DNA of 64,000 bases, taken from NCBI GenBank assembly GCA_938018055.1, contig CALIKL010000010.1:1-64000 (forward strand), written 5' to 3'. Under the pieces are notes generated by a model. That model made no database searches. It worked only from the letters and a program-made list of their open reading frames with translations, and was not told where the DNA came from. The position numbers and the translations under genes were made by a program. The stretch comes from an uncultured bacterium (GTDB lineage Bacteria > Bacteroidota > Rhodothermia > Rhodothermales > UBA10348). Positions 1 to 64,000 of the stretch are shown one piece after another. The number at the start of each line of letters is the position of its first letter. Position 1 is the stretch's first letter.

Positions 1-40
1 CCAACGGCCCGCTATTATTTCGTGTTGTCTGCCTGAATCG

Positions 41-739
41 TTAGACCGCCATGCCAGAACCGGCGAGGATGGACTCGAAAATCCGGGCGCCGTCCTCGTT
101 GCCCAGAATGCCTTCGGCGCAGCGCTCCGGGTGCGGCATCATGCCCAGCACATTACGCTCAGCATTGAGGATACCAGCGATATTGCGGGAGGCACCGTTG
201 GGGTTGGCTTCCTTCGTGATGTTGCCTTCCGAATCACAATAGCGGAATGCTACACGGTCCTCAGCTTCCAACTCGTCCAGCAGCTCCTCCGAGGCAAAGT
301 AATTGCCTTCGCCATGAGCGACGGGAATGCGAAGCACTTCGCCCTCGGTGAGGGCCCCGGTAAAGACGCTGTTGGACGTCTCGGTACGCAGGTGCACGTC
401 CTTGCACACAAAGCGCAGAGAATCGTTGTGCGTGAGCGCTCCAGGGAGCAGTCCTGACTCACACAGGATCTGGAAACCATTGCAGATGCCCATGACCAGT
501 CCACCTTGCCCGGCAAATCGGACTAAATCTTTCATAATGGGTGAAAAGCGCGCAATAGCGCCGCTTCGCAGATAATCGCCGTACGAGAACCCTCCCGGGA
601 CAATCACCAGGTCGACATCACCCAAATCACTCTCCTTGTGCCAGATGAAGCGGGCTTCATGTCCAAAAACGTGTTTGGCAACGTGGTAAGCGTCGTGGTC
701 GCAATTGGATCCGGGAAAAACGATGACGCCGAATTTCAT
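41..739 (-). CDS. purQ: Phosphoribosylformylglycinamidine synthase subunit PurQ
   Basis: Translation [16 protein letters not shown]...[17 protein letters not shown]...MMPHPERC is typical PurQ (class I glutamine amidotransferase). Start moved inside the longer ORF. Confidence 0.95.
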
Positions 740-899
740 GACGTGGCTACGGTCTGGAGTTGCATATCGGGAAGGTCGAATATACGTCGGTCGGTCTGCC
801 AATCGAATGGTGGAATGACCCATTTCTGGTTCCGGATGAACAATTCACGCCGAACCGCTCATACATGATTAGATTCCCGCTCATCTATCCCGCATTCAC

Positions 900-1655
900 A
901 TGGAAGTCCGACTCACTCATCTGACCTGGAAAGATGTCCGCGAGCGCGACATCGAGGTGGTGGTCCTGCCCTGGGGAGCCACCGAAGCGCACAACACCCA
1001 TCTCCCTCACGCGACGGATTCGTGGCAAGCGGAGGGCATCGCACATTTGGCCGCCCGGAAAGCCGGCGAGCGCGGAGCGCGCGTCGTGGTACTGCCCACC
1101 GTTCCGTTCGGCGTTCATACCCAGCAGGCCGACCTGCCCCTGACGCTGAACGTAAATCCATCTACGCAATCCCTCCTGCTGGCTGACCTCATCCAGTCGG
1201 TAGAAGATGCAGGCGTTGCAAAGATGGTCATCGTCAACGGACACGGCGCCAATGACTTCAAGCAGATGCTGCGAGAACTTCAGGCCGCAACGCCGGTCTT
1301 CCTGTGTCAATGCAATTGGTGGACACTTGGCGATGCATCCCACGTTTTTGATGAGCCCGGGGATCATGCAGGCGAGCTGGAAACGAGCGTGATGATGCAC
1401 TTTCACGCGGATACGGTTCGCCCCCTCAGCGAAGCCGGTCCCGGATCAGAGCGGACATTTCGCATAAAAGCATTGCGGGATCGTCGCGTCTGGGCTCCTC
1501 GCCAATGGTCTTCGGTTACAGAAGACACCGGTGTTGGTAACCCGCAGCATGCAAGCGCAGACAAAGGCCGACGGTTCGTCGAGCAGGTGACGGAGGAACT
1601 CGCCGAATTCCTGCTTGAACTGGATCGGGCTGACCCATCGGGTCTTTACGCATGA
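900..1655 (+). CDS. Creatininase family protein
   Basis: LPWGATEAHNTHLPHATDS...VNGHGAND motifs of the creatininase/FAPy deformylase-like family. Confidence 0.85.
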   Translation: MEVRLTHLTWKDVRERDIEVVVLPWGATEAHNTHLPHATDSWQAEGIAHLAARKAGERGARVVVLPTVPFGVHTQQADLPLTLNVNPSTQSLLLADLIQSVEDAGVAKMVIVNGHGANDFKQMLRELQAATPVFLCQCNWWTLGDASHVFDEPGDHAGELETSVMMHFHADTVRPLSEAGPGSERTFRIKALRDRRVWAPRQWSSVTEDTGVGNPQHASADKGRRFVEQVTEELAEFLLELDRADPSGLYA

Positions 1656-1731
1656 TTCATCGTGGATAGGCACAACATCCCGGACATTGGATCGTTGTAC
1701 GGGTCACTGCATGAAACCGCCCTGATGGCGC

Positions 1732-2613
1732 ATGATTCCCAAGGAGTTATTCAAGCGAATCCGGCAGATCGAAATCCGAACCAAGGGTCTCGTGAGCAAC
1801 ATCTTTGGAGGAGAATACCATTCTGCCTTCAAGGGGACCGGTATGGACTTCGCAGAAGTGAGGCCATACCAGTTCGGGGATGATGTCCGGAACATCGATT
1901 GGAATGTCTCGGCCCGCTATCCGGAAACGTTCATAAAGGTGTTCGAAGAGGAACGTGAGCAGACGGTAATTCTGGCTGTTGATGTGTCTGGATCAGAGGA
2001 TTTCGCGTCGGCCAGTGCGTACAAGCGGGAGATCGCGGCTGAAATCTGTGCGGTTGTCGCCTTTTCTGCTATTCAAAACAACGACAAAGTGGGATTGCTG
2101 TTGTTTTCAGATCAAGTCGAACTTTTTGTCCCTCCAAAGAAGGGGCGCAAACACGTGCTTCGACTCATACGGGACCTCTTTGCGCATGAACAACAGTCGA
2201 CAGGAACTGATCTGAAAGTGGCACTCAACCACCTGGTGCATGTGCTGCATCGACGCTCAATCGTGATGCTCATGTCCGATTTCATGGATGAAGGTTTCGA
2301 GCCTTCTCTCCGTGCGGTATCCCGCAGGCATGACACGATTGCTGTTCATTTGACGGATCCCGTAGAAAGTGAATTGCCCGAAGTCGGCCTCATGGAAGTG
2401 ACCGACGCAGAATCCGGTGAACGCGTGCTCATAGACACGTCTGATGAGAGTGTTCGGAGCATGTATGAGCAGGAGGCACGTTCACGTGAGCTGGCATTGA
2501 CGCGCATGTTTCGGCGCCTGAAAGTGGATACCATCCCCATTGTTACGGATGAAGGATACGTCGATCCGCTGATCCGCTTTTTCCGACAGCGTAACCGCAT
2601 GATTAACGCCTGA
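1732..2613 (+). CDS. DUF58 domain-containing protein (Bat operon)
   Basis: FKGTGMDFAEVRPYQFGDDVRNIDWNVSAR is the DUF58 signature; first gene of the Bat cluster. Confidence 0.9.
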   Translation: MIPKELFKRIRQIEIRTKGLVSNIFGGEYHSAFKGTGMDFAEVRPYQFGDDVRNIDWNVSARYPETFIKVFEEEREQTVILAVDVSGSEDFASASAYKREIAAEICAVVAFSAIQNNDKVGLLLFSDQVELFVPPKKGRKHVLRLIRDLFAHEQQSTGTDLKVALNHLVHVLHRRSIVMLMSDFMDEGFEPSLRAVSRRHDTIAVHLTDPVESELPEVGLMEVTDAESGERVLIDTSDESVRSMYEQEARSRELALTRMFRRLKVDTIPIVTDEGYVDPLIRFFRQRNRMINA

Positions 2614-2617
2614 ACCA

Positions 2618-3667
2618 GTGAAGTCTCTGAGACTGCATATCGTCTTCGTTTTCGCGCTGGGCCTGGCCATTGATGTGTCGGCACAGCAATTCGAAACGCA
2701 TTTGTCTGCGGATTCTGTCACGGTCGGAGACCGATTTGAAATGACGGTGGTCATCGGCCACGATGGGACCAGAAATCCGATCTTCCCGCACCTTCTCCTT
2801 CCAGATTCATTACAGGGAAATGCCGTTTTCGCTTTGGGAGATTTCGAAATCCTCGGCGTGAACACATCCGGTGGTCGTGACTGGCCTGGTGGGGGCCGGA
2901 TTGACTCCGTCATTTACGAAGTCACGACGTTTGCTTTGGATACAGCAAGAGTAGCCGGCATACCTGTTGGGCTTGCAGCCACGAGTGACACGCTGCGTGC
3001 CATGGCGCCTCCCGCCTTCCTTCGTATCGGCTCACTGGTTCCGGAAGATGCAACCGAGTTGCAGGATCTAGCCGAACTGGCCTCGTTTGAACATTCCTGG
3101 TGGCCGTGGATTGTGGGTCTACTCGCTCTGGCCGGAGTGCTTTATGGTCTATGGCGCTGGCGTAATCAGGAGGAGGAAGAGCCAGCTGTCACGGAGGCAC
3201 CAGTACCAGCTATTCCGCCCTATCAGGAGGCTATCAACCGCCTCTCGCAGCTGCAACAGAGCGCTTTGTCCGATCCCGACCAGATCAAGCCCTTCTATGT
3301 CGAATTGACCGATATCCTGCGGACCTATGTAGGTCGCCGAACGCATGTCCCTGCTTTGGAAACCACCACCCGGGAGCTACTCACCCGACTTCGGACGTCG
3401 TCTTCAGGTCACGTATTGCCCGATGATATCCTCCGTGAGATCGATCATGTCCTCACCCATTCCGATCTGGTCAAGTTTGCTGATCTGCGACCCATCCTGG
3501 AACAGACCCGCGAAATGGTTGATGAGACGCGCCACGTGATTGAAGGTACCGAGTCTGCCTATCGAGAAGAAGATCAGCGGCGAGAACGCGAACGACAGGC
3601 TGCACTAGAAGCAGCCCGCTACGCGCCGGCTGGCGCGGATGCGGTAGAAGAACCCGAGGAGGTCTGA
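2618..3667 (+). CDS. Bat-operon membrane protein (BatD/DUF4381-like)
   Basis: N-terminal signal sequence, beta-rich region, TM segment (WWPWIVGLLALAGVLYGLWRW) and cytoplasmic helical tail; located between DUF58 and VWA genes. Confidence 0.65.
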   Translation: MKSLRLHIVFVFALGLAIDVSAQQFETHLSADSVTVGDRFEMTVVIGHDGTRNPIFPHLLLPDSLQGNAVFALGDFEILGVNTSGGRDWPGGGRIDSVIYEVTTFALDTARVAGIPVGLAATSDTLRAMAPPAFLRIGSLVPEDATELQDLAELASFEHSWWPWIVGLLALAGVLYGLWRWRNQEEEEPAVTEAPVPAIPPYQEAINRLSQLQQSALSDPDQIKPFYVELTDILRTYVGRRTHVPALETTTRELLTRLRTSSSGHVLPDDILREIDHVLTHSDLVKFADLRPILEQTREMVDETRHVIEGTESAYREEDQRRERERQAALEAARYAPAGADAVEEPEEV

Positions 3668-3668
3668 C

Positions 3669-4652
3669 ATGGACTTTGCTCAACCTCTCTGGTTGCTTTT
3701 GCTCCTGCTGGTTCCCCTGGCCGGTTGGCAGTCGTGGCGCTCGACACGGTCTCGTCCGCCCATGCGATTTTCGACGACGGCGGCAGCACGCGCAGCGGGT
3801 CCTTCGCTTCGCGTGCGACTACGTTTCCTACCGACGCTGCTGCGTGTGGCGGGCCTGTCCTTGGCCATAATTGCCATGGCACGTCCCCAAGACCGAAATG
3901 TCATTCGTGAGCAGTTTGCCGAGGGAGTGGATATCATGATGGTGCTCGATACGAGTACTTCCATGCGCGCCGAAGACTTTACACCCAATCGCTTCGAGGC
4001 TGCCAAGAACGTAGGAGCCGACTTCATTTCCGGCCGCACGTCGGACCGGGTGGGCTTGATCGTCTTTGCAGCCAATGCCTATACGCAGGCGCCGCTCACG
4101 CTGGATTACACATTCCTCCAATCCATGTTGACGGAAGTGGAAGTTGGGGTGATTGAGGATGGAACGGCTATAGGTACGGCACTGGCGATGGCCGTGAACC
4201 GACTGAAAGACACCGAGGCTAAAAGCAAAGTCATCATCCTGCTGACGGATGGGCAGAACAATCGGGGCGAGCTGAGCCCAGAGACGGCTGCCGAGGTTGC
4301 GCGAACGCTTGGCGTACGCATTTACGCCATTGGAGTCGGACAACATGGAGAGGCCCCTTTTGTGGTGGATCATCCATTTGCCGGCCGTCAGCGACGCATG
4401 GTCCCCGTGGAGATTGACGAAGAAATGCTGCAAGCCGTGGCAGACATGACCGGGGGACAATACTTCCGGGCTACGAATAACCGGGCCCTGCGCGAGATAT
4501 ATGACGAGATAGGCGAACTCGAGCGCACGAAGATCGAGGAACGCAGCTATATTGACTATGAAGAGCGTTACGCCTCATTCCTCTTCCCTGGCCTGCTGCT
4601 ACTGCTGATGGACATCCTGCTGGCTACCACGCTATTCCGGAGGTTTCCCTGA
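3669..4652 (+). CDS. batA: VWA domain-containing protein BatA-like
   Basis: VWA MIDAS motif VLDTSTSM, TM segments at both ends, Bat operon context. Confidence 0.85.
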   Translation: MDFAQPLWLLLLLLVPLAGWQSWRSTRSRPPMRFSTTAAARAAGPSLRVRLRFLPTLLRVAGLSLAIIAMARPQDRNVIREQFAEGVDIMMVLDTSTSMRAEDFTPNRFEAAKNVGADFISGRTSDRVGLIVFAANAYTQAPLTLDYTFLQSMLTEVEVGVIEDGTAIGTALAMAVNRLKDTEAKSKVIILLTDGQNNRGELSPETAAEVARTLGVRIYAIGVGQHGEAPFVVDHPFAGRQRRMVPVEIDEEMLQAVADMTGGQYFRATNNRALREIYDEIGELERTKIEERSYIDYEERYASFLFPGLLLLLMDILLATTLFRRFP

Positions 4653-5701
4653 TGGAGTGGCTGAATCCGCAATATGTCTGGACGCTGGTCCTCATCCCCT
4701 TTGTGATCGGACTGTTCCTGCTGGCGGCCTTTCGCCGTCGACAGCTTGCCGAGCGATTTGGTACGCTTGCGTCAATAACGCGTCTCGCTGGCAATCTCAG
4801 TCTGCGCCGTCGTCGGTGGAAAGCCGCAATGAAGACGCTGGGGATTGCCTTGATTGTTCTGGCTCTGATCGGCCCACGATTTGGCACGCGCCTGAAAGAA
4901 GTCACCCGGGAAGGTATCGACCTCGTAATAGCTCTGGACGTTTCTGCGTCGATGATGGCTGAGGATCTGGCTCCAAACCGGCTCGATCGTGCCCGCAACG
5001 AAATCAAGAATCTTCTGGGCGACATGGATGGGGATCGGGTTGCTCTGGTCACATTCGCCGGCGATGCCTTCATCCAGTGTCCGCTGACGACGGATTATGG
5101 TGCTCTACGGCTCTTTCTGGATGTAGCCGATCCATCCCTCATTCCGACCCCGGGCACTGATTTAAGTACCGCCCTGGAGATGGCATTGCAGGCATTTGAA
5201 GCGCCATCAGGTACACCCGATGATGAGGTTCGCACACGTGCGATCCTGTTTGTCTCGGATGGTGAAAACCACATTGCTGAATTGGAAACCATCCTGCAGG
5301 ATGCTCGCAGCGAAGGAGTCGTGATATATGCCGCTGGCATAGGTGAAACTGAAGGGGCCCCCATTCCTGTATACCGGAACGGGCGTCGGGTCGACTGGAA
5401 AAAGGATCGCACCGGAGCTGTGGTGACTACCCGTTTGGAAGAGGAAGTCCTCCAGGAGCTTGCGCAGGACGGGGCTTATTTCCGAGTTGCCCGGACGTCT
5501 AGCTCCCTGCCTCGAATCACGGCCGCCCTCGACCAGTTGGATCAGACCACCTTTGGCCAAGAGGAATTTGAGGATTACGAAGAACGCTTCCAATGGCCGC
5601 TTCTGCTGGGTTTACTCCTCTTGTTTGGAGAGTGGATGACGCCAGAGCAGAAACGGAGTACTGACAGTCGCCGTTTCAATAGCGGCGATGATTTTGCGTG
5701 A
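4652..5701 (+). CDS. batB: VWA domain-containing protein BatB-like
   Basis: VWA MIDAS motif ALDVSASMMAEDL; ATGA-type overlap with upstream VWA gene. Confidence 0.85.
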   Translation: MEWLNPQYVWTLVLIPFVIGLFLLAAFRRRQLAERFGTLASITRLAGNLSLRRRRWKAAMKTLGIALIVLALIGPRFGTRLKEVTREGIDLVIALDVSASMMAEDLAPNRLDRARNEIKNLLGDMDGDRVALVTFAGDAFIQCPLTTDYGALRLFLDVADPSLIPTPGTDLSTALEMALQAFEAPSGTPDDEVRTRAILFVSDGENHIAELETILQDARSEGVVIYAAGIGETEGAPIPVYRNGRRVDWKKDRTGAVVTTRLEEEVLQELAQDGAYFRVARTSSSLPRITAALDQLDQTTFGQEEFEDYEERFQWPLLLGLLLLFGEWMTPEQKRSTDSRRFNSGDDFA

Positions 5702-5741
5702 TCGGGGACAAAGTAGTCCCAAAGACACCTGACAACACTTC

Positions 5742-6500
5742 ATGAAACCCCTTCTTTTCATACTTCTGGCATTCCTGATGGCAGGTCCTGGTGACGGCAA
5801 AAAGAAAGGTCGGCAGGGCAATGCATTGTATACGCAAGAGCAGTATGAAGAGGCAGCCGCCAAGTATCGCGAGGGCATTGTTTCCGTTCAAGAGGATGGC
5901 TTCGGGGCCGTCCATAGCAGATTGCTCAACAATCTGGGCGCGGCACTGTATCGCTCCGGAGACGCCGAACAGGCGAGCATCGCTTTTTCCAGCGCGGCTT
6001 CCATGGCACTCGGTACCGAAGATCTCGTTCGGGCAAGCTACAATGCCGGAAACGCCGCCTACCGGACTCAGCAGTTGGAGCAGTCGCTGGAGCACTACCG
6101 CCGAGCCTTGCTGAATGACCCTTCCAATCAAGACGCCAAATTCAACTACGAATTCGTCAAGCGTCAACTTGAAGAGCAACAGGACAATCAGCAGGACCAG
6201 GAGAATCAAGAGAATCAGGACCAGCAGAACCAGGACGGTGAGCAGAACGAGAACAACGAACAGCAGCAGGACGAACAGGAACAGAATTCCCAGGATCAGG
6301 GAGACCAACAAGAACAGGAACAGGAACAGGAACAGGATCAGCAGCAGCAACAGCAACAGCAGGATCGCGACGATCCTACGCAGCTAAGCGAAGAGGAAGC
6401 CCAACGGATTCTACAAGCGCTCGAGAACGAAGAAGAGCAGCTTTTAAGACAGGTCCAGAAAATGAAGACCCGCCCCCGTCGGGTAGAGAAGGATTGGTAG
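5742..6500 (+). CDS. batC: TPR protein BatC-like with Q/E/N-rich tract
   Basis: TPR repeats (GNALYTQEQYEEAAAKYREG..., AGNAAYRTQQLEQSLEHYRRAL) followed by low-complexity QDQENQENQDQQ...EQEQEQDQQQQQ. Confidence 0.8.
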   Translation: MKPLLFILLAFLMAGPGDGKKKGRQGNALYTQEQYEEAAAKYREGIVSVQEDGFGAVHSRLLNNLGAALYRSGDAEQASIAFSSAASMALGTEDLVRASYNAGNAAYRTQQLEQSLEHYRRALLNDPSNQDAKFNYEFVKRQLEEQQDNQQDQENQENQDQQNQDGEQNENNEQQQDEQEQNSQDQGDQQEQEQEQEQDQQQQQQQQDRDDPTQLSEEEAQRILQALENEEEQLLRQVQKMKTRPRRVEKDW

Positions 6501-8389
6501 TCGTGAAGGAACTCGCAGGCCGCACATTGGGGACGCGATCAGTATCAGGTGCCATCGCACTTTTGCTCTTCGCTTTGGTTGGCGCTTCGTCTGTTGTGGC
6601 GCGCCAGGTAGACGTACACGCTTCCGTCGATGCTACGACCATCGGAACGGAAGAGAGCGTCACATTGACCATTACCATTGATGGATCCGATGGCTCAGAT
6701 GTGCAGGTGCCACAGCCGCCCGATGCAGTGGGCCTGATCCTCCTTCAAACCATCCCGCGGACCCAGCAGAGCGTTTCGATCATCAACGGAGAGATGAGTC
6801 GGAGTTTTGGCTATTCGTGGGCATACCGGCCAACGGGACAGGGGACGGCGCGTATTGAAGCCTCCACAGTGCGAGTCAAAGATCGCGAATATCATACACA
6901 GCCCATCCAGGTTCAGGTCGTCCCCCAGGATCAGCGTCCTGCACGAGCTCGCCGGACCGATCCATTTGCTGGTGCATTCCGGTCCCCTTTTACTCCCCAA
7001 CCGACGGAACCAGCTCCGGAACCGGACGAATCAGACTTGTTCATCCGAGCCGTGCCCAGTCAGCGTTCAGCATGGCAGAATGAGCAGGTCGTGATTGAAT
7101 ACCGTCTGTTCTTCAGGGAAGGGATTCAGCTGAGGCAAAGCCGCTTGACGGACTCATGGGATGCCGAAGGATTCTGGCGTGAGGAATTGGAGGTAGAAAC
7201 CCGTCCTGTCCCGCGCATCATCATTGAAAATGGATTGCGTTACAATACCATCGTATTGAAACGAGCCGCCGTATTTCCGACACGGGCGGGAGACCTGTCG
7301 GTGGATCCGTTGAAAATTGAAAGTGAGGCCATGTTGCCTTTCGGGTCCCGAGATCCGTTCCGCTCCCTCTTTGCCATGCAGACCCGGTTCACACCTGTGA
7401 TGCTGGCATCACCCGAGGTGACGGTTGCTTCCCGTCCTCTTCCCGACGGCGCTCCTGACTGGTTCAATGGAGCGGTTGGTTCCTATGCGATGACCGTCAA
7501 ACCCGATCGGACCTCGCTCGAAGTGGGCGAGTCCATGCAGATTTCTGTTACGGTGACGGGGCGGGGTAACCTGGCTACCATGGATGCTCCTATTCTTGAT
7601 GTCCCGGCCGCATTTGACGTGTATGACCCCGACGTTTCCACGTTACTTGATCGTTCCGGTGCTCGTCTCACGGGCAGCAAGACGTTTCGGTACATCCTTA
7701 TCCCACGTACAAACGGGGCCTTCGAAATTCCTCCGATTACCTTTTCGTGGTTCGATCCGGGTGCCGGAGTGTATCGCACCTCAAAATCGAATGCCATTCC
7801 TGTATCGGTCACCGGCACGGCTACCTCTCCACTTTCCGTGACGTCTACTACAAACGGTATGCCCGTGGATGACTTCGCACCCCTGTTTACGACGTCCGAA
7901 AACTGGGTTGCCACAACGCGGGCACCCTTGCATACCCGGTGGTGGGCTTGGTCACTCATTCTCCTTCCACTCGTCGGCATGGGGGTTGTTCAGGTTTGGC
8001 GTCGGCACCAAACCCGTCTGGTTCGTGATCCGCGGTGGGCCCGAGGCCGTCGCGCGCATCCACTGAGCCGCAAACACCTCAAACAAGCCATGGAGCTTCT
8101 CCAATCCGGCAATACCAAGGGATATTTTGAGGAAGTGGAGCGTGCCGTTCTTGGGTTCATTGGAAACCGACTCGACATTGCAGAAAAAGGACTTACCCGT
8201 CCGCAGCTCGACGAGCTTCTCTCGAAGAGAGGTGCAAGCGAATCGCTTCGCCTCCGCCTGAAATCGCTTCTCGATCTGTGTGATCGGGGACGCTTTGCCC
8301 CCGCCTCGTTCTCTCCGGAGAACAAGGAATCAGCCTTTGATGACGCATCAGAGCTCATCCCCGATCTCGACGAGTACCTTGATTCATGA
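6494..8389 (+). CDS. batD: BatD family protein (oxygen tolerance)
   Basis: Signal peptide, TIGTEESVTLTITIDG...SIINGEMSRSFGYSWAYRPTGQG typical of BatD; C-terminal TM. Confidence 0.85.
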   Translation: MVVVKELAGRTLGTRSVSGAIALLLFALVGASSVVARQVDVHASVDATTIGTEESVTLTITIDGSDGSDVQVPQPPDAVGLILLQTIPRTQQSVSIINGEMSRSFGYSWAYRPTGQGTARIEASTVRVKDREYHTQPIQVQVVPQDQRPARARRTDPFAGAFRSPFTPQPTEPAPEPDESDLFIRAVPSQRSAWQNEQVVIEYRLFFREGIQLRQSRLTDSWDAEGFWREELEVETRPVPRIIIENGLRYNTIVLKRAAVFPTRAGDLSVDPLKIESEAMLPFGSRDPFRSLFAMQTRFTPVMLASPEVTVASRPLPDGAPDWFNGAVGSYAMTVKPDRTSLEVGESMQISVTVTGRGNLATMDAPILDVPAAFDVYDPDVSTLLDRSGARLTGSKTFRYILIPRTNGAFEIPPITFSWFDPGAGVYRTSKSNAIPVSVTGTATSPLSVTSTTNGMPVDDFAPLFTTSENWVATTRAPLHTRWWAWSLILLPLVGMGVVQVWRRHQTRLVRDPRWARGRRAHPLSRKHLKQAMELLQSGNTKGYFEEVERAVLGFIGNRLDIAEKGLTRPQLDELLSKRGASESLRLRLKSLLDLCDRGRFAPASFSPENKESAFDDASELIPDLDEYLDS

Positions 8390-9144
8390 TGCGGAATCTC
8401 TTCATAGCCATGCTGCTGCTCGGCGCAACGTATTCCGCTCGGGCGCAAGATGTCGATGCTGTTCGACTGTTTGACGAAGGCACAGCAGCCCTGATGGACG
8501 GGCAATTTCAGGACGCGCTACGCTCATTTACCGCGGCAGAGCAGTCCGGCTGGGCCTCAGGTGCACTCTTCTACAATACGGGGTTGGCCTACTATCGTCT
8601 GGATGAACTCGGGCAAGCCATTCGCTATTTGGAGAAAGCTCGGTTACTCAACCCGGAGGACCCACGCATTGAACACTCACTCGCAGTAGCAGAACGTCGC
8701 CAAAGAGACCAATTTTCCGTTCTTCCCAAACCGTTCTGGAAGAAAGCGCAACAAGGATTGGTGCGGATTATCCCGCTACAATGGGCCTTTCTTATCGGCT
8801 TGATGTGCTGGATGGCGTTTGTGGCAGGATGGACGGCCAAAACGGTTCGTGCCCTTGATGGCGAGTGGTACCGTCGAGGTCGCCAGGCAGCTTTGATTGC
8901 GGGTTTGTTTCTGATCTCACACGCCATGGCATCCTCTATCGTGCCGGCTTTCCCGGACCGTTCGGTAGTGCTGGAAGAGACGCTTGTGCTGCGAGAACAA
9001 GCGAGTGATGAGGCAACGGCGATCCTCGAAGTACACGAAGGACTCATTGTCGAAGTCCGGGCAGAGGCGACCAACTGGGCGCTCGTAAAGATTCCAAACG
9101 GTACACGAGGCTGGGTACCTTCAGCAGGACTCGGCGATATCTGA
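8386..9144 (+). CDS. batE: TPR and SH3-like domain protein BatE-like
   Basis: TPR pattern (ALFYNTGLAYYRLDELGQAIRYLEKARLLNPEDPR), TM segments, C-terminal SH3-like region; end of Bat cluster. Confidence 0.75.
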   Translation: MMRNLFIAMLLLGATYSARAQDVDAVRLFDEGTAALMDGQFQDALRSFTAAEQSGWASGALFYNTGLAYYRLDELGQAIRYLEKARLLNPEDPRIEHSLAVAERRQRDQFSVLPKPFWKKAQQGLVRIIPLQWAFLIGLMCWMAFVAGWTAKTVRALDGEWYRRGRQAALIAGLFLISHAMASSIVPAFPDRSVVLEETLVLREQASDEATAILEVHEGLIVEVRAEATNWALVKIPNGTRGWVPSAGLGDI

Positions 9145-9172
9145 TGGTATCCGTATCTTCGGACCCCCGATC

Positions 9173-9931
9173 ATGGCTGCGCACGACAGCCCCCTGCTCT
9201 CCGACCATTCCTGGCGACTCCTGACCGTGACTCTCGAACCGCACGTACTGAAGAACTCCCGCAAAGTCGGCTGGATTGAAGTCGTCTGTGGTTCCATGTT
9301 CAGCGGAAAAACGGAAGAGCTCATCCGACGTGTGCGCCGTGCCCAGATTGCCCGGCAACGAACGGAAATCTTCAAACCAGCTCTGGATACGCGCTATTCG
9401 GAAGATGAGGTCGTTTCACACGATGACTCGGCACTGCGCTCCACAGCTGTTGCAACGGCATCGCAGATCATTCTGCTTGCCCAAGATTCCGACGTTGTTG
9501 GTATAGACGAAGCCCAGTTTTTCGGAGATGATCTGACAGACGTTTGCCGCCAGCTGGCGGAGTCGGGAAAGCGCGTGATCGTTGCAGGTCTCGATCAGGA
9601 TTATCTGGGTCAGCCGTTTGAGCCGTTGCCGCAGATCATGGCTATTGCTGAATACGTCACGAAGCTGCATGCCATCTGTGTGGTCTGTGGCAACCCGGCA
9701 AATCACTCTCAGCGTCTTTCAGGAAGCACCAGCCGTGTCCAATTGGGAGCCCAGGAGTCGTACGAGCCGCGTTGTCGAGACTGCTTCGACCTGGCTCTTT
9801 CCAAAGGTGAAAAGTCGGCTCAGTCCTCCGAGTCCGGAGACGGATCTTCCTCGGACGCGGCAGCCGCAGGCACTTCAGATTCAGGCGCCTCTTCTGAGAC
9901 GGGTGCCTCCGGGAGCGCCGTACGCGCCTGA
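9173..9931 (+). CDS. tdk: Thymidine kinase
   Basis: VVCGSMFSGKTEELIRRVRRA, VGIDEAQFF, VVCGNPANHSQRL zinc site. Ser/Ala-rich C-terminal extension; true start may be internal. Confidence 0.93.
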   Translation: MAAHDSPLLSDHSWRLLTVTLEPHVLKNSRKVGWIEVVCGSMFSGKTEELIRRVRRAQIARQRTEIFKPALDTRYSEDEVVSHDDSALRSTAVATASQIILLAQDSDVVGIDEAQFFGDDLTDVCRQLAESGKRVIVAGLDQDYLGQPFEPLPQIMAIAEYVTKLHAICVVCGNPANHSQRLSGSTSRVQLGAQESYEPRCRDCFDLALSKGEKSAQSSESGDGSSSDAAAAGTSDSGASSETGASGSAVRA

Positions 9932-11097
9932 CGAACCCGGTAGAGCACTTCATCCATACCAAACAGGATGGCTCCCGCGCCTCCAAATGCGACCAGTGCC
10001 GGCAGTGGTTGCCAAATCACAAGGCCACCCACGGCCCCCAGCAGGCCACCCAAATACTTGATGTAATTGAGCTGTTCATTGGATGAGTTCTTGATGAGCG
10101 CCTCCAGGCGGCTTTCATCGTAGGCCATCATGTTGCTCATCACCATGTCGTACACATCCAGATTTTCCACAAATCCGAGTACGACACGAGTGGCATATTC
10201 TTCGATGTCCTCAGCCCGGGCTTCGATTTTCTCTGGGACCTTGTCCAACAAGGCATCCATCTCATCGAGTACCAGATCCAACTGCGTTGGGATACCGTGG
10301 ATCGCCTGATCTATCCGACGCTTGAAGTCTTCCTCGTTCAGATAGCGATAGGCTTTCAGGGCCATGCCACCCACACCTTCGCCGACATAGGCTTCGATTT
10401 TCTCCACCACGAAGTCTACAATGCGCTTGCGGACCTCTTCTGAAGTCAAGACCGTCTCTACGTAATCACCTGTCAGCCGCTTCAGATCATCGCGAAATTC
10501 CGGATCCTCGAGCACCCCGCGTGCGACCGACATGGCCAGCTCACGGTACTTCGGGATGATCTGGTTCTCCTCGATTTTCTGCTTGATGATTTCCTCGTTG
10601 ATCAGCTCCTCGCTGACTGCCGTCGCCAGCCGATAGATCACCCGCTCACGCTGTGCAGGAATAAGTCCTTGGCCGAAGATCGGACGCACTTGGCGTGGAT
10701 TGAACAACATGGTTATGGCAACCCAGTTGGTCAAAAAGCCAATCATGCCACTGACAGCTACAATGCGCATCAGTCCTTGCAGTGGAAGCACCTGCCCAAA
10801 AATGGTCAATTCCATCCCGGGGAAGTCCCAAAGGAATGAAGCCCCGAACATGAGCATCAGACCCCACGGAATAATCTGAAGCAGGGGCAGAAGACGAGCG
10901 TGCGAACCGCTGACCCGAGGGGGTTCGCGACGAGGCTTGTCTGAATCACCTGGGGAAGGCAGATGACGTCGAATGTAGGCCCCCACCAAATGCCGGAAGT
11001 CTGCAGCGCGGGCGCGCGTGACCTCCTTTGCTTCAGCAACCGTCACTTCGGCATGCTGGGAGGATTGGTCTTCTTGAAGTTGTTCGTCTTCGGTCAC
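9820..11097 (-). CDS. DUF445 family membrane protein
   Basis: Long ORF with FLTNWVAITMLFNPR...GLIPAQRERVIYRLATAVSEELI typical of DUF445. Confidence 0.85.
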   Translation of the reverse strand: MTEDEQLQEDQSSQHAEVTVAEAKEVTRARAADFRHLVGAYIRRHLPSPGDSDKPRREPPRVSGSHARLLPLLQIIPWGLMLMFGASFLWDFPGMELTIFGQVLPLQGLMRIVAVSGMIGFLTNWVAITMLFNPRQVRPIFGQGLIPAQRERVIYRLATAVSEELINEEIIKQKIEENQIIPKYRELAMSVARGVLEDPEFRDDLKRLTGDYVETVLTSEEVRKRIVDFVVEKIEAYVGEGVGGMALKAYRYLNEEDFKRRIDQAIHGIPTQLDLVLDEMDALLDKVPEKIEARAEDIEEYATRVVLGFVENLDVYDMVMSNMMAYDESRLEALIKNSSNEQLNYIKYLGGLLGAVGGLVIWQPLPALVAFGGAGAILFGMDEVLYRVRQARTALPEAPVSEEAPESEVPAAAASEEDPSPDSED

Positions 11098-11124
11098 GAT
11101 TCCGGGGTGGGATATTCCGAGGCC

Positions 11125-11688
11125 CTATTCGGACGCAGAAAAACCCAGACGGGTTGCATCGGCTTGCATTCCGGCAATCACATTGGCGATGTGCTCAGAC
11201 AACTCGACCCCAAGGTCCTCTGCTCCTTCCCGGATATCATCCCGGCTCACAGCAGCAGCAAATGCCTTGTCCTTGAGCTTCTTCGTCACCGATTTGGGCT
11301 TCATTCCTGCCAACCCGGTCGGCCGGACATAGGCAACGGCCGTAATGAATCCTGCCAATTCGTCCACAGCGAACAAGACTTTGGCCAAAAGCGAGACACG
11401 GGGTGTTCCTGTGTGGGGCGCGTGGCCCATGATGGCATCAAGTACTTCTTGTGGATACCCGACTTCGCGAAGGACGCCTACACCGACGTAGGGATGCTCC
11501 TCCAGCGTCTGATGTTTTTCATAGTCCATGTCATGCAACAGACCCGTCATGCGCCAGAGCGACTCATCTTCGCCGAATTTGCGGGCGTAGAACCCCATGG
11601 CTGCCTCAACGGCATAGGCATGTCGCCGAAGGCTGTCTGTCTTCGTCCACTCGTGGAAAAGTCCCAGGGCATCTTCGTAGCTGTGCAT
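11125..11688 (-). CDS. HD domain-containing protein
   Basis: LLHDMDYEKH...EEHP..IMGHAPHTG HD-family metal-binding motifs. Confidence 0.85.
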   Translation of the reverse strand: MHSYEDALGLFHEWTKTDSLRRHAYAVEAAMGFYARKFGEDESLWRMTGLLHDMDYEKHQTLEEHPYVGVGVLREVGYPQEVLDAIMGHAPHTGTPRVSLLAKVLFAVDELAGFITAVAYVRPTGLAGMKPKSVTKKLKDKAFAAAVSRDDIREGAEDLGVELSEHIANVIAGMQADATRLGFSASE

Positions 11689-11689
11689 A

Positions 11690-12622
11690 TCAGAACATGT
11701 CTACAATTTTCATTTCCTTCAGGTACCGGCCCGGATTCGCCTGAAAGTCTGCGATCAGTCCATTGAGACCGGAGATGGTCGAATCCATACGATGATACAT
11801 GGAGGGGTCATTGATCAAAAGTCCCAACGTGCCCTCTCCTTCATTCAATTTTTCCAGCAGCTCGTTGAGCTGGGAATTGGTCTCATGGAACAGCTCCAGA
11901 TCGTCGTTCAACGTCGCCATCGTCTCCTCCATCTGAGCGATCAAATCAGCAACTGCTTCGCCGTTATCGCCCAGGGCAGCATTGAGACCCGATGTAAGGG
12001 AGTCTGCATTAGCCAAGATGGTTGCAATGCGATCTCGCTCTGCCGCGAGAAGTCCTTCAATCTGTTGCACACTTCCGCGAGCCGCCGACAGGCTTTGGCG
12101 AAAATCTGAGTCTGGCGTCGACAGCAAGGTATTGGTCTCAGCCAGCACTCGATTCAGTTGACCGACCACAGCATTCACATCTTCAATCATTCCCGGGGCC
12201 TTGTCCGACAAATCTGCCATCAAATCCGCGCCGGTCGCTGCGGCTACGAGTCCTCCCTCCGGGATTCTCGGCGCATCCGTTGGACCAAGTACCAGATCCA
12301 TTCTCACCACACCAAGGGCATCGAAGCCTGCGATCGTCGCATACGTACCTTCGGTGACCGGAATGCTTGGGTCGACATGAAACTCGACCATCACTTTCCC
12401 GGAGGTGTCAGAGATGTAAACATCTTTTACCGAGCCGACCGAGACGCCATTTACGCGCACGATATTGCCGCCGATCAAACCTCCGGCGTTGTCGAATTCG
12501 GCTACGAGGTCGTACGTCGAGTCGAATAGCGGAAGATCCTCGAAATAGCGGACTCCCAGGATGAAGATCACCGTAGCGCTGATGATCGTCAAACCCACCT
12601 TGATCTCGTTCGAAAATTTCAC
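11690..12622 (-). CDS. mlaD: MlaD/MCE domain protein
   Basis: N-terminal TM, LVAEFDNAGGLIGGNIVRVNGVSVGSVKDV MCE domain; adjacent to MlaF/MlaE-like genes. Confidence 0.88.
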   Translation of the reverse strand: MKFSNEIKVGLTIISATVIFILGVRYFEDLPLFDSTYDLVAEFDNAGGLIGGNIVRVNGVSVGSVKDVYISDTSGKVMVEFHVDPSIPVTEGTYATIAGFDALGVVRMDLVLGPTDAPRIPEGGLVAAATGADLMADLSDKAPGMIEDVNAVVGQLNRVLAETNTLLSTPDSDFRQSLSAARGSVQQIEGLLAAERDRIATILANADSLTSGLNAALGDNGEAVADLIAQMEETMATLNDDLELFHETNSQLNELLEKLNEGEGTLGLLINDPSMYHRMDSTISGLNGLIADFQANPGRYLKEMKIVDMF

Positions 12623-12648
12623 GTCAGAATCGGATGGTTAGTTGGAGG

Positions 12649-13392
12649 TCAGGATAGACCAATTTTGTATTCATTGGCCGTTACAAAGGCCTTCAGGATC
12701 TGATCTTCGCTTCGATGAAGCTCGTCGATCGTTCCGGTCCAGTGCATGCGACCTTCGTAAATGAAGGCCGCGCGGTCGGCGATGTTGAGAACGGAATGCA
12801 TGTCGTGCGTCACGACAATACTCGTTACGTTCAATTGATCTGCCAGATTGCGGATCAGCTCGTCGATGGTATTCGAGGTCTCAGGGTCCAGACCTGAGGT
12901 CGGTTCATCGTAAATGATGTATCGGGGTTGTAGCGCAACAGCACGAGCGAGTGCCACGCGCTTTTGCATTCCCCCAGAAAGTTCGGAGGGTAGTTTTTCA
13001 CCTACGTCCTCCAGCTCAACCATGGCCAGGCATCGCTTCACTACGTTCGCGATCTCATCTTCCCCCATCTCCGAAAACGTCCGCAAGGGAAAGGCCACAT
13101 TCTCGAAGGAATTCATCGAGTCAAACAGTGCACCGCCCTGGAAGAGGACGCCGAAATTTCGCCGGACACGTCGCAATTCAGCGTAGGTGATGGCGTTGAT
13201 ATCAATCCCATCGACAGTCACCGTTCCGCTGTCTGGACTCAGCAGGCCGATCAGGTGCTTCATCAGCACACTCTTTCCAGAGCCGGATCGACCGATTATA
13301 GCAATCGTTTCGCCCTCGGGAATATCCACCGACACATCCTTGAGGACGTGTTTGTCTCCGAAGCTCTTGTTGACGTTGGATACGCTGATCAT
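12649..13392 (-). CDS. mlaF: ABC transporter ATP-binding protein (MlaF-like)
   Basis: Walker A GRSGSGKSVLMKHLIGL, signature LSGGMQKRVALARA, Walker B; start set at MISVSNVNKSF. Confidence 0.9.
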   Translation of the reverse strand: MISVSNVNKSFGDKHVLKDVSVDIPEGETIAIIGRSGSGKSVLMKHLIGLLSPDSGTVTVDGIDINAITYAELRRVRRNFGVLFQGGALFDSMNSFENVAFPLRTFSEMGEDEIANVVKRCLAMVELEDVGEKLPSELSGGMQKRVALARAVALQPRYIIYDEPTSGLDPETSNTIDELIRNLADQLNVTSIVVTHDMHSVLNIADRAAFIYEGRMHWTGTIDELHRSEDQILKAFVTANEYKIGLS

Positions 13393-13408
13393 AAAATGAA
13401 TAGTGGAA

Positions 13409-14179
13409 TCAGAGCAATGTAGCCGCCAGGACCAGATCGGCGAGCAGAAGGAATACACAACTGGCAACAGCTGCCTGCGTGGTTGAACGACCAACGCCTT
13501 CAGCCCCTCCTTGCGTGTAATACCCTTTGAAACAGGATATGGACGTAATCAGAAACCCAAAAACAAGGGATTTGATCACCCCAAAAATCGGATCGAACGG
13601 CTGGAAGAATTCTCGGGCGCCCTTCATAAACTCTTCAGCCGGCACAAAGCCACCCAGGTCCCCAATTAGCATTCCGCCTCCGATACCTACAAAACATGCA
13701 GCGACGTATAGCACAGGAAACATTACGATCCCGGCAAGGACCCGCGGGACGATGAGATATCCGATGGAATTCAACCCCATGCTTTCCAAAGCATCAATCT
13801 GTTCGGTGACGCGCATGGTTCCCAATTCTGCAGCGATCCGGGCTCCTACGCGGCCAGCGAGAATAAAACCGGTAACCACGGCACCGAGTTCAAGAATCAT
13901 GGACGGTACGACAATGGCCCCGATGATACTCCGCGGAATAAGTGGCGTCACCAGCTGATAGGCGGTTTGCACGGTGGTCACTGCCCCGGAAAATCCAGCA
14001 GCCATGGTCACAATGGGCAGCGAATCCACGCCAATCTTGACCATCTGCTCCCAGAGATTCTTCCTGTATATGGACAGTTCCGATACTGCACCAAAGGCAT
14101 GAAACAGCAATCGGCTGAAGCGCCCCAGGGACTCGAGGGGATTCAGAATTATGTCTAAGGTCGGTTTGACCACAATCAC
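13409..14179 (-). CDS. mlaE: MlaE family ABC transporter permease
   Basis: ELGTMRVTEQIDALESMGLNSIGYLIVPRVLAG is the MlaE signature. Confidence 0.92.
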   Translation of the reverse strand: MIVVKPTLDIILNPLESLGRFSRLLFHAFGAVSELSIYRKNLWEQMVKIGVDSLPIVTMAAGFSGAVTTVQTAYQLVTPLIPRSIIGAIVVPSMILELGAVVTGFILAGRVGARIAAELGTMRVTEQIDALESMGLNSIGYLIVPRVLAGIVMFPVLYVAACFVGIGGGMLIGDLGGFVPAEEFMKGAREFFQPFDPIFGVIKSLVFGFLITSISCFKGYYTQGGAEGVGRSTTQAAVASCVFLLLADLVLAATLL

Positions 14180-14368
14180 GGAGGATGGAGCGGTGCGACA
14201 GCAGGCCTCACAAGGGTACTTACGCTGTCGAAAGTACGGATCATGTGACTATTCGTGACGCTCTGCACGGATTCGTCACAGGAGCAGGCGCAGTGATTCG
14301 CAGGGAAGTCACGAAGCAGAGACAGGATGTGTCAGGAGGCTGACACTCCCCTCACCTATATTCGCACC

Positions 14369-15733
14369 ATGGCCAAGACCAAGACCATATTCTTTTGCCA
14401 GGACTGCGGCAACGAATCGCCAAAATGGCTGGGACAGTGTCCGGCCTGTGGTGCCTGGAATTCGCTCGTCGAAGAGCGGACAGCTTCCTCAAGTCACAAG
14501 CCCGGAATTATTCGAGGTGGCGGCAACGGCCTGTCACCGAAGCCCTTGCGGCTGAGCGAGGTAAAGAGCGGTGCCGAATCACGGATAGGCACCGGTAACG
14601 CAGAGCTGGATCGTGTATTGGGCGGGGGTATCGTTGAGGGATCTGTGGTTCTCATCGCAGGTGATCCCGGAATAGGGAAATCCACGTTGATGACGGAATT
14701 GGCCACGCTACTGAAATCAGTCAAGCTGCTTTACGTAACAGGAGAGGAATCGCCTTCACAGGTGAAGATGCGTGCAGAACGCATGGGCATTGCGTCTGAC
14801 AACTTCCTGCTGCTTGCTGAAACGGAAGTCGAGTCGATCATCCAATGCGTCCAGGACGAAGAGCCCTCCGTAATGGTTGTCGATTCCATTCAGACCATTT
14901 TTCGCTCGGATCTTACCAGTGCCCCGGGGTCTGTGACTCAGGTACGAGAAAGTGCAGCTGCTCTGATTCAGATGGCCAAGGCGTCGGGAACGGCAACATT
15001 CATTGTCGGTCATGTGACCAAGTCCGGGACCATTGCCGGACCTCGAGTACTAGAGCATATGGTGGATACCGTGCTTTACCTCGAAGGTGACCGCCATCAT
15101 GTTTTTCGCATCCTGCGTGCGGTCAAAAACCGGTTTGGCTCCACCAACGAGATTGGTGTTTTCGAAATGGAGGCTCGTGGCCTGACCCCGGTCGACAATC
15201 CGAGCGAGTTGTTTCTTTCCGATCGCAATCTGCTTTCTCCAGGCTCGGCCGTGGTGTGTTCTCTTGAGGGATCCCGTCCCATGCTGGCCGAAATCCAGGC
15301 TCTCGTGACACCAACTTCCTATTCCAACCCTCAGCGGACGGCCAGCGGTTTTGACGGCCGCCGGTTACAGATGCTGTTGGCCGTCCTGGAAAAGCGTGCA
15401 GGCATGCCACTCTCAACGTGTGATGTCTTCGTCAATGTCACCGGCGGCCTGCGCCTGACGGAGCCTGCCGCAGACTTGGCGATCGCAGCGGCAGTGGCGT
15501 CTTCGTGGCGCGATATTCCTCTTCCCTCGCAGGCCATGATAACGGGCGAAGTCGGCTTGGGTGGTGAAGTGCGGGCCGTGTCCCAGTTGGAATCGCGTCT
15601 GGTAGAGACCTCCCGTTTGGGTTTCAGTCAGGCGTTCGTTCCCGAAAAAGGACTGGACCGGAAAAACACACCTAAAGGATTGGAGTGCGTGGGACTGAAG
15701 TCCTTGAATCACATGATGAGCCTGCTGTTCTGA
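14369..15733 (+). CDS. radA: DNA repair protein RadA
   Basis: FFCQDCGNESPKWLGQCPACGAWNS zinc finger, GDPGIGKSTL Walker A, KNRFGSTNEIGVFEM. Confidence 0.97.
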   Translation: MAKTKTIFFCQDCGNESPKWLGQCPACGAWNSLVEERTASSSHKPGIIRGGGNGLSPKPLRLSEVKSGAESRIGTGNAELDRVLGGGIVEGSVVLIAGDPGIGKSTLMTELATLLKSVKLLYVTGEESPSQVKMRAERMGIASDNFLLLAETEVESIIQCVQDEEPSVMVVDSIQTIFRSDLTSAPGSVTQVRESAAALIQMAKASGTATFIVGHVTKSGTIAGPRVLEHMVDTVLYLEGDRHHVFRILRAVKNRFGSTNEIGVFEMEARGLTPVDNPSELFLSDRNLLSPGSAVVCSLEGSRPMLAEIQALVTPTSYSNPQRTASGFDGRRLQMLLAVLEKRAGMPLSTCDVFVNVTGGLRLTEPAADLAIAAAVASSWRDIPLPSQAMITGEVGLGGEVRAVSQLESRLVETSRLGFSQAFVPEKGLDRKNTPKGLECVGLKSLNHMMSLLF

Positions 15734-15755
15734 GCTGTTGGATGGTCAGATGCCA

Positions 15756-16454
15756 TCATGGCCGCCCCAGAACATCCACGCCACCATCTGATCGTCCAAT
15801 GAGCAGATGGGTAGCGAGATCGATAAACAATCCATGGTCCACCACACCCGGGGTCTTCAGGAGCACATCATTCACATGACGTGGGTCAGGGATTCCCTCA
15901 AAGTGAGCGTCAACTACCCACATTCCCTGGTCTGATACAACCGGACCGTCCTTCATCTTCCCCATGCGAATCTCCGGATCCGCACCGAGTCGCTTGAGCA
16001 CCTGTATGACGGGAGCAACAGCCATCGGGACCACTTCGACGGGGAGTGGCATCCGATACCCCAATGCCTCGACGACTTTGCTTTCGTCAACCAGAACAAC
16101 GAATTGCTTCGCGCGGGACGCCACGATCTTCTCGCGGGTTTGTGCTGCACCACGTCCTTTGATCAGAATGAAGGCAGGATCCACCTCGTCAGCTCCGTCG
16201 AAGGCCAGGTCGAGATCCGGTGATTCATCCAGTGTGGTCAACACGATACCATGCTGTCGCGCGAGACGCTCTGCAGCGAAAGAAGTCGCTACGCCTTTGA
16301 CCTGAATCCCCTCGTTGCGAATGCGCGCACCAAGCGCTTCAATGGCCATAGCGGCCGTAGAACCCGTACCGACCCCGAGGGTCATGCCGGTTGAAATCAT
16401 GGAAGCGACATGTTCACCTACCGCTCGTTTGGCGGCAGCTTGCAGATCAGACAT
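15756..16454 (-). CDS. rpiA: Ribose-5-phosphate isomerase A
   Basis: GVGTGSTAAMAIEALG, DGADEVDPAFILIKGRGAA, EKIVASRAKQFVVLVDESK. Confidence 0.96.
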   Translation of the reverse strand: MSDLQAAAKRAVGEHVASMISTGMTLGVGTGSTAAMAIEALGARIRNEGIQVKGVATSFAAERLARQHGIVLTTLDESPDLDLAFDGADEVDPAFILIKGRGAAQTREKIVASRAKQFVVLVDESKVVEALGYRMPLPVEVVPMAVAPVIQVLKRLGADPEIRMGKMKDGPVVSDQGMWVVDAHFEGIPDPRHVNDVLLKTPGVVDHGLFIDLATHLLIGRSDGGVDVLGRP

Positions 16455-16523
16455 GGAGGGCGTAGGGTGGCGTTGAGATGCTGCCTCAATCTACGGCGCA
16501 CATGTCGGCGGGGCGAATCCCGA

Positions 16524-17753
16524 TTATTCGAATCGAAGGGAGTCGATCGGATTCAAGCGCGCGGCTTTGTAGGCCGGATAGCCACCGAAAACCAGGGCGA
16601 TACCGGTCACCATGACGACTGCTCCAATGGCCCAGTTAGTCGGGAAGGTCGCGGATATATCGAAGTAAATCGCCACGCCATTACCCACCATCGCTCCCAA
16701 TACAATACCGATCAGACCGCCTATCTGACACAGAAAGAAGGCTTCGAGCAGAAACTGCCTCATGATGTCCCTCCTTCGAGCACCGATACTTTTGCGGATC
16801 CCGATCTCCCGGGTTCGCTCGGTCACCGAGACCAGCATGATGTTCATGATTCCAATGCCAGCAGCCAGAAGGGATATCAGCCCGATCCCGGCGCCTCCTG
16901 CCGTCAACGTCCCGGTGAAGGCCTCGAAGATGGCCTGCATGGAATCGTTGGTAGACACTTCGAAGTTGTTTTCTTCTCCAGGCTCCACTTTGCGGACGAC
17001 ACGCATTTTCCCAGTCGCCTCTTCCTTGGCCGCATTGATCAGGACTGGATCGTTCACCCTTACTGAAATGTTGGAAATGTTTCGATTCGTTCCGCCGAAT
17101 ACGGTGAACCCGCGTGAAATCGGGATGTAAAGGCGGTTATCCTGGGAGAAGCCCAAGAAGCTACCCTTGCTCTTCAGGACCCCGACTACCTCGCAGCGCA
17201 TACCCGAAGCCCGCACCATCTTTCCGATGGCGTTTTCTGTGGCAAACAGTGCCTCAGCTACATCCGTGCCGAGCACACAGGCTGGTCGAGCATACTGCAC
17301 ATCATCCTGCGTAAAGAATCGCCCGTAGTCCAATTCGTAGGAGTAGTTTCCCAACATATGCTGGTCTACACCCATGACCATTATGTTCGGCTCGGTTTCG
17401 CGGTCTTCATAGACCACCTTACCCATGGAGAAATCTTCAAGGACGCTGACCGTGACAGGCAAAGACATGGCATCAGCAAGACGTTCTACCTGTTCGAACG
17501 TGATGTTCGGACGGTTTCGCATGCTGCGATCCATACGCCCCGTCTGGATCACGGGTGTCCGGGAAATGGAAAAGGTCGACGACCCCAGAAATTGCAATCG
17601 GTCCTTGAAATACACATCAATGACCTGGACAGCGGTTACCGACACGATGATGGCGAATACGCCGATCACCATCCCGAGCAGCGTGAGCGCGGAGCGGACC
17701 TTGTGACCCCGCAGGGCCTCAATCGACATACGGGCGGCTTCGAAAATGCCCAT
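16524..17753 (-). CDS. ABC transporter permease (MacB/FtsX type)
   Basis: LTLLGMVIGVFAIIVSV N-terminus, GIGIMNIMLVSVTERTREIGIRKSIGARRRDI. Confidence 0.92.
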   Translation of the reverse strand: MGIFEAARMSIEALRGHKVRSALTLLGMVIGVFAIIVSVTAVQVIDVYFKDRLQFLGSSTFSISRTPVIQTGRMDRSMRNRPNITFEQVERLADAMSLPVTVSVLEDFSMGKVVYEDRETEPNIMVMGVDQHMLGNYSYELDYGRFFTQDDVQYARPACVLGTDVAEALFATENAIGKMVRASGMRCEVVGVLKSKGSFLGFSQDNRLYIPISRGFTVFGGTNRNISNISVRVNDPVLINAAKEEATGKMRVVRKVEPGEENNFEVSTNDSMQAIFEAFTGTLTAGGAGIGLISLLAAGIGIMNIMLVSVTERTREIGIRKSIGARRRDIMRQFLLEAFFLCQIGGLIGIVLGAMVGNGVAIYFDISATFPTNWAIGAVVMVTGIALVFGGYPAYKAARLNPIDSLRFE

Positions 17754-17754
17754 G

Positions 17755-18993
17755 TTATTCGTACCGGAGGGCTTCGATGGGAGGAGCTTTTGCAGCCGAC
17801 CACGCAGGGGCCAGACCGAACACGGTACCGATGGCTACACAGATGATGAAGGCCATGGCCACCGTGCCCAGATCCAGACTAGCCGGTAACACGGCGCCAA
17901 TCAGCATGGACAATGGGAAGGCAAGCGCCACCCCAATCAGGCCACCGACCATACAGATTACAACAGCTTCCACGAGGAACTGCATCAGGATGCTGATGCG
18001 ACGAGCACCCACGGCTTTTCGCACACCGATCTCGCGCGTGCGCTCGCGGACGGTGACAAACATGATGTTCATGACCCCAATTCCACCCACGAGCAAGGCC
18101 AGCGCTGTCAATCCGATCCCGATGCCAAATATGGCATTCTTGATAGGCTCGATCGTGGCACGAAGGGTTTCTTGCTCGTTGATTTCAAAATTGTCTTCTT
18201 CTTGCACCGTGAGGCCTCGGGACAGACGGGCCACTCCACGAATCTCATCCTTGGCTATATCCAGTGCTACGCCATCAACGATCTTCGCACGAATACTGAC
18301 ATCACGCCAGCGCATACCAAAGTACTTTTTGAACGTATTGAAGGGAATCTGCACAGACCAATCTTCTGATGCGCTGCCTTCGGCCCCTTGCCCCTGACGG
18401 GTCATCACAGCGATCACCCGGAAGGTGTTGCCTGCAATCTTCAGTTCCTTGCCTAACGGGTTTCCGAATGGAAACAGCTCATCGGCGACGCTGGCTCCGA
18501 TAATGGCCACATTCCGAGCACCCTGATCATCAAAGGGGGTGACAAAGTAGCCTTCAGCCAGATCGACGACGTGGACATCACCATAATTGGCTTGCACACC
18601 CATTATGCGAGTCGATGAGATCGACTGATAATCGGTTTTCAGAGAGCGAGCCGTACTAACCACAGCGGTTGCCGCACGGACCATGCGTGATCGTTCATTC
18701 AGGTCGGTTGCCAGATCCGCAGTGATGTTTGGGCGGTTGATGTACTCCCACCACTTGAATCCCGGTCCACTGACCCAGGGCCACTTCTCGATATAGACCA
18801 CATCGGTACCCAGGGTGGCAATATCATTTTCAAACCCCTGTTCAATCCCATTGACCACCGTGGCCATTCCCGTCACCGACACGATCCCGATAATGATGCC
18901 GAGCGTCGTGAGCACAGAGCGCATCTTGTTCGACCATACCGCTCTGACAGCAATCAGGACAGACTCGAAAAACTCGAACAGGAATCGGCGCAC
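17755..18993 (-). CDS. ABC transporter permease (MacB/FtsX type)
   Basis: LTTLGIIIGIVSVTGM, GGIGVMNIMFVTVRERTREIGVRKAVGARR. Confidence 0.92.
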   Translation of the reverse strand: MRRFLFEFFESVLIAVRAVWSNKMRSVLTTLGIIIGIVSVTGMATVVNGIEQGFENDIATLGTDVVYIEKWPWVSGPGFKWWEYINRPNITADLATDLNERSRMVRAATAVVSTARSLKTDYQSISSTRIMGVQANYGDVHVVDLAEGYFVTPFDDQGARNVAIIGASVADELFPFGNPLGKELKIAGNTFRVIAVMTRQGQGAEGSASEDWSVQIPFNTFKKYFGMRWRDVSIRAKIVDGVALDIAKDEIRGVARLSRGLTVQEEDNFEINEQETLRATIEPIKNAIFGIGIGLTALALLVGGIGVMNIMFVTVRERTREIGVRKAVGARRISILMQFLVEAVVICMVGGLIGVALAFPLSMLIGAVLPASLDLGTVAMAFIICVAIGTVFGLAPAWSAAKAPPIEALRYE

Positions 18994-19133
18994 GAATGGA
19001 GTGGGTTGGCTTCAGGTTCATGCACGTACGAAGGCTAATTGGCCGTGTTGCACCTTCATGCTGAACAAATTTGATCTTCGGCAAGTCTCCAAATTAGAGG
19101 AACAAACCGCATCCAGAACGGATTTCCCGATCG

Positions 19134-19316
19134 ATGATGTCCCAAACCTCGAAGAACATGAGCAAACTGCGTGTACTCGGCGAATTCTGGCAGTTTCTGA
19201 AAGTGCGCAAGAAATTCTGGCTCGCCCCTATTCTTGTCGTCTTGCTGCTGCTCAGCCTGGTCATCGTGCTGGCGCAGGGTTCTGCGCTTGCTCCATTTAT
19301 CTACGCGCTCTTCTAG
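19134..19316 (+). CDS. DUF5989-like small membrane protein
   Basis: FWQFLKVRKKFWLAPILVVLLLLSLVIVLAQGSALAPFIYALF, a short single-TM pattern I associate with DUF5989 proteins. Confidence 0.7.
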   Translation: MMSQTSKNMSKLRVLGEFWQFLKVRKKFWLAPILVVLLLLSLVIVLAQGSALAPFIYALF

Positions 19317-19340
19317 GCACTGGGCCACGCGCAAGGATGC

Positions 19341-19841
19341 TTAAGACTCCAGATCCAGCCGTTTTTCGAACCGTAGTCGGTATTCCCGATAGGCACTGTT
19401 GAAATCTGACTTGGTCAGCTGAAAACCCTGGGCAAGGGCCAAGATGGTCATGCCCGGATGCAGGTTCGGAAACGTATCGAAAGCAAGCCTTCGGTAGCCC
19501 TGCTGCTGAACCCGTCGCATCATATCCCCCAGGAGGGCAATGGCAATTCCGCGTCGACGGAAATCAGGCATGACGCCACCTTTCGCACTGTAAAACGTGT
19601 GGCGACTTTCTCGATAGCCGATCTTGAAAGCAATGGGCTCGCCGTCAATCAGCGCTTCCAGAATGAGCAAGTCATCGCGATCGAAGCTATTGATGATGCG
19701 CTCTTCCCTGAATATGGTTCGATTCATTTCACGAATCGCGGCGATGCCTTCAAGGGGGATCTCACGTATCACCATCCCCGGGACGTCAGGGGCATGCACG
19801 GTCAGAGGTGGCGTGTAATCGAAGCGCTCCATGGCAATCAA
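19341..19841 (-). CDS. GNAT family N-acetyltransferase
   Basis: GVMPDFRRRGIAIALLGDMMRRVQQQGYRRLAFDT acetyl-CoA binding motif; ATGA overlap with the helicase gene. Confidence 0.82.
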   Translation of the reverse strand: MIAMERFDYTPPLTVHAPDVPGMVIREIPLEGIAAIREMNRTIFREERIINSFDRDDLLILEALIDGEPIAFKIGYRESRHTFYSAKGGVMPDFRRRGIAIALLGDMMRRVQQQGYRRLAFDTFPNLHPGMTILALAQGFQLTKSDFNSAYREYRLRFEKRLDLES

Positions 19842-21946
19842 AAAGGAAGATCATCCAGGCTATCGGACGCATCATGGGACGGTTGGTTCGGCGCCTCCAG
19901 GGTTCGGGAAGGACCGGGTAACCCGTCCTGAAGTCTCGAGGATCCGTCATCAGGAACGGCGTCACGGGGTGCTTCGACCAAGGTACATGGCTCCAGGATC
20001 GTATCAGGGAGGCCTTCCAGAAAGCGACTTGGTTTGGTGAAGTACTGACCTTCATAGCGCCTGAATTGCACCATGGGATACGACAGAAAAAGCTGGTCTT
20101 CTGCTCGTGTGATGGCAACATAAAGGAGTCTCAGTTCCTCATCCATTGCCTCTGCATCTCCAACGGAATAGGAGGAAGGAAGTACGCCATCCAGGGACTG
20201 AATCACGAAAACTGACTTGAACTCAAGGCCCTTGGCTGAATGGATCGTTGAAAGTACGAGCGGTGGTTCATCCTTCTCTTCCTTCTCCACATCTACAGCG
20301 CTCAGCTCGATGGGGTCCAGTGCCAGCGAGTCCAGCAAGGATGCTCGATCTGCAAACCGTGACGCGACCCCAGTCAAATGCTCAAGGTCCGTCTCCCGTT
20401 TGGGATAGTCTTCGGTGTATGTCTCCCGCAAGATCGGAGCGTAGTAAGCGAGAATCGATTCCAGCTGTTCATCCAGTGGTGATTCATGCTGGCGTAAGCG
20501 CCCCAGCACATCGAACAACCGGGACAGAGACGCTACATATGCGGCAGAAAACGGAGATCCATCGGTTGTGTATCGCGGGGCCTCCGCTCCCTGAACCCAT
20601 TCAATAATGCGTCCTGCCGTCTTTGGTCCAATACCATCAAGAAGCTGCAGGATGCGATTCCAGGCGACCACATCACGCGGATTTTCAAGCACCTTCAGGT
20701 AAGCGATCACATCTTTGATATGGGCAGCTTCAGCCAACTTCAGGCCGCCATATTTCACGAAAGGGATGCCCCGCTTGTTGAGCTCAACCTCCAGGTCATA
20801 GGAATTGTGTCCACTTCGAAACAGGACAGCCATGCGATTGAGCGGTTCTCCTTGCTCTCGCAGCGCCAGGATCATCTGGGACACGAAGCGGCTTTCGAAT
20901 CGGTCATCCGGGGCTGGTACAATTCCCGGTAAATCACCTTTCCCTCGTTCGGTGTAGAGGCGTTTGTCGAAGCGGTGCTTGGCCTGGGTGAGCACTTCGT
21001 TCGCCAGATCCAGAATAGCCTGGGTAGATCGATAGTTGTGCTCCAGCTTGATGACCGAGGCCCCGGCATACTCTTCAGGAAACCGAAGAATATTACCCAT
21101 GTCTGCTCCTCGAAATCGGTAAATACTCTGGGCATCGTCACCTACCACCATCACATTTCCGTGAACACTGGAAAGAGCTTTTACGAGGAGCGCTTGTGCG
21201 CGATTGGTGTCCTGATACTCATCGACAAGAACGTAACGACAGGCTGAGGCCACCTCCCGGAGAACACCCGGATCTTGTTGGAAAAGCTTCAAGGTCAGAA
21301 TGAGCAAGTCATCGTAGTCCATCAGCCCCTGTTCTTTCTTGTACTGCACGTACTGCTCGAAGAGACCATTGAGCGGCTCCAGGAACTCAAGAAAGTGGGG
21401 ATAAGCAGATTCCAGAACACTATCGAGGGATTGCCCGGTATTGCGAATCGAGGAGAAGATCGAAGCAATGGTCCGCTTTTTCGGAAAACGCCGATCCTTG
21501 AAACGGGCCGCTACCGGTCCCCGCAGCAGATCTACGACATCAGCCGCGTCTTGAGCGTCCAAAACAGTGAAACCGTTTGGATACCCCAGCTTGGCAGCAT
21601 ATTGCTTCAACAGCATCAAACAGAACGCATGGAACGTACCGCCCCGCACGCGCGAGCAGCGCCCGTCGAGTAAAGTCGAAGCACGCGTCAGCATCTGCTG
21701 GGACGCCCGTCGAGTAAACGTGAGAAGCACCAGTTGCTCAGGAGCCACCCCATGACCAACAAGCCAGGCAACGCGGTGAATCAAGGTGCGCGTTTTCCCC
21801 GTTCCTGCTCCGGCAACTACGAGGACCGGTCCTGCGCCCCAGGTTGCCGCCTCATACTGCTTTTCATTAAGTGCTTCCCGGAAGTCCAATCCTTCTGGAT
21901 CGGCAACCGGAAACTCTTCAGGTGAGATGACAATGCGACGCGCCAT
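19838..21946 (-). CDS. pcrA: UvrD/PcrA-type ATP-dependent DNA helicase
   Basis: VVAGAGTGKTRTLIHRVAWL, LVDEYQDTN, GDDAQSIYRFRGAD, LSTIHSAKGLEFKSVFVI. Start set to MARRIVISPEEF; the upstream part of the 900-aa ORF lies antisense to parA. Confidence 0.93.
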   Translation of the reverse strand: MARRIVISPEEFPVADPEGLDFREALNEKQYEAATWGAGPVLVVAGAGTGKTRTLIHRVAWLVGHGVAPEQLVLLTFTRRASQQMLTRASTLLDGRCSRVRGGTFHAFCLMLLKQYAAKLGYPNGFTVLDAQDAADVVDLLRGPVAARFKDRRFPKKRTIASIFSSIRNTGQSLDSVLESAYPHFLEFLEPLNGLFEQYVQYKKEQGLMDYDDLLILTLKLFQQDPGVLREVASACRYVLVDEYQDTNRAQALLVKALSSVHGNVMVVGDDAQSIYRFRGADMGNILRFPEEYAGASVIKLEHNYRSTQAILDLANEVLTQAKHRFDKRLYTERGKGDLPGIVPAPDDRFESRFVSQMILALREQGEPLNRMAVLFRSGHNSYDLEVELNKRGIPFVKYGGLKLAEAAHIKDVIAYLKVLENPRDVVAWNRILQLLDGIGPKTAGRIIEWVQGAEAPRYTTDGSPFSAAYVASLSRLFDVLGRLRQHESPLDEQLESILAYYAPILRETYTEDYPKRETDLEHLTGVASRFADRASLLDSLALDPIELSAVDVEKEEKDEPPLVLSTIHSAKGLEFKSVFVIQSLDGVLPSSYSVGDAEAMDEELRLLYVAITRAEDQLFLSYPMVQFRRYEGQYFTKPSRFLEGLPDTILEPCTLVEAPRDAVPDDGSSRLQDGLPGPSRTLEAPNQPSHDASDSLDDLPF

Positions 21947-22106
21947 GAGATGAACAACACGCGCCCGAGCGATACGATCCCGGCCAAGATCAGCGGACAT
22001 TTCGTGGATAACTCGTCCCCTGTGAAGGCCCTCTTCGGTGGAAGCGCGCCACGGGTCTTCATAGATTCGATAGCTATACGAAGAACAACCCGGTTCCGGA
22101 CCCGAT

Positions 22107-22925
22107 ATGGGAAAAATCATCGCTGTAGCCAACCAAAAGGGAGGTGTGGGTAAAACCACGACCGCGGTGAACCTGGCTGCCTCACTGGCAGCCATGGAAC
22201 ATCCGACGCTGCTTCTGGATTTTGATCCACAGGCCAACGGAACATCCGGCGTCGGCATCGACCCTCGTGAAGTAGAGGGATCATCGTACGAGATCCTGAT
22301 TGGCACGCTGCCAGCTGAAAACGCAATTGTAGAAACGGAATCTCCGTACCTCTCCCTCATTCCGAGCCACATCAATTTGGTTGGCGCAGAGATCGAGATG
22401 GTTGAATTCCCCGATCGTGAGCGCATGTTATCACGTGCTCTGGCACCCATACGCGACCGATACGACTTCATCATCATTGACTGCCCGCCGTCACTGGGGC
22501 TGCTGACCCTGAATGCACTGACGGCTTCAGACTCGGTCATTATCCCGGTTCAGGCGGAGTACTTCGCACTGGAAGGTCTCGGACAATTGCTGAATACCAT
22601 CAAACTGGTACGCCAACATCTCAATCCCGCTCTGGACATTGAAGGTGTGGTACTGACCATGTTTGATACACGGTTACGATTGGCCAACCAGGTGGCCGGC
22701 GAGGTCCGCCGCTATTTCGGGGAGAAAGTTTTCAATACCATAGTCCAGCGGAATGTGCGATTGTCCGAGGCACCGAGTTTTGGCCGTCCCGTTTTGCTTT
22801 ATGACGCTACGAGCACCGGGTCCCGGAATTACATCGGCCTGGCCAGAGAAGTCCTGCGAGCCAATCGTCATGTGTTTGAAACGGTAGAAGAAGATGCCTC
22901 CGGGCAGCATGGGGATCACGAATGA
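22107..22925 (+). CDS. parA: Chromosome partitioning protein ParA (Soj)
   Basis: [28 protein letters not shown]. Confidence 0.97.
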
Positions 22926-23854
22926 GTAAGCAGAAATCAGCCCTCGGGCGAGGACTCGGAGCACTGCTGCCGGATTCGGACGATAATGCTTCAAAGCCAG
23001 CCGGCATCGAAAGCACGAAGCTCTACAATTTCGACGAGCGAATCCGAGCCGCTGGAACGATTGCGGAAATTGAAGTGGGAAAGGTCTCTCCGAACCCCTA
23101 TCAGCCTCGTACCCATTTTGATGAAACGGCTCTTCAGGAGTTGTCGGCATCTATCAAGCAGCTTGGCATTATCCAGCCCATTACGGTTCGAAAGACGGGA
23201 ACGGATCGGTATGAGCTCATTTCGGGAGAGCGGCGCCTGAAAGCAGCGCGCATGGCCGGTTTGAGTGCCGTTCCAGCCTTTGTCAGGGAAGCAGACAGCG
23301 AGGCCATGTTGGAAATGGCCATCGTTGAAAACGTGCAGCGAGAGCAGCTCAATCCGATCGAAGTAGCACTGGGCTATCAGCGCCTGGTCGACGAATGCGC
23401 CATGACCCAGGAGGAGGTTGCGACGAAAGTGGGCAAGAATCGCTCAACCATTGCCAACTTCCTCCGACTTCTGAACCTTCCTCCACTCATTCAGGCCGGC
23501 TTGCGGGATGGTGTATTGACCACTGGTCATGCCCGAGCCCTCCTTCCATTGGAAGACGAGACCCTGCAGCAATCTCTCATGGACGAGATCGCTGCAGCAG
23601 GGATGTCTGTTCGCGAGGTCGAGCAAAAAGTCAGGCAGCTTCTGAAGCCGCCATCAAAACCGTCAAAGAAATCTTCCAAGCAAGTAGACCAAGCAGTGTC
23701 TGCTGAGATGGGTGCCATGGCTGACCGTATGCGACGGGCCCTCGGTACCAAAGTACAGATCAAGCCCGGCGTAGAAGGCAAAGGAGGGCGTGTCGAGCTG
23801 GACTACTACTCGGACGAGGATCTGGAGCGCATCGTTGATTTCTTCGAACGGTAG
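22922..23854 (+). CDS. parB: Chromosome partitioning protein ParB (Spo0J)
   Basis: [11 protein letters not shown]..., [42 protein letters not shown]. Confidence 0.97.
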
Positions 23855-23859
23855 ACGCG

Positions 23860-24477
23860 ATGTCTGTCCGATACGATGCGTTACGACGAGCGTTGGGTTT
23901 GCTGCTCCTGGCTGCGGTGATGACGACCCCGTCCCGTGCCCAACTGGTTCAAGGAGACAGTACGATTGTGGTGACCAGAGAATCGCATTCTCCCAATGGC
24001 GCCTTGTGGCGTGGAGCTGTCGTTCCCGGCTGGGGTCAGATCTACAACAGGCAATACATCAAGCTCCCCTTCGTTTACGGAGGCCTTGGCTTTTTGGCCT
24101 ATCGTGCAACGATCCGAAACAGTGACTACCAGCTGTATCGGAAAGCCTATCAGTACAAAGCGTGGCAAGAATTGGTCGAAGCAGGCGAGGCTGAATCCAA
24201 TCCGAAAATCGGCTTCAAAAGCTCCTATGACGAGATCGCTGCTGAATTTGGAGCTATTTCCTCTCGTCCGCTACAATCCCAAAGAAATATTTTTCGTCGA
24301 TCACGTGACTTTTCCTTCGTTGGCATCGGCTTAGTGTATGGTCTGGCGATGCTGGACGCTTTTGTAAGTGCGCACTTACTCGATTTTGACGTCGGAGAGG
24401 ACCTGAGTTTTCAGGCTGCACCGGCACCGGGCGGACTCCGCCTGTCAGCTCGATTCCACCTCGGTAATACCGAGTGA
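23860..24477 (+). CDS. DUF5683 domain-containing protein
   Basis: ALWRGAVVPGWGQIYNRQYIKLPFVYGGLGFLAY, immediately after parB as common in Bacteroidota. Confidence 0.85.
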   Translation: MSVRYDALRRALGLLLLAAVMTTPSRAQLVQGDSTIVVTRESHSPNGALWRGAVVPGWGQIYNRQYIKLPFVYGGLGFLAYRATIRNSDYQLYRKAYQYKAWQELVEAGEAESNPKIGFKSSYDEIAAEFGAISSRPLQSQRNIFRRSRDFSFVGIGLVYGLAMLDAFVSAHLLDFDVGEDLSFQAAPAPGGLRLSARFHLGNTE

Positions 24478-24503
24478 GGCGGTTCACCCTAGGGTGAACC
24501 GCC
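24478..24503. terminator. 26-bp perfect palindrome directly after the parAB-DUF5683 operon; hairpin/terminator-like
   Basis: GGCGGTTCACCCTAGGGTGAACCGCC begins at the base after the TGA; no long T-tract follows. Confidence 0.55.
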
Positions 24504-24646
24504 GGAACCCGTTTGGGGAACGTGCATTTGCAGGCGTTTGGTTTTCGTGGGCCACCAGAGGGCGCTTATCGTGGCTACACAACACATCCCTTGTGGATGA
24601 GAAGGTGTAACGATTCTCGACCTTCGCCCTACCATAACCATACGCT

Positions 24647-25987
24647 TTGGTCACGATGCCAATCGACGCCCAAACCGATGCTCTGAAATCGGGTTTCCGC
24701 ATTATGTCTGACAGGTACACCAAGCCGACCGGCTCTTCGGGAGCTCCGGTCGCACCCGCGCAGCCCGCACTTTTTGACAAATGTGATCGGTTCTTCGACG
24801 AGAACGGACTGTTTGCCCAGGTCAAGGAAGCGGACCTCTACCCCTACTTTCGTCCTATCGAGAAAAATGATGGCACGCGCGCGATCATGGATGGACGCGA
24901 GATCATCATGGCGGGGTCGAATAATTATCTCGGTCTCCTGTCGGATCGCCGTGTGAAAAAAGCTGCCGAAGATGCCATTGAACAATATGGCTCCGGTTGC
25001 ACAGGGTCTCGGTTCCTCAACGGAACGCTCGACCTGCACCTGCAGCTCGAAGAGAGACTGGCGGAATTCATGGGAGCCGAAGCCTGTGTATTGTTCTCGA
25101 CAGGCTACATGACTAATCAGGGCGTGATCGAATCCCTAGCCAAGAAGGGCGATATCGTCTTTTCTGATAAGGACAACCATGCCTGCATCGTTGCCGGAAC
25201 CAAGGTGTCCATGGCAGACACAGTCCGCTTCAAGCACGATGACATGACGCACCTGCGTCGCATGCTTGAGAAAGCAGCAGTTGAGAGCCCGGACGCCGGC
25301 AAGTTCATCGTGACTGACGGTGTCTTCTCCATGAGCGGAGCGATTGCGAAGGTGCCGGAATTAGTTGCGTTGGCCGAAGAATTCGGTGCCGCCCTGATGC
25401 TGGATGATGCTCATGCCGTGGGCGTCATAGGTCCGGGCGGCCGCGGCAGCGCTGCTCATTTTGGCTTGTCCGATCGCGTTCACCTGACCACCGGCACATT
25501 CTCAAAAAGCTTTGCCTCACTCGGTGGCTTCGTAGTCGGTGACAAGAAAGTCATCGAATACATCCGCCATACGGCTTCTGCGCACATTTTCAGCGCCTCA
25601 ATGCCGCCGTCTGCCATTGCCACGGTTCTCAAATGCCTTGAGATTCTGATCGAAGAGCCAGAACGTCTCGATCGATTGTGGGAGATTTCTGATTACATGC
25701 GAGACGGATTCAAGTCCCTCGGGTTCAATGTCCTCAAGAGCCAGGCACCCATCATTCCAGTAGTCGCTATGACCATGCGAACCTGTCTTGAAATGTGGCA
25801 TGATCTTTTGGACGAAGGCGTATTCGTAAACGCAGTGATTCCACCTGCCGTACCTCAGGGACAGTCGCTTCTGCGTACATCCTACATGGCAACGCATACG
25901 AACGAAGACCTCGACTTTATTCTCGAAGCGTTCCGTCGGGTAGGATTGAAACATGGTGTCATTGCTCCGAACGGGTCCGCAGCATAA
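24647..25987 (+). CDS. PLP-dependent alpha-oxoamine synthase, serine palmitoyltransferase-like
   Basis: NNYLGLLSD, YGSGCTGSRFLNGT, LDDAHAVGVIGPGGRG, GTFSKSFASLGGFV of the AOS family; the SPT subtype is inferred. Confidence 0.85.
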   Translation: MVTMPIDAQTDALKSGFRIMSDRYTKPTGSSGAPVAPAQPALFDKCDRFFDENGLFAQVKEADLYPYFRPIEKNDGTRAIMDGREIIMAGSNNYLGLLSDRRVKKAAEDAIEQYGSGCTGSRFLNGTLDLHLQLEERLAEFMGAEACVLFSTGYMTNQGVIESLAKKGDIVFSDKDNHACIVAGTKVSMADTVRFKHDDMTHLRRMLEKAAVESPDAGKFIVTDGVFSMSGAIAKVPELVALAEEFGAALMLDDAHAVGVIGPGGRGSAAHFGLSDRVHLTTGTFSKSFASLGGFVVGDKKVIEYIRHTASAHIFSASMPPSAIATVLKCLEILIEEPERLDRLWEISDYMRDGFKSLGFNVLKSQAPIIPVVAMTMRTCLEMWHDLLDEGVFVNAVIPPAVPQGQSLLRTSYMATHTNEDLDFILEAFRRVGLKHGVIAPNGSAA

Positions 25988-26050
25988 GACTGCCTGTTGC
26001 ATCGTACCTTTGGTCATGCTGCATGATGCTTAGCGTAACCCCGTTCTCGC

Positions 26051-27211
26051 GTGCCTGACCTTCCCTCTTCGGTCCAGTCTGTTGAAGTTCGTCCCGTGCG
26101 ATCGCGACGCGATCGTCGGGCGTTCATCCAGTTTCCCTTCGATCTGTTCGGAGACACCGAAGTCTGGGTACCGCCCCTTCGTATAGATGTCGCAAAGCTG
26201 ATCAATCCGAAGAAGAATGCCTTCTTCGAACACGGTGACATGCAGCTCTTTTTGGCGAGGGACCAGAACGGCGTGGTGGTCGGTCGTATCGCGGGTATTC
26301 GAAACGGAATGCATCTCGAGAAATACGACGACGGCGTGGGCTTCTTCGGCTTTTTCGATACGATTGAAGATTCCGCTGTCGCCAAGGCCTTGCTGGACGC
26401 CGCTGCTGAATGGCTCATGGGGCAAGGACTGCGCGCCATGCGCGGTCCGACCAATCCTTCCATGAACGATGTGGCTGGACTTCTGGTGGATGGGTTCGAC
26501 AAGCAGCCTGCCATCCTGATGCCCTACAATCACCCGTGGTACGAGGGATTCCTTCTGGATTATGGCTTTGAACGTAAGATGACCATGTGGGCCTATTACG
26601 CCCACACGAGATTCTACAACAAGGAGAGAATGGACCGAGGCATCAGTCTCCTGCGGCGGCGTTTCCCTAATCTGACCATCAGGCAATTGGATATGAGCCG
26701 ATTCGAGGAAGAAGCCCGGCTCATCAAGGACATCTACAATGATGCCTGGTCCGAAAATTGGGGCCATGTGCCCATGACGGATTCCGAATTCAGTCAGCTC
26801 GCCAAGGACATGAAGCAGATCATCGATGAACGCCTTGTGTTGTTCGCCGAGATCGACGGCCAAGAAGTGGGGTTTTCCGTTTTGCTTCCCGATCTGAACT
26901 ATGTGTTCAAGACCATTCCCTCGGGCCGTCTGTTTCCGTTCGGACTCGTCAAACTCTTGAGTATGGCAACAAGCGGCGTTGTCCGAGAAGCACGAATGCC
27001 CCTCATGGGAGTGCGTAAGGCGCATCACGGAAAAGCCATCGATACCGTTCTCATACACGAAAGCGTGGTCAAGAGCTTGGAAGTTGGCATCCTGGCAGGA
27101 GAAATGAGCTGGATTCTGGACAGCAACAAAGTCCTGATCAATGCGCTCGAATCCATGGGCGGCATCAAGCAAAAGGAATACGCCATGTTCGAGGCAGTCA
27201 TCGATGGATAA
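26051..27211 (+). CDS. GNAT-like N-acyltransferase, candidate bacterial ceramide synthase
   Basis: VRSRRDRRAFIQFPFDLFGDTEVWVPPL...GRIAGIRN...RGPTNPSMNDVAGLLVDGFD; follows the SPT-like gene. Confidence 0.6.
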   Translation: MPDLPSSVQSVEVRPVRSRRDRRAFIQFPFDLFGDTEVWVPPLRIDVAKLINPKKNAFFEHGDMQLFLARDQNGVVVGRIAGIRNGMHLEKYDDGVGFFGFFDTIEDSAVAKALLDAAAEWLMGQGLRAMRGPTNPSMNDVAGLLVDGFDKQPAILMPYNHPWYEGFLLDYGFERKMTMWAYYAHTRFYNKERMDRGISLLRRRFPNLTIRQLDMSRFEEEARLIKDIYNDAWSENWGHVPMTDSEFSQLAKDMKQIIDERLVLFAEIDGQEVGFSVLLPDLNYVFKTIPSGRLFPFGLVKLLSMATSGVVREARMPLMGVRKAHHGKAIDTVLIHESVVKSLEVGILAGEMSWILDSNKVLINALESMGGIKQKEYAMFEAVIDG

Positions 27212-27962
27212 TCGAAGTGACTCGTCAAGGCCATCAAAGAGCGGATTGACGTTCGACCGAGAAGCAAGCCGTGTACGGTTTGTCTACTTCGACCTTGACG
27301 ATACACTACTGGACCACACACATGCAGAGCACAGAGCACTGCAAGACATGCACGCCAGTGCCGACCGGCCTTTGGGAAACCAATCCTTTGAAGCGGTCCA
27401 TGCTCTCTATCGGCAGATCAATCCTGTGGTCTGGCAAAAATACTCAGCAGGTGAGTTCACGAAGCGTCAAGCAAAAGTGGGGCGCTTTTCTCAATTACTG
27501 CAGGGCCTGGGGTTGGATACGGGAGCGGACGAGGATTTGGCCCATCGTTATCTGGATACGTATTCGAAGCACTGGCAACCCATAGAAGGGGCATTCGAAG
27601 CCTTTGCAGCTGTTGCCTCGCATCTTCCCACAGGTATTTTGACCAACGGGTTTGTTGAGATCCAGCAGGCCAAGCTCCGACAATTCCCTTTGCTCGAAAG
27701 CTTGTCGGACGTGATTGTCATCAGTGAGGAAGTGGGCGTATTGAAGCCCGATCCAAGGCTGTTCGCTGAATCCGCCCGCAGGGCCGGGATGGATGCGGCC
27801 GAAATTCTTTACATCGGTGACTCGCTTTCCTCTGACGTGGAAGGTGGAATCGGAGCAGGATGGAAAGTGGCCTGGTTTTCCGAGCGGGGTCACCAGCACG
27901 AGGATGTCCACTCGTTTACAGACTGGTCAACCTTGCCAGACCTCGTAGCTCAATTGGCATAG
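27204..27962 (+). CDS. HAD family hydrolase (YjjG-like)
   Basis: FVYFDLDDTLLDHTHAEHRAL, GILTNGF, YIGDSLSSDVEGGIGAGWKVAW; overlaps the previous stop. Confidence 0.9.
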   Translation: MDNRSDSSRPSKSGLTFDREASRVRFVYFDLDDTLLDHTHAEHRALQDMHASADRPLGNQSFEAVHALYRQINPVVWQKYSAGEFTKRQAKVGRFSQLLQGLGLDTGADEDLAHRYLDTYSKHWQPIEGAFEAFAAVASHLPTGILTNGFVEIQQAKLRQFPLLESLSDVIVISEEVGVLKPDPRLFAESARRAGMDAAEILYIGDSLSSDVEGGIGAGWKVAWFSERGHQHEDVHSFTDWSTLPDLVAQLA

Positions 27963-28011
27963 ACAGCCCCCGCTCCGGCGATTCCGGCATTTCCCGAAAA
28001 AAAGTCAGGCC

Positions 28012-28040
28012 AAAAAAAAAGCCGTCCTTAAGGACAGCTT
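28012..28040 (-). terminator. Intrinsic terminator, strong on the minus strand, possibly bidirectional
   Basis: Minus strand AAGCTGTCC-TTAA-GGACGGCTT followed by T7+; lies between the HAD gene stop and the candidate ncRNA. Confidence 0.85.
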
Positions 28041-28757
28041 CTTTTCTGCTCCCGACACGAGAACCTCCCCTGGTGTGGCCTCTACGCCGAAGCGCTTCCT
28101 CCTCACCAGTTCAGGGAGGTTCGAGTCTCAGTGGATCCCACATCTCGTTTGACCGAGATCCGGGTAACACGGTCTCCGCGAACGGCGATCCGTATTGCCT
28201 CCATCGTACGGGCACACGATAAAGACGACAGCCTACAGGGTCTCCGTCCGATCCTCCTTCCTCTTTCGAGGTGGTTTTCATCGGCCGGGCAACGTCTTTC
28301 CTCCAGTAAGCCTCCGAAGAGACGTTCGGGAGAACAGGTTCGTTGGTCAAATGAATCGCTTCGTGACCTGCTGCCGGCCTAAGCCGACTGCCGTGATCTT
28401 TCATCGTTTCATCCCGAAAAGAGGTTTGAAGCAAAGCGCCGGGACGCTTTCGATTCAAGTTTCTTCTCGTTTCCCTCCCTGGTCACATCCAGACGATCGG
28501 AATCATCTTTTTATGACTCGGGATGTCGGCTCTTCACCCGGGATCATCTGCCGTCCAACGCCGGTCTTGCGACCCGCATCTTCGAACATCCCCCTGGCTT
28601 GTAGCCAGCACTGCTCCAACTCCCACTTCGGCTTGCTCGAAACCTAAGCGATCAATGCTGGTGCAGGGGCCCTGCTGTGCCTCCCTTTCGGGTGGCGTGG
28701 CTTGCCTCATGCAGCCTAGAGACTCAGTCGCGTCAAGGAACGGTGCCGTCAGGCACT
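28012..28757 (-). ncRNA. Candidate large structured noncoding RNA (~745 nt), class unknown
   Basis: Consensus promoter upstream, terminator at the 3' end, no convincing CDS, and many short hairpins with GNRA/UUCG loops (e.g. CCC-GAAA-GGG, GGTC-GCAA-GACC, CCTC-GAAA-GAGG, CGC-TTCG-GCG). Confidence 0.65.
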
Positions 28758-28763
28758 GGGACC

Positions 28764-28792
28764 ATTATAGCTCGACCTCCTACCTGAGTCAA
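28764..28792 (-). promoter_or_regulatory. Sigma70-type promoter for the candidate ncRNA
   Basis: Minus strand TTGACT (28792-28787), 17-nt spacer, TATAAT (28769-28764). Confidence 0.8.
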
Positions 28793-28932
28793 CAATAGCC
28801 CCACCTGTTCCTTCCACAAGAAATTCACAAGGGCTTTATCCTTTCTGTGCATAACCATCATCGCATGGCGTGTTCGGCAGTCTTGAAAAGCCACCACTCG
28901 ATTCAACGCTGATGGGCATTCCCCAAAAGCGC

Positions 28933-28964
28933 AAAAAGCCCGGTCCTGACGAACCGAGCTTTTT
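28933..28964. terminator. Intrinsic terminator, likely serving the rhomboid gene on the minus strand
   Basis: AAAAAGCCCGGTCCTGACGAACCGAGCTTTTT, 9-bp stem with one mismatch; T-tract on both strands. Confidence 0.7.
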
Positions 28965-29163
28965 GGTGCCCATAGTCACTGCGCGACTGAGTATCCCTCA
29001 ACAGGGACACCATCTCAGGCGGCATGAGTGACAGAAAGATAGGGAAAGGGCCAGCGGTAACGCAACACTGCAATAACGGATTTCTCGTCCGAACCCTGTT
29101 TGGTTTGGGTTCTTGGCCCTAGCCATGGCCTATCAACATTTTGAAGCAATAACGGTCTTCCTC

Positions 29164-29811
29164 CTACAACCCCAGTTGATTCAGGAAACTCTGCAGCGCG
29201 CTGGGCTTCATGATAAGCGTCAAGATCAGTCCCCCGATCGCACCTCCCAAATGCGCTTCATGGGCAATACCACCCAATGCGCCCGTTTCTCGTTTACGCA
29301 TGGCCCAAATGGAAAAGCCGACGAAGCTGAAGGCGAACAACCAAGCTGGGATTCCTATGGCAAAAAAGAGGTAGATCTTTGAAAACGGTTGAAACAGGCA
29401 GAAGGAAAAGACAAGTCCGGAAATAGCCCCGGATGCACCGACTGCACTGTATCCCGGTGTGTCTTTGTGTAGCAGCAAGGTGAGCGCATGAGCCGCTAAT
29501 TCTGCTCCGAAGTAAACAATCAGGAATGCGAACGATCCGATCTGCGCCTCCAAATACGGCCCGAAGTAGTAGAGCGTGATCATGTTGAACGCCAGGTGGC
29601 CCAGTCCACCATGTACGAATCCTCCAGTAATCATCCGGTACCATTCTCTGTTATTGAGAATTTCCCGAGGCTTGAACGACAGCTTTCCGATCAGAGATGG
29701 ATCCTGGTAAAGCGCATAGCCACTCACGAGAATGTTGATTAGAAGCAGAAATAGCGTGAACGGGGTATCGTAAAACACGGTGTTGCCCGGAAAACTGGAG
29801 AGGAGCATCAA
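29164..29811 (-). CDS. Rhomboid family intramembrane serine protease
   Basis: GGFVHGGLGHLAFNMITLYYFG, AVGASGAISGLVF catalytic GxSG, AHLGGAIGG. Confidence 0.93.
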   Translation of the reverse strand: MMLLSSFPGNTVFYDTPFTLFLLLINILVSGYALYQDPSLIGKLSFKPREILNNREWYRMITGGFVHGGLGHLAFNMITLYYFGPYLEAQIGSFAFLIVYFGAELAAHALTLLLHKDTPGYSAVGASGAISGLVFSFCLFQPFSKIYLFFAIGIPAWLFAFSFVGFSIWAMRKRETGALGGIAHEAHLGGAIGGLILTLIMKPSALQSFLNQLGL

Positions 29812-29871
29812 TGGATTGCCTCTGCTACGGACAAGAACGGTCTCTGATTCGCCCGACGAAGAGACTTTCCA

Positions 29872-30465
29872 TCAAGGTCCCACAGGGCATCCCCGGCGAG
29901 CTTTCCAGGCAGCCAGAGTCCGTTGACAGAACCGATGCTCCTTCATCCGGACGGAATCCGCCGAACCGCCCACGACGTCCGCAATCAACTGCCAGGAATA
30001 TTTCGCCTCATATCGCAAGTGTACAATCAGTCTGGTATGTCCATCTTGGCCTGATAGAAACTCTCCAACAAATGCCCTTCGATTCCCCCAAGCATCCTCT
30101 GGGGTCGCAATAAGCCCCAAACCAGCGTGAGATTGTCGCTCGTCACGATGCTGCATCTCCCATTCTGAGTGCGTCTGTATCCGCCGACGTTTTTCCCGGA
30201 GAAATGCTATCAATCTGTGCCGAGCCACTTTTCGGAGATATCGCATGGGGTACACCAACTCATTCCGTCGAGGCCACACAGCGGCGACAACATCTGCGCA
30301 CAGGTCTTTCAGGTCCTCTGCGGTAAGCAGTGGCTCTCGATGAGCACACGCCTTCAAGTACGTTTCCGCCTCAATCTGAAGTCGATGAATCGTCGTCCCG
30401 GTTGATAAGGGCTGCGGTGGGGATGATGCAGGATAGCTCGAAGTCGTTGACATGATGGTTCGCAC
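29872..30465 (-). CDS. Divergent sigma-70 family (ECF-like) RNA polymerase sigma factor
   Basis: Region 2-like YPMRYLRKVARHRLIAFLREKRRR and region 4-like HLRYEAKYSWQLIADVVGGSADSVRMKEHRF. Confidence 0.6.
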   Translation of the reverse strand: MRTIMSTTSSYPASSPPQPLSTGTTIHRLQIEAETYLKACAHREPLLTAEDLKDLCADVVAAVWPRRNELVYPMRYLRKVARHRLIAFLREKRRRIQTHSEWEMQHRDERQSHAGLGLIATPEDAWGNRRAFVGEFLSGQDGHTRLIVHLRYEAKYSWQLIADVVGGSADSVRMKEHRFCQRTLAAWKARRGCPVGP

Positions 30466-30684
30466 CTTGCGCTTGGAGTGTCATTCCACAGGACACGCAA
30501 CCATCCCGATCGTAACCTGCCCGACCCATCAGGCGCAAAACCCTCATCGCATCGTTTCAGGGCTCCCATTTATCAACCACATCCGCTGTAGGGTTTTTCC
30601 TATTGTAGCCCGAGACCCTGTCGGGTACTCTGATACTGGTATCAATCCGCCCAAACGACACACTATCATTCACCAGGTATCGCC

Positions 30685-31140
30685 ATGAAAGTGATGTTTG
30701 CTACTGACCTCTCCGAGCCAAAGGAAGTCACAGATCACGTCCAGCGCCTGGTACGTCGTCTCGACGCTGATTTGTTCGTGCTTCACGTCCACGTACCTAC
30801 ACCGACTACCCCTCTTGGTGTAGATCCCTTGAGTGGATTCGGAGATATCGCCTACGCCCTGTACGACCCAGCAGTTGAGGACGCCATCGTTGCTGCTGAA
30901 CAACATGATTTCGATGCCTTCCTGAAAGAGCGCTTCGATATTCCATTCCGACCTGCGCTGCACGAAGGAGACCCGGCCCGCATTATTCTGGACGATGCTG
31001 ATGACATGGATATCGATATGATTATCCTTGCCAAGCGGCGTCATTCGGCCATCGAACGCATGCTTCTGGGGGCCGTCACCAACACGGTGGCCAGAGAAGC
31101 CAAACAGGCGGTTGTTCTTTTCCCCATTCAGGACAACTGA
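30685..31140 (+). CDS. Universal stress protein family
   Basis: MKVMFATDLSEPKEV...DMIILAKRRHSAIERMLLGAVTNTVAREAKQAVVLFP (USP G-2x-G-9x-G-like motif). Confidence 0.85.
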   Translation: MKVMFATDLSEPKEVTDHVQRLVRRLDADLFVLHVHVPTPTTPLGVDPLSGFGDIAYALYDPAVEDAIVAAEQHDFDAFLKERFDIPFRPALHEGDPARIILDDADDMDIDMIILAKRRHSAIERMLLGAVTNTVAREAKQAVVLFPIQDN

Positions 31141-31141
31141 A

Positions 31142-33145
31142 TCACCGTCTCGTCCGGAAGTCGCTGGATCCATTATCCAGGAACGCGATGAACTCGCGCT
31201 CGCTCATCATCGCGCTCTGTTGAGCTATTACGGTGCTGTCCGCAGGATGAACAATCGCATACGTCGGTAGTGCTGGCGTTCCGGTCAGATCCATCTGGAA
31301 TGCGTGGAATGCATCGCCAGTCTGCAGGTCATCCGTGTATAATCGTAGTGGTACGAACGCGCTGTCGAGTCGAGCTTTCACCTCCGGGCGTGGAAAGATG
31401 TTGGCTTCCATATCCCGGCAATTGGTACAGGTGTACCCGGAAAAATCGACCATCACCGCCACATTCCGCTCGGCCGCCAGGGCGAACGCCTTTTCGATAT
31501 CGTCAACAACCCATCCTTCTTCATGGTCCGCCTCGGCATTTTCGATACCGAAACGCGCTAGAAGGGCCCGGTCTGCATCCTGGTGTGGAGGCAAGTAAGC
31601 ATCCAGAAAGCCCAGCGGTTGCCCAGCCATGCCCGGCGCCATTCGGAGCGCGCTGATGATGAAAATGACGGCTACGATCTGACGTAATCTCGAGGGACGG
31701 ATGGATTCAGCATATCCGAGGCGCAGCCATCCCATCAGGTATAACCCGATGAGAAGCGTACAGACAAAAACCAGAAAGACACCCAGCGTTCGCGGGAGTA
31801 CGCCCAGTCCCCAGACGAGATCGGCATTCGAGAAAAACTTGACGGCCGCGGCCAACTCTACGAATCCCAGCACAACCTTGAGACTGTTCATCCAGGATCC
31901 TGACTTGGGCAGGCGATCCAGAGAACGAGGGAAGAGTGCCAGCAATACGAATGGGAAGGCAAAAGTTGTGCTGTAGGCTACCATCCCCAGCAGCGGATAG
32001 GCCCAAGTACCAGTCGATGCTGCCGCAAGCAAGCCCCCAACGAACGGTGCCGTACAGGAAAAAGAGACCAAGGTCAGTGTAAGACCCATAAACAGGACAC
32101 CGGCCCATCCTTTGTCTTCTCCGCCTCGGGCATTGACCCAGGTCAGTAGTGAAGACGGAACTCGTATCTCGTAAAGTCCCAAAAGGGAGAGTGCGAACCC
32201 GACCAAAACGAGGGCAATGAACACGTTGACCCAAGGATTTGCTGCAATCACAAGTGCTCCTGCCGAACCGACCAGAACAGCCATCACAATCCCTATGGAT
32301 GTGAACGTGACGACAATGGCAGATCCATACAACAGTGCCAGTCTGACGGCCTCCCTTCGTGTGTGACCATACTTGGTGAAGTAGGACACGGTAAGTGGAA
32401 TCATCGGGAAGACGCACGGTGTCAACAGGGAGGCCAATCCAGCACCGATGGCCAGCAAGATGAACGGCAGAAAACCCGTGCCGGCTACAACGCTGGTGTC
32501 AGCAGCTTCCAGACGCGCATTGGTGGTGAGTGCAACGTCCTCGTTGGTAGCAGAACAGTCAACGCACGATGGATCGACCGACAACACGGTAGAAAGCTCG
32601 GCGGTATCGGGTCTCAAGCAGACTCCGATTTCGTCATTACAAATCTGGTACCGAACGGTCAGCGGAATCTCGAACGTCCCGCTCAATGAATCCCCTGAAA
32701 CCACGGCCGTGTAGAAGGAAGCTGATTCGTAGAACCACTTCAGGTTCATATCGAATATCTCATCGTAGTCAGCTTCAGGCGGCGACTGGCCGACTGAGCC
32801 AGACCACGCAAGACCAACCAGACTGTCCGACATCGATACGACGACACCGTATGGACGGGTCAGGACCTCGTCCATGGAAGGAAGTGACGCATCCAGGGCA
32901 TACATCTTCCAGTCCTCAGCGATGGTGGCCGATATCTTGACGACCGTCGTGTCCTGATTCCCGCTTCCCGATGGAATCGGACGCACCGACCAGGATACGT
33001 ACGACTCGGGACCCTGAATTTGTGGTCCAAACTGCCCCAGTGCGGTTCCAGGAAGCACCAAAAGCACAACCATAACCGCGATCACACCGAAACAGGTCGA
33101 TCGGAAAGGCAGGCCAACACGACGCGAGTAGATGGGCAGCATATA
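31142..33145 (-). CDS. dsbD: Thiol:disulfide interchange protein DsbD-like
   Basis: N-terminal DsbD alpha region, TPCVFPMIPLTVSYFTKYG membrane core, VDFSGYTCTNCRDMEANIF thioredoxin-like CxxC. Start set at MLPIYSRR (uncertain). Confidence 0.9.
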   Translation of the reverse strand, partial: YMLPIYSRRVGLPFRSTCFGVIAVMVVLLVLPGTALGQFGPQIQGPESYVSWSVRPIPSGSGNQDTTVVKISATIAEDWKMYALDASLPSMDEVLTRPYGVVVSMSDSLVGLAWSGSVGQSPPEADYDEIFDMNLKWFYESASFYTAVVSGDSLSGTFEIPLTVRYQICNDEIGVCLRPDTAELSTVLSVDPSCVDCSATNEDVALTTNARLEAADTSVVAGTGFLPFILLAIGAGLASLLTPCVFPMIPLTVSYFTKYGHTRREAVRLALLYGSAIVVTFTSIGIVMAVLVGSAGALVIAANPWVNVFIALVLVGFALSLLGLYEIRVPSSLLTWVNARGGEDKGWAGVLFMGLTLTLVSFSCTAPFVGGLLAAASTGTWAYPLLGMVAYSTTFAFPFVLLALFPRSLDRLPKSGSWMNSLKVVLGFVELAAAVKFFSNADLVWGLGVLPRTLGVFLVFVCTLLIGLYLMGWLRLGYAESIRPSRLRQIVAVIFIISALRMAPGMAGQPLGFLDAYLPPHQDADRALLARFGIENAEADHEEGWVVDDIEKAFALAAERNVAVMVDFSGYTCTNCRDMEANIFPRPEVKARLDSAFVPLRLYTDDLQTGDAFHAFQMDLTGTPALPTYAIVHPADSTVIAQQSAMMSEREFIAFLDNGSSDFRTRR

Positions 33146-33213
33146 CAATTGAATGATTCGGAAGCCAGTGCTCAGGCTCTGCTCAAACCATGGCAGAGGA
33201 CTTGAAACGAGAA

Positions 33214-33251
33214 CAGGGTATCCACGGACCTGATGGCCAACGGATACCCTG
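33214..33251 (-). terminator. Hairpin terminator-like element downstream of rpsF-rpsR-rplI
   Basis: Perfect 10-bp arms CAGGGTATCC / GGATACCCTG with 18-nt loop, about 36 nt after the rplI stop. Confidence 0.6.
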
Positions 33252-33286
33252 CTCACGATGTTGCCGGCCATGCCGGTTGGTGTCGG

Positions 33287-33742
33287 TTATGCGGCAGCCG
33301 TTTCGGGCTCGACGCGAACCTTGACTTCCGCCACCACTTCGGGGTGGATCTTTACGGAAGCGGTATAAACACCGGTGTGTTTGATTTCGTCGTTGACCGT
33401 GATCTTGCGTCGATCAGCTTCGATGCCGTGCTTGGCGAGGCCATCGGCCACGTGCACTGGAGTAACGGATCCAAAGATGCGATTCTCTTCACCAACTTTG
33501 ACAAAGACAACGACTTCGACACCCGCCATCTCGGCTGCGAGCGCTTCGGCATCATCCTTAGCTTTGGACATCTTGCGGGAGGCTTGGCGACGTTCTTCCT
33601 GCCATGCCTTTACAACGCCATTGGTAGCGATGCGGGCCTTACCACGGGGAATGAGGAAGTTGCGACCATATCCGTCCTTGACGGTAACGATTTCGCCGGC
33701 CTCACCCAGGTTTTCGACTTCTTCGAGAAGGAGTACTTTCAT
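33287..33742 (-). CDS. rplI: 50S ribosomal protein L9
   Basis: MKVLLLEEVENLGEAGEIVTVKDGYGRNFLIPRGKA. Confidence 0.98.
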   Translation of the reverse strand: MKVLLLEEVENLGEAGEIVTVKDGYGRNFLIPRGKARIATNGVVKAWQEERRQASRKMSKAKDDAEALAAEMAGVEVVVFVKVGEENRIFGSVTPVHVADGLAKHGIEADRRKITVNDEIKHTGVYTASVKIHPEVVAEVKVRVEPETAAA

Positions 33743-33781
33743 GATTCTGTCAGGCTGTGACGGTATTCCGTCCGGTTCGGA

Positions 33782-33988
33782 TTACTTGAGCGAGTCCGCT
33801 ACGAATGGAATCAAGGCGAGATGACGTGCGCGCTTTACGGCGCGGGTCAGCTGGCGCTGGAACTTCGCGGATACGTTCGTGATGCGACGGGGCAGGATCT
33901 TGCCCTGCTCGTTCAGGAAGCGCTTGAGCGTCTCCGTGTCTTTGTAGTCGACGTAATCCGGCTCGACAAAGGAGGTCTTGTTCGACAT
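33782..33988 (-). CDS. rpsR: 30S ribosomal protein S18
   Basis: [50 protein letters not shown]. Confidence 0.98.
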
Positions 33989-33993
33989 GATGC

Positions 33994-34380
33994 TTATGCC
34001 TCTTCGGTAGTTTCTGCTGCCTCGGCGGCTTCAGCTTCCGCGGCGCGTTTCGTTTTCGTGGCTTCGTAGTGACGGACCATTTTGGGGTCCAAGCGAAGCG
34101 TGAGATAGCGGAGGATGTTGTCATCGATCTCCATAGCGCGCTCCAGGCGGGGGATCAGATCACCCGCTGCCTTGAAGTACATGTTGACATAGTAGCCGTT
34201 GCGCTTTTTCTGGATCGGGAAAGCCAAGCGTCGTGCGCCCCACTCGTCCACTTCGATGATCTCGCCTGCGTTCTCCGTTACGTAAGCCGTGACACGGGAA
34301 ACCATGTCTTTGACTTGCTCATCGGAGATAACCGAATTGACGATGTACGTAAGCTCGTACGTGTTCTTATTGCTAGCCAT
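33994..34380 (-). CDS. rpsF: 30S ribosomal protein S6
   Basis: [27 protein letters not shown]...[25 protein letters not shown]. Confidence 0.97.
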
Positions 34381-34568
34381 TTATCCCTTTGGATGGTGAT
34401 GGGCTATGCCCCGATGTCCAGGCCTCACTGGCAATTCTTTCGGAGCAGGGATTGTACAGAATTGTAAAATACGGTGTTTGGGGGCACATGTCACCCATCT
34501 ACCTTCAATTCGCCGAATCTCAACAGCCTCTGGAGGCCGCAATCAGGCCTTTGAACTGCCAAAAATGC

Positions 34569-35645
34569 CTACAGGCTCGCAAGGTGATCTGCGTTTTCCA
34601 GCGTCCGAAGGGCTTTGATGATGTCGTCCAACTCGCCGCCCATTACCCGCTCAAGCGCGTGATTCTTGTCATCCCCCTCCAGACGATGATCTGTAACGCG
34701 GCCCTGAGGCCAGTTATACGTACGGATCTTGGCGCTACGGTCACCTGTGGAAACCTGGGAACGACGCGCCTCACTGCGCTCTGATTCAATCTCCGCAAGC
34801 TTGGCTTCATAGAGTCGGGATCGCAACACCCTGAGAGCCTTGTCCTTGTTCTTGTGCTGACTCTTCTCGTCCTGACACGTGACAACCGTGCCCGTCGGGA
34901 TATGCGTAATTCGGACGGCCGAGTCCGTCGTGTTCACACTTTGGCCTCCAGGACCACTCGAACGATATACGTCGATCTTGAGATCATTGGGATGAATGTC
35001 AATGTCTACTTCTTCAGCCTCGGGTAACACAGCAACTGTTGCAGCCGATGTGTGGATTCTGCCTGATGACTCTGTGGCGGGTACACGCTGAACCCGGTGC
35101 ACTCCGCTCTCGTATTTCATGGTGCCGAAGGCATCGGGACCCGTGATGCTGAATACAATTTCTTTGTACCCTCCCTGAGTCCCCTCAGAGCTGTTCATCA
35201 GCTCGACCTTCCAGCCTTTCTTCTCTGCCAGGCGCGAATAGAGCCTGAACAGGTCCCCAGCGAACAGGGCCGCCTCGTCTCCGCCTGTCCCGGCGCGGAT
35301 TTCCACGATGGCGTCCTTGGTGTCCTCCGGGTTCTTGGGAATGAGCATAAGACGAAGTTCTTCCTCCAAAGCCGGAAGAGACTCCGCCAACTCGGCAAGC
35401 TCCATGGATGCCATCTCTTTCAAATCCTCATCGGACTCCGTCTCAACCATCTCCTGGAGGTCACCAATTTCCTTGACTTGATCGATATAGACATCGATGT
35501 GGCGAACCACTTCCTTGAGCACGGTATGCTCCCTCCCCAACGTCGCCATCTTGGACGGATCGGTCGCCACTGCAGGATCCGACATCTCACGGGTTATTTC
35601 CGCAAAGCGGTCCTTGATTCCGTTCAGGATATCGGGTTTGATCAT
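34569..35645 (-). CDS. prfA: Peptide chain release factor 1
   Basis: [48 protein letters not shown]. Confidence 0.97.
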
Positions 35646-36094
35646 GGGGCGACAGGGGAGTGAGAATCAGAGAATCCAGGCCAGAAACAGAGTGCGGCCC
35701 GGGGTCGCCGATGTACGCAGGCAGGCCTCTTAGGTTCGGAAAGATTCATGTGCCAAGACCCGGGTGAATCAAATTGAGACAAGGCTTCCAAGTGTGGGAC
35801 TCGCGAATAGAACAATTTGAAAACGAAGAGCGCAAATCGTCAAAAACCGACCGTATTAGATACTCGCGGGCCGGCGGGATAATGTTGGCACGCTTTGTGC
35901 AAACATGACAACTGACGGCTCTTCCGGGTGGATGGCCCGCCCAATTACCGAACGTAATCGCACCCAATGCTCGCTTCCCCGTATCACCAGATAACCACAT
36001 CCAGAAACCCTCAATAATCCTGCCGAAAAGCGCTTCCTTTCACTTCAGCCCGGCTGCTGAAAACATGTACCGAAGGAGCACTTTTCGAAGCAGA

Positions 36095-37111
36095 TCAGGC
36101 TACATCCCTTCCGATAACCTCTGCAATGCGTCGAACCTGCGTCATCAGCTCTTCGAACTGGGAGAAATACAGGGACTGCGGACCGTCAGAAAGGGCTGAA
36201 TCGGGATCCGGATGGACTTCGATCATAAGGCCATCCGCGCCGGCGGCCACGCCGGCGCGTGCCATCGGTATCACCTTATTGCGAATGCCGGTCCCATGGC
36301 TGGGGTCGACGATTACCGGAAGGTGGCTTCGCGCCTTTACCACGGGAACAGCCGAAAGGTCGAGGGTATTTCGCGTCATGGTCTCGAAGGTGCGGATGCC
36401 ACGTTCACATAGAACCACGTTCGGATTGTCCTCTGCCAGGATATACTCAGCGCTCATCAACCACTCCTGGATGGTCGCCGAGAGGCCGCGTTTCAGCAAT
36501 ACAGGAAGCCCCAGCTGTCCCGCGGTTCGAAGCAGCGGGAAATTCTGCATATTGCGGGCACCGATCTGGACCATATCAGCGTACCGGGCCATCAGGTCAG
36601 CATGGGTCGGATCCATCAACTCGGTCACCACGGCGAGCCCGTTGGCATCGGCGGCCTCACGCATGATTTTCAACCCTTCCTCGCCCATTCCTTGGAACGA
36701 GTAAGGCGAAGAGCGTGGTTTGAATGCTCCGCCGCGCAGGATGCGGGCGCCGGCTTTAGCGACTGCCTCAGCCGAGGCGTGGATCTGGGCTTCGGATTCG
36801 ACAGAACACGGACCAGCCATGACAGCCAGTTCCTTCCCGCCGATTACCACATTCCCGACTTTCGCTTCCGTTGGTTCTTTCTTCCAGGACCGGCTGGCAA
36901 ACTTGTATGGTTCGGATACCCGGTGGACCATATCCACGCCATCGAGCAATTCGACATGGCGTTTATCAAAATCTGGCTGGACACCAACAGCGCCAAGCAC
37001 CGTGCGCTGGCTTCCGCTCGAACGATGCACGTCAAACCCGTGATCATTCAGCGTCTCGATGACCGATTCAATCTGGGCTTCATCGGCCCCGATTTCCATG
37101 ACTACTACCAT
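36095..37111 (-). CDS. aroF: 3-deoxy-7-phosphoheptulonate synthase (AroF/KDPGal-type with N-terminal ACT-like domain)
   Basis: MVVVMEIGADEAQIESVIETL..., AGPCSVESEAQIHASAEAVAKAGARILRGGAFKPRSSPYSFQGMGEEGL, VDPSHGTG. Confidence 0.94.
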   Translation of the reverse strand: MVVVMEIGADEAQIESVIETLNDHGFDVHRSSGSQRTVLGAVGVQPDFDKRHVELLDGVDMVHRVSEPYKFASRSWKKEPTEAKVGNVVIGGKELAVMAGPCSVESEAQIHASAEAVAKAGARILRGGAFKPRSSPYSFQGMGEEGLKIMREAADANGLAVVTELMDPTHADLMARYADMVQIGARNMQNFPLLRTAGQLGLPVLLKRGLSATIQEWLMSAEYILAEDNPNVVLCERGIRTFETMTRNTLDLSAVPVVKARSHLPVIVDPSHGTGIRNKVIPMARAGVAAGADGLMIEVHPDPDSALSDGPQSLYFSQFEELMTQVRRIAEVIGRDVA

Positions 37112-38400
37112 CAACCCTGACCAATCTGAACGAGGTGGTACGATTTCTTGCCTTTGCGCAGGACCAGCAGCTCCCCGTCGATCCCCTGTTCCGCCGTCAC
37201 GCGCCCTGACTCGTCTGAGAGGCGGTCGTTGTTGACGAACAAACCACCCTGACGGATGAGACGACGCGCTTCGCCGTTCGAAGAAGTCAGCCCGATACGC
37301 GTACACAGTTCCAAAGCGCCCATGCCATCACCTGACAGCTCTTCCCTGGGAATGACGGTGGATGGGACATCTTCAAAAATATCCTTGAGATCGTTCACGC
37401 TGAGATTCTCCAGCGACCCACCGAACAGTACCTTGGCAGCCTGTTCGGCTTTACCCAGCGCACTTTCGCCGTGAAGCATGGTCGTAACCTCCCGGGCCAA
37501 TCGCCGATGGGCTTCACGGGCTCCCGGATTCTCTTCGAGGGAGCGCTCCAGCTCTGCGATGGATTCGCGATCGAGCCATGTGAATGCTTTCAGATAATGA
37601 ATGACATCCCTGTCGTCTGCATTCAGCCAGAACTGATAGAACTTGTAGGGCGAAGTCAGCTCAGGATCGAGCCAGACATTTCCTGCCTCCGTCTTGCCGA
37701 ACTTGGTCCCTGCAGCGTTGGTCACAAGCGGAAAGACCAATCCATGGGCCTTGTTGCCATTGACACGCCGGATGAGATCCGTTCCCGCCAGGATATTGCC
37801 CCACTGGTCGGAGCCTCCCATCTGCAGTGTACAGCCAAGGCGTCGGTTCAGCTCCAGGAAATCATAGGCCTGAAGCATCATGTACGTGAACTCGGTGTAG
37901 GAAATACCGTCTTCCGATTCGATGCGCCGCTTCACTGACTCTTTCGACAACATGTAGTTGACGGTGAAATGTTTTCCCGTGTCACGCAGGAAATCGATCA
38001 GCTGCAGACCGCCCAACCAGTCATGGTTGTTCTCGATGCGTGCCGGATTGCCTTCCCGCTCGAAGTCCAAAAAGTGAGAGAGCTGTGCGCGGATGCCCTC
38101 AATATTCTCTGCCACCTTCTCTTTGGTGAGCAGTTGGCGCTCTGCGGTCTTTCCGGATGGATCTCCAATGAGCCCGGTTCCTCCGCCGACCAGTGCAATG
38201 GAGGTATGCCCGTAGCGCTGCATGCGTGCCAGACCCATGATTGGCAGCAAGGATCCCACATGCAGACTGGCCGCCGTCGGATCAAACCCGATGTAGGCGG
38301 TCACGGACTCCTTTCCCAGAACGTCTTTCAGTTCCGGCGTGGCATCGTACAACAGCCCCCGCCACTCAAACTCTTCGTAAATGTTGCCTTTGTTGTTCAT
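37111..38400 (-). CDS. tyrS: Tyrosyl-tRNA synthetase
   Basis: GFDPTAASLHVGSLLPI (HIGH-like), KFGKTEAGNVWLD (KMSKS-like), C-terminal S4 domain. Confidence 0.97.
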   Translation of the reverse strand: MNNKGNIYEEFEWRGLLYDATPELKDVLGKESVTAYIGFDPTAASLHVGSLLPIMGLARMQRYGHTSIALVGGGTGLIGDPSGKTAERQLLTKEKVAENIEGIRAQLSHFLDFEREGNPARIENNHDWLGGLQLIDFLRDTGKHFTVNYMLSKESVKRRIESEDGISYTEFTYMMLQAYDFLELNRRLGCTLQMGGSDQWGNILAGTDLIRRVNGNKAHGLVFPLVTNAAGTKFGKTEAGNVWLDPELTSPYKFYQFWLNADDRDVIHYLKAFTWLDRESIAELERSLEENPGAREAHRRLAREVTTMLHGESALGKAEQAAKVLFGGSLENLSVNDLKDIFEDVPSTVIPREELSGDGMGALELCTRIGLTSSNGEARRLIRQGGLFVNNDRLSDESGRVTAEQGIDGELLVLRKGKKSYHLVQIGQG

Positions 38401-38504
38401 GCATCAGGCCGGGGCAGATCCGGCATACCGGTAATTGGAATAGTCGAAAAAGCGCTGCATCGACTGAAAAGGCCTATCAGACCCGTCGTTGCGTATGCTG
38501 TTCC

Positions 38505-39569
38505 TCAGCGATATCGTTCGAGCCTGAACTTCTCGCCAAGATAACGTCGACGCACCTCGGGATCAGAAGCCAGTGCCTCTGCTGTACCCTGCTTGAGGAT
38601 CTTGCCTTCGTACAACAAATAGGCGCGGTCGGTGATGGCCAGCGTCTCGTGCACGTTGTGATCCGTGATCAACACGCCAATACCGCGCTGCTTGAGTCGG
38701 GCCACAATCGTCTGAATATCTTCGACAGCAATGGGGTCGACGCCGGCAAAGGGTTCGTCCAACAAGAAGAAGCCGGGTTTCGTTGCGAGGGCACGGGCAA
38801 TTTCCGTGCGACGTCGCTCCCCACCCGACAATGTGTAGCCTTTTGAGTGGCGTACTTTTTCCAGCCCGAATTCGGCAATCAGCTCTTCCACGCGTGCAGA
38901 GCGATCAGCCCGCGTCAAGTCCTGATACTCCAGAACAGCATGCAGATTGGCTTCTACACTCAGATGGGAAAATATCGAGGCCTCCTGCGCTAGGTATCCA
39001 ATACCCTGCCTGGCCCGCTCGTACATGGGTTGGTTCGTGATGTCCTGATCGCCGAGGATGACACGACCACCGTCGGGTCGGATCATGCCCACAATCATGT
39101 AAAACGTTGTCGTCTTACCAGCACCGTTGGGGCCCAACAATCCAACGATTTCGCCTTGGCGCACTTCAAGCTCGACGGCTTTGACCACACTGCGCTTCTT
39201 GTATCGTTTGGCCAGTCCTTCCGTCCGCAGTCGCAACGCATCAGCGTGAACGACCGCTTCAGCCTCCGGAAACACACTCGAAACCTCCGTCGCTCGACGA
39301 ATGATTTCATCCATTACCGGGTCCGGCAGGGCCTCCTCGTCTGCATCGTCAGCGAGTAGCGGCGAATTCGGAATCATCTGATAGGCCTTGCGCCAGGCCC
39401 GAACGGCCTTCTGTTCTTCCTGGACCGACTCATAGGCCTGTGCCAGCAGCACATGCGCCATCACATAGGTTGGCACCAGTTGCGCCAGGTCCTCCAGCAG
39501 CGGAATAGCATCCCCAGGCTTGCCAGCCTTGAAATGCTCCAGAGCCTGTTCAATTTCAGTAAGCACCAT
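38505..39569 (-). CDS. lptB: LPS export ABC transporter ATP-binding protein LptB with N-terminal TPR-like extension
   Basis: N-terminal ~100 aa TPR-like ([57 protein letters not shown]), then LptB core [49 protein letters not shown]. Confidence 0.92.
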
Positions 39570-39607
39570 GAGGAATCAGTCGGAAAAGCCGGCCGGATAC
39601 GCAGGAT

Positions 39608-41044
39608 TCAGCACGAATCGTCGCATAACGGATCGACTTGCTGCCTTTGCGGCCGAGCAGTTCGGTCGAACCAAGTCATCCAGAACGCAGCGATCAATCG
39701 CTGTCGTCCCGGACGATCTTCAGGCGTGAAGATAAAGCCGGGAAGGTTGGTGAGCTGTTCCAGTAACGCACCCGCATAATAGGTGCCTTCTACTCCGGTA
39801 TAAAAAGAGACTTGGTCAAGGGCGCCCTCCACAAATCGAAACTGCAATCCGTCGCCGGATCCATTGAAGCCCACCGTTGAACCATCTTCCTCGGACTCCA
39901 TGAACAACACGGCACGTGCTTGCTCACGAATGTCGAGCAAACGCAATGAGTCGGCATCAAGCACGACCAACAGTCGCCGACCAGACCATTGATTGACACG
40001 CCCTGAGGCGCTGTCAGGCGTTGCCACGAACACGTTTCCCATTGCGCGAATGGTGTCAGCACGGCCGCTGTCCGAAAGATCCATCTGATCCGCGACCAGC
40101 TGGGTATCCTCCACCCAGGCAATTGGATTGCCTCGAAGCTGACTTTCGGTTCGCTGAGACGGACCTTCGTTGCTGACCAGCGAATCAGCACGCACTGCAT
40201 ATCCGGCCGATGCAACAATTACCGAATCCTGCGCCGAGAGGGACTCGCCGGGACGCACGGTAATGATACCTGCCTCCAGGATCAGGGTATCTGACGCGGC
40301 AGAGTCCATTTGCAGCAACCGGGCATTCCCGGTGACGCGGATGGAGTCGACCTGAGCAGCTCGGTACAAGGAATCGGCCAGAATCAGCGTGCGTGTGGAA
40401 TCTTCCAGGCTCGTGCGATCGGCTGCGATCGAGCCCCATGCCCAGCTTTCTTCGGAATCTCTCAAGTGAAGAACGGAGTCGGCCTGCAGGTCCATTCCCT
40501 CCTGCGCAAGGGAGACATTTCCGGCAAATTCAGCCCGATTGTCCTCAGACAGATATCGAGCCCAATCCGAAGTCAGAACCGCGGCACTGTCCTCATAAGT
40601 AACGCCTTCTTCGAACACCGTGACTTCCTGTTCGGAAAAGTAGCGGCCGAACGGTGCGAGCAGCGTTACTTCGCCGTCTGTCATTCTGACATTGCCTCTC
40701 GCCTCTCCAATCCGGTCTTCACGCTGATACCGTACCTGTTCTGCCCGAATGGTGTCCTCTTTCTCGATGATGACGACATCTCCCCAGAACCGAATGAATC
40801 CGTTTCCCTCGTCATAACCGTTATTCGCACGGAGCTCGAAATCTTCCTGTCGAAGTACCGGGCGTAGCCACTCTGCCACGGTGAGGCCATCCAGGGTTCG
40901 CACCCGAAGCGAATCGAACGCGACCTGCACTTCTTTCGGACCCTCCTCCGTGGCATCTTGAGCCGAGGCAGGAGTCGTCCAGCAGACGGAAGCCACCAGG
41001 AAGGGGACAACCCACAGAAAAACCGTTCGCCGCTCACTCATCAT
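39608..41044 (-). CDS. OstA/LptA-like LPS transport protein
   Basis: Signal peptide, repetitive beta pattern (IRAEQVRYQREDRIGEARGNVRMTDGE...RAEFAGNVSL...), between lptC-like and lptB genes. Confidence 0.75.
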   Translation of the reverse strand: MMSERRTVFLWVVPFLVASVCWTTPASAQDATEEGPKEVQVAFDSLRVRTLDGLTVAEWLRPVLRQEDFELRANNGYDEGNGFIRFWGDVVIIEKEDTIRAEQVRYQREDRIGEARGNVRMTDGEVTLLAPFGRYFSEQEVTVFEEGVTYEDSAAVLTSDWARYLSEDNRAEFAGNVSLAQEGMDLQADSVLHLRDSEESWAWGSIAADRTSLEDSTRTLILADSLYRAAQVDSIRVTGNARLLQMDSAASDTLILEAGIITVRPGESLSAQDSVIVASAGYAVRADSLVSNEGPSQRTESQLRGNPIAWVEDTQLVADQMDLSDSGRADTIRAMGNVFVATPDSASGRVNQWSGRRLLVVLDADSLRLLDIREQARAVLFMESEEDGSTVGFNGSGDGLQFRFVEGALDQVSFYTGVEGTYYAGALLEQLTNLPGFIFTPEDRPGRQRLIAAFWMTWFDRTARPQRQQVDPLCDDSC

Positions 41045-41597
41045 CGATAAGGACCGTTCCAGTGACACGGGTAAGTGTGAAGTCCTGCAAGTTTTCATCC
41101 GCATCGAGGCCATACCCGGACAAGGTCTCGGTGGTCGTCTGAATGGTGGCGAAGCCTGGTGTGTGAACCCTGCCAGTGCGCTCCGACCACGCAAGGTGCT
41201 CACTTTCCAGCTGCCGCTCCTCCCCTGCGTCGGCTTGGACGTCACCCGTCGCCACAAATCGGCGCCCACGCTCATGCCACATGATGCGCTGGGAAGTCAG
41301 GACAGCAGACGTATCACCCTCTGCGTCGAAAATCACGACGTACACGCGATCAACCGCTTCATCTGCGCCCGTCAACACCATCCAGGTACTGTCGGACGTC
41401 TCGAACCGCGCCATATAGTCCGCATTCATATGTAGCCGGTTCTTGCCATCTTCTGTGATCATCATGGCGGTTCCCCAACTCTCGGCCACCGGCGCATCAT
41501 CATCCCTCAACGTCTGCACCGTGACGCCAGATTCACGCAGCTCACATCCTGTCATCAGCAGGAGAGCAATTGCAGCTATCAGAGAAAGTCGTCGCAC
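41034..41597 (-). CDS. lptC: LptC-like lipoprotein (GTG start)
   Basis: Lipobox LLLMTGC; VIFDAEGDTSAVLTSQRIMWHERGRRFVATGDVQADAGEERQLESEHLAWSERTGRVHTPG; lpt gene context. Confidence 0.8.
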   Translation of the reverse strand: MRRLSLIAAIALLLMTGCELRESGVTVQTLRDDDAPVAESWGTAMMITEDGKNRLHMNADYMARFETSDSTWMVLTGADEAVDRVYVVIFDAEGDTSAVLTSQRIMWHERGRRFVATGDVQADAGEERQLESEHLAWSERTGRVHTPGFATIQTTTETLSGYGLDADENLQDFTLTRVTGTVLIDDE

Positions 41598-41661
41598 AAT
41601 GGAAAGGATGAGTAGACAGGCTCCGGAAGGTAGGGCACGTTTGCCAGATGACAAGCGAGGG

Positions 41662-42405
41662 CTAAACGTGGAGAGTGGATAATTCTCCCGGCCCCAGGAT
41701 AACCCTGGTGCAGCGACTCTCTGTCGAGGTGGCACCGAGCAATTCGCAAAACAGGTCGCACACCTCGTCCAGGGACAGGTCGGGACCATCAGCCATCGGG
41801 GCATAGATTGCGGCGGCCACGCGGCGCGTGGCCGCCGAGGTTTTCGTCGCTTGACTGTCTTTTACTGCATTTACAATGGGAAGGCTTCGAGTGTGAGGTG
41901 AATCTGCGTCAACAGAAAGCACCGCCCCGACGATCAGGTCCTCAACGCTGATTTCCTGGCCGCCCTGGTTGAAGACATAGGATTCATCGACCGCACCCAG
42001 TCGAAACTCGAATGCTGGATCATCCCCTTCCACCTGCCCTGCATGCAGGGCTGCACGATCCAGATCCCAGATTGAAATAGGCATCAAAGAAGCCACGCTC
42101 AGGTAGTTGCACGTATCCACGAGGCTGTTGATGCGGGGAAATCGGTCTTCAGACGCTGCCCGCAGCAAGTATTCGGAGGCCGGTTTACTGCGCCCTGTGG
42201 GCTTGTAGCGGCCATTCCGAAACACATTACGTACCTGGCCCCTGTAAGCGTCCCGCTCTTCAGACAACCCCTGAGCAAGCTCCTGAAGGCGATCAGCAAT
42301 CAGGAGATCAAGTCGAGGAATTCCTGTTCCTGGATCAACCCGGTCGGCAACTACAATGCCCAGGCGAAGGGAGCTCGGCCCTCTGTGGACCACATCGATT
42401 CTCAT
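41662..42405 (-). CDS. B3/B4 domain-containing protein (PheT-like tRNA-binding fold)
   Basis: VRNVFRNGRYKPTGRSKPASEYLLRAASEDRFPRINSLVDTCNYLSVASLMPISIWDLD. Confidence 0.8.
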   Translation of the reverse strand: MRIDVVHRGPSSLRLGIVVADRVDPGTGIPRLDLLIADRLQELAQGLSEERDAYRGQVRNVFRNGRYKPTGRSKPASEYLLRAASEDRFPRINSLVDTCNYLSVASLMPISIWDLDRAALHAGQVEGDDPAFEFRLGAVDESYVFNQGGQEISVEDLIVGAVLSVDADSPHTRSLPIVNAVKDSQATKTSAATRRVAAAIYAPMADGPDLSLDEVCDLFCELLGATSTESRCTRVILGPGELSTLHV

Positions 42406-42452
42406 ACCGTTTGATATATTAATCTCAGCAGGCTGGAAACCGTGGCAGCGTC

Positions 42453-43016
42453 GTGCTACGCACCACTGATTCGCCAGCCGAATTGATGAAGCGGGTCAAT
42501 CAAGTGCTTATGGATGACCCACCGCTGGAGGACACGTTTGCATCCCTCCTGCTCCTCAAGTGGGAGCCAGAGAAAAACCTGGTGACCTATGCAAACGCTG
42601 GTCATTGTCGTCCCGTCTTGATCAGTCCACGTGGCTCAGAAATCGTCCCCTATTCCGACATCATTCTGGGTCTCGATCCCAATGCTGATTTCAAGGATAC
42701 CTCCCTGGTTTTACAGCCGGGCTCAGCTCTGGTCTCCTACACTGATGGTCTACTGGGGCAGCAGATGAAATCTGGTGACCAGTTGGGCGAAGAGGGTGTC
42801 ATGGATGCGATCCGAGAATCGTACGGATCCGGGCAACCGGTCGATGGCCTGATCCAGCATGTCCTGGACGGCAGCGAGATCCGTGAGTTCGGTGATGATA
42901 TTCTCCTGTTCTGGCTCCAACGCGAGGCAGATCGGGACGCAGCCAACGACCGTCCAGCCCCACGTTGGTTCTCACCTTTTGGTGAAGGTCACAGTTCAGG
43001 ACAAGGTGCCTTCTGA
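42453..43016 (+). pseudogene. N-terminally truncated SpoIIE/PP2C-type serine phosphatase
   Basis: SPAELMKRVNQVLMDD...DTFASLLLLKWEPEKNLVTYANAGHCRPVLI...GSALVSYTDGLLG matches the C-terminal half only; an in-frame TAA at 42420 blocks extension. Confidence 0.65.
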
Positions 43017-43274
43017 GCACATCCTGAGACCTGTCCACCATGAGCAGCCGGAAGCCTTCTTCCGAGCAAGGCCTTTCTATCCCGTGCATGGTTGGGACCA
43101 CAGGACTACCTCCCGTCATAAAGGGTAATCAGGAATCCGCCATCGACCTCACGTTCAGAACCGGTCATCCCACGAATTGGATCGGCCGGATCTCTCGCTT
43201 GAAGATCATCAGCGTATGGACCTTATTTAGGATCAGTCCGGGCAACCCCCGTCCTGTCTTATCGTTCGTACCGA

Positions 43275-43760
43275 GTGATCCCTCTCAAACGTCATATTGT
43301 GAAGTCATGTGTTGCGCTCCTGCTACTGACGGGATGCCGTGATTTCGGAGTGGAATCCGATCGGGACCTAGCTTCCAGTTTTGAGGGCGACGGTATCGCA
43401 ACGCTGAACGTGCCGTTTGAATTGCAGTTTGGGCAGCGTGTCTTCCTTGAGGACACCGACCTGACCGTCGAATTCTCCTTGGTATCGGAAGACAACCGCT
43501 GCACGGACAGCGTCGAGTGTATCCAGGCAGGCCGAGCGGGCGTGCTGCTTACCGTCACGGATGCCCAGTTTGTTCGATATCAGCTGGTCGCCTACATACC
43601 TGGCTTGGTGGCTACTCCGTACGAAAACAATGACATCATCCAGTTCCAGGGGTATCGCTTCCGATTGCTCCAAGTTGATCCTTACCCGGTGGAAGGGGCA
43701 GACCGCGACGTGTCCGAGTACACCGTATTGCTGGTCGTCGAGCCCGTGAACGAGGACTGA
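43275..43760 (+). CDS. Hypothetical lipoprotein
   Basis: ALLLLTGC lipobox, otherwise unassigned. Confidence 0.65.
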   Translation: MIPLKRHIVKSCVALLLLTGCRDFGVESDRDLASSFEGDGIATLNVPFELQFGQRVFLEDTDLTVEFSLVSEDNRCTDSVECIQAGRAGVLLTVTDAQFVRYQLVAYIPGLVATPYENNDIIQFQGYRFRLLQVDPYPVEGADRDVSEYTVLLVVEPVNED

Positions 43761-43912
43761 TGCAACAGCACGCCGTGCGTGCCATATGGGCCACCTCGAT
43801 CTGGGTTGAGCTTCGAACGATTCATCTTTTCTTCCCGGCTATCTGGCATCCCCGCCCGTTGCAAGAGCGTTAGCGCGGTCTGATTCACACAACGAAACTG
43901 TCCAAGACTACC

Positions 43913-44344
43913 ATGGCTGCAGAACGCACACTTGCCATTCTCAAGCCGGACTGTGTCCGCAAAGACCTTATCGGCGAAGTGACCCGCCGCATTCAGGAAG
44001 CCGGATTCAAGATCCGCGCCATGAAACTCGTTCAGCTCTCCCGTGCAGAAGCTGAAGGGTTCTACGCTGTTCACAAAGAGCGCCCTTTCTTCGGAGAGCT
44101 CGTTGACTTCATGACCTCGGGCCCCTGCGTTCCGATGGTGCTTGAAAAAGAGAACGCCGTCGCAGACTACCGTACGCTGATTGGCGCTACGGATCCTGAG
44201 GAAGCTGCCGAGGGTACGATCCGCAAGCTGTTTGCAGACAACAAAGGTCAAAACATTGCCCACGGATCGGACTCCATCGAAAACGGTCGACTGGAAGCAA
44301 ATTACTTCTTCCCTGAATTCGAGATCATCAACAACGGCGGTTGA
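43913..44344 (+). CDS. ndk: Nucleoside diphosphate kinase
   Basis: [29 protein letters not shown]...[22 protein letters not shown]. Confidence 0.97.
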
Positions 44345-44351
44345 GCGGTTG

Positions 44352-45623
44352 TTGACCGCGATACTGCTTCTGGCAGTATCTGCTTGTGATCTTCCCAGCG
44401 GGCGGGCGGATGGCGCATCTTCAGATGACGCCTTCCGCCCGCCCGCTGTCGTTTCTACCGGTGCTGATCTCCTGGTTGCCTCCGGCTTCGAAGCCTTGGA
44501 TGGCCTTCGGGTCGGATTGATCGTCAATCACACCGCGCGTTCGGGCGAAGAGCACCTGATTGACTGGATCCATGCAACCGAAAAGGTGGAGCTGGGAGCC
44601 TTGTTTGGTCCTGAGCATGGAATTCGTGGCGACGAAGACGCAGGAGCCAAGATCTCGGACGGCATCGACGACGTAACCGGAGTTCCTGTTTACAGCCTCT
44701 ACGGCGAGCATCGGCGCCCTACGAGTGCGATGATGACCGGGTTGGATGCGCTGGTTTTTGACATCCAGGACGTAGGTGCTCGATTCTACACCTACATCTC
44801 CACGATGGGGTTATCGATGCAGTCAGCAGCTGAGGCCGGTGTGCCATTCATCGTTCTGGACCGTCCCAATCCGCTGGGGGGTGAGCGTATGGCGGGGTAT
44901 CTGCGAGGCGATTCCCTGGTCTCCTTTGTTTCTCAGTTTCCCGTTCCAGTTCAACATGGACTCACGGTCGGTGAACTGGCCCGGATGATCCAAGGCGAGA
45001 GTTGGATTCCTGGCTTGAGCAATTTGGACCTACGCGTCGTCCAGATGAATGGATGGGAACGCAACATGCTGTGGCCTGACACCGGACTCGAGTGGATTGC
45101 GCCCAGTCCGAACTTACCCACGTTTGAAGCAGCATTGATCTATCCCGGCACGTGCTTCTTCGAAGCCACGACTGCGAGTGAAGGACGGGGAACTCCTACG
45201 CCGTTTCTGACCATAGGTGCGCCATGGCTGGATGCCGAGATACTTGCCGCCAAGGTATCCCGCTGGGATCCGGCCGGCGTCCGCATCGATGCCGGCACAG
45301 CGACACCCGTCAGTATCCCAGGGGCGTCCTTGAATCCCAAGTGGAAAGATACCCCGATCCAAACGCTTCAGATCAGCGTCGAGGATGCACACGAAGTATC
45401 TGCTGTCGCTCTGGGACTGGATCTGGTTGCACGGATGTACGCCGCTGCACCCGAATCTGTACAGGATGATTTCTTCCGGGAACGTTGGCTGGCCCTGCTC
45501 TCGGGATCTACATCAACGTTGGATCGGGTAAGAGGTGGAATGGACCTTCAAGCGTGGGAATGGTCTTGGGAAGACGACATTGCCGCCTTCAGCGAGCAAC
45601 GTGATTCCTATCTGCTCTACTGA
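44352..45623 (+). CDS. DUF1343 family protein (NamZ-like exo-beta-N-acetylmuramidase), lipoprotein
   Basis: Lipobox LLAVSAC; GLIVNHTA, FGPEHGIRGDEDAGAKI, FDIQDVGARFYTYISTMGL; TTG start inferred. Confidence 0.88.
   Translation: MTAILLLAVSACDLPSGRADGASSDDAFRPPAVVSTGADLLVASGFEALDGLRVGLIVNHTARSGEEHLIDWIHATEKVELGALFGPEHGIRGDEDAGAKISDGIDDVTGVPVYSLYGEHRRPTSAMMTGLDALVFDIQDVGARFYTYISTMGLSMQSAAEAGVPFIVLDRPNPLGGERMAGYLRGDSLVSFVSQFPVPVQHGLTVGELARMIQGESWIPGLSNLDLRVVQMNGWERNMLWPDTGLEWIAPSPNLPTFEAALIYPGTCFFEATTASEGRGTPTPFLTIGAPWLDAEILAAKVSRWDPAGVRIDAGTATPVSIPGASLNPKWKDTPIQTLQISVEDAHEVSAVALGLDLVARMYAAAPESVQDDFFRERWLALLSGSTSTLDRVRGGMDLQAWEWSWEDDIAAFSEQRDSYLLY
44396..44448. repeat. Long inverted repeat / hairpin inside the 5' end of the DUF1343 gene
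   Basis: CAGCGGGCGGGCGGA ... TCCGCCCGCCCGCTG, perfect 15-bp arms, with inner GGCG/CGCC and CATCT/AGATG pairing. Confidence 0.85.
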
Positions 45624-45896
45624 TCAGGAGGTCGCCGATTCCCTTTTGGGCCGCCACATAATGGCCCAGATGATCTCGAGGTAGCCACCAAGGATCATAA
45701 GTGGGGCGACATACAAGGAGATGAACCCATCTACCTCGTTCTCCATGCGCATGATCACGTAGCCCACAACGACCAGCGCGATGCCCAGCATCAGGAGGAG
45801 GTAGTTCTTCCTCTCGAAAACCATCACGCCACGGCTTTTTCCGCGGGATCGCTGATTGGCGCGTCTGCCGCCACTGCGTTTTTTTCGCTCTGCCAT
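45624..45896 (-). CDS. DUF3098 domain-containing protein
   Basis: MVFERKNYLLLMLGIALVVVGYVIMRMENEVDGFISLYVAPLMILGGYLEIIWAIM. Confidence 0.8.
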   Translation of the reverse strand: MAERKKRSGGRRANQRSRGKSRGVMVFERKNYLLLMLGIALVVVGYVIMRMENEVDGFISLYVAPLMILGGYLEIIWAIMWRPKRESATS

Positions 45897-46068
45897 CGGT
45901 GGTGCGTCAGGAGGTGTTGAAGGCCTGGATGGAGGCCGCGCGGGTCGCGAGACTTCCTCGGCTCCGAACCCGAAGTGGCCATGCAGGTTCCTCCCGGCAT
46001 CTCGATGGAAAGGCTGGCTCCCCTTCGTAGATTGGGACCCATCCACTTTCGAAACGCACGCTCGATTC

Positions 46069-46539
46069 ATGCCCGCTTTTTTGCGCATCGTCCTCACCGG
46101 TCTGGGAATATTCCTGGTGCAGTGGCTGATACTGGGACGTATCACGTTGTGGGGCGCCTATCCCGATGCTGTGCTCCTGTTCGTTGCGTGGCTGGGTGTA
46201 CGAAAAGGGCGTCAATGGGGGGCTGTCGGAGGATTCGTATTCGGTTTTCTGATGGATGCCGTCTACAACACGTGGGGGCTGCACATGCTGGTGAAGACCA
46301 TCATCGGCTTCACTCTCGGGTTGTTTCCGAGCTCTGAACGCGAAGGATTGCTCATTCTCCCTCGCCAAGCCTTCCTTGGCGGATTGGTAGTTGCCCTGGT
46401 TCACAATGGTATTTTCGTGACCTTACTCGCCTTGCAGGCAGGTGCGCGAAACGCGTTCCTCGTTACCGGTTTATGGATCGGTTCGGCTTTGTACACGGCC
46501 TCCGTCGGTACCCTGACCTCGCTCTTCTCGCAACGTTGA
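46069..46539 (+). CDS. MreD-like rod shape-determining membrane protein
   Basis: Hydrophobic 5-TM pattern, DAVLLFVAWLGVRKGRQWGAVGGFVFGFLMDAVYNTWGLHMLVKTIIGFTLG. Confidence 0.7.
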   Translation: MPAFLRIVLTGLGIFLVQWLILGRITLWGAYPDAVLLFVAWLGVRKGRQWGAVGGFVFGFLMDAVYNTWGLHMLVKTIIGFTLGLFPSSEREGLLILPRQAFLGGLVVALVHNGIFVTLLALQAGARNAFLVTGLWIGSALYTASVGTLTSLFSQR

Positions 46540-46693
46540 GGGTTGAAAAGAGCATCTTCGGGAACGGCACGCACATGAAATGATGATGGATCGGCACGTG
46601 ACTTGTCCCATCATTCTTGCCTGATCCGAAGCCAAAGCCCTATCTTTACGGCTCGCTTCGCGTCTCGCGCTCCTCCGCGTATCGCATGGCAAT

Positions 46694-46766
46694 GGGGCTA
46701 TAGCTCAGCTGGTAGAGCGCTTGAATGGCATTCAAGAGGTCAGCGGTTCGACTCCGCTTAGCTCCA
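46694..46766 (+). tRNA. tRNA-Ala (anticodon GGC)
   Basis: GGGGCTATAGCTCAGCTGGTAGAGCGCTTGAATGGCATTCAAGAGGTCAGCGGTTCGACTCCGCTTAGCTCCA folds as a cloverleaf; loop ATGGCAT. Confidence 0.97.
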
Positions 46767-46774
46767 CATCGCCC

Positions 46775-46812
46775 AAAAGCCCGGTTCTGATCTTCAGGAC
46801 CGGGCTTTTTTA
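46775..46812. terminator. Intrinsic terminator after tRNA-Ala
   Basis: AAAAGCCCGGTTCTGATCTTCAGGACCGGGCTTTTTT. Confidence 0.9.
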
Positions 46813-47033
46813 TTGGGTATTGCTCCAGTCCCCCAAACGTCGCGGCTACTCTGATGTGTTGCCCAGACGCTGCACAGGGTCTGCCATAGCCCCTGTTGTT
46901 GGTCATCAACGGGGTGATAGCCAAGGGGGGCCAAGGATCAGGAGGGTAATCTGGCATCATCTTTCCACAAATCCTGAAAAAGTCCCCGCACCAACCTATC
47001 GTTGGGGTACTCTCAATCCGGAACCCCTTCATC

Positions 47034-47573
47034 TTGGCCAATACCGAGCACATCCAGTTGTTGGAATCAGGCGCTGCCTCGTGGAATGCCTGGCGGAAAG
47101 AGCAGCCGGATCTGATACCCGACCTGTCGGGAGCCGATCTCACCGGTCGCTGGCTGCAGGAATACAATCTTTCGAGAGCCAATCTGAAAGGTGCATTCCT
47201 TACGGTATGTGAGTTGGAGAAAGCGGACCTGTCCGGAGCCGAAATCAGTGGCGGCAACCTAACCGGTGCGGACTTGAGCCATGCCGTGGCTCGTGGTGCT
47301 CATCTGGACGGAGTAGATCTTTCATTCGCAACGCTCTCTTTTGCAGACTTCTCGCAGGCGAGTATGGATGGGTGCCGTCTTTCCGAGGCCATTCTCTTCA
47401 ATACCATCCTCCGGGAAGCATCGCTCAGAAAAGCCCGATTTCGTGAAACGGTCCTGACCGGGGCTGACCTGACCGAGACGGATCTTTCGGGTGCCCTCTT
47501 ACAGGACGTGGCGATTGAGGGAGCCATCCTGCCTATCGATATGCCGGAAATCATCCGGCTGAAAACGGGATGA
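47034..47573 (+). CDS. Pentapeptide repeat protein
   Basis: A(D/N)Lxx repeats: SGADLTGRWLQEYNLSRANLKGAFLTVCELEKADLSGAEISGGNLTGADLS. Confidence 0.88.
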   Translation: MANTEHIQLLESGAASWNAWRKEQPDLIPDLSGADLTGRWLQEYNLSRANLKGAFLTVCELEKADLSGAEISGGNLTGADLSHAVARGAHLDGVDLSFATLSFADFSQASMDGCRLSEAILFNTILREASLRKARFRETVLTGADLTETDLSGALLQDVAIEGAILPIDMPEIIRLKTG

Positions 47574-47644
47574 AGGCTGATGGTTGAAGGTCTGCTCAGC
47601 CATCTGACCAAGAGCAGCCATGCGGTTGCCGGACACCTCCGTGC

Positions 47645-49882
47645 TCACCGGATGAACGTATAGGTGTATTTGAGCAACAACGTGCGGTTACTCGAGACCG
47701 GAAGAGCCGGCATATCGCGGAAGCGATCCGTGTTAAGGTTTTCTGTGTAAACCACCCAGAGGTCATTCCCCTCGGCCATGTTGTAGCGAAAACGCATGTT
47801 CGAAGCGACCAGGTTGGCCGCCGTGTTGTATTGAACGAATGCATTCAGGGAAAGCTTTGTATTGAGTCCGATCTGGGAGCGCAATCCCAACAGATGAATG
47901 GAAGCTTGCTGATCCCGATCGGGAAACTCGAGATACGTGAACTCATAGTCCCCAGCCAGCTCAATAAACCGGTTGACGTTCCATGTTGGGTTCAGCCCGA
48001 TCGAGTAGCGAACCCCATCATAAAACGTCCCCAACTGCGCCTCAACCTGGCCTCGAAACAAGCTTCCGCCCGGAAGATCGTAGCTCCCTTCCACCTCGAG
48101 AAACCCGTAGCGCCCTTCTGGGACGGTGGTATTGCCGGGAAACGAAAGGTCGCGTTCCAGATCTTCGACGAGATAATTGGAGCTCAGTCGCGCACTTGAG
48201 CTGTTCTTGAAGTCGAAATCCCAACTCCCACCTGCACGAAGGGACTCCAACGACCCATCTTCGTTGCGCAAATAGACCGACCCGTACGCGGACCCATCAT
48301 GCGTCCGCAATTTAGCCTCATCGGGCGAGAGCCATCCGTACTGGACATCCCATGAGTACCGGGTATAATCCGCACGCTGTACAAAGCCTACGCCTGGCGA
48401 GTAATCTTCTCCAGCATACGCAGCGCTCGTGCGAAAAGACCATCCGATATCCGTCTGACGCTGTACCTGAACCGACCCATAGGCTGAGCCGGTCAATGAC
48501 GTGCCGTTCAGGTCGATCAAGTCATCGTCGAACGTTTGGGCCCATTTCATTTCGAGCATATCGAAATCACTCAGTCGAATCGTGGCATCTGCACCGTAGG
48601 CCATATTCCAGGATCCGTCATCGCCGAGGCGGCTCGTACCCATGACACCGGCATACGATTGATCATTTACCACCCGTCTTCGAAGTCGCAGCACCCCAAA
48701 GTTCTCTGCAGGTAATGCCCCCTGGGATTCGGTTTGCATACTGATGGCCCCGATATCCCACTCCCCGATACGACCGACCAGGCGACCTCCTCCAAGAATG
48801 CGAACAGTCTGTCCTTCATTGATACCGATCTGCCGACTATGGAAGAGCCGATCCCTCCGACCCGTTGAAAAGTCGAACAGCGCCGAGCGCTCCTGGAAAA
48901 ATTGCCTCTTTTCTGGAAAGAAGAGAGAGAATCGAGAAAGGTTGACCTGCTGGTCATCAGCTTCAACCTGGGCAAAATCCGTGTTGATGGTCGCGTCGAA
49001 GGTCAGGTTGCTGTTGATAGCGTACTTGAAATCGACTCCCGCTTGACGGGTGAATTCGTTATCGAAGGCGTAGGCGGTTCCTTCGTCATTCAGGGAATGC
49101 AGCCCTGTACTCCCTCCCGTGACGTACGGCGTGACATAAAACGGCTTCTGCGATTTGATGCCTTCGAACCTGACTTTTACAGCCTGCGAGGGTTTCGCGA
49201 AGCCGAGGCTCCAGTTTGGAGCAATGGGCGGATGGATGTGACGCTCACCTTTTCGAGCGATGAAGCGATAGACAATCATTCCCATCTCCACCTGTCCGTT
49301 CGTCTCCTGAAAGGCCAAACTGGAAAACGGGATGCGCATTTCAGCGAACCACCCGCGCTCATCGACTTGCGTGGCTACATCCCAAAACGTATTCCAGGAA
49401 CTGTTGACGGCGCCGCCACCGAAAGAGCCGCCTCCCCTACCATTGGCATCGGACGAGACGGCATGGTCAAATCGAACACCCGTTGGCGTGGTAAAGAACC
49501 AAAGAGCATTCTCGTTGTCATTGAACGTGTCCATCACGATCGCAAACGTGTCATCTCCTGAATAACGATCTCGGTACAGCGTGTTGCCTCGAATCTGGGA
49601 GGGATCAGAATCGAACATCTTGCCGGACACGTACAGGTAGTCATCGTCATAGGCTACCCGGATCTCTGTCTGCTCCGTCATGGACCCACCTGAGATGGGT
49701 TCGTACATGGTCAGATCCATTGGAGCTACCTGCTCCCAAACGGGCTCGTCCGGAAACCCATCCAGGATGATGGGTTCGGTGATACGAGCAAGTGTCGTCG
49801 GATCCTGTGCAGCGGCGCTTGGCGCAAGCCAAGATCCGATTACTACGACGGTCATGAGAAGACCGCTCAGGCGATGGGTCAT
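47645..49882 (-). CDS. DUF5916 outer membrane protein with CBM9-like N-terminal domain
   Basis: Signal peptide, ITEPIILDGFPDEPVWEQVAP...IRVAYDDDYLYVSGKMFDSDP..., beta-barrel-like C-terminus ending YTYTFIR. Confidence 0.85.
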   Translation of the reverse strand: MTHRLSGLLMTVVVIGSWLAPSAAAQDPTTLARITEPIILDGFPDEPVWEQVAPMDLTMYEPISGGSMTEQTEIRVAYDDDYLYVSGKMFDSDPSQIRGNTLYRDRYSGDDTFAIVMDTFNDNENALWFFTTPTGVRFDHAVSSDANGRGGGSFGGGAVNSSWNTFWDVATQVDERGWFAEMRIPFSSLAFQETNGQVEMGMIVYRFIARKGERHIHPPIAPNWSLGFAKPSQAVKVRFEGIKSQKPFYVTPYVTGGSTGLHSLNDEGTAYAFDNEFTRQAGVDFKYAINSNLTFDATINTDFAQVEADDQQVNLSRFSLFFPEKRQFFQERSALFDFSTGRRDRLFHSRQIGINEGQTVRILGGGRLVGRIGEWDIGAISMQTESQGALPAENFGVLRLRRRVVNDQSYAGVMGTSRLGDDGSWNMAYGADATIRLSDFDMLEMKWAQTFDDDLIDLNGTSLTGSAYGSVQVQRQTDIGWSFRTSAAYAGEDYSPGVGFVQRADYTRYSWDVQYGWLSPDEAKLRTHDGSAYGSVYLRNEDGSLESLRAGGSWDFDFKNSSSARLSSNYLVEDLERDLSFPGNTTVPEGRYGFLEVEGSYDLPGGSLFRGQVEAQLGTFYDGVRYSIGLNPTWNVNRFIELAGDYEFTYLEFPDRDQQASIHLLGLRSQIGLNTKLSLNAFVQYNTAANLVASNMRFRYNMAEGNDLWVVYTENLNTDRFRDMPALPVSSNRTLLLKYTYTFIR

Positions 49883-49950
49883 GGAAGGGAGATCAGAATG
49901 CAGGAATGGGAAACGCCCGGATGCTGGACGCTTAGCCTCTGTGACACTAC

Positions 49951-51138
49951 TCAGTAAATAGCTACAGTCGGGTCGATTTCCCTTGACCAAGCGATAATGC
50001 CACCGGCCAAGTTGAACACGTTCGTATAGCCGAGCTGCTGCATCCAGGCAACCACGTGGCCCGAACGTGAGCCAGACCGACACATCACAACAACATGCCC
50101 ATCCTTTGCCGGTGCCACCTCTTCCAATCGTGTCGGCAGCTCGTCCATGGGGACCAGCGTTCCTCCGAGATCGGCAATGGTCAATTCCTCCGGATGGCGA
50201 ACGTCCAGTAACAGAAAGTCATCGCCCGAAGATTTCAGTTCAGCCAATTGGGTGACCGTTACTTCAGGAACACGTGGGCCGAAAACCATGGTGGCAGGGG
50301 AATCTGGGTTGGAAGTCGCAGGTATTGACGCCTCTTCAGGCGGAGGCATTCCGCAAAAGGCATCGTAATCCTGCAGTTCCATAATCGAGGGCGAATTCCC
50401 ACAGACTGGACAATCCGGGTCGCGCCCGGCATGGAGGGTCCGCATGTCCATGGTCATGGCATCGAACATAAGCAGTCGTCCGACGAGCACATCTCCGATA
50501 CCCGTCAACCATTTGATGACTTCCGTCGCCTGCAATGTGCCGACCATCCCCGGTAATACTCCCAAAACGCCTCCCTCAGCACACGATGGAACCGTGCCTG
50601 GCGGTGGGGGCTCTGGGAACAGACAGCGATAGCAAGGACCTTCCGGGGCACCGAAGACTGAAATCTGACCGTCAAAGCGATATATGGAGGCATAGATATT
50701 GGGCTTTCCAAGCAGTACACATGCATCGTTGACCAGGTAGCGCGTCGCAAAGTTGTCCGTGCCGTCGGCCACAACATCGTATCGCCCGATGATGTCGAGA
50801 GCGTTGGTGCGATCCAGCCGTTGGGCCATGGGCTCGATCTTGACATGGGGATTGAGTCGTCTGAGCACCTCTGCCGCGACGTCTACCTTCGGACGCCCCA
50901 CGTCAGCCGTCCCGAACAGGATCTGACGATGCAGGTTGCTCAAGCTGACAACATCATCATCCACGATTCCCAACGTGCCGACACCCGCAGCTGCCAGGTA
51001 TTGCAACATCGGTGTACCCAATCCACCAGCTCCAACGACCAGCACGGATGCCTCCTTTAATCGCAGCTGACCGGCTTCACCCAGCTGAGGCAGGAGGAGA
51101 TGACGGGCATAACGGGACCGCTCTTCAGGCTGCAACAT
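49951..51138 (-). CDS. moeB: MoeB/ThiF family adenylyltransferase with C-terminal rhodanese domain
   Basis: RYARHLLLPQLGEAGQLRLKEASVLVVGAGGLGTPMLQYLAAAGVG; HVVVMCRSGSRSGHVVAWMQQLGYTNVFNLAGGI rhodanese. Confidence 0.9.
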   Translation of the reverse strand: MLQPEERSRYARHLLLPQLGEAGQLRLKEASVLVVGAGGLGTPMLQYLAAAGVGTLGIVDDDVVSLSNLHRQILFGTADVGRPKVDVAAEVLRRLNPHVKIEPMAQRLDRTNALDIIGRYDVVADGTDNFATRYLVNDACVLLGKPNIYASIYRFDGQISVFGAPEGPCYRCLFPEPPPPGTVPSCAEGGVLGVLPGMVGTLQATEVIKWLTGIGDVLVGRLLMFDAMTMDMRTLHAGRDPDCPVCGNSPSIMELQDYDAFCGMPPPEEASIPATSNPDSPATMVFGPRVPEVTVTQLAELKSSGDDFLLLDVRHPEELTIADLGGTLVPMDELPTRLEEVAPAKDGHVVVMCRSGSRSGHVVAWMQQLGYTNVFNLAGGIIAWSREIDPTVAIY

Positions 51139-51299
51139 GAGCCGCACGGGTCGATGGATTGTTTGGAAGGCGACTGAGATTTGGCGATACTCGATCGGCA
51201 GGATCTGCTTCGACTGCGCCGGTCGCTTGAACGAAACAGGACCGTAATGGTCCCGCCTCCCGCCGATGGAACGAGCGAAATGACCTCTCTTGCGAGCAC

Positions 51300-52466
51300 A
51301 TGACTGAAGCCACATACATCGTTGGTGTCCTGAGCGCCGTCGTATTCCTCACTGAACTTCTGGTGCGCCGCACGTTTCTGAAGCACTTCGGGACGGCCCT
51401 GCTGGTCATCCTGTTCACTGCGCTTATCGCGAACCTCGGCCTGCTGCCCACAGGAACCGGCTCTGACGCACCCATTCCCGCTTACACGTTCGTTTTCAAC
51501 ACCGTTGCGCCGCTGGCCATTTTCTGGCTGCTCCTTCCCATCAATCTGAAGGACGTACTCAAGGCCGGTCGGTCCATCATTGTCATGTTCCTGTTGGGTA
51601 GCCTGGCGACAGCAGTCGGTGTATTCGTCGGGATGTGGGTGATCAACGGCGCAGAAACAATCGGGCCCATGTTCAACGCCATCGGAGGGATGTTTGTCGG
51701 GACGTATACCGGAGGCAGCGTCAACTTCAATACGCTTGGACTGCACTACGGAGTAATGGAAGAGGGACTCCTCTACGGCGGCTCGATTGTAGTTGACAAC
51801 ATTGTGACCGCCTTGTGGATGATCATCACACTTGCCGTACCTCGAGCCGTGGTGCACATCTGGCCCAAACGACCTGGCTCCGAGATGAAACAGCTTATCG
51901 GCGAGGTTACAACGGGCCAGGAGGAAGACACGGAAACCGTTCATCCGATGGATATTGGTGTTGTGCTTGCACTGGGACTGGGAGCCGTTTGGGTTTCTGA
52001 ACGCATCGCGACCGTCTTTCCTTCCATACCGTCCGCTCTTTTCCTGACGGGAATCGCGCTGGTCCTGGCTCAGATCCCGGGAATTTCGCGACTACCAGGA
52101 CTCAAAGTCATGGGCATGTTTGCGGTCTACCTCTTTCTCTGCGTAATCGGAGCCTACTGCGATATTGGCGCTATGAGCGGGCTGGGCGAGTTGGGCGTGA
52201 CACTGCTGATTTTCACGATAGTGACGGTCCTGGTCCATGGAATCATCGTCTATGGGTTGGCTTGGGCTTTTCGAGTCAATCCCGTTATCGCCTCCATCAC
52301 CTCACAAGCCAATGTGGGTGGTGGCACCTCCGCGCTTGCTCTCGCGCGAAGCCTTGGTCGGGAAGATCTGGTACTACCCTCCATCTTGATCGGGTCATTG
52401 GGGTATGCTGTGGGGACCTTTCTCGGATTCTGGGTGGCCGAAAGCTGGTTACCGCTGCTGGGATAA
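51300..52466 (+). CDS. DUF819 family membrane protein
   Basis: Multi-TM; NAIGGMFVGTYTGGSVNFNTLGLHYGV and TSQANVGGGTSALALARSLGREDLVLPSILIGSLGYAVGT. Confidence 0.88.
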   Translation: MTEATYIVGVLSAVVFLTELLVRRTFLKHFGTALLVILFTALIANLGLLPTGTGSDAPIPAYTFVFNTVAPLAIFWLLLPINLKDVLKAGRSIIVMFLLGSLATAVGVFVGMWVINGAETIGPMFNAIGGMFVGTYTGGSVNFNTLGLHYGVMEEGLLYGGSIVVDNIVTALWMIITLAVPRAVVHIWPKRPGSEMKQLIGEVTTGQEEDTETVHPMDIGVVLALGLGAVWVSERIATVFPSIPSALFLTGIALVLAQIPGISRLPGLKVMGMFAVYLFLCVIGAYCDIGAMSGLGELGVTLLIFTIVTVLVHGIIVYGLAWAFRVNPVIASITSQANVGGGTSALALARSLGREDLVLPSILIGSLGYAVGTFLGFWVAESWLPLLG

Positions 52467-52476
52467 AGTCGGTAGA

Positions 52477-52809
52477 GTGACCGGCCTCGCCCCGGTGTAT
52501 TTCCCCTACCAGGATCCTGAACTGGCGCTCGAAATGCGGGAGATCCTGCGCGAGAACTTTGCATCGGCATCCCGCTGTCCGGACCGGACTCTGGTCATTT
52601 CAGGCCATGCCTTCGACAATGAACGCAATGCTCAGGACCTGGCGCTGGATCGCGCCCGAGCTGTCATGCAGTACTATCTGAACCTCGGACTCGCTTCCGG
52701 CAATGTCCGGCTCGGTCGTGCCGTCGTCCACCAGCGGGCCACGTGGGATACCGAGGTCTGGCGGGGACGGCGGGCCACGACGCAACTGGACCGGCGCACC
52801 GGAAACTGA
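52477..52809 (+). CDS. OmpA C-terminal-like domain fragment, no signal peptide
   Basis: RTLVISGHAFDNERNAQDLALDRARAVMQYYLNLGLASGNVRLGRAVV; GTG start inferred. Confidence 0.5.
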   Translation: MTGLAPVYFPYQDPELALEMREILRENFASASRCPDRTLVISGHAFDNERNAQDLALDRARAVMQYYLNLGLASGNVRLGRAVVHQRATWDTEVWRGRRATTQLDRRTGN

Positions 52810-52868
52810 GCGGCGCTTACGTGCTGGCCGAGCACGGGACTGGAGCGGAGGTGCTCGGGAGTATCGGA

Positions 52869-53492
52869 TTACGCGCTGAGCGCGAGATCCCGTCCGCCGC
52901 GCAGGGCTCGTTCGAACGCAACCACCCAGTCGGAAGCCACGTGCAAGCGAAGGGCGGTAATGTGACATCCCGTTCCGCGTACCGACCAGCCTTTTCCTGA
53001 GTTGGACGCTGCCGAGGCCACGACTGCATCCGTCGCCCGACGTCCCAGGGAAAGACGCCCGAAGCTGGAAAACCACGTCGGCAACGCTTGCATGAGGGTA
53101 TAGGCCGCATCCACAGCTGCTTCGTGGGTTTCATTAAGCTCGCAACGGTACAGGGCCTCATGACCACCGTAGACCAGCGTCAGTGCATCCTGGTCAGAAT
53201 GAGCATCGATCCACGAAGGGCGGCAACAGAATGCAATCTTCTTGCCTTTGTATTGCAGCGTGAAATCAACGGGCAGCTCTCCGTCAGGTGTAGCCACCCA
53301 TACGTGCTCCTCCACTCGGACCTCTGCATCGAGCATGGGACGAAGCGCCTGCAAGAGGCGCATGGCGGGAGATGGACGGGCCGGGAGGCGGTGTGATTCG
53401 ATGCGCGCGGCGGGCGCGCGATCTGCAGCGCGCTGTTGCAGCCAGGCGATCGTGGGAAAGGCAGAGACGGAAAGACGAGTGGAAGCGTTCAT
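52869..53492 (-). CDS. Hypothetical protein
   Basis: Long ORF with plausible composition and no family recognised. Confidence 0.5.
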   Translation of the reverse strand: MNASTRLSVSAFPTIAWLQQRAADRAPAARIESHRLPARPSPAMRLLQALRPMLDAEVRVEEHVWVATPDGELPVDFTLQYKGKKIAFCCRPSWIDAHSDQDALTLVYGGHEALYRCELNETHEAAVDAAYTLMQALPTWFSSFGRLSLGRRATDAVVASAASNSGKGWSVRGTGCHITALRLHVASDWVVAFERALRGGRDLALSA

Positions 53493-53597
53493 GCTGGAAT
53501 ACCGTGTTTTTCGTTCGGTATCAGGATACCTACAGGGTGTGACATCATTTTGTCATACCCTTATTTCAGCATATCACTTTTTCTACTGAATCTGCCT

Positions 53598-56018
53598 TCA
53601 GCGCAAGGGAAGGCCGAATTTCATGGTCCACCCGCCGGTGGACCCGGTGGCTATATCCAGCCGAAACGGTAAACCGAAGGGGTAAGAAATGCCCACTCCC
53701 GCCTCGTGATGTAACCCGCCAAATGTGCCTAAATCCGGATCCGAAGAGAAGGCATGCCCACCAAACACATGGACACCCCAACCTCGATCAGCCAGTCCCC
53801 AGAGTCCAACCTTTTCGAACAAGGCGGTCGTGAAGTCATGTGCCCAGAACACTCCCAGCAATTCATCTGCGAGGAAACGTCCATTCTCCAGCGAGCGGAA
53901 TCCTGCAAATTCGGCAAACGGACCCGCCGATCCAGACAATCCGAATTGCCTCTGTACAGGTAGACTCCCGTTACTGGTACCGCCAATGACGGTTACCCGC
54001 AGCCAATTTGGCCGCGCCCGACGACGGAAGAACGTCGTAGTTCTTGCGGTGGCGCGCGCCTCGATACGGGTGAATTCGAAATCCGATGCCAGGTGCCAGC
54101 CGGGCGAGCGCTCCCACGAGACTTCCATGGACATCCGCTCCTGATTACCAAGTAGCAATCCAACCTCAGTGGATCGCAACGTCCCTTCGACGATATCCGG
54201 ATTAGGTCGCTGCACATTTCGAAAGAGCCACCCGTTGAAATCACTCAGCTTTTCCAGGGAGCGATGCCGTTCGTTGTTCATGCGTAGAGAAACAAGCCCC
54301 GGCAGCGCCCCGAGCGCCAGGTCCAGACTCAGTCGCTGCTTACGTAGATCGAAGTAGTCGTAGATATCGTCCCATCCCAGATAGGTGGACATCCCCGGCA
54401 CAAACCGTCCCAGCCCTTCCGGGCGGGCAACCACCGATGTGGCATCGGACGCAAAACCGCCAAAGAATCCTCTCACAGCGCCTACTTGCCAAGGCAAGCT
54501 GACCTCTGCCTTGTACGTCGGCCGCTTCCGCTCCATGGAGTATCCGGCAGACACCCGCCAGATTCCGCTTCGAAAATCATCCCGCTCCTCACCCGGATTG
54601 ATGGTGCCACCATATCCGAGACCTGGATGCCATCCATCAACCCGGTTGTACCAGAACCAGTCGCCACCTGTGATACGCTCCGCCAGATCCAGTCGGGCTG
54701 AGCGCTCGACTTCGTCACTGTCTTCGGTGACATCGACGGCAGTATAGGTGGCCAAAATCCCTTCAGGGCGGAAGGCACGATGGAGCGTCATACCAGGATC
54801 CATGGTGGCGATCTGTTCAGCCTCGCGCGGCGTGGCGGGGATGTACGAAGGATTGCGCAGGAACAGATCTCCGTTGAAAGCCGCCAAGGGATCCCGCACG
54901 GTCGTTGGCCCTGGAACACGCAGTGAATCAGGGACTGGTGGATTCACCGCATGCAAAGAAAGGCCCGATACCTGGTGATACCGCGCCAGTGGATAAGCCA
55001 CACCAGCTCTCCCGAACTCGACTACCCCCTGCACGATCAGGCTCTGGGGTACCCAAACAGAATCTCCTATGGAAAGAAAGCGCTGCTCCAGTACCAGATC
55101 ATGTGACTTTACGGGAGGTACCACGTCGGTCCCTGGCCATGGACGAGCGTTCACTTGCAAAACGGCCCAGACCGAGTCCATGATGGCCATTGATCCCGTA
55201 AAGGCCGGCATGGTCGCACTGCGAGGGCGAAAAAAGATCTCTATGACTCGTCTTCCGTCAAATTCACGGGTAGCACCCTCAGTGAACCGGTAGCGATCAA
55301 TGGCGTCGGGATGCAGCGGTCCGGTGTATCGCGTTCCGAGTAGATTGATATCATGATCCAGAAAATTGGGTACAGCGTGTGGGGCTGCGAATCGGAACAG
55401 CTCACTTCGTGTTGGCTGGGCTCGTTCGGCTCGAATCACCTCGCGCGGCCCAGCTTCGACCGTCCACCAGGAAGCACGGACACTTTCATTCATCTGAACG
55501 AGATCGAAGTCCGAATACAGTAGAAAGCGGGTGTAGACATCTGCATATCCGGCACGCACAAACTCTCGCATCCCGTCCCGAGCAGCAATGGCTCGCCGGA
55601 CAATGGCTTCAGCCGGATTGTCATCCAGAACCACCAATTCGTCCAGTTCGACGGCCGCTGGCTCCATGCGAATGATCACGCCAGACAGGTTTTCCCGCGT
55701 GACATCAATTTTTTGACTCCGATAACCGATGTAGCGGACTTCAAGCGTGGTTGGTATTTCGGGAAGCGTCAAAAGAAACTGGCCACTCGCGTTAGTGACC
55801 GTGCCGCGGATGGTCCCTTCGATCTGAACGGTGGCCTGCGGCAAGGCCTGCTCGGTCTGCGCGTCGATGACCGTACCGCGAAGGGCGACCTGGGCTGCTG
55901 CGTTCCGAGGGTGGAATACCAGCCCGAAAATGAACACCGTGAGGATCAGCAGGGCACAGCGGAACGGGAATCCGGCACCTGCGGTTGATGCGTAGAGGGA
56001 ATGGAGCGATGCCTGCAT
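53598..56018 (-). CDS. DUF5686 family protein with carboxypeptidase-regulatory-like N-terminal domain
   Basis: VALRGTVIDAQTEQALPQATVQIEGTIRGTVTNASGQFLLTLP; large outer-membrane-like C-terminus. Confidence 0.85.
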   Translation of the reverse strand: MQASLHSLYASTAGAGFPFRCALLILTVFIFGLVFHPRNAAAQVALRGTVIDAQTEQALPQATVQIEGTIRGTVTNASGQFLLTLPEIPTTLEVRYIGYRSQKIDVTRENLSGVIIRMEPAAVELDELVVLDDNPAEAIVRRAIAARDGMREFVRAGYADVYTRFLLYSDFDLVQMNESVRASWWTVEAGPREVIRAERAQPTRSELFRFAAPHAVPNFLDHDINLLGTRYTGPLHPDAIDRYRFTEGATREFDGRRVIEIFFRPRSATMPAFTGSMAIMDSVWAVLQVNARPWPGTDVVPPVKSHDLVLEQRFLSIGDSVWVPQSLIVQGVVEFGRAGVAYPLARYHQVSGLSLHAVNPPVPDSLRVPGPTTVRDPLAAFNGDLFLRNPSYIPATPREAEQIATMDPGMTLHRAFRPEGILATYTAVDVTEDSDEVERSARLDLAERITGGDWFWYNRVDGWHPGLGYGGTINPGEERDDFRSGIWRVSAGYSMERKRPTYKAEVSLPWQVGAVRGFFGGFASDATSVVARPEGLGRFVPGMSTYLGWDDIYDYFDLRKQRLSLDLALGALPGLVSLRMNNERHRSLEKLSDFNGWLFRNVQRPNPDIVEGTLRSTEVGLLLGNQERMSMEVSWERSPGWHLASDFEFTRIEARATARTTTFFRRRARPNWLRVTVIGGTSNGSLPVQRQFGLSGSAGPFAEFAGFRSLENGRFLADELLGVFWAHDFTTALFEKVGLWGLADRGWGVHVFGGHAFSSDPDLGTFGGLHHEAGVGISYPFGLPFRLDIATGSTGGWTMKFGLPLR

Positions 56019-56147
56019 GCGCTACTCTGCTGCGGTCTTCGTCTTCGTCACAATGCGAGGTGAAAATAGGTCGCACTCCTTTCCCCACAACATAATGACA
56101 TCGACGAACGGAAAGCGCGAGAGCACATCCTCCAGCAAGAGTTTCTC

Positions 56148-56420
56148 ATGTATCATCTTATCGGTAAGCAGGTTCGGGTCCATCTTTACAGCCGAGAGGG
56201 TATCACGGTGGGCAGTATCACAGGTCGGGTTGCCGATATAGCCGAGGGAGTGGAGGTAGCGGATGGCATGAAAAAGGACCTGGTGTTCGTGGTAGACATT
56301 GATACCGGGGATCCTGAATCTCCTTACAAGAACAGCGCTGGAATGGAAGGCGAGTCGTGGTTCGCCATCCAGGATATCGAGGTGATTGAAGAGGACGGCC
56401 CGCGTCTTTTTTCGAACTGA
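56148..56420 (+). CDS. Hypothetical small protein
   Basis: 90-aa ORF MYHLIGKQVRVHLYSREGITVGSITGRVADIAEG..., compact beta-rich pattern. Confidence 0.5.
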   Translation: MYHLIGKQVRVHLYSREGITVGSITGRVADIAEGVEVADGMKKDLVFVVDIDTGDPESPYKNSAGMEGESWFAIQDIEVIEEDGPRLFSN

Positions 56421-56536
56421 AACCTCATCGACTCGCTGAAAACCATCGGTCTGCCAGCGGCCCTTCCCAGCGATATCGTCCGAAAGGCGGCGAAATGGCC
56501 TCTTCATGCCTGATGAACGGCATCGATGACTTGAAA

Positions 56537-56557
56537 ATGTAACAGCACCTGTTACAT
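56537..56557. promoter_or_regulatory. Palindromic operator candidate upstream of the Rrf2-family regulator
   Basis: ATGTAACAG-CAC-CTGTTACAT, perfect 9-bp arms, 6 nt before the ATG at 56564. Confidence 0.75.
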
Positions 56558-56563
56558 TAGGGC

Positions 56564-57079
56564 ATGCCGTCAACCCAATATGCTTCCACCCTGCACGTCC
56601 TGATCCTGCTCGCTGCCGATCAGGATTCGGTGCATACGTCAACCTCGCTGGCTGCGCGCATGGATACCAATCCTGTCGTGCTGCGTCGAATCATCGCGGA
56701 CCTCTCAAAAGCTGGTCTGGTCACGACGCGACGCGGTGCCGGCGGTGGTGTGTCTCTTGCAAATAACCCGGAAGACATCACGCTTGGCCAGGTCGCGGAT
56801 GTGATCGAAGCCGACATGACCTTTGATGTCCATCATGTCTCGGATCAGACAGAAGCCGACTTCCTGACAGATGCAGCGTTGACCGCGATTGAGGCCCAGC
56901 GGCGTGAATTGCATGCAGCCTCGATCGTGGAGCTCGATCGAATAACGCTGCGCGATATAATGCAGGCAGCAACCCTGCGTGCCGATCTGGCCAGGTTACT
57001 CGCAGATGGTTTGAGCGACGACCAGATCAGGAATGGATACCGCATCGAAAAGGGTCGCCTCGTAGCCATCGACGACTGA
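56564..57079 (+). CDS. Rrf2 family transcriptional regulator
   Basis: STSLAARMDTNPVVLRRIIADLSKAGLVTTRRGAGGGVSLANNPEDITLGQVADVIE winged helix. Confidence 0.9.
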   Translation: MPSTQYASTLHVLILLAADQDSVHTSTSLAARMDTNPVVLRRIIADLSKAGLVTTRRGAGGGVSLANNPEDITLGQVADVIEADMTFDVHHVSDQTEADFLTDAALTAIEAQRRELHAASIVELDRITLRDIMQAATLRADLARLLADGLSDDQIRNGYRIEKGRLVAIDD

Positions 57080-57113
57080 GCCCTCAATCGCTTCACTCAC
57101 TTGCTCTCCCACC

Positions 57114-58532
57114 ATGAAACGTTTTCTCCCGCTGCTTCTGATCGTAGCACTCACGTCGTGCAACGCATCTCCTCCCCCGAATGTAGTCCTCGTCATCATC
57201 GATGATCTGGGATGGAAGGACCTCGGAGTCTCCGGCAGCGAAGCATACCAGACACCGGCCATCGACAAGCTGGCACAGGAAGGAATTCGTTTCACGCGAT
57301 TCTATTCCGACAGTCCGGTCTGCTCTCCCACGCGTGCAGCGCTCATGACGGGCAAGCACCCCGCCCGGCTCGACATTACCAACTGGATTGGCGGGCAGCA
57401 GAAAGGACAACTCATCCAAGCTGATTACGAATGGCAATTACCGTTGGAGGAGACTACCGTAGCAGAGCACTTCAAGTCCGCCGGCTACGCTACGGGCTTC
57501 ATTGGAAAGTGGCACCTGGGCGCTGAAGGCTTCCATCCCGAGGATCAGGGATTCGATGTCAATATTGGAGGCCATGCAGCAGGTCATCCGGCTTCCTTCT
57601 TTTGGCCTTATGCCCGGGAAGGCGGATCCCCATGGGATGTGCCAGATCTGGAAGAGGGTTTCGAAGGGGAATACCTCACCGATCGGTTGACGGATGAGGC
57701 GGTGACGTTTATCGAAAGTAGTGTCGATAAACCCTTCTTCCTTGTCTTGTCGCACTATGCCGTCCACACGCCCATCCAGGCGCCGGCAGCCATGATCGAG
57801 GCCGAGCAGTCTCGTCTGGACGCATCACCGACGTGCCGACCGGAACCCTTTGACGATGATCCTGAATGGTCCACTACCCGTATTTGCCAGGATCGCGCCG
57901 ATTACGCCGCGATGATGCAGAGCACGGACGACAGTATGGCTCGCCTGATACAGGCCCTCGAGGATCAGGGCATCGCCGAGCGGACGATCGTCGTCTTCGT
58001 TTCTGACAATGGCGGACTTTCCACACTGATGCGCGGCCGTACGAGCGGACCCACATCAAACCGGCCGCTACGTGCTGGCAAAGGGTACCTCTATGAAGGG
58101 GGTATCCGGATTCCGTTCATCGTCCACGACCCTCGCTCCAGCATGCCCGGTCTGCGTACCGATGCCGCTTCGACCGTCGATGTCGTTCCGACCCTTCTTG
58201 ATATGGCAGGACTGGATGTACCGGATGTAGACGGACGCAGCCTGGCAAGCCCAGGGCGGATCGAACGACCGTTGTACTTCCATTTTCCGCATTATCACGG
58301 GTCGGGCAATCGACCCGGAGGAGCCATTATCAGCGGCCAATACAAGCTGATTGAATGGTTCGAAACGGGAGCCGTCGAACTTTACGATCTGGACAATGAC
58401 CCGGGAGAATGGACCAACCTGGCGGCCAACCAATCGTCCTTGGCTGACTCGTTACTCGGAATGCTTCGTACGTGGAGAGCCGATGTCGATGCCCAGATGC
58501 CCCGGGCTAATCCTGATTGGTCAGGGGACTGA
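57114..58532 (+). CDS. Sulfatase (arylsulfatase-like), lipoprotein
   Basis: NVVLVIIDDLGWKDLGVSGS, SPVCSPTRAALMTGKHPARL (CxPxR sulfatase motif). Confidence 0.93.
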   Translation: MKRFLPLLLIVALTSCNASPPPNVVLVIIDDLGWKDLGVSGSEAYQTPAIDKLAQEGIRFTRFYSDSPVCSPTRAALMTGKHPARLDITNWIGGQQKGQLIQADYEWQLPLEETTVAEHFKSAGYATGFIGKWHLGAEGFHPEDQGFDVNIGGHAAGHPASFFWPYAREGGSPWDVPDLEEGFEGEYLTDRLTDEAVTFIESSVDKPFFLVLSHYAVHTPIQAPAAMIEAEQSRLDASPTCRPEPFDDDPEWSTTRICQDRADYAAMMQSTDDSMARLIQALEDQGIAERTIVVFVSDNGGLSTLMRGRTSGPTSNRPLRAGKGYLYEGGIRIPFIVHDPRSSMPGLRTDAASTVDVVPTLLDMAGLDVPDVDGRSLASPGRIERPLYFHFPHYHGSGNRPGGAIISGQYKLIEWFETGAVELYDLDNDPGEWTNLAANQSSLADSLLGMLRTWRADVDAQMPRANPDWSGD

Positions 58533-58627
58533 ATTCACAACGACTGAGCAACGTACCCAACAGGACGCGCAAGAGCTGGGTCAGGGCTGATTGCTGAGCC
58601 AGGTCCTCTTGAAGGACTGGACCCTGA

Positions 58628-59338
58628 TCAGCCGATCAACCGCATGAACTCGGCGCGGGTTCGCTCCTCCTCGAAAGCACCGCTGACAGCAGAGGTCGTG
58701 GTCGATGAGTGCTGCTTCTGGACGCCGCGCATGACCATGCACATGTGTGTTGCTTCGATGACAACGGCCACACCTTTCGGCTGCAGCACATCGTTGATGG
58801 CATCGCGGATCTGCATCGTCAATCGTTCCTGCACCTGAAGGCGGCGGGCAAACACATCGACGACGCGTGGGATCTTGGACAGACCAACGATCCGGCCATC
58901 CGGGATGTAGGCCACATGGGCTTTACCGAAGAAGGGCACCATGTGATGCTCGCACAGGGAGTAGAGCTCGATGTCCTTGACGAGAATCATCTCGTCATAG
59001 TCTTCCTTGAAGAGCGCCTTGGTCAGGATTTCCTTCGGGTCCAGCGAATACCCGTGCGTCAGGAATTGGTGCGCTTTGGCCACGCGTTCCGGCGTTTTCA
59101 GCAAACCCTCCCGCTCCGGGTCTTCCCCGATGTGGGTCAGGATGCTACGGACGTTGGCAGCAATGGCCTCGGTCGAATCCACCCCGTAGTGATCGATACG
59201 CCGATATCGGGGTGGCGTCAGGATATCATCGTCTTCGTCCAGGTGAGGATGGGACGGATGATTCGTGGCAATGGAATGGGGAGTACCATGCCCGTCGCCA
59301 CCGACGGCACGGAAAGGGACGTTGCTCTGCTCGCTCAT
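58628..59338 (-). CDS. folE: GTP cyclohydrolase I
   Basis: [70 protein letters not shown]. Confidence 0.97.
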
Positions 59339-59596
59339 GATGACTGGATGTTGTGGCCTGAGTGGTGGGCTCGACCGGTTCTGGATGGGCGCGGGGAGTA
59401 TTCAGTGTTTGGAGACAGACTGCGGTTACGGTACCAGACCGGATTACTGTTTACAGCATGGAGGTGGGTAACGGAAATCCGGCCATGCACACCCAACGGT
59501 GCGTTCCAAAAGCGTTCATTTGTAGCACTTTGATCGTTTCGGTTACGGTCTTTCCTGCCGCAAACAAGTCCCGTTCCCTACGCTCCCACAATCTCC

Positions 59597-62056
59597 ATGG
59601 ACGACATTTCAACCCTTCCACCGCATCTGAGCGAACGCTGCCACGTCCCCGACGGCTGCGAATCCGGCTGGGACGGGCAGGGCGATTTCGTGCTGTACTG
59701 GATGCACCACTCCGTGCGCGCGGATGAGAATCCGGCTCTCGATGTGGCATGCTCATTTGCGGTGCTGATGGATAAGCCGCTGCTGGTGTACCAGGGCCTG
59801 GCGGGACGTCACCCGTTCAACAACGACCGGCACCACACCTTCATCCTCGAAGGCGCAAAAGATGTGCACGATACGCTGGCAGAGCGCGGCATCCGGCATG
59901 TCTTCCACCTCGCACCGGATCCGGCCATCCCCGGGCCGCTTCGGGAATTGATCGATCAGGCAAGTCTGGTGGTCACAGAAGATTATCCGGCACCTCCCTT
60001 CCCGGCCTGGCAGCGAACGTTGATGGCGAGCTACAACCGCCCTTGGATCCTGGTTGATGCATCCTGCATCGTGCCCATACGCAGCATCGGCAAGGGCTAT
60101 TCCCGCGCCTACCATTTCCGAAACCGTATGGGAGAGGAGGCCATGGAGCGCGCCCCCGGGGACTGGCCCGAATCCACCGCCCGACCCTTAGCGTGGCAGG
60201 GGGACGTCCGAGGAGAGGTCAACTGGTCCATACCCATTGCCGACCTGGTAGCCGGTTGCCGCATTGACCATGCTGTGGGCCCGGTTCCACATACCCGTGG
60301 TGGAACAGTGGCGGCAACGCAGCGCTGGGAGCATTTCCTTGCGACCGGAATGAAGGGATATGCGCGTAAGCGAAATACCCCCACCGCGGAAAACGGGGTT
60401 AGCCGGATGAGCCCCTATTTACACTATGGGCATATTTCGCCCTTCAAGGTGGCGCGCGATGCTGCCAGACACGGATCGGCAGGTGCCGAGAAATTCCTCG
60501 ACGAGCTCCTGATCTGGCGTGAACTGGCCTTCAATTTGTGTCTGTACAACGATGATGTCGAATCGGTCAGTATTCTACCCGAGTGGGCGCGGACAACGCT
60601 TTTGGATCATTCGAAAGACGACCGTCCCGCCCTGTATGATTGGGAGCAGCTAGCGCGCTCACAGACGGAAGATCCTCTGTGGAATGCAGCGCAGACGTCG
60701 CTTCTTGTTCATGGCGAACTGCACAACAATGTTCGCATGACATGGGGAAAGGCTGTTCTGGCGTGGACGCGTTCGGCACAGGAAGCTCTCGAGATGCTCA
60801 TCGATCTCAATCATCGGTACGCTCTGGACGGTTCGGATCCGAACTCGTACGGCGGAATCCTATGGTGCCTGGGTATGCTGGACCGACCATTCTATCCGGA
60901 ACGACCGATGCTGGGTACCGTGCGTCCGCGATCTTCCAAGCGCCATGCACAACGCGTGGACATGCCGGTGTATGAGCGCATGGTGTCCCGGCCGGCCCGG
61001 GGCAGTGCGCTGCGGATTGGCGTCATCGGTGCCGGGCCGGCCGGTCTTATGGCCGCCCGGACCCTGGCAGACCACGGCATGGACGTTACGGTGTTCGACA
61101 AGAGCCGGGGTCCGGGCGGCCGTATCTCCACCCGACTCTTCGACGGCGGCGCCGTAGACCATGGAGCCCCCTTTCTTCGCTTCACGGACGAGCGCCTCAA
61201 ACCCTGGGCGCAAGCGTGGGCCCGCCGCGGTCTGATCAGTCGATTCAAGGCCCGGATTCACCCGCTGTCCCATGCGTCTGACTTCGAAGACCAATGGACC
61301 GGCGTGCCCGACATGAGGGCTTTGGCCCGTTTTTTGGCGGAAAATGCGAACATCCATCAGTCTGTGCGGATTGAGCGTCTTCGTTCGTCCGAGGAGGGCT
61401 GGTATTTGATAGCCGAAGATGAAAGCGCGTTTGGACCATTCGATGAAGTGATCATTGCCACCCCTGCTCGACAGGCGTCGGCCCTTCTATCCGGCGTATC
61501 CCCCCGATTACTGCAAAGTTTGACCAGTGTCGACATGCAGCCTGTTTGGACGACCCTGTTGGCCTTTGACGCACCCCTCGGCATTGATTGGGATGCAGGA
61601 TCCAGGCTCTCAGATGTGCTGAATCTGGTTATCCGAAACAATGCAAAACCGCTTCGCAAAGGCGCCGAAGCGTGGGCGCTGCATGCATCTCAGGAGTGGT
61701 CAACGACTCATCTGGAGCGTGGTGCTGATGACATCGCCCGTGACATGACCGCGGCGTTCTCAGAGCTCGTTGGCACTTCCCTTCCAACGCCCATCTTCGA
61801 GAGAGCACACCGTTGGCGCTTTGCCCGCACCTCCCACGGTGCTTCCGAAGAGTGCCTCCGTGATAACGACCTGAGGCTGACGGCGTGCGGAGACTGGGCT
61901 ACGTGCGGACGGGATGACGTGTCACACGCGTGTGGCATTGAAACCGCGCTCTTGAGTGGACAGGCCGCGGCGGGACGCATTCTTGGCTCCGCAACGCTGG
62001 CTCTGCCAACAACAGGCCTTCAAAAGACATTATTCGCCTTGGAGGAACCTGCATGA
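59597..62056 (+). CDS. Class II DNA photolyase fused to a renalase-like FAD/NAD(P)-dependent oxidoreductase
   Basis: N-term photolyase: VLYWMHHSVRADENPALDVA, ALDGSDPNSYGGILWCLGMLDRPFYPERPMLGTVR. C-term: RIGVIGAGPAGLMAARTLADHGMDVTVFDKSRGPGGRISTR. One uninterrupted 819-aa ORF. Confidence 0.92.
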   Translation: MDDISTLPPHLSERCHVPDGCESGWDGQGDFVLYWMHHSVRADENPALDVACSFAVLMDKPLLVYQGLAGRHPFNNDRHHTFILEGAKDVHDTLAERGIRHVFHLAPDPAIPGPLRELIDQASLVVTEDYPAPPFPAWQRTLMASYNRPWILVDASCIVPIRSIGKGYSRAYHFRNRMGEEAMERAPGDWPESTARPLAWQGDVRGEVNWSIPIADLVAGCRIDHAVGPVPHTRGGTVAATQRWEHFLATGMKGYARKRNTPTAENGVSRMSPYLHYGHISPFKVARDAARHGSAGAEKFLDELLIWRELAFNLCLYNDDVESVSILPEWARTTLLDHSKDDRPALYDWEQLARSQTEDPLWNAAQTSLLVHGELHNNVRMTWGKAVLAWTRSAQEALEMLIDLNHRYALDGSDPNSYGGILWCLGMLDRPFYPERPMLGTVRPRSSKRHAQRVDMPVYERMVSRPARGSALRIGVIGAGPAGLMAARTLADHGMDVTVFDKSRGPGGRISTRLFDGGAVDHGAPFLRFTDERLKPWAQAWARRGLISRFKARIHPLSHASDFEDQWTGVPDMRALARFLAENANIHQSVRIERLRSSEEGWYLIAEDESAFGPFDEVIIATPARQASALLSGVSPRLLQSLTSVDMQPVWTTLLAFDAPLGIDWDAGSRLSDVLNLVIRNNAKPLRKGAEAWALHASQEWSTTHLERGADDIARDMTAAFSELVGTSLPTPIFERAHRWRFARTSHGASEECLRDNDLRLTACGDWATCGRDDVSHACGIETALLSGQAAAGRILGSATLALPTTGLQKTLFALEEPA

Positions 62057-62703
62057 CCGCACACCCCATCATCATGGGGGTCGATCTATCGGGTCCCTCC
62101 AATCATGCTGACACGGCGTGCGCCGTGTTCGAGCGCCAAGGAGAGACGCTCATGTATCTCCGGCACCTGACATGGTTGGGTGATGCCGATCTCCTGCACG
62201 TTGTAGATGGTTCATCGCGAGGAGCATCCCTGACCATCGGACTGGACGCACCGCTTTCGTATCAAGACGGTGGCGGTGACCGTGTCCGGGACCGGGAGCT
62301 TCGTTCGATCCTGACAAATGCCGGGATGCCGTCGGGAACGATCATGACGCCTACCATGACCCGGATGGCCTACCTCACGCTGCGCGGTGTGTCGCTCTCC
62401 CGCATGATTGCGTCCGCCCATTCCGACGCGGCCATCGTGGAGGTCCATCCGTTTGGATCGCTGGCATTGGCGGGCGCACCCGTTACCGATCTGACCACCG
62501 TCAAGAAGGATGGTGCCGCACGGGAGCGCATTGCTGCATGGCTGACTGACAACGGCATGGACGGCCTGCCCAACCAGGAATTTTCGGATCATGAACTGGC
62601 AGCTTTCGGCGCCGCTTGGGCCGCATGGAAATGGCAGTCGGGAACAGCCGCTTGGACGGCACCGGCAGAAATACCTTCCCACCCGTTCGCTTTTGCCTGC
62701 TGA
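62053..62703 (+). CDS. DUF429 domain-containing protein
   Basis: IMGVDLSGPSNHADTACAVFE, TIGLDAPLS, IVEVHPFGSLALAG; ATGA overlap with the photolyase-fusion gene. Confidence 0.82.
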   Translation: MTAHPIIMGVDLSGPSNHADTACAVFERQGETLMYLRHLTWLGDADLLHVVDGSSRGASLTIGLDAPLSYQDGGGDRVRDRELRSILTNAGMPSGTIMTPTMTRMAYLTLRGVSLSRMIASAHSDAAIVEVHPFGSLALAGAPVTDLTTVKKDGAARERIAAWLTDNGMDGLPNQEFSDHELAAFGAAWAAWKWQSGTAAWTAPAEIPSHPFAFAC

Positions 62704-62705
62704 TC

Positions 62706-64000
62706 ATGAACCAGACTGTGGGCACCACTCGCAAACTGATCTTCATCAGTCCGGATCAACTGAACCCGGACAGCCCCGCCCTGCGTGGAGCCGATCCGAA
62801 CCGAGACCTCATCGTCCTGGGAGAGAGCCGCACGGAGGCGACGCGATTTCCGTTCCACATCCAACGCATGACGCTGATATTCTCGGCCATGCGTCATCGT
62901 GCCGAGGTACTCCGGGAGGACGGCTTCCGGGTGGACTACCGATCCATCACGGATGAGGGACCCGATGCGCTGGATGGTATCCTCCTTGATGCCATCCAGC
63001 GTCACCAGCCCGCCCGTGTGTGCATGACCCGGCCCAACCGGTTCGATCTGATCGATGCGTTCGAACGGATTGCCGACGAAGCTTGCCTACCGCTCGAGTA
63101 CGTCGAAGACACCCATTTTCTGACTTCACCAGAGGAATTCGCAGTGTGGGCCGAGGGCCGTAAAACGCTGGTGATGGAGCATTTCTACCGCGCCAAGCGC
63201 AAGGAAACCGGCTATCTGATGAACGGCAATGAACCCGCCGGTGGGGAATGGAATTTTGATGGTGACAACCGTCAATCCTTTGGTAAAAACGGACCCGGTT
63301 TGAAGGTCGAGCCACTGCGCTTTGAGCCCGATACCATCACCCGGAAAACCATACAGGATCTGCAGTCAGCGCTTCCGGACCTTCCCGGTTCAGCCGCCTC
63401 ATTCGGCTGGCCCGTCACCCCGGAGCAGGCACGCCAAGTACTGGACCATTTTATAGAGCACCGTCTGCCCGATTTCGGCCGGTGGCAAGATGCCATGTGG
63501 ACGGATGAACCGTGGCTGTTCCATTCGCTCATCTCCCCGGCCATTAATCTGCAGTTGTTGGATCCTCGGGAGGCTATTGAAGCCGCAGAAACAGCGTATC
63601 GGAACGGTAAAGCACCCTTGAATGCCGTGGAGGGATTCATCAGGCAGATTCTGGGATGGCGCGAGTTCATCCGGGGCATCTACTGGTTGGAAGGCCCGGG
63701 ATACGGCAACCGCAATGCACTTGGTGCTGAAAGGGAGTTACCCGAATTCTTCTGGGGCGAAGACACCGACATGATCTGCGTGAACCAGGTCGTAAAACAG
63801 GTACTCGAACATGGCTATGCCCATCACATCCAACGACTGATGGTTACTGGTCTGTATGCCCTAGTGTCGGGCACGGACCCTTGGGCTATCCATTCCTGGT
63901 ACATGGGTCTTTTCGTGGATTCCTACGATTGGGTGACGCTGCCCAATACGATCGGCATGAGCCAATTTGCCGATGGTGGCGTGGTGGGTACTAAGCCATA
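62706..64000 (+). CDS. FeS-type bacterial cryptochrome/photolyase (PhrB/CryB-like), truncated by window end
   Basis: Manual translation MNQTVGTTRKLIFISPDQLN..., MEHFYRAKRKETGYLMNGNEPAGGEWNFDGDNRQ, FIRQILGWREFIRGIYW, HHIQRLMVTG; open to the window edge. Confidence 0.9.
   Translation, partial: MNQTVGTTRKLIFISPDQLNPDSPALRGADPNRDLIVLGESRTEATRFPFHIQRMTLIFSAMRHRAEVLREDGFRVDYRSITDEGPDALDGILLDAIQRHQPARVCMTRPNRFDLIDAFERIADEACLPLEYVEDTHFLTSPEEFAVWAEGRKTLVMEHFYRAKRKETGYLMNGNEPAGGEWNFDGDNRQSFGKNGPGLKVEPLRFEPDTITRKTIQDLQSALPDLPGSAASFGWPVTPEQARQVLDHFIEHRLPDFGRWQDAMWTDEPWLFHSLISPAINLQLLDPREAIEAAETAYRNGKAPLNAVEGFIRQILGWREFIRGIYWLEGPGYGNRNALGAERELPEFFWGEDTDMICVNQVVKQVLEHGYAHHIQRLMVTGLYALVSGTDPWAIHSWYMGLFVDSYDWVTLPNTIGMSQFADGGVVGTKP

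Follow-up and report, generated by a model that had tools for sequence, protein, structure and literature searches.

Few bacterial RNA classes of more than 500 nt lack an assigned function, and those that have been studied proved to be membrane ribonucleoproteins or complexes made of RNA alone, nanocages among them (PMC12286853, PMC12265935). OLE RNA, from Bacillota, is large (~600 nt) and intricate, contains highly conserved segments and is distributed in a lineage-patchy manner (PMC11332333, PMC9723947). GOLLD RNA is highly structured and in many cases longer than 800 nt, and ROOL RNA is a large ornate RNA whose function is unknown (PMC12286853). RNase P RNA, tmRNA and SRP RNA combine a closed long-range terminal helix with a variable periphery.

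The RNA described here was found in a 64,000-nucleotide stretch of DNA from an uncultured member of the Rhodothermales, referred to below as the window. It shares with OLE RNA its large size, intricacy, conserved segments and patchy occurrence, with GOLLD RNA its size class and high degree of structure, with ROOL RNA its large ornate form and lack of known function, and with RNase P RNA, tmRNA and SRP RNA the closed terminal helix and variable periphery. It differs from OLE RNA in having no Rfam match, in its taxon and in its flanking genes. GOLLD RNA occurs in phages or prophages near tRNAs and ROOL RNA in phage or prophage contexts near tRNA islands, whereas the new RNA is chromosomal and syntenic and matches no Rfam model. 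RNase P RNA, tmRNA and SRP RNA each have their own separate gene in these genomes, and the new RNA is not hit by their models.

Position and transcription signals of the RNA gene

The gene encodes a noncoding, highly structured RNA of ~746 nt on the minus strand (28757..28012), between a rhomboid-family protein gene upstream in the same orientation (29164..29811, minus strand; Pfam PF01694, E = 1.1e-30) and a convergent HAD-like hydrolase gene downstream (27222..27962, plus strand; Pfam PF00702, E = 3.5e-21). Its start was inferred to lie ~7 nt past the -10 box and its end was set at the terminator U-run. The near-consensus promoter, TTGACT-17 nt-TATAAT (28764..28792, minus strand), matches 11 of the 12 consensus positions and was the sole promoter-like site found within 1.3 kb by a promoter scan (0.5 expected by chance); in an alignment of the 5' ends, the -35/-10 pair is kept in most relatives as TTGAC and TANNAT. 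An intrinsic terminator hairpin followed by a U-run was read from the sequence at 28011..28045 (minus strand; helix 25 of the 13-sequence structure set). Its helix of 15 bp is conserved among relatives and contains one compensated pair. The hairpin is absent from the list returned by a simple terminator scan, and is likely to be shared with the convergent HAD gene. An earlier note, made without database searches, had placed a promoter, a terminator and a series of hairpins in this interval, and all of them are present where it had placed them.

A second terminator-like hairpin (GCTCGGTTC...GGACCGGGC followed by a T-run; 28938..28959, minus strand), also read from the sequence, lies between the end of the rhomboid gene and the RNA promoter, and the two genes are therefore taken as separate transcription units. 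By its sequence signals, a sigma-70-type promoter and a terminator of its own, the RNA gene is designed as an independent transcription unit, although no transcript data are available.

Comparison with known RNA families and coding potential

No match to any of the 4227 models of Rfam 15 was obtained by cmscan at gathering thresholds, either in the RNA region or in 20 relatives, and lax filters with E up to 10 gave only chance matches, including fragments around the terminator. The RNA thus belongs to no Rfam 15 family; OLE, GOLLD and ROOL RNAs all have Rfam models (PMC12286853). The individual candidates were rejected one by one. RNase P RNA gave no RF00010 match and the RNase P gene of the genome lies on another contig (G000:C5); tmRNA gave no RF00023 match, is encoded at G000:C73 and was not found at the RNA locus by ARAGORN; SRP RNA gave no RF00169 match and was detected at other sites in all 22 genomes searched; and 6S RNA, a promoter mimic of ~185 nt (RF00013), had no Rfam match in the RNA region. 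The setting expected of GOLLD or ROOL RNA was not met either, as the only tRNA of the window, at 46694, is 18 kb away and the locus is syntenic for the rhomboid and HAD genes. A search of open-access full texts returned no earlier description, and the RNA is very likely undescribed anywhere; a mention elsewhere, for instance in the 2017 NAR list of 224 candidate RNAs, is not excluded.

As a separate observation, RF00013 detected no 6S RNA in carriers or non-carriers of the new RNA among 22 Rhodothermales genomes, and RF01685 gave no control signal. The 6S RNA of this order may therefore be unrecognised.

A protein-coding or decayed gene that only seems structured was considered, since ORFs of 115 aa (minus strand, 28111-28458) and 150 aa (plus strand) overlap the RNA and antisense ORFs recur in some relatives. 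Against this, all frames of 60 or more codons in the window copy are interrupted, by stops or by frameshifts, in the majority of 12 aligned relatives, substitutions are spread evenly over the three codon positions, indels are not multiples of three, and it is the structure that is conserved instead. This explanation is all but excluded, a very short peptide aside.

Architecture of the RNA

The RNA begins with a hairpin, GUGCC-UGAC-GGCAC (28743..28756, minus strand; helix 1), which is paired in 100% of 13 sequences and strongly conserved across the order. It is followed by a near-invariant 5' core, GUUCCUUGACGCGACUGAGUCUCUAGGCUGCAUGAGG (28705..28741, minus strand), with a mean identity of 85% over 42 sequences, from which a search model named R1 was built; true members score 48-85 bits with this model. 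The core contains the 5' strand of a first long-range helix, P1 (GUUCCUUGACGCGA; 28728..28741, minus strand; helix 2), whose partner at 28060-28048 is the P1 3' strand (UCGUGUCGGGAGC; 28048..28060, minus strand). It also contains the 5' strand of a second helix, P2 (GAGUCU; 28720..28725, minus strand; helix 3), which covaries among relatives and pairs with AGACUC (28123..28128, minus strand). Between the two 3' strands lies the P3 hairpin, GAACCUCCC...GCUUCGGC...GGGGAGGUUC (28061..28122, minus strand), supported by covariation and by a second model, R2, described below.

This layout is found across the order. The 5' core reads as the GUGCC...GGCAC hairpin followed by GUUCCUUGACGCGACUGA-GUCUCUAGG-CUGCAUGAGG, preceded in most loci by the promoter, and the 3' core as AGACUC-GAACCUCCC...GGGAGGUUC-UCGYGUC-RGGAAC followed by the terminator, P1 being formed by GUUCCUUGACGCGA with UCGYGUC..GGAAC and P2 by GAGUCU with AGACUC. 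The spacing between the two cores varies from ~350 to 1030 nt across loci. With the two cores paired to each other and P3 between the 3' strands, the junction closes the entire molecule around a variable middle. In the loci of relatives the 5' ends were aligned and the 3' ends were located separately, and several distant 3' domains (e.g. L046-L052), on which R2 was silent, were placed by eye or by complementarity.

Compensatory switches of P2 in relatives change GAGUCU/AGACUC to GAAUCU/AGAUUC, GGUCUC/GAGACC or GAUCUC/GAGAUC, and in locus L047 P1 switches to GACGAGA/UCUUGUU. As its 5' strand hardly varies, P1 is supported by complementarity, by wobble changes and by a small number of lineage switches, and not by rich covariation. 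This strand is far more conserved than its 3' partner, an imbalance that suggests a second role of the core, for example in protein binding, a tertiary contact or catalysis.

In the interior, a hairpin GUCUUUAUCGUGU-GCCC-GUACGAUGGAGGC (28197..28226, minus strand; helix 19) carries a near-invariant apical GCCC, and the motif occurs in ~40 of 50 relatives, mostly 100-230 nt ahead of the P1 3' strand. An element CGUCCCGGCG (28437..28446, minus strand; invariant block A1) is conserved in relatives of the same family, and relatives also keep the CCC-GAAA-GGG, GGTC-GCAA-GACC and UUCG hairpins as well as the 5' GTGCC hairpin. It was also observed that the stem of the GCCC hairpin covaries across the order while its loop is near-invariant; no receptor of this loop was identified. 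A pseudoknot between the loop (UGCCCAU) and the invariant AUGAGG looks attractive in most sequences and in L047, L051, L052 and L032 (CUCAU), but it is not claimed, as L033, L218 and L219 have AUGAAG without a matching loop change.

Conservation of the GCCC apical loop, together with that of the P1 5' strand in excess of its partner, as would be expected given a second partner, would suit a large regulatory RNA that pairs with target RNAs through its loops or its invariant 5' strand, P1 serving as an off switch. Against this view, complementarity to the rRNA operon of a carrier is at chance level (longest stretches of 7-9 nt versus 9-11 nt in shuffled sequences) and most of the RNA length is devoted to structure, and we consider it unlikely.

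Evidence for a conserved fold

The minus strand folds with a free energy of -328.6 kcal/mol compared to -274±7 kcal/mol for shuffled sequences (z = -7.5), and folding is strand-specific, the plus strand giving a much weaker z of -2.3. Across 13 full-length sequences from the window's family, the 132 proposed pairs (RNAalifold model) are 94.4% standard, and double compensatory changes were found in 54 of the 132 pairs, compared to 34.3±3.0 in shuffled and 18-27 in slid controls. For P3, 42 double-change cells were counted in 40 sequences aligned by sequence alone, versus 14.9±3.4 after shuffling. The RNA of Roseithermus (L058), folded on its own by minimum free energy, yields P1, P2, P3 and the GCCC hairpin, with z = -8.2.

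The R2 model, built for the 3' domain from the window's own family, was tried on 29 loci of other families; in 14 of these it gave a match at E < 0.005 with the strand and spacing expected of the 3' domain. The 14 include L218 and L219, which are in no alignment and in which the R2 match lies ~700 nt downstream of the R1 match. In a tree-based covariation test on the two cores, pairs of P3 ranked first and second among 10296 column pairs; they fell short of significance under the tree-based null (best E for the full matrix ~2), a shortfall to which the misalignment of distant rows contributed. Comparison of sequences thus shows compensatory substitutions in a conserved fold, which meets the criterion for a structured noncoding RNA, with weaker support under the tree-based null.

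The clustering of GNRA and UUCG loops reported in the earlier note held for the window, with 8 such tetraloops on stems of at least 3 bp in the RNA versus 2.1 in dinucleotide-shuffled sequences (none of 300 reached this number); the excess was not significant in the distant relative L058. Its statement that ~745 nt were devoid of a convincing CDS held as well, the 115-aa ORF being broken in most close relatives. The note had left two readings, an unrecognised, diverged copy of some known RNA or a large RNA of a new class. The first is unsupported, given the absence of cmscan matches and the presence of RNase P RNA, tmRNA and SRP RNA elsewhere, whereas the second is supported by strong conservation and compensatory changes, without data on the transcript itself. 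None of the results that it had named as refuting (a match to a known RNA, a lack of conservation or covariation, a conserved protein from the ORF) occurred among those checked. With known RNAs and a conserved ORF ruled out and conservation strong, a new large RNA class therefore remains.

Distribution and genomic context

A DNA search gave matches to the RNA in 54 of 100 related genomes. Several members of the window's genus have full-length matches with 66-83% identity, and the RNA is conserved over its full length across the genus and much of the family; outside the family, DNA matches are mostly limited to the first 40-75 nt. With R1, one confident copy per genome was found in 56 of 114 Rhodothermales genomes, about half of the order, and the gene is single-copy in the window's genome. 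Among the records bearing the core are MAGs of the Rhodothermales or Rhodothermia and a described species, Roseithermus sacchariphilus (CP030158). In a 57th Rhodothermales genome R1 passes only by a weak match within an open frame; weak matches in genomes G063 and G134 and a second match in G079 were dismissed, as they fall within long open frames and do not contain the core.

No credible R1 match was obtained in the remainder of the class outside Rhodothermales, and a sample of the phylum contained no copy outside this order. Matches of 18-mers outside Rhodothermales were rejected, those rescored reaching only 10-24 bits compared to 48-85 bits for true members. A phage element was rejected likewise, the 18-mer matches in viral contigs scoring just 10-18 bits, which is chance level. 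In the genomes searched, the family is thus found so far only in Rhodothermales, with the window copy as its founder. On a tree of the rhomboid protein, presence of the RNA requires 3 label changes, versus 11.3 with shuffled labels, and inheritance is therefore mainly vertical, with a few losses or gains.

The rhomboid gene is the same-strand upstream neighbour of the RNA in 30 loci and the HAD gene its downstream neighbour in 28, the rhomboid-HAD setting being found in ~30 of 50 loci. In some families (f9 and f12; L046, L051, L052 and L048-L050) the RNA is located elsewhere. The downstream gene is convergent in the window, where no neighbour is placed for cis-regulation by the RNA. Since in syntenic loci the RNA follows the rhomboid gene in the same orientation, it could be a cis element, namely the 3' UTR or a processed tail of the rhomboid mRNA. 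This is very unlikely, as a conserved promoter directly precedes the RNA, a separate terminator-like hairpin follows the rhomboid gene, and at L046 and L048-L052 no rhomboid neighbour was found, yet the RNA core is retained.

In several relatives with the same gene order and no RNA (L229, L232, L233 and L234), the rhomboid and HAD genes are at most a few tens of bases apart. As they nearly touch there, the RNA is truly absent and has not merely diverged. The neighbouring genes give no functional lead, since the identical gene order occurs without the RNA.

Two further features of these regions were observed. The copy at L046 adjoins what looks like a phosphatidylserine synthase gene, and the 3' domain is most divergent in L046, L051, L052 and L048-L050. 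Beside the HAD gene of the window is an ORF of 386 aa (26051-27211, plus strand), conserved in 25 loci and without a Pfam match at E 0.001.

Proposed nature of the RNA

A conserved, structured, noncoding RNA with its own transcription signals is very likely, in the absence of transcript data, and its assignment to a new class of large bacterial RNA is supported, transcription and function being inferred. The reading that we favour, with moderate confidence, is that 28757..28012 (minus strand) encodes a single-copy, trans-acting noncoding RNA that would act as a scaffold. The P1/P2/P3 junction closes a large body of variable length bearing further conserved hairpins, one of them capped by GCCC. 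Together, the closed junction and the conserved core may make up a stable body to which a protein partner, or other copies of the RNA itself, would bind; no partner or assembly was identified. By analogy with OLE, ROOL and GOLLD RNAs, the RNA would then be the scaffold on which a ribonucleoprotein or RNA assembly is built. It may be sufficiently dispensable for some lineages to have lost it, and its patchy presence speaks against an essential core function.

Alternatively, the RNA might be a new large ribozyme, whose active site, made up of the 5' core and the GCCC hairpin and held together by the junction, would catalyse processing or another reaction, possibly with proteins. The RNA resembles known large ribozymes in its size, in its invariant core segments (GGCUGCAUGAGG), in its closed junction and in its variable periphery, and the same argument is made in the OLE literature (PMC11332333). 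However, no Rfam ribozyme matched, many lineages lack the RNA, and the invariance of the GUUCCUUGACGCGA strand is at least partly explained by base pairing, so that this alternative appears unlikely. A bolder reading, which remains possible, is an undescribed large RNA class, mainly vertically inherited in Rhodothermales, that is itself a catalyst or builds an RNA-only particle and ranks with OLE, ROOL and GOLLD RNAs.

The RNA would add to the known large RNAs one more class, outside phages and the Bacillota, whose promoter, terminator, closing junction and invariant core are defined. Relatives that have the same gene order and lack the RNA are natural controls, and its presence in the described species Roseithermus sacchariphilus (CP030158) may offer a tractable system for finding out what such RNAs do.
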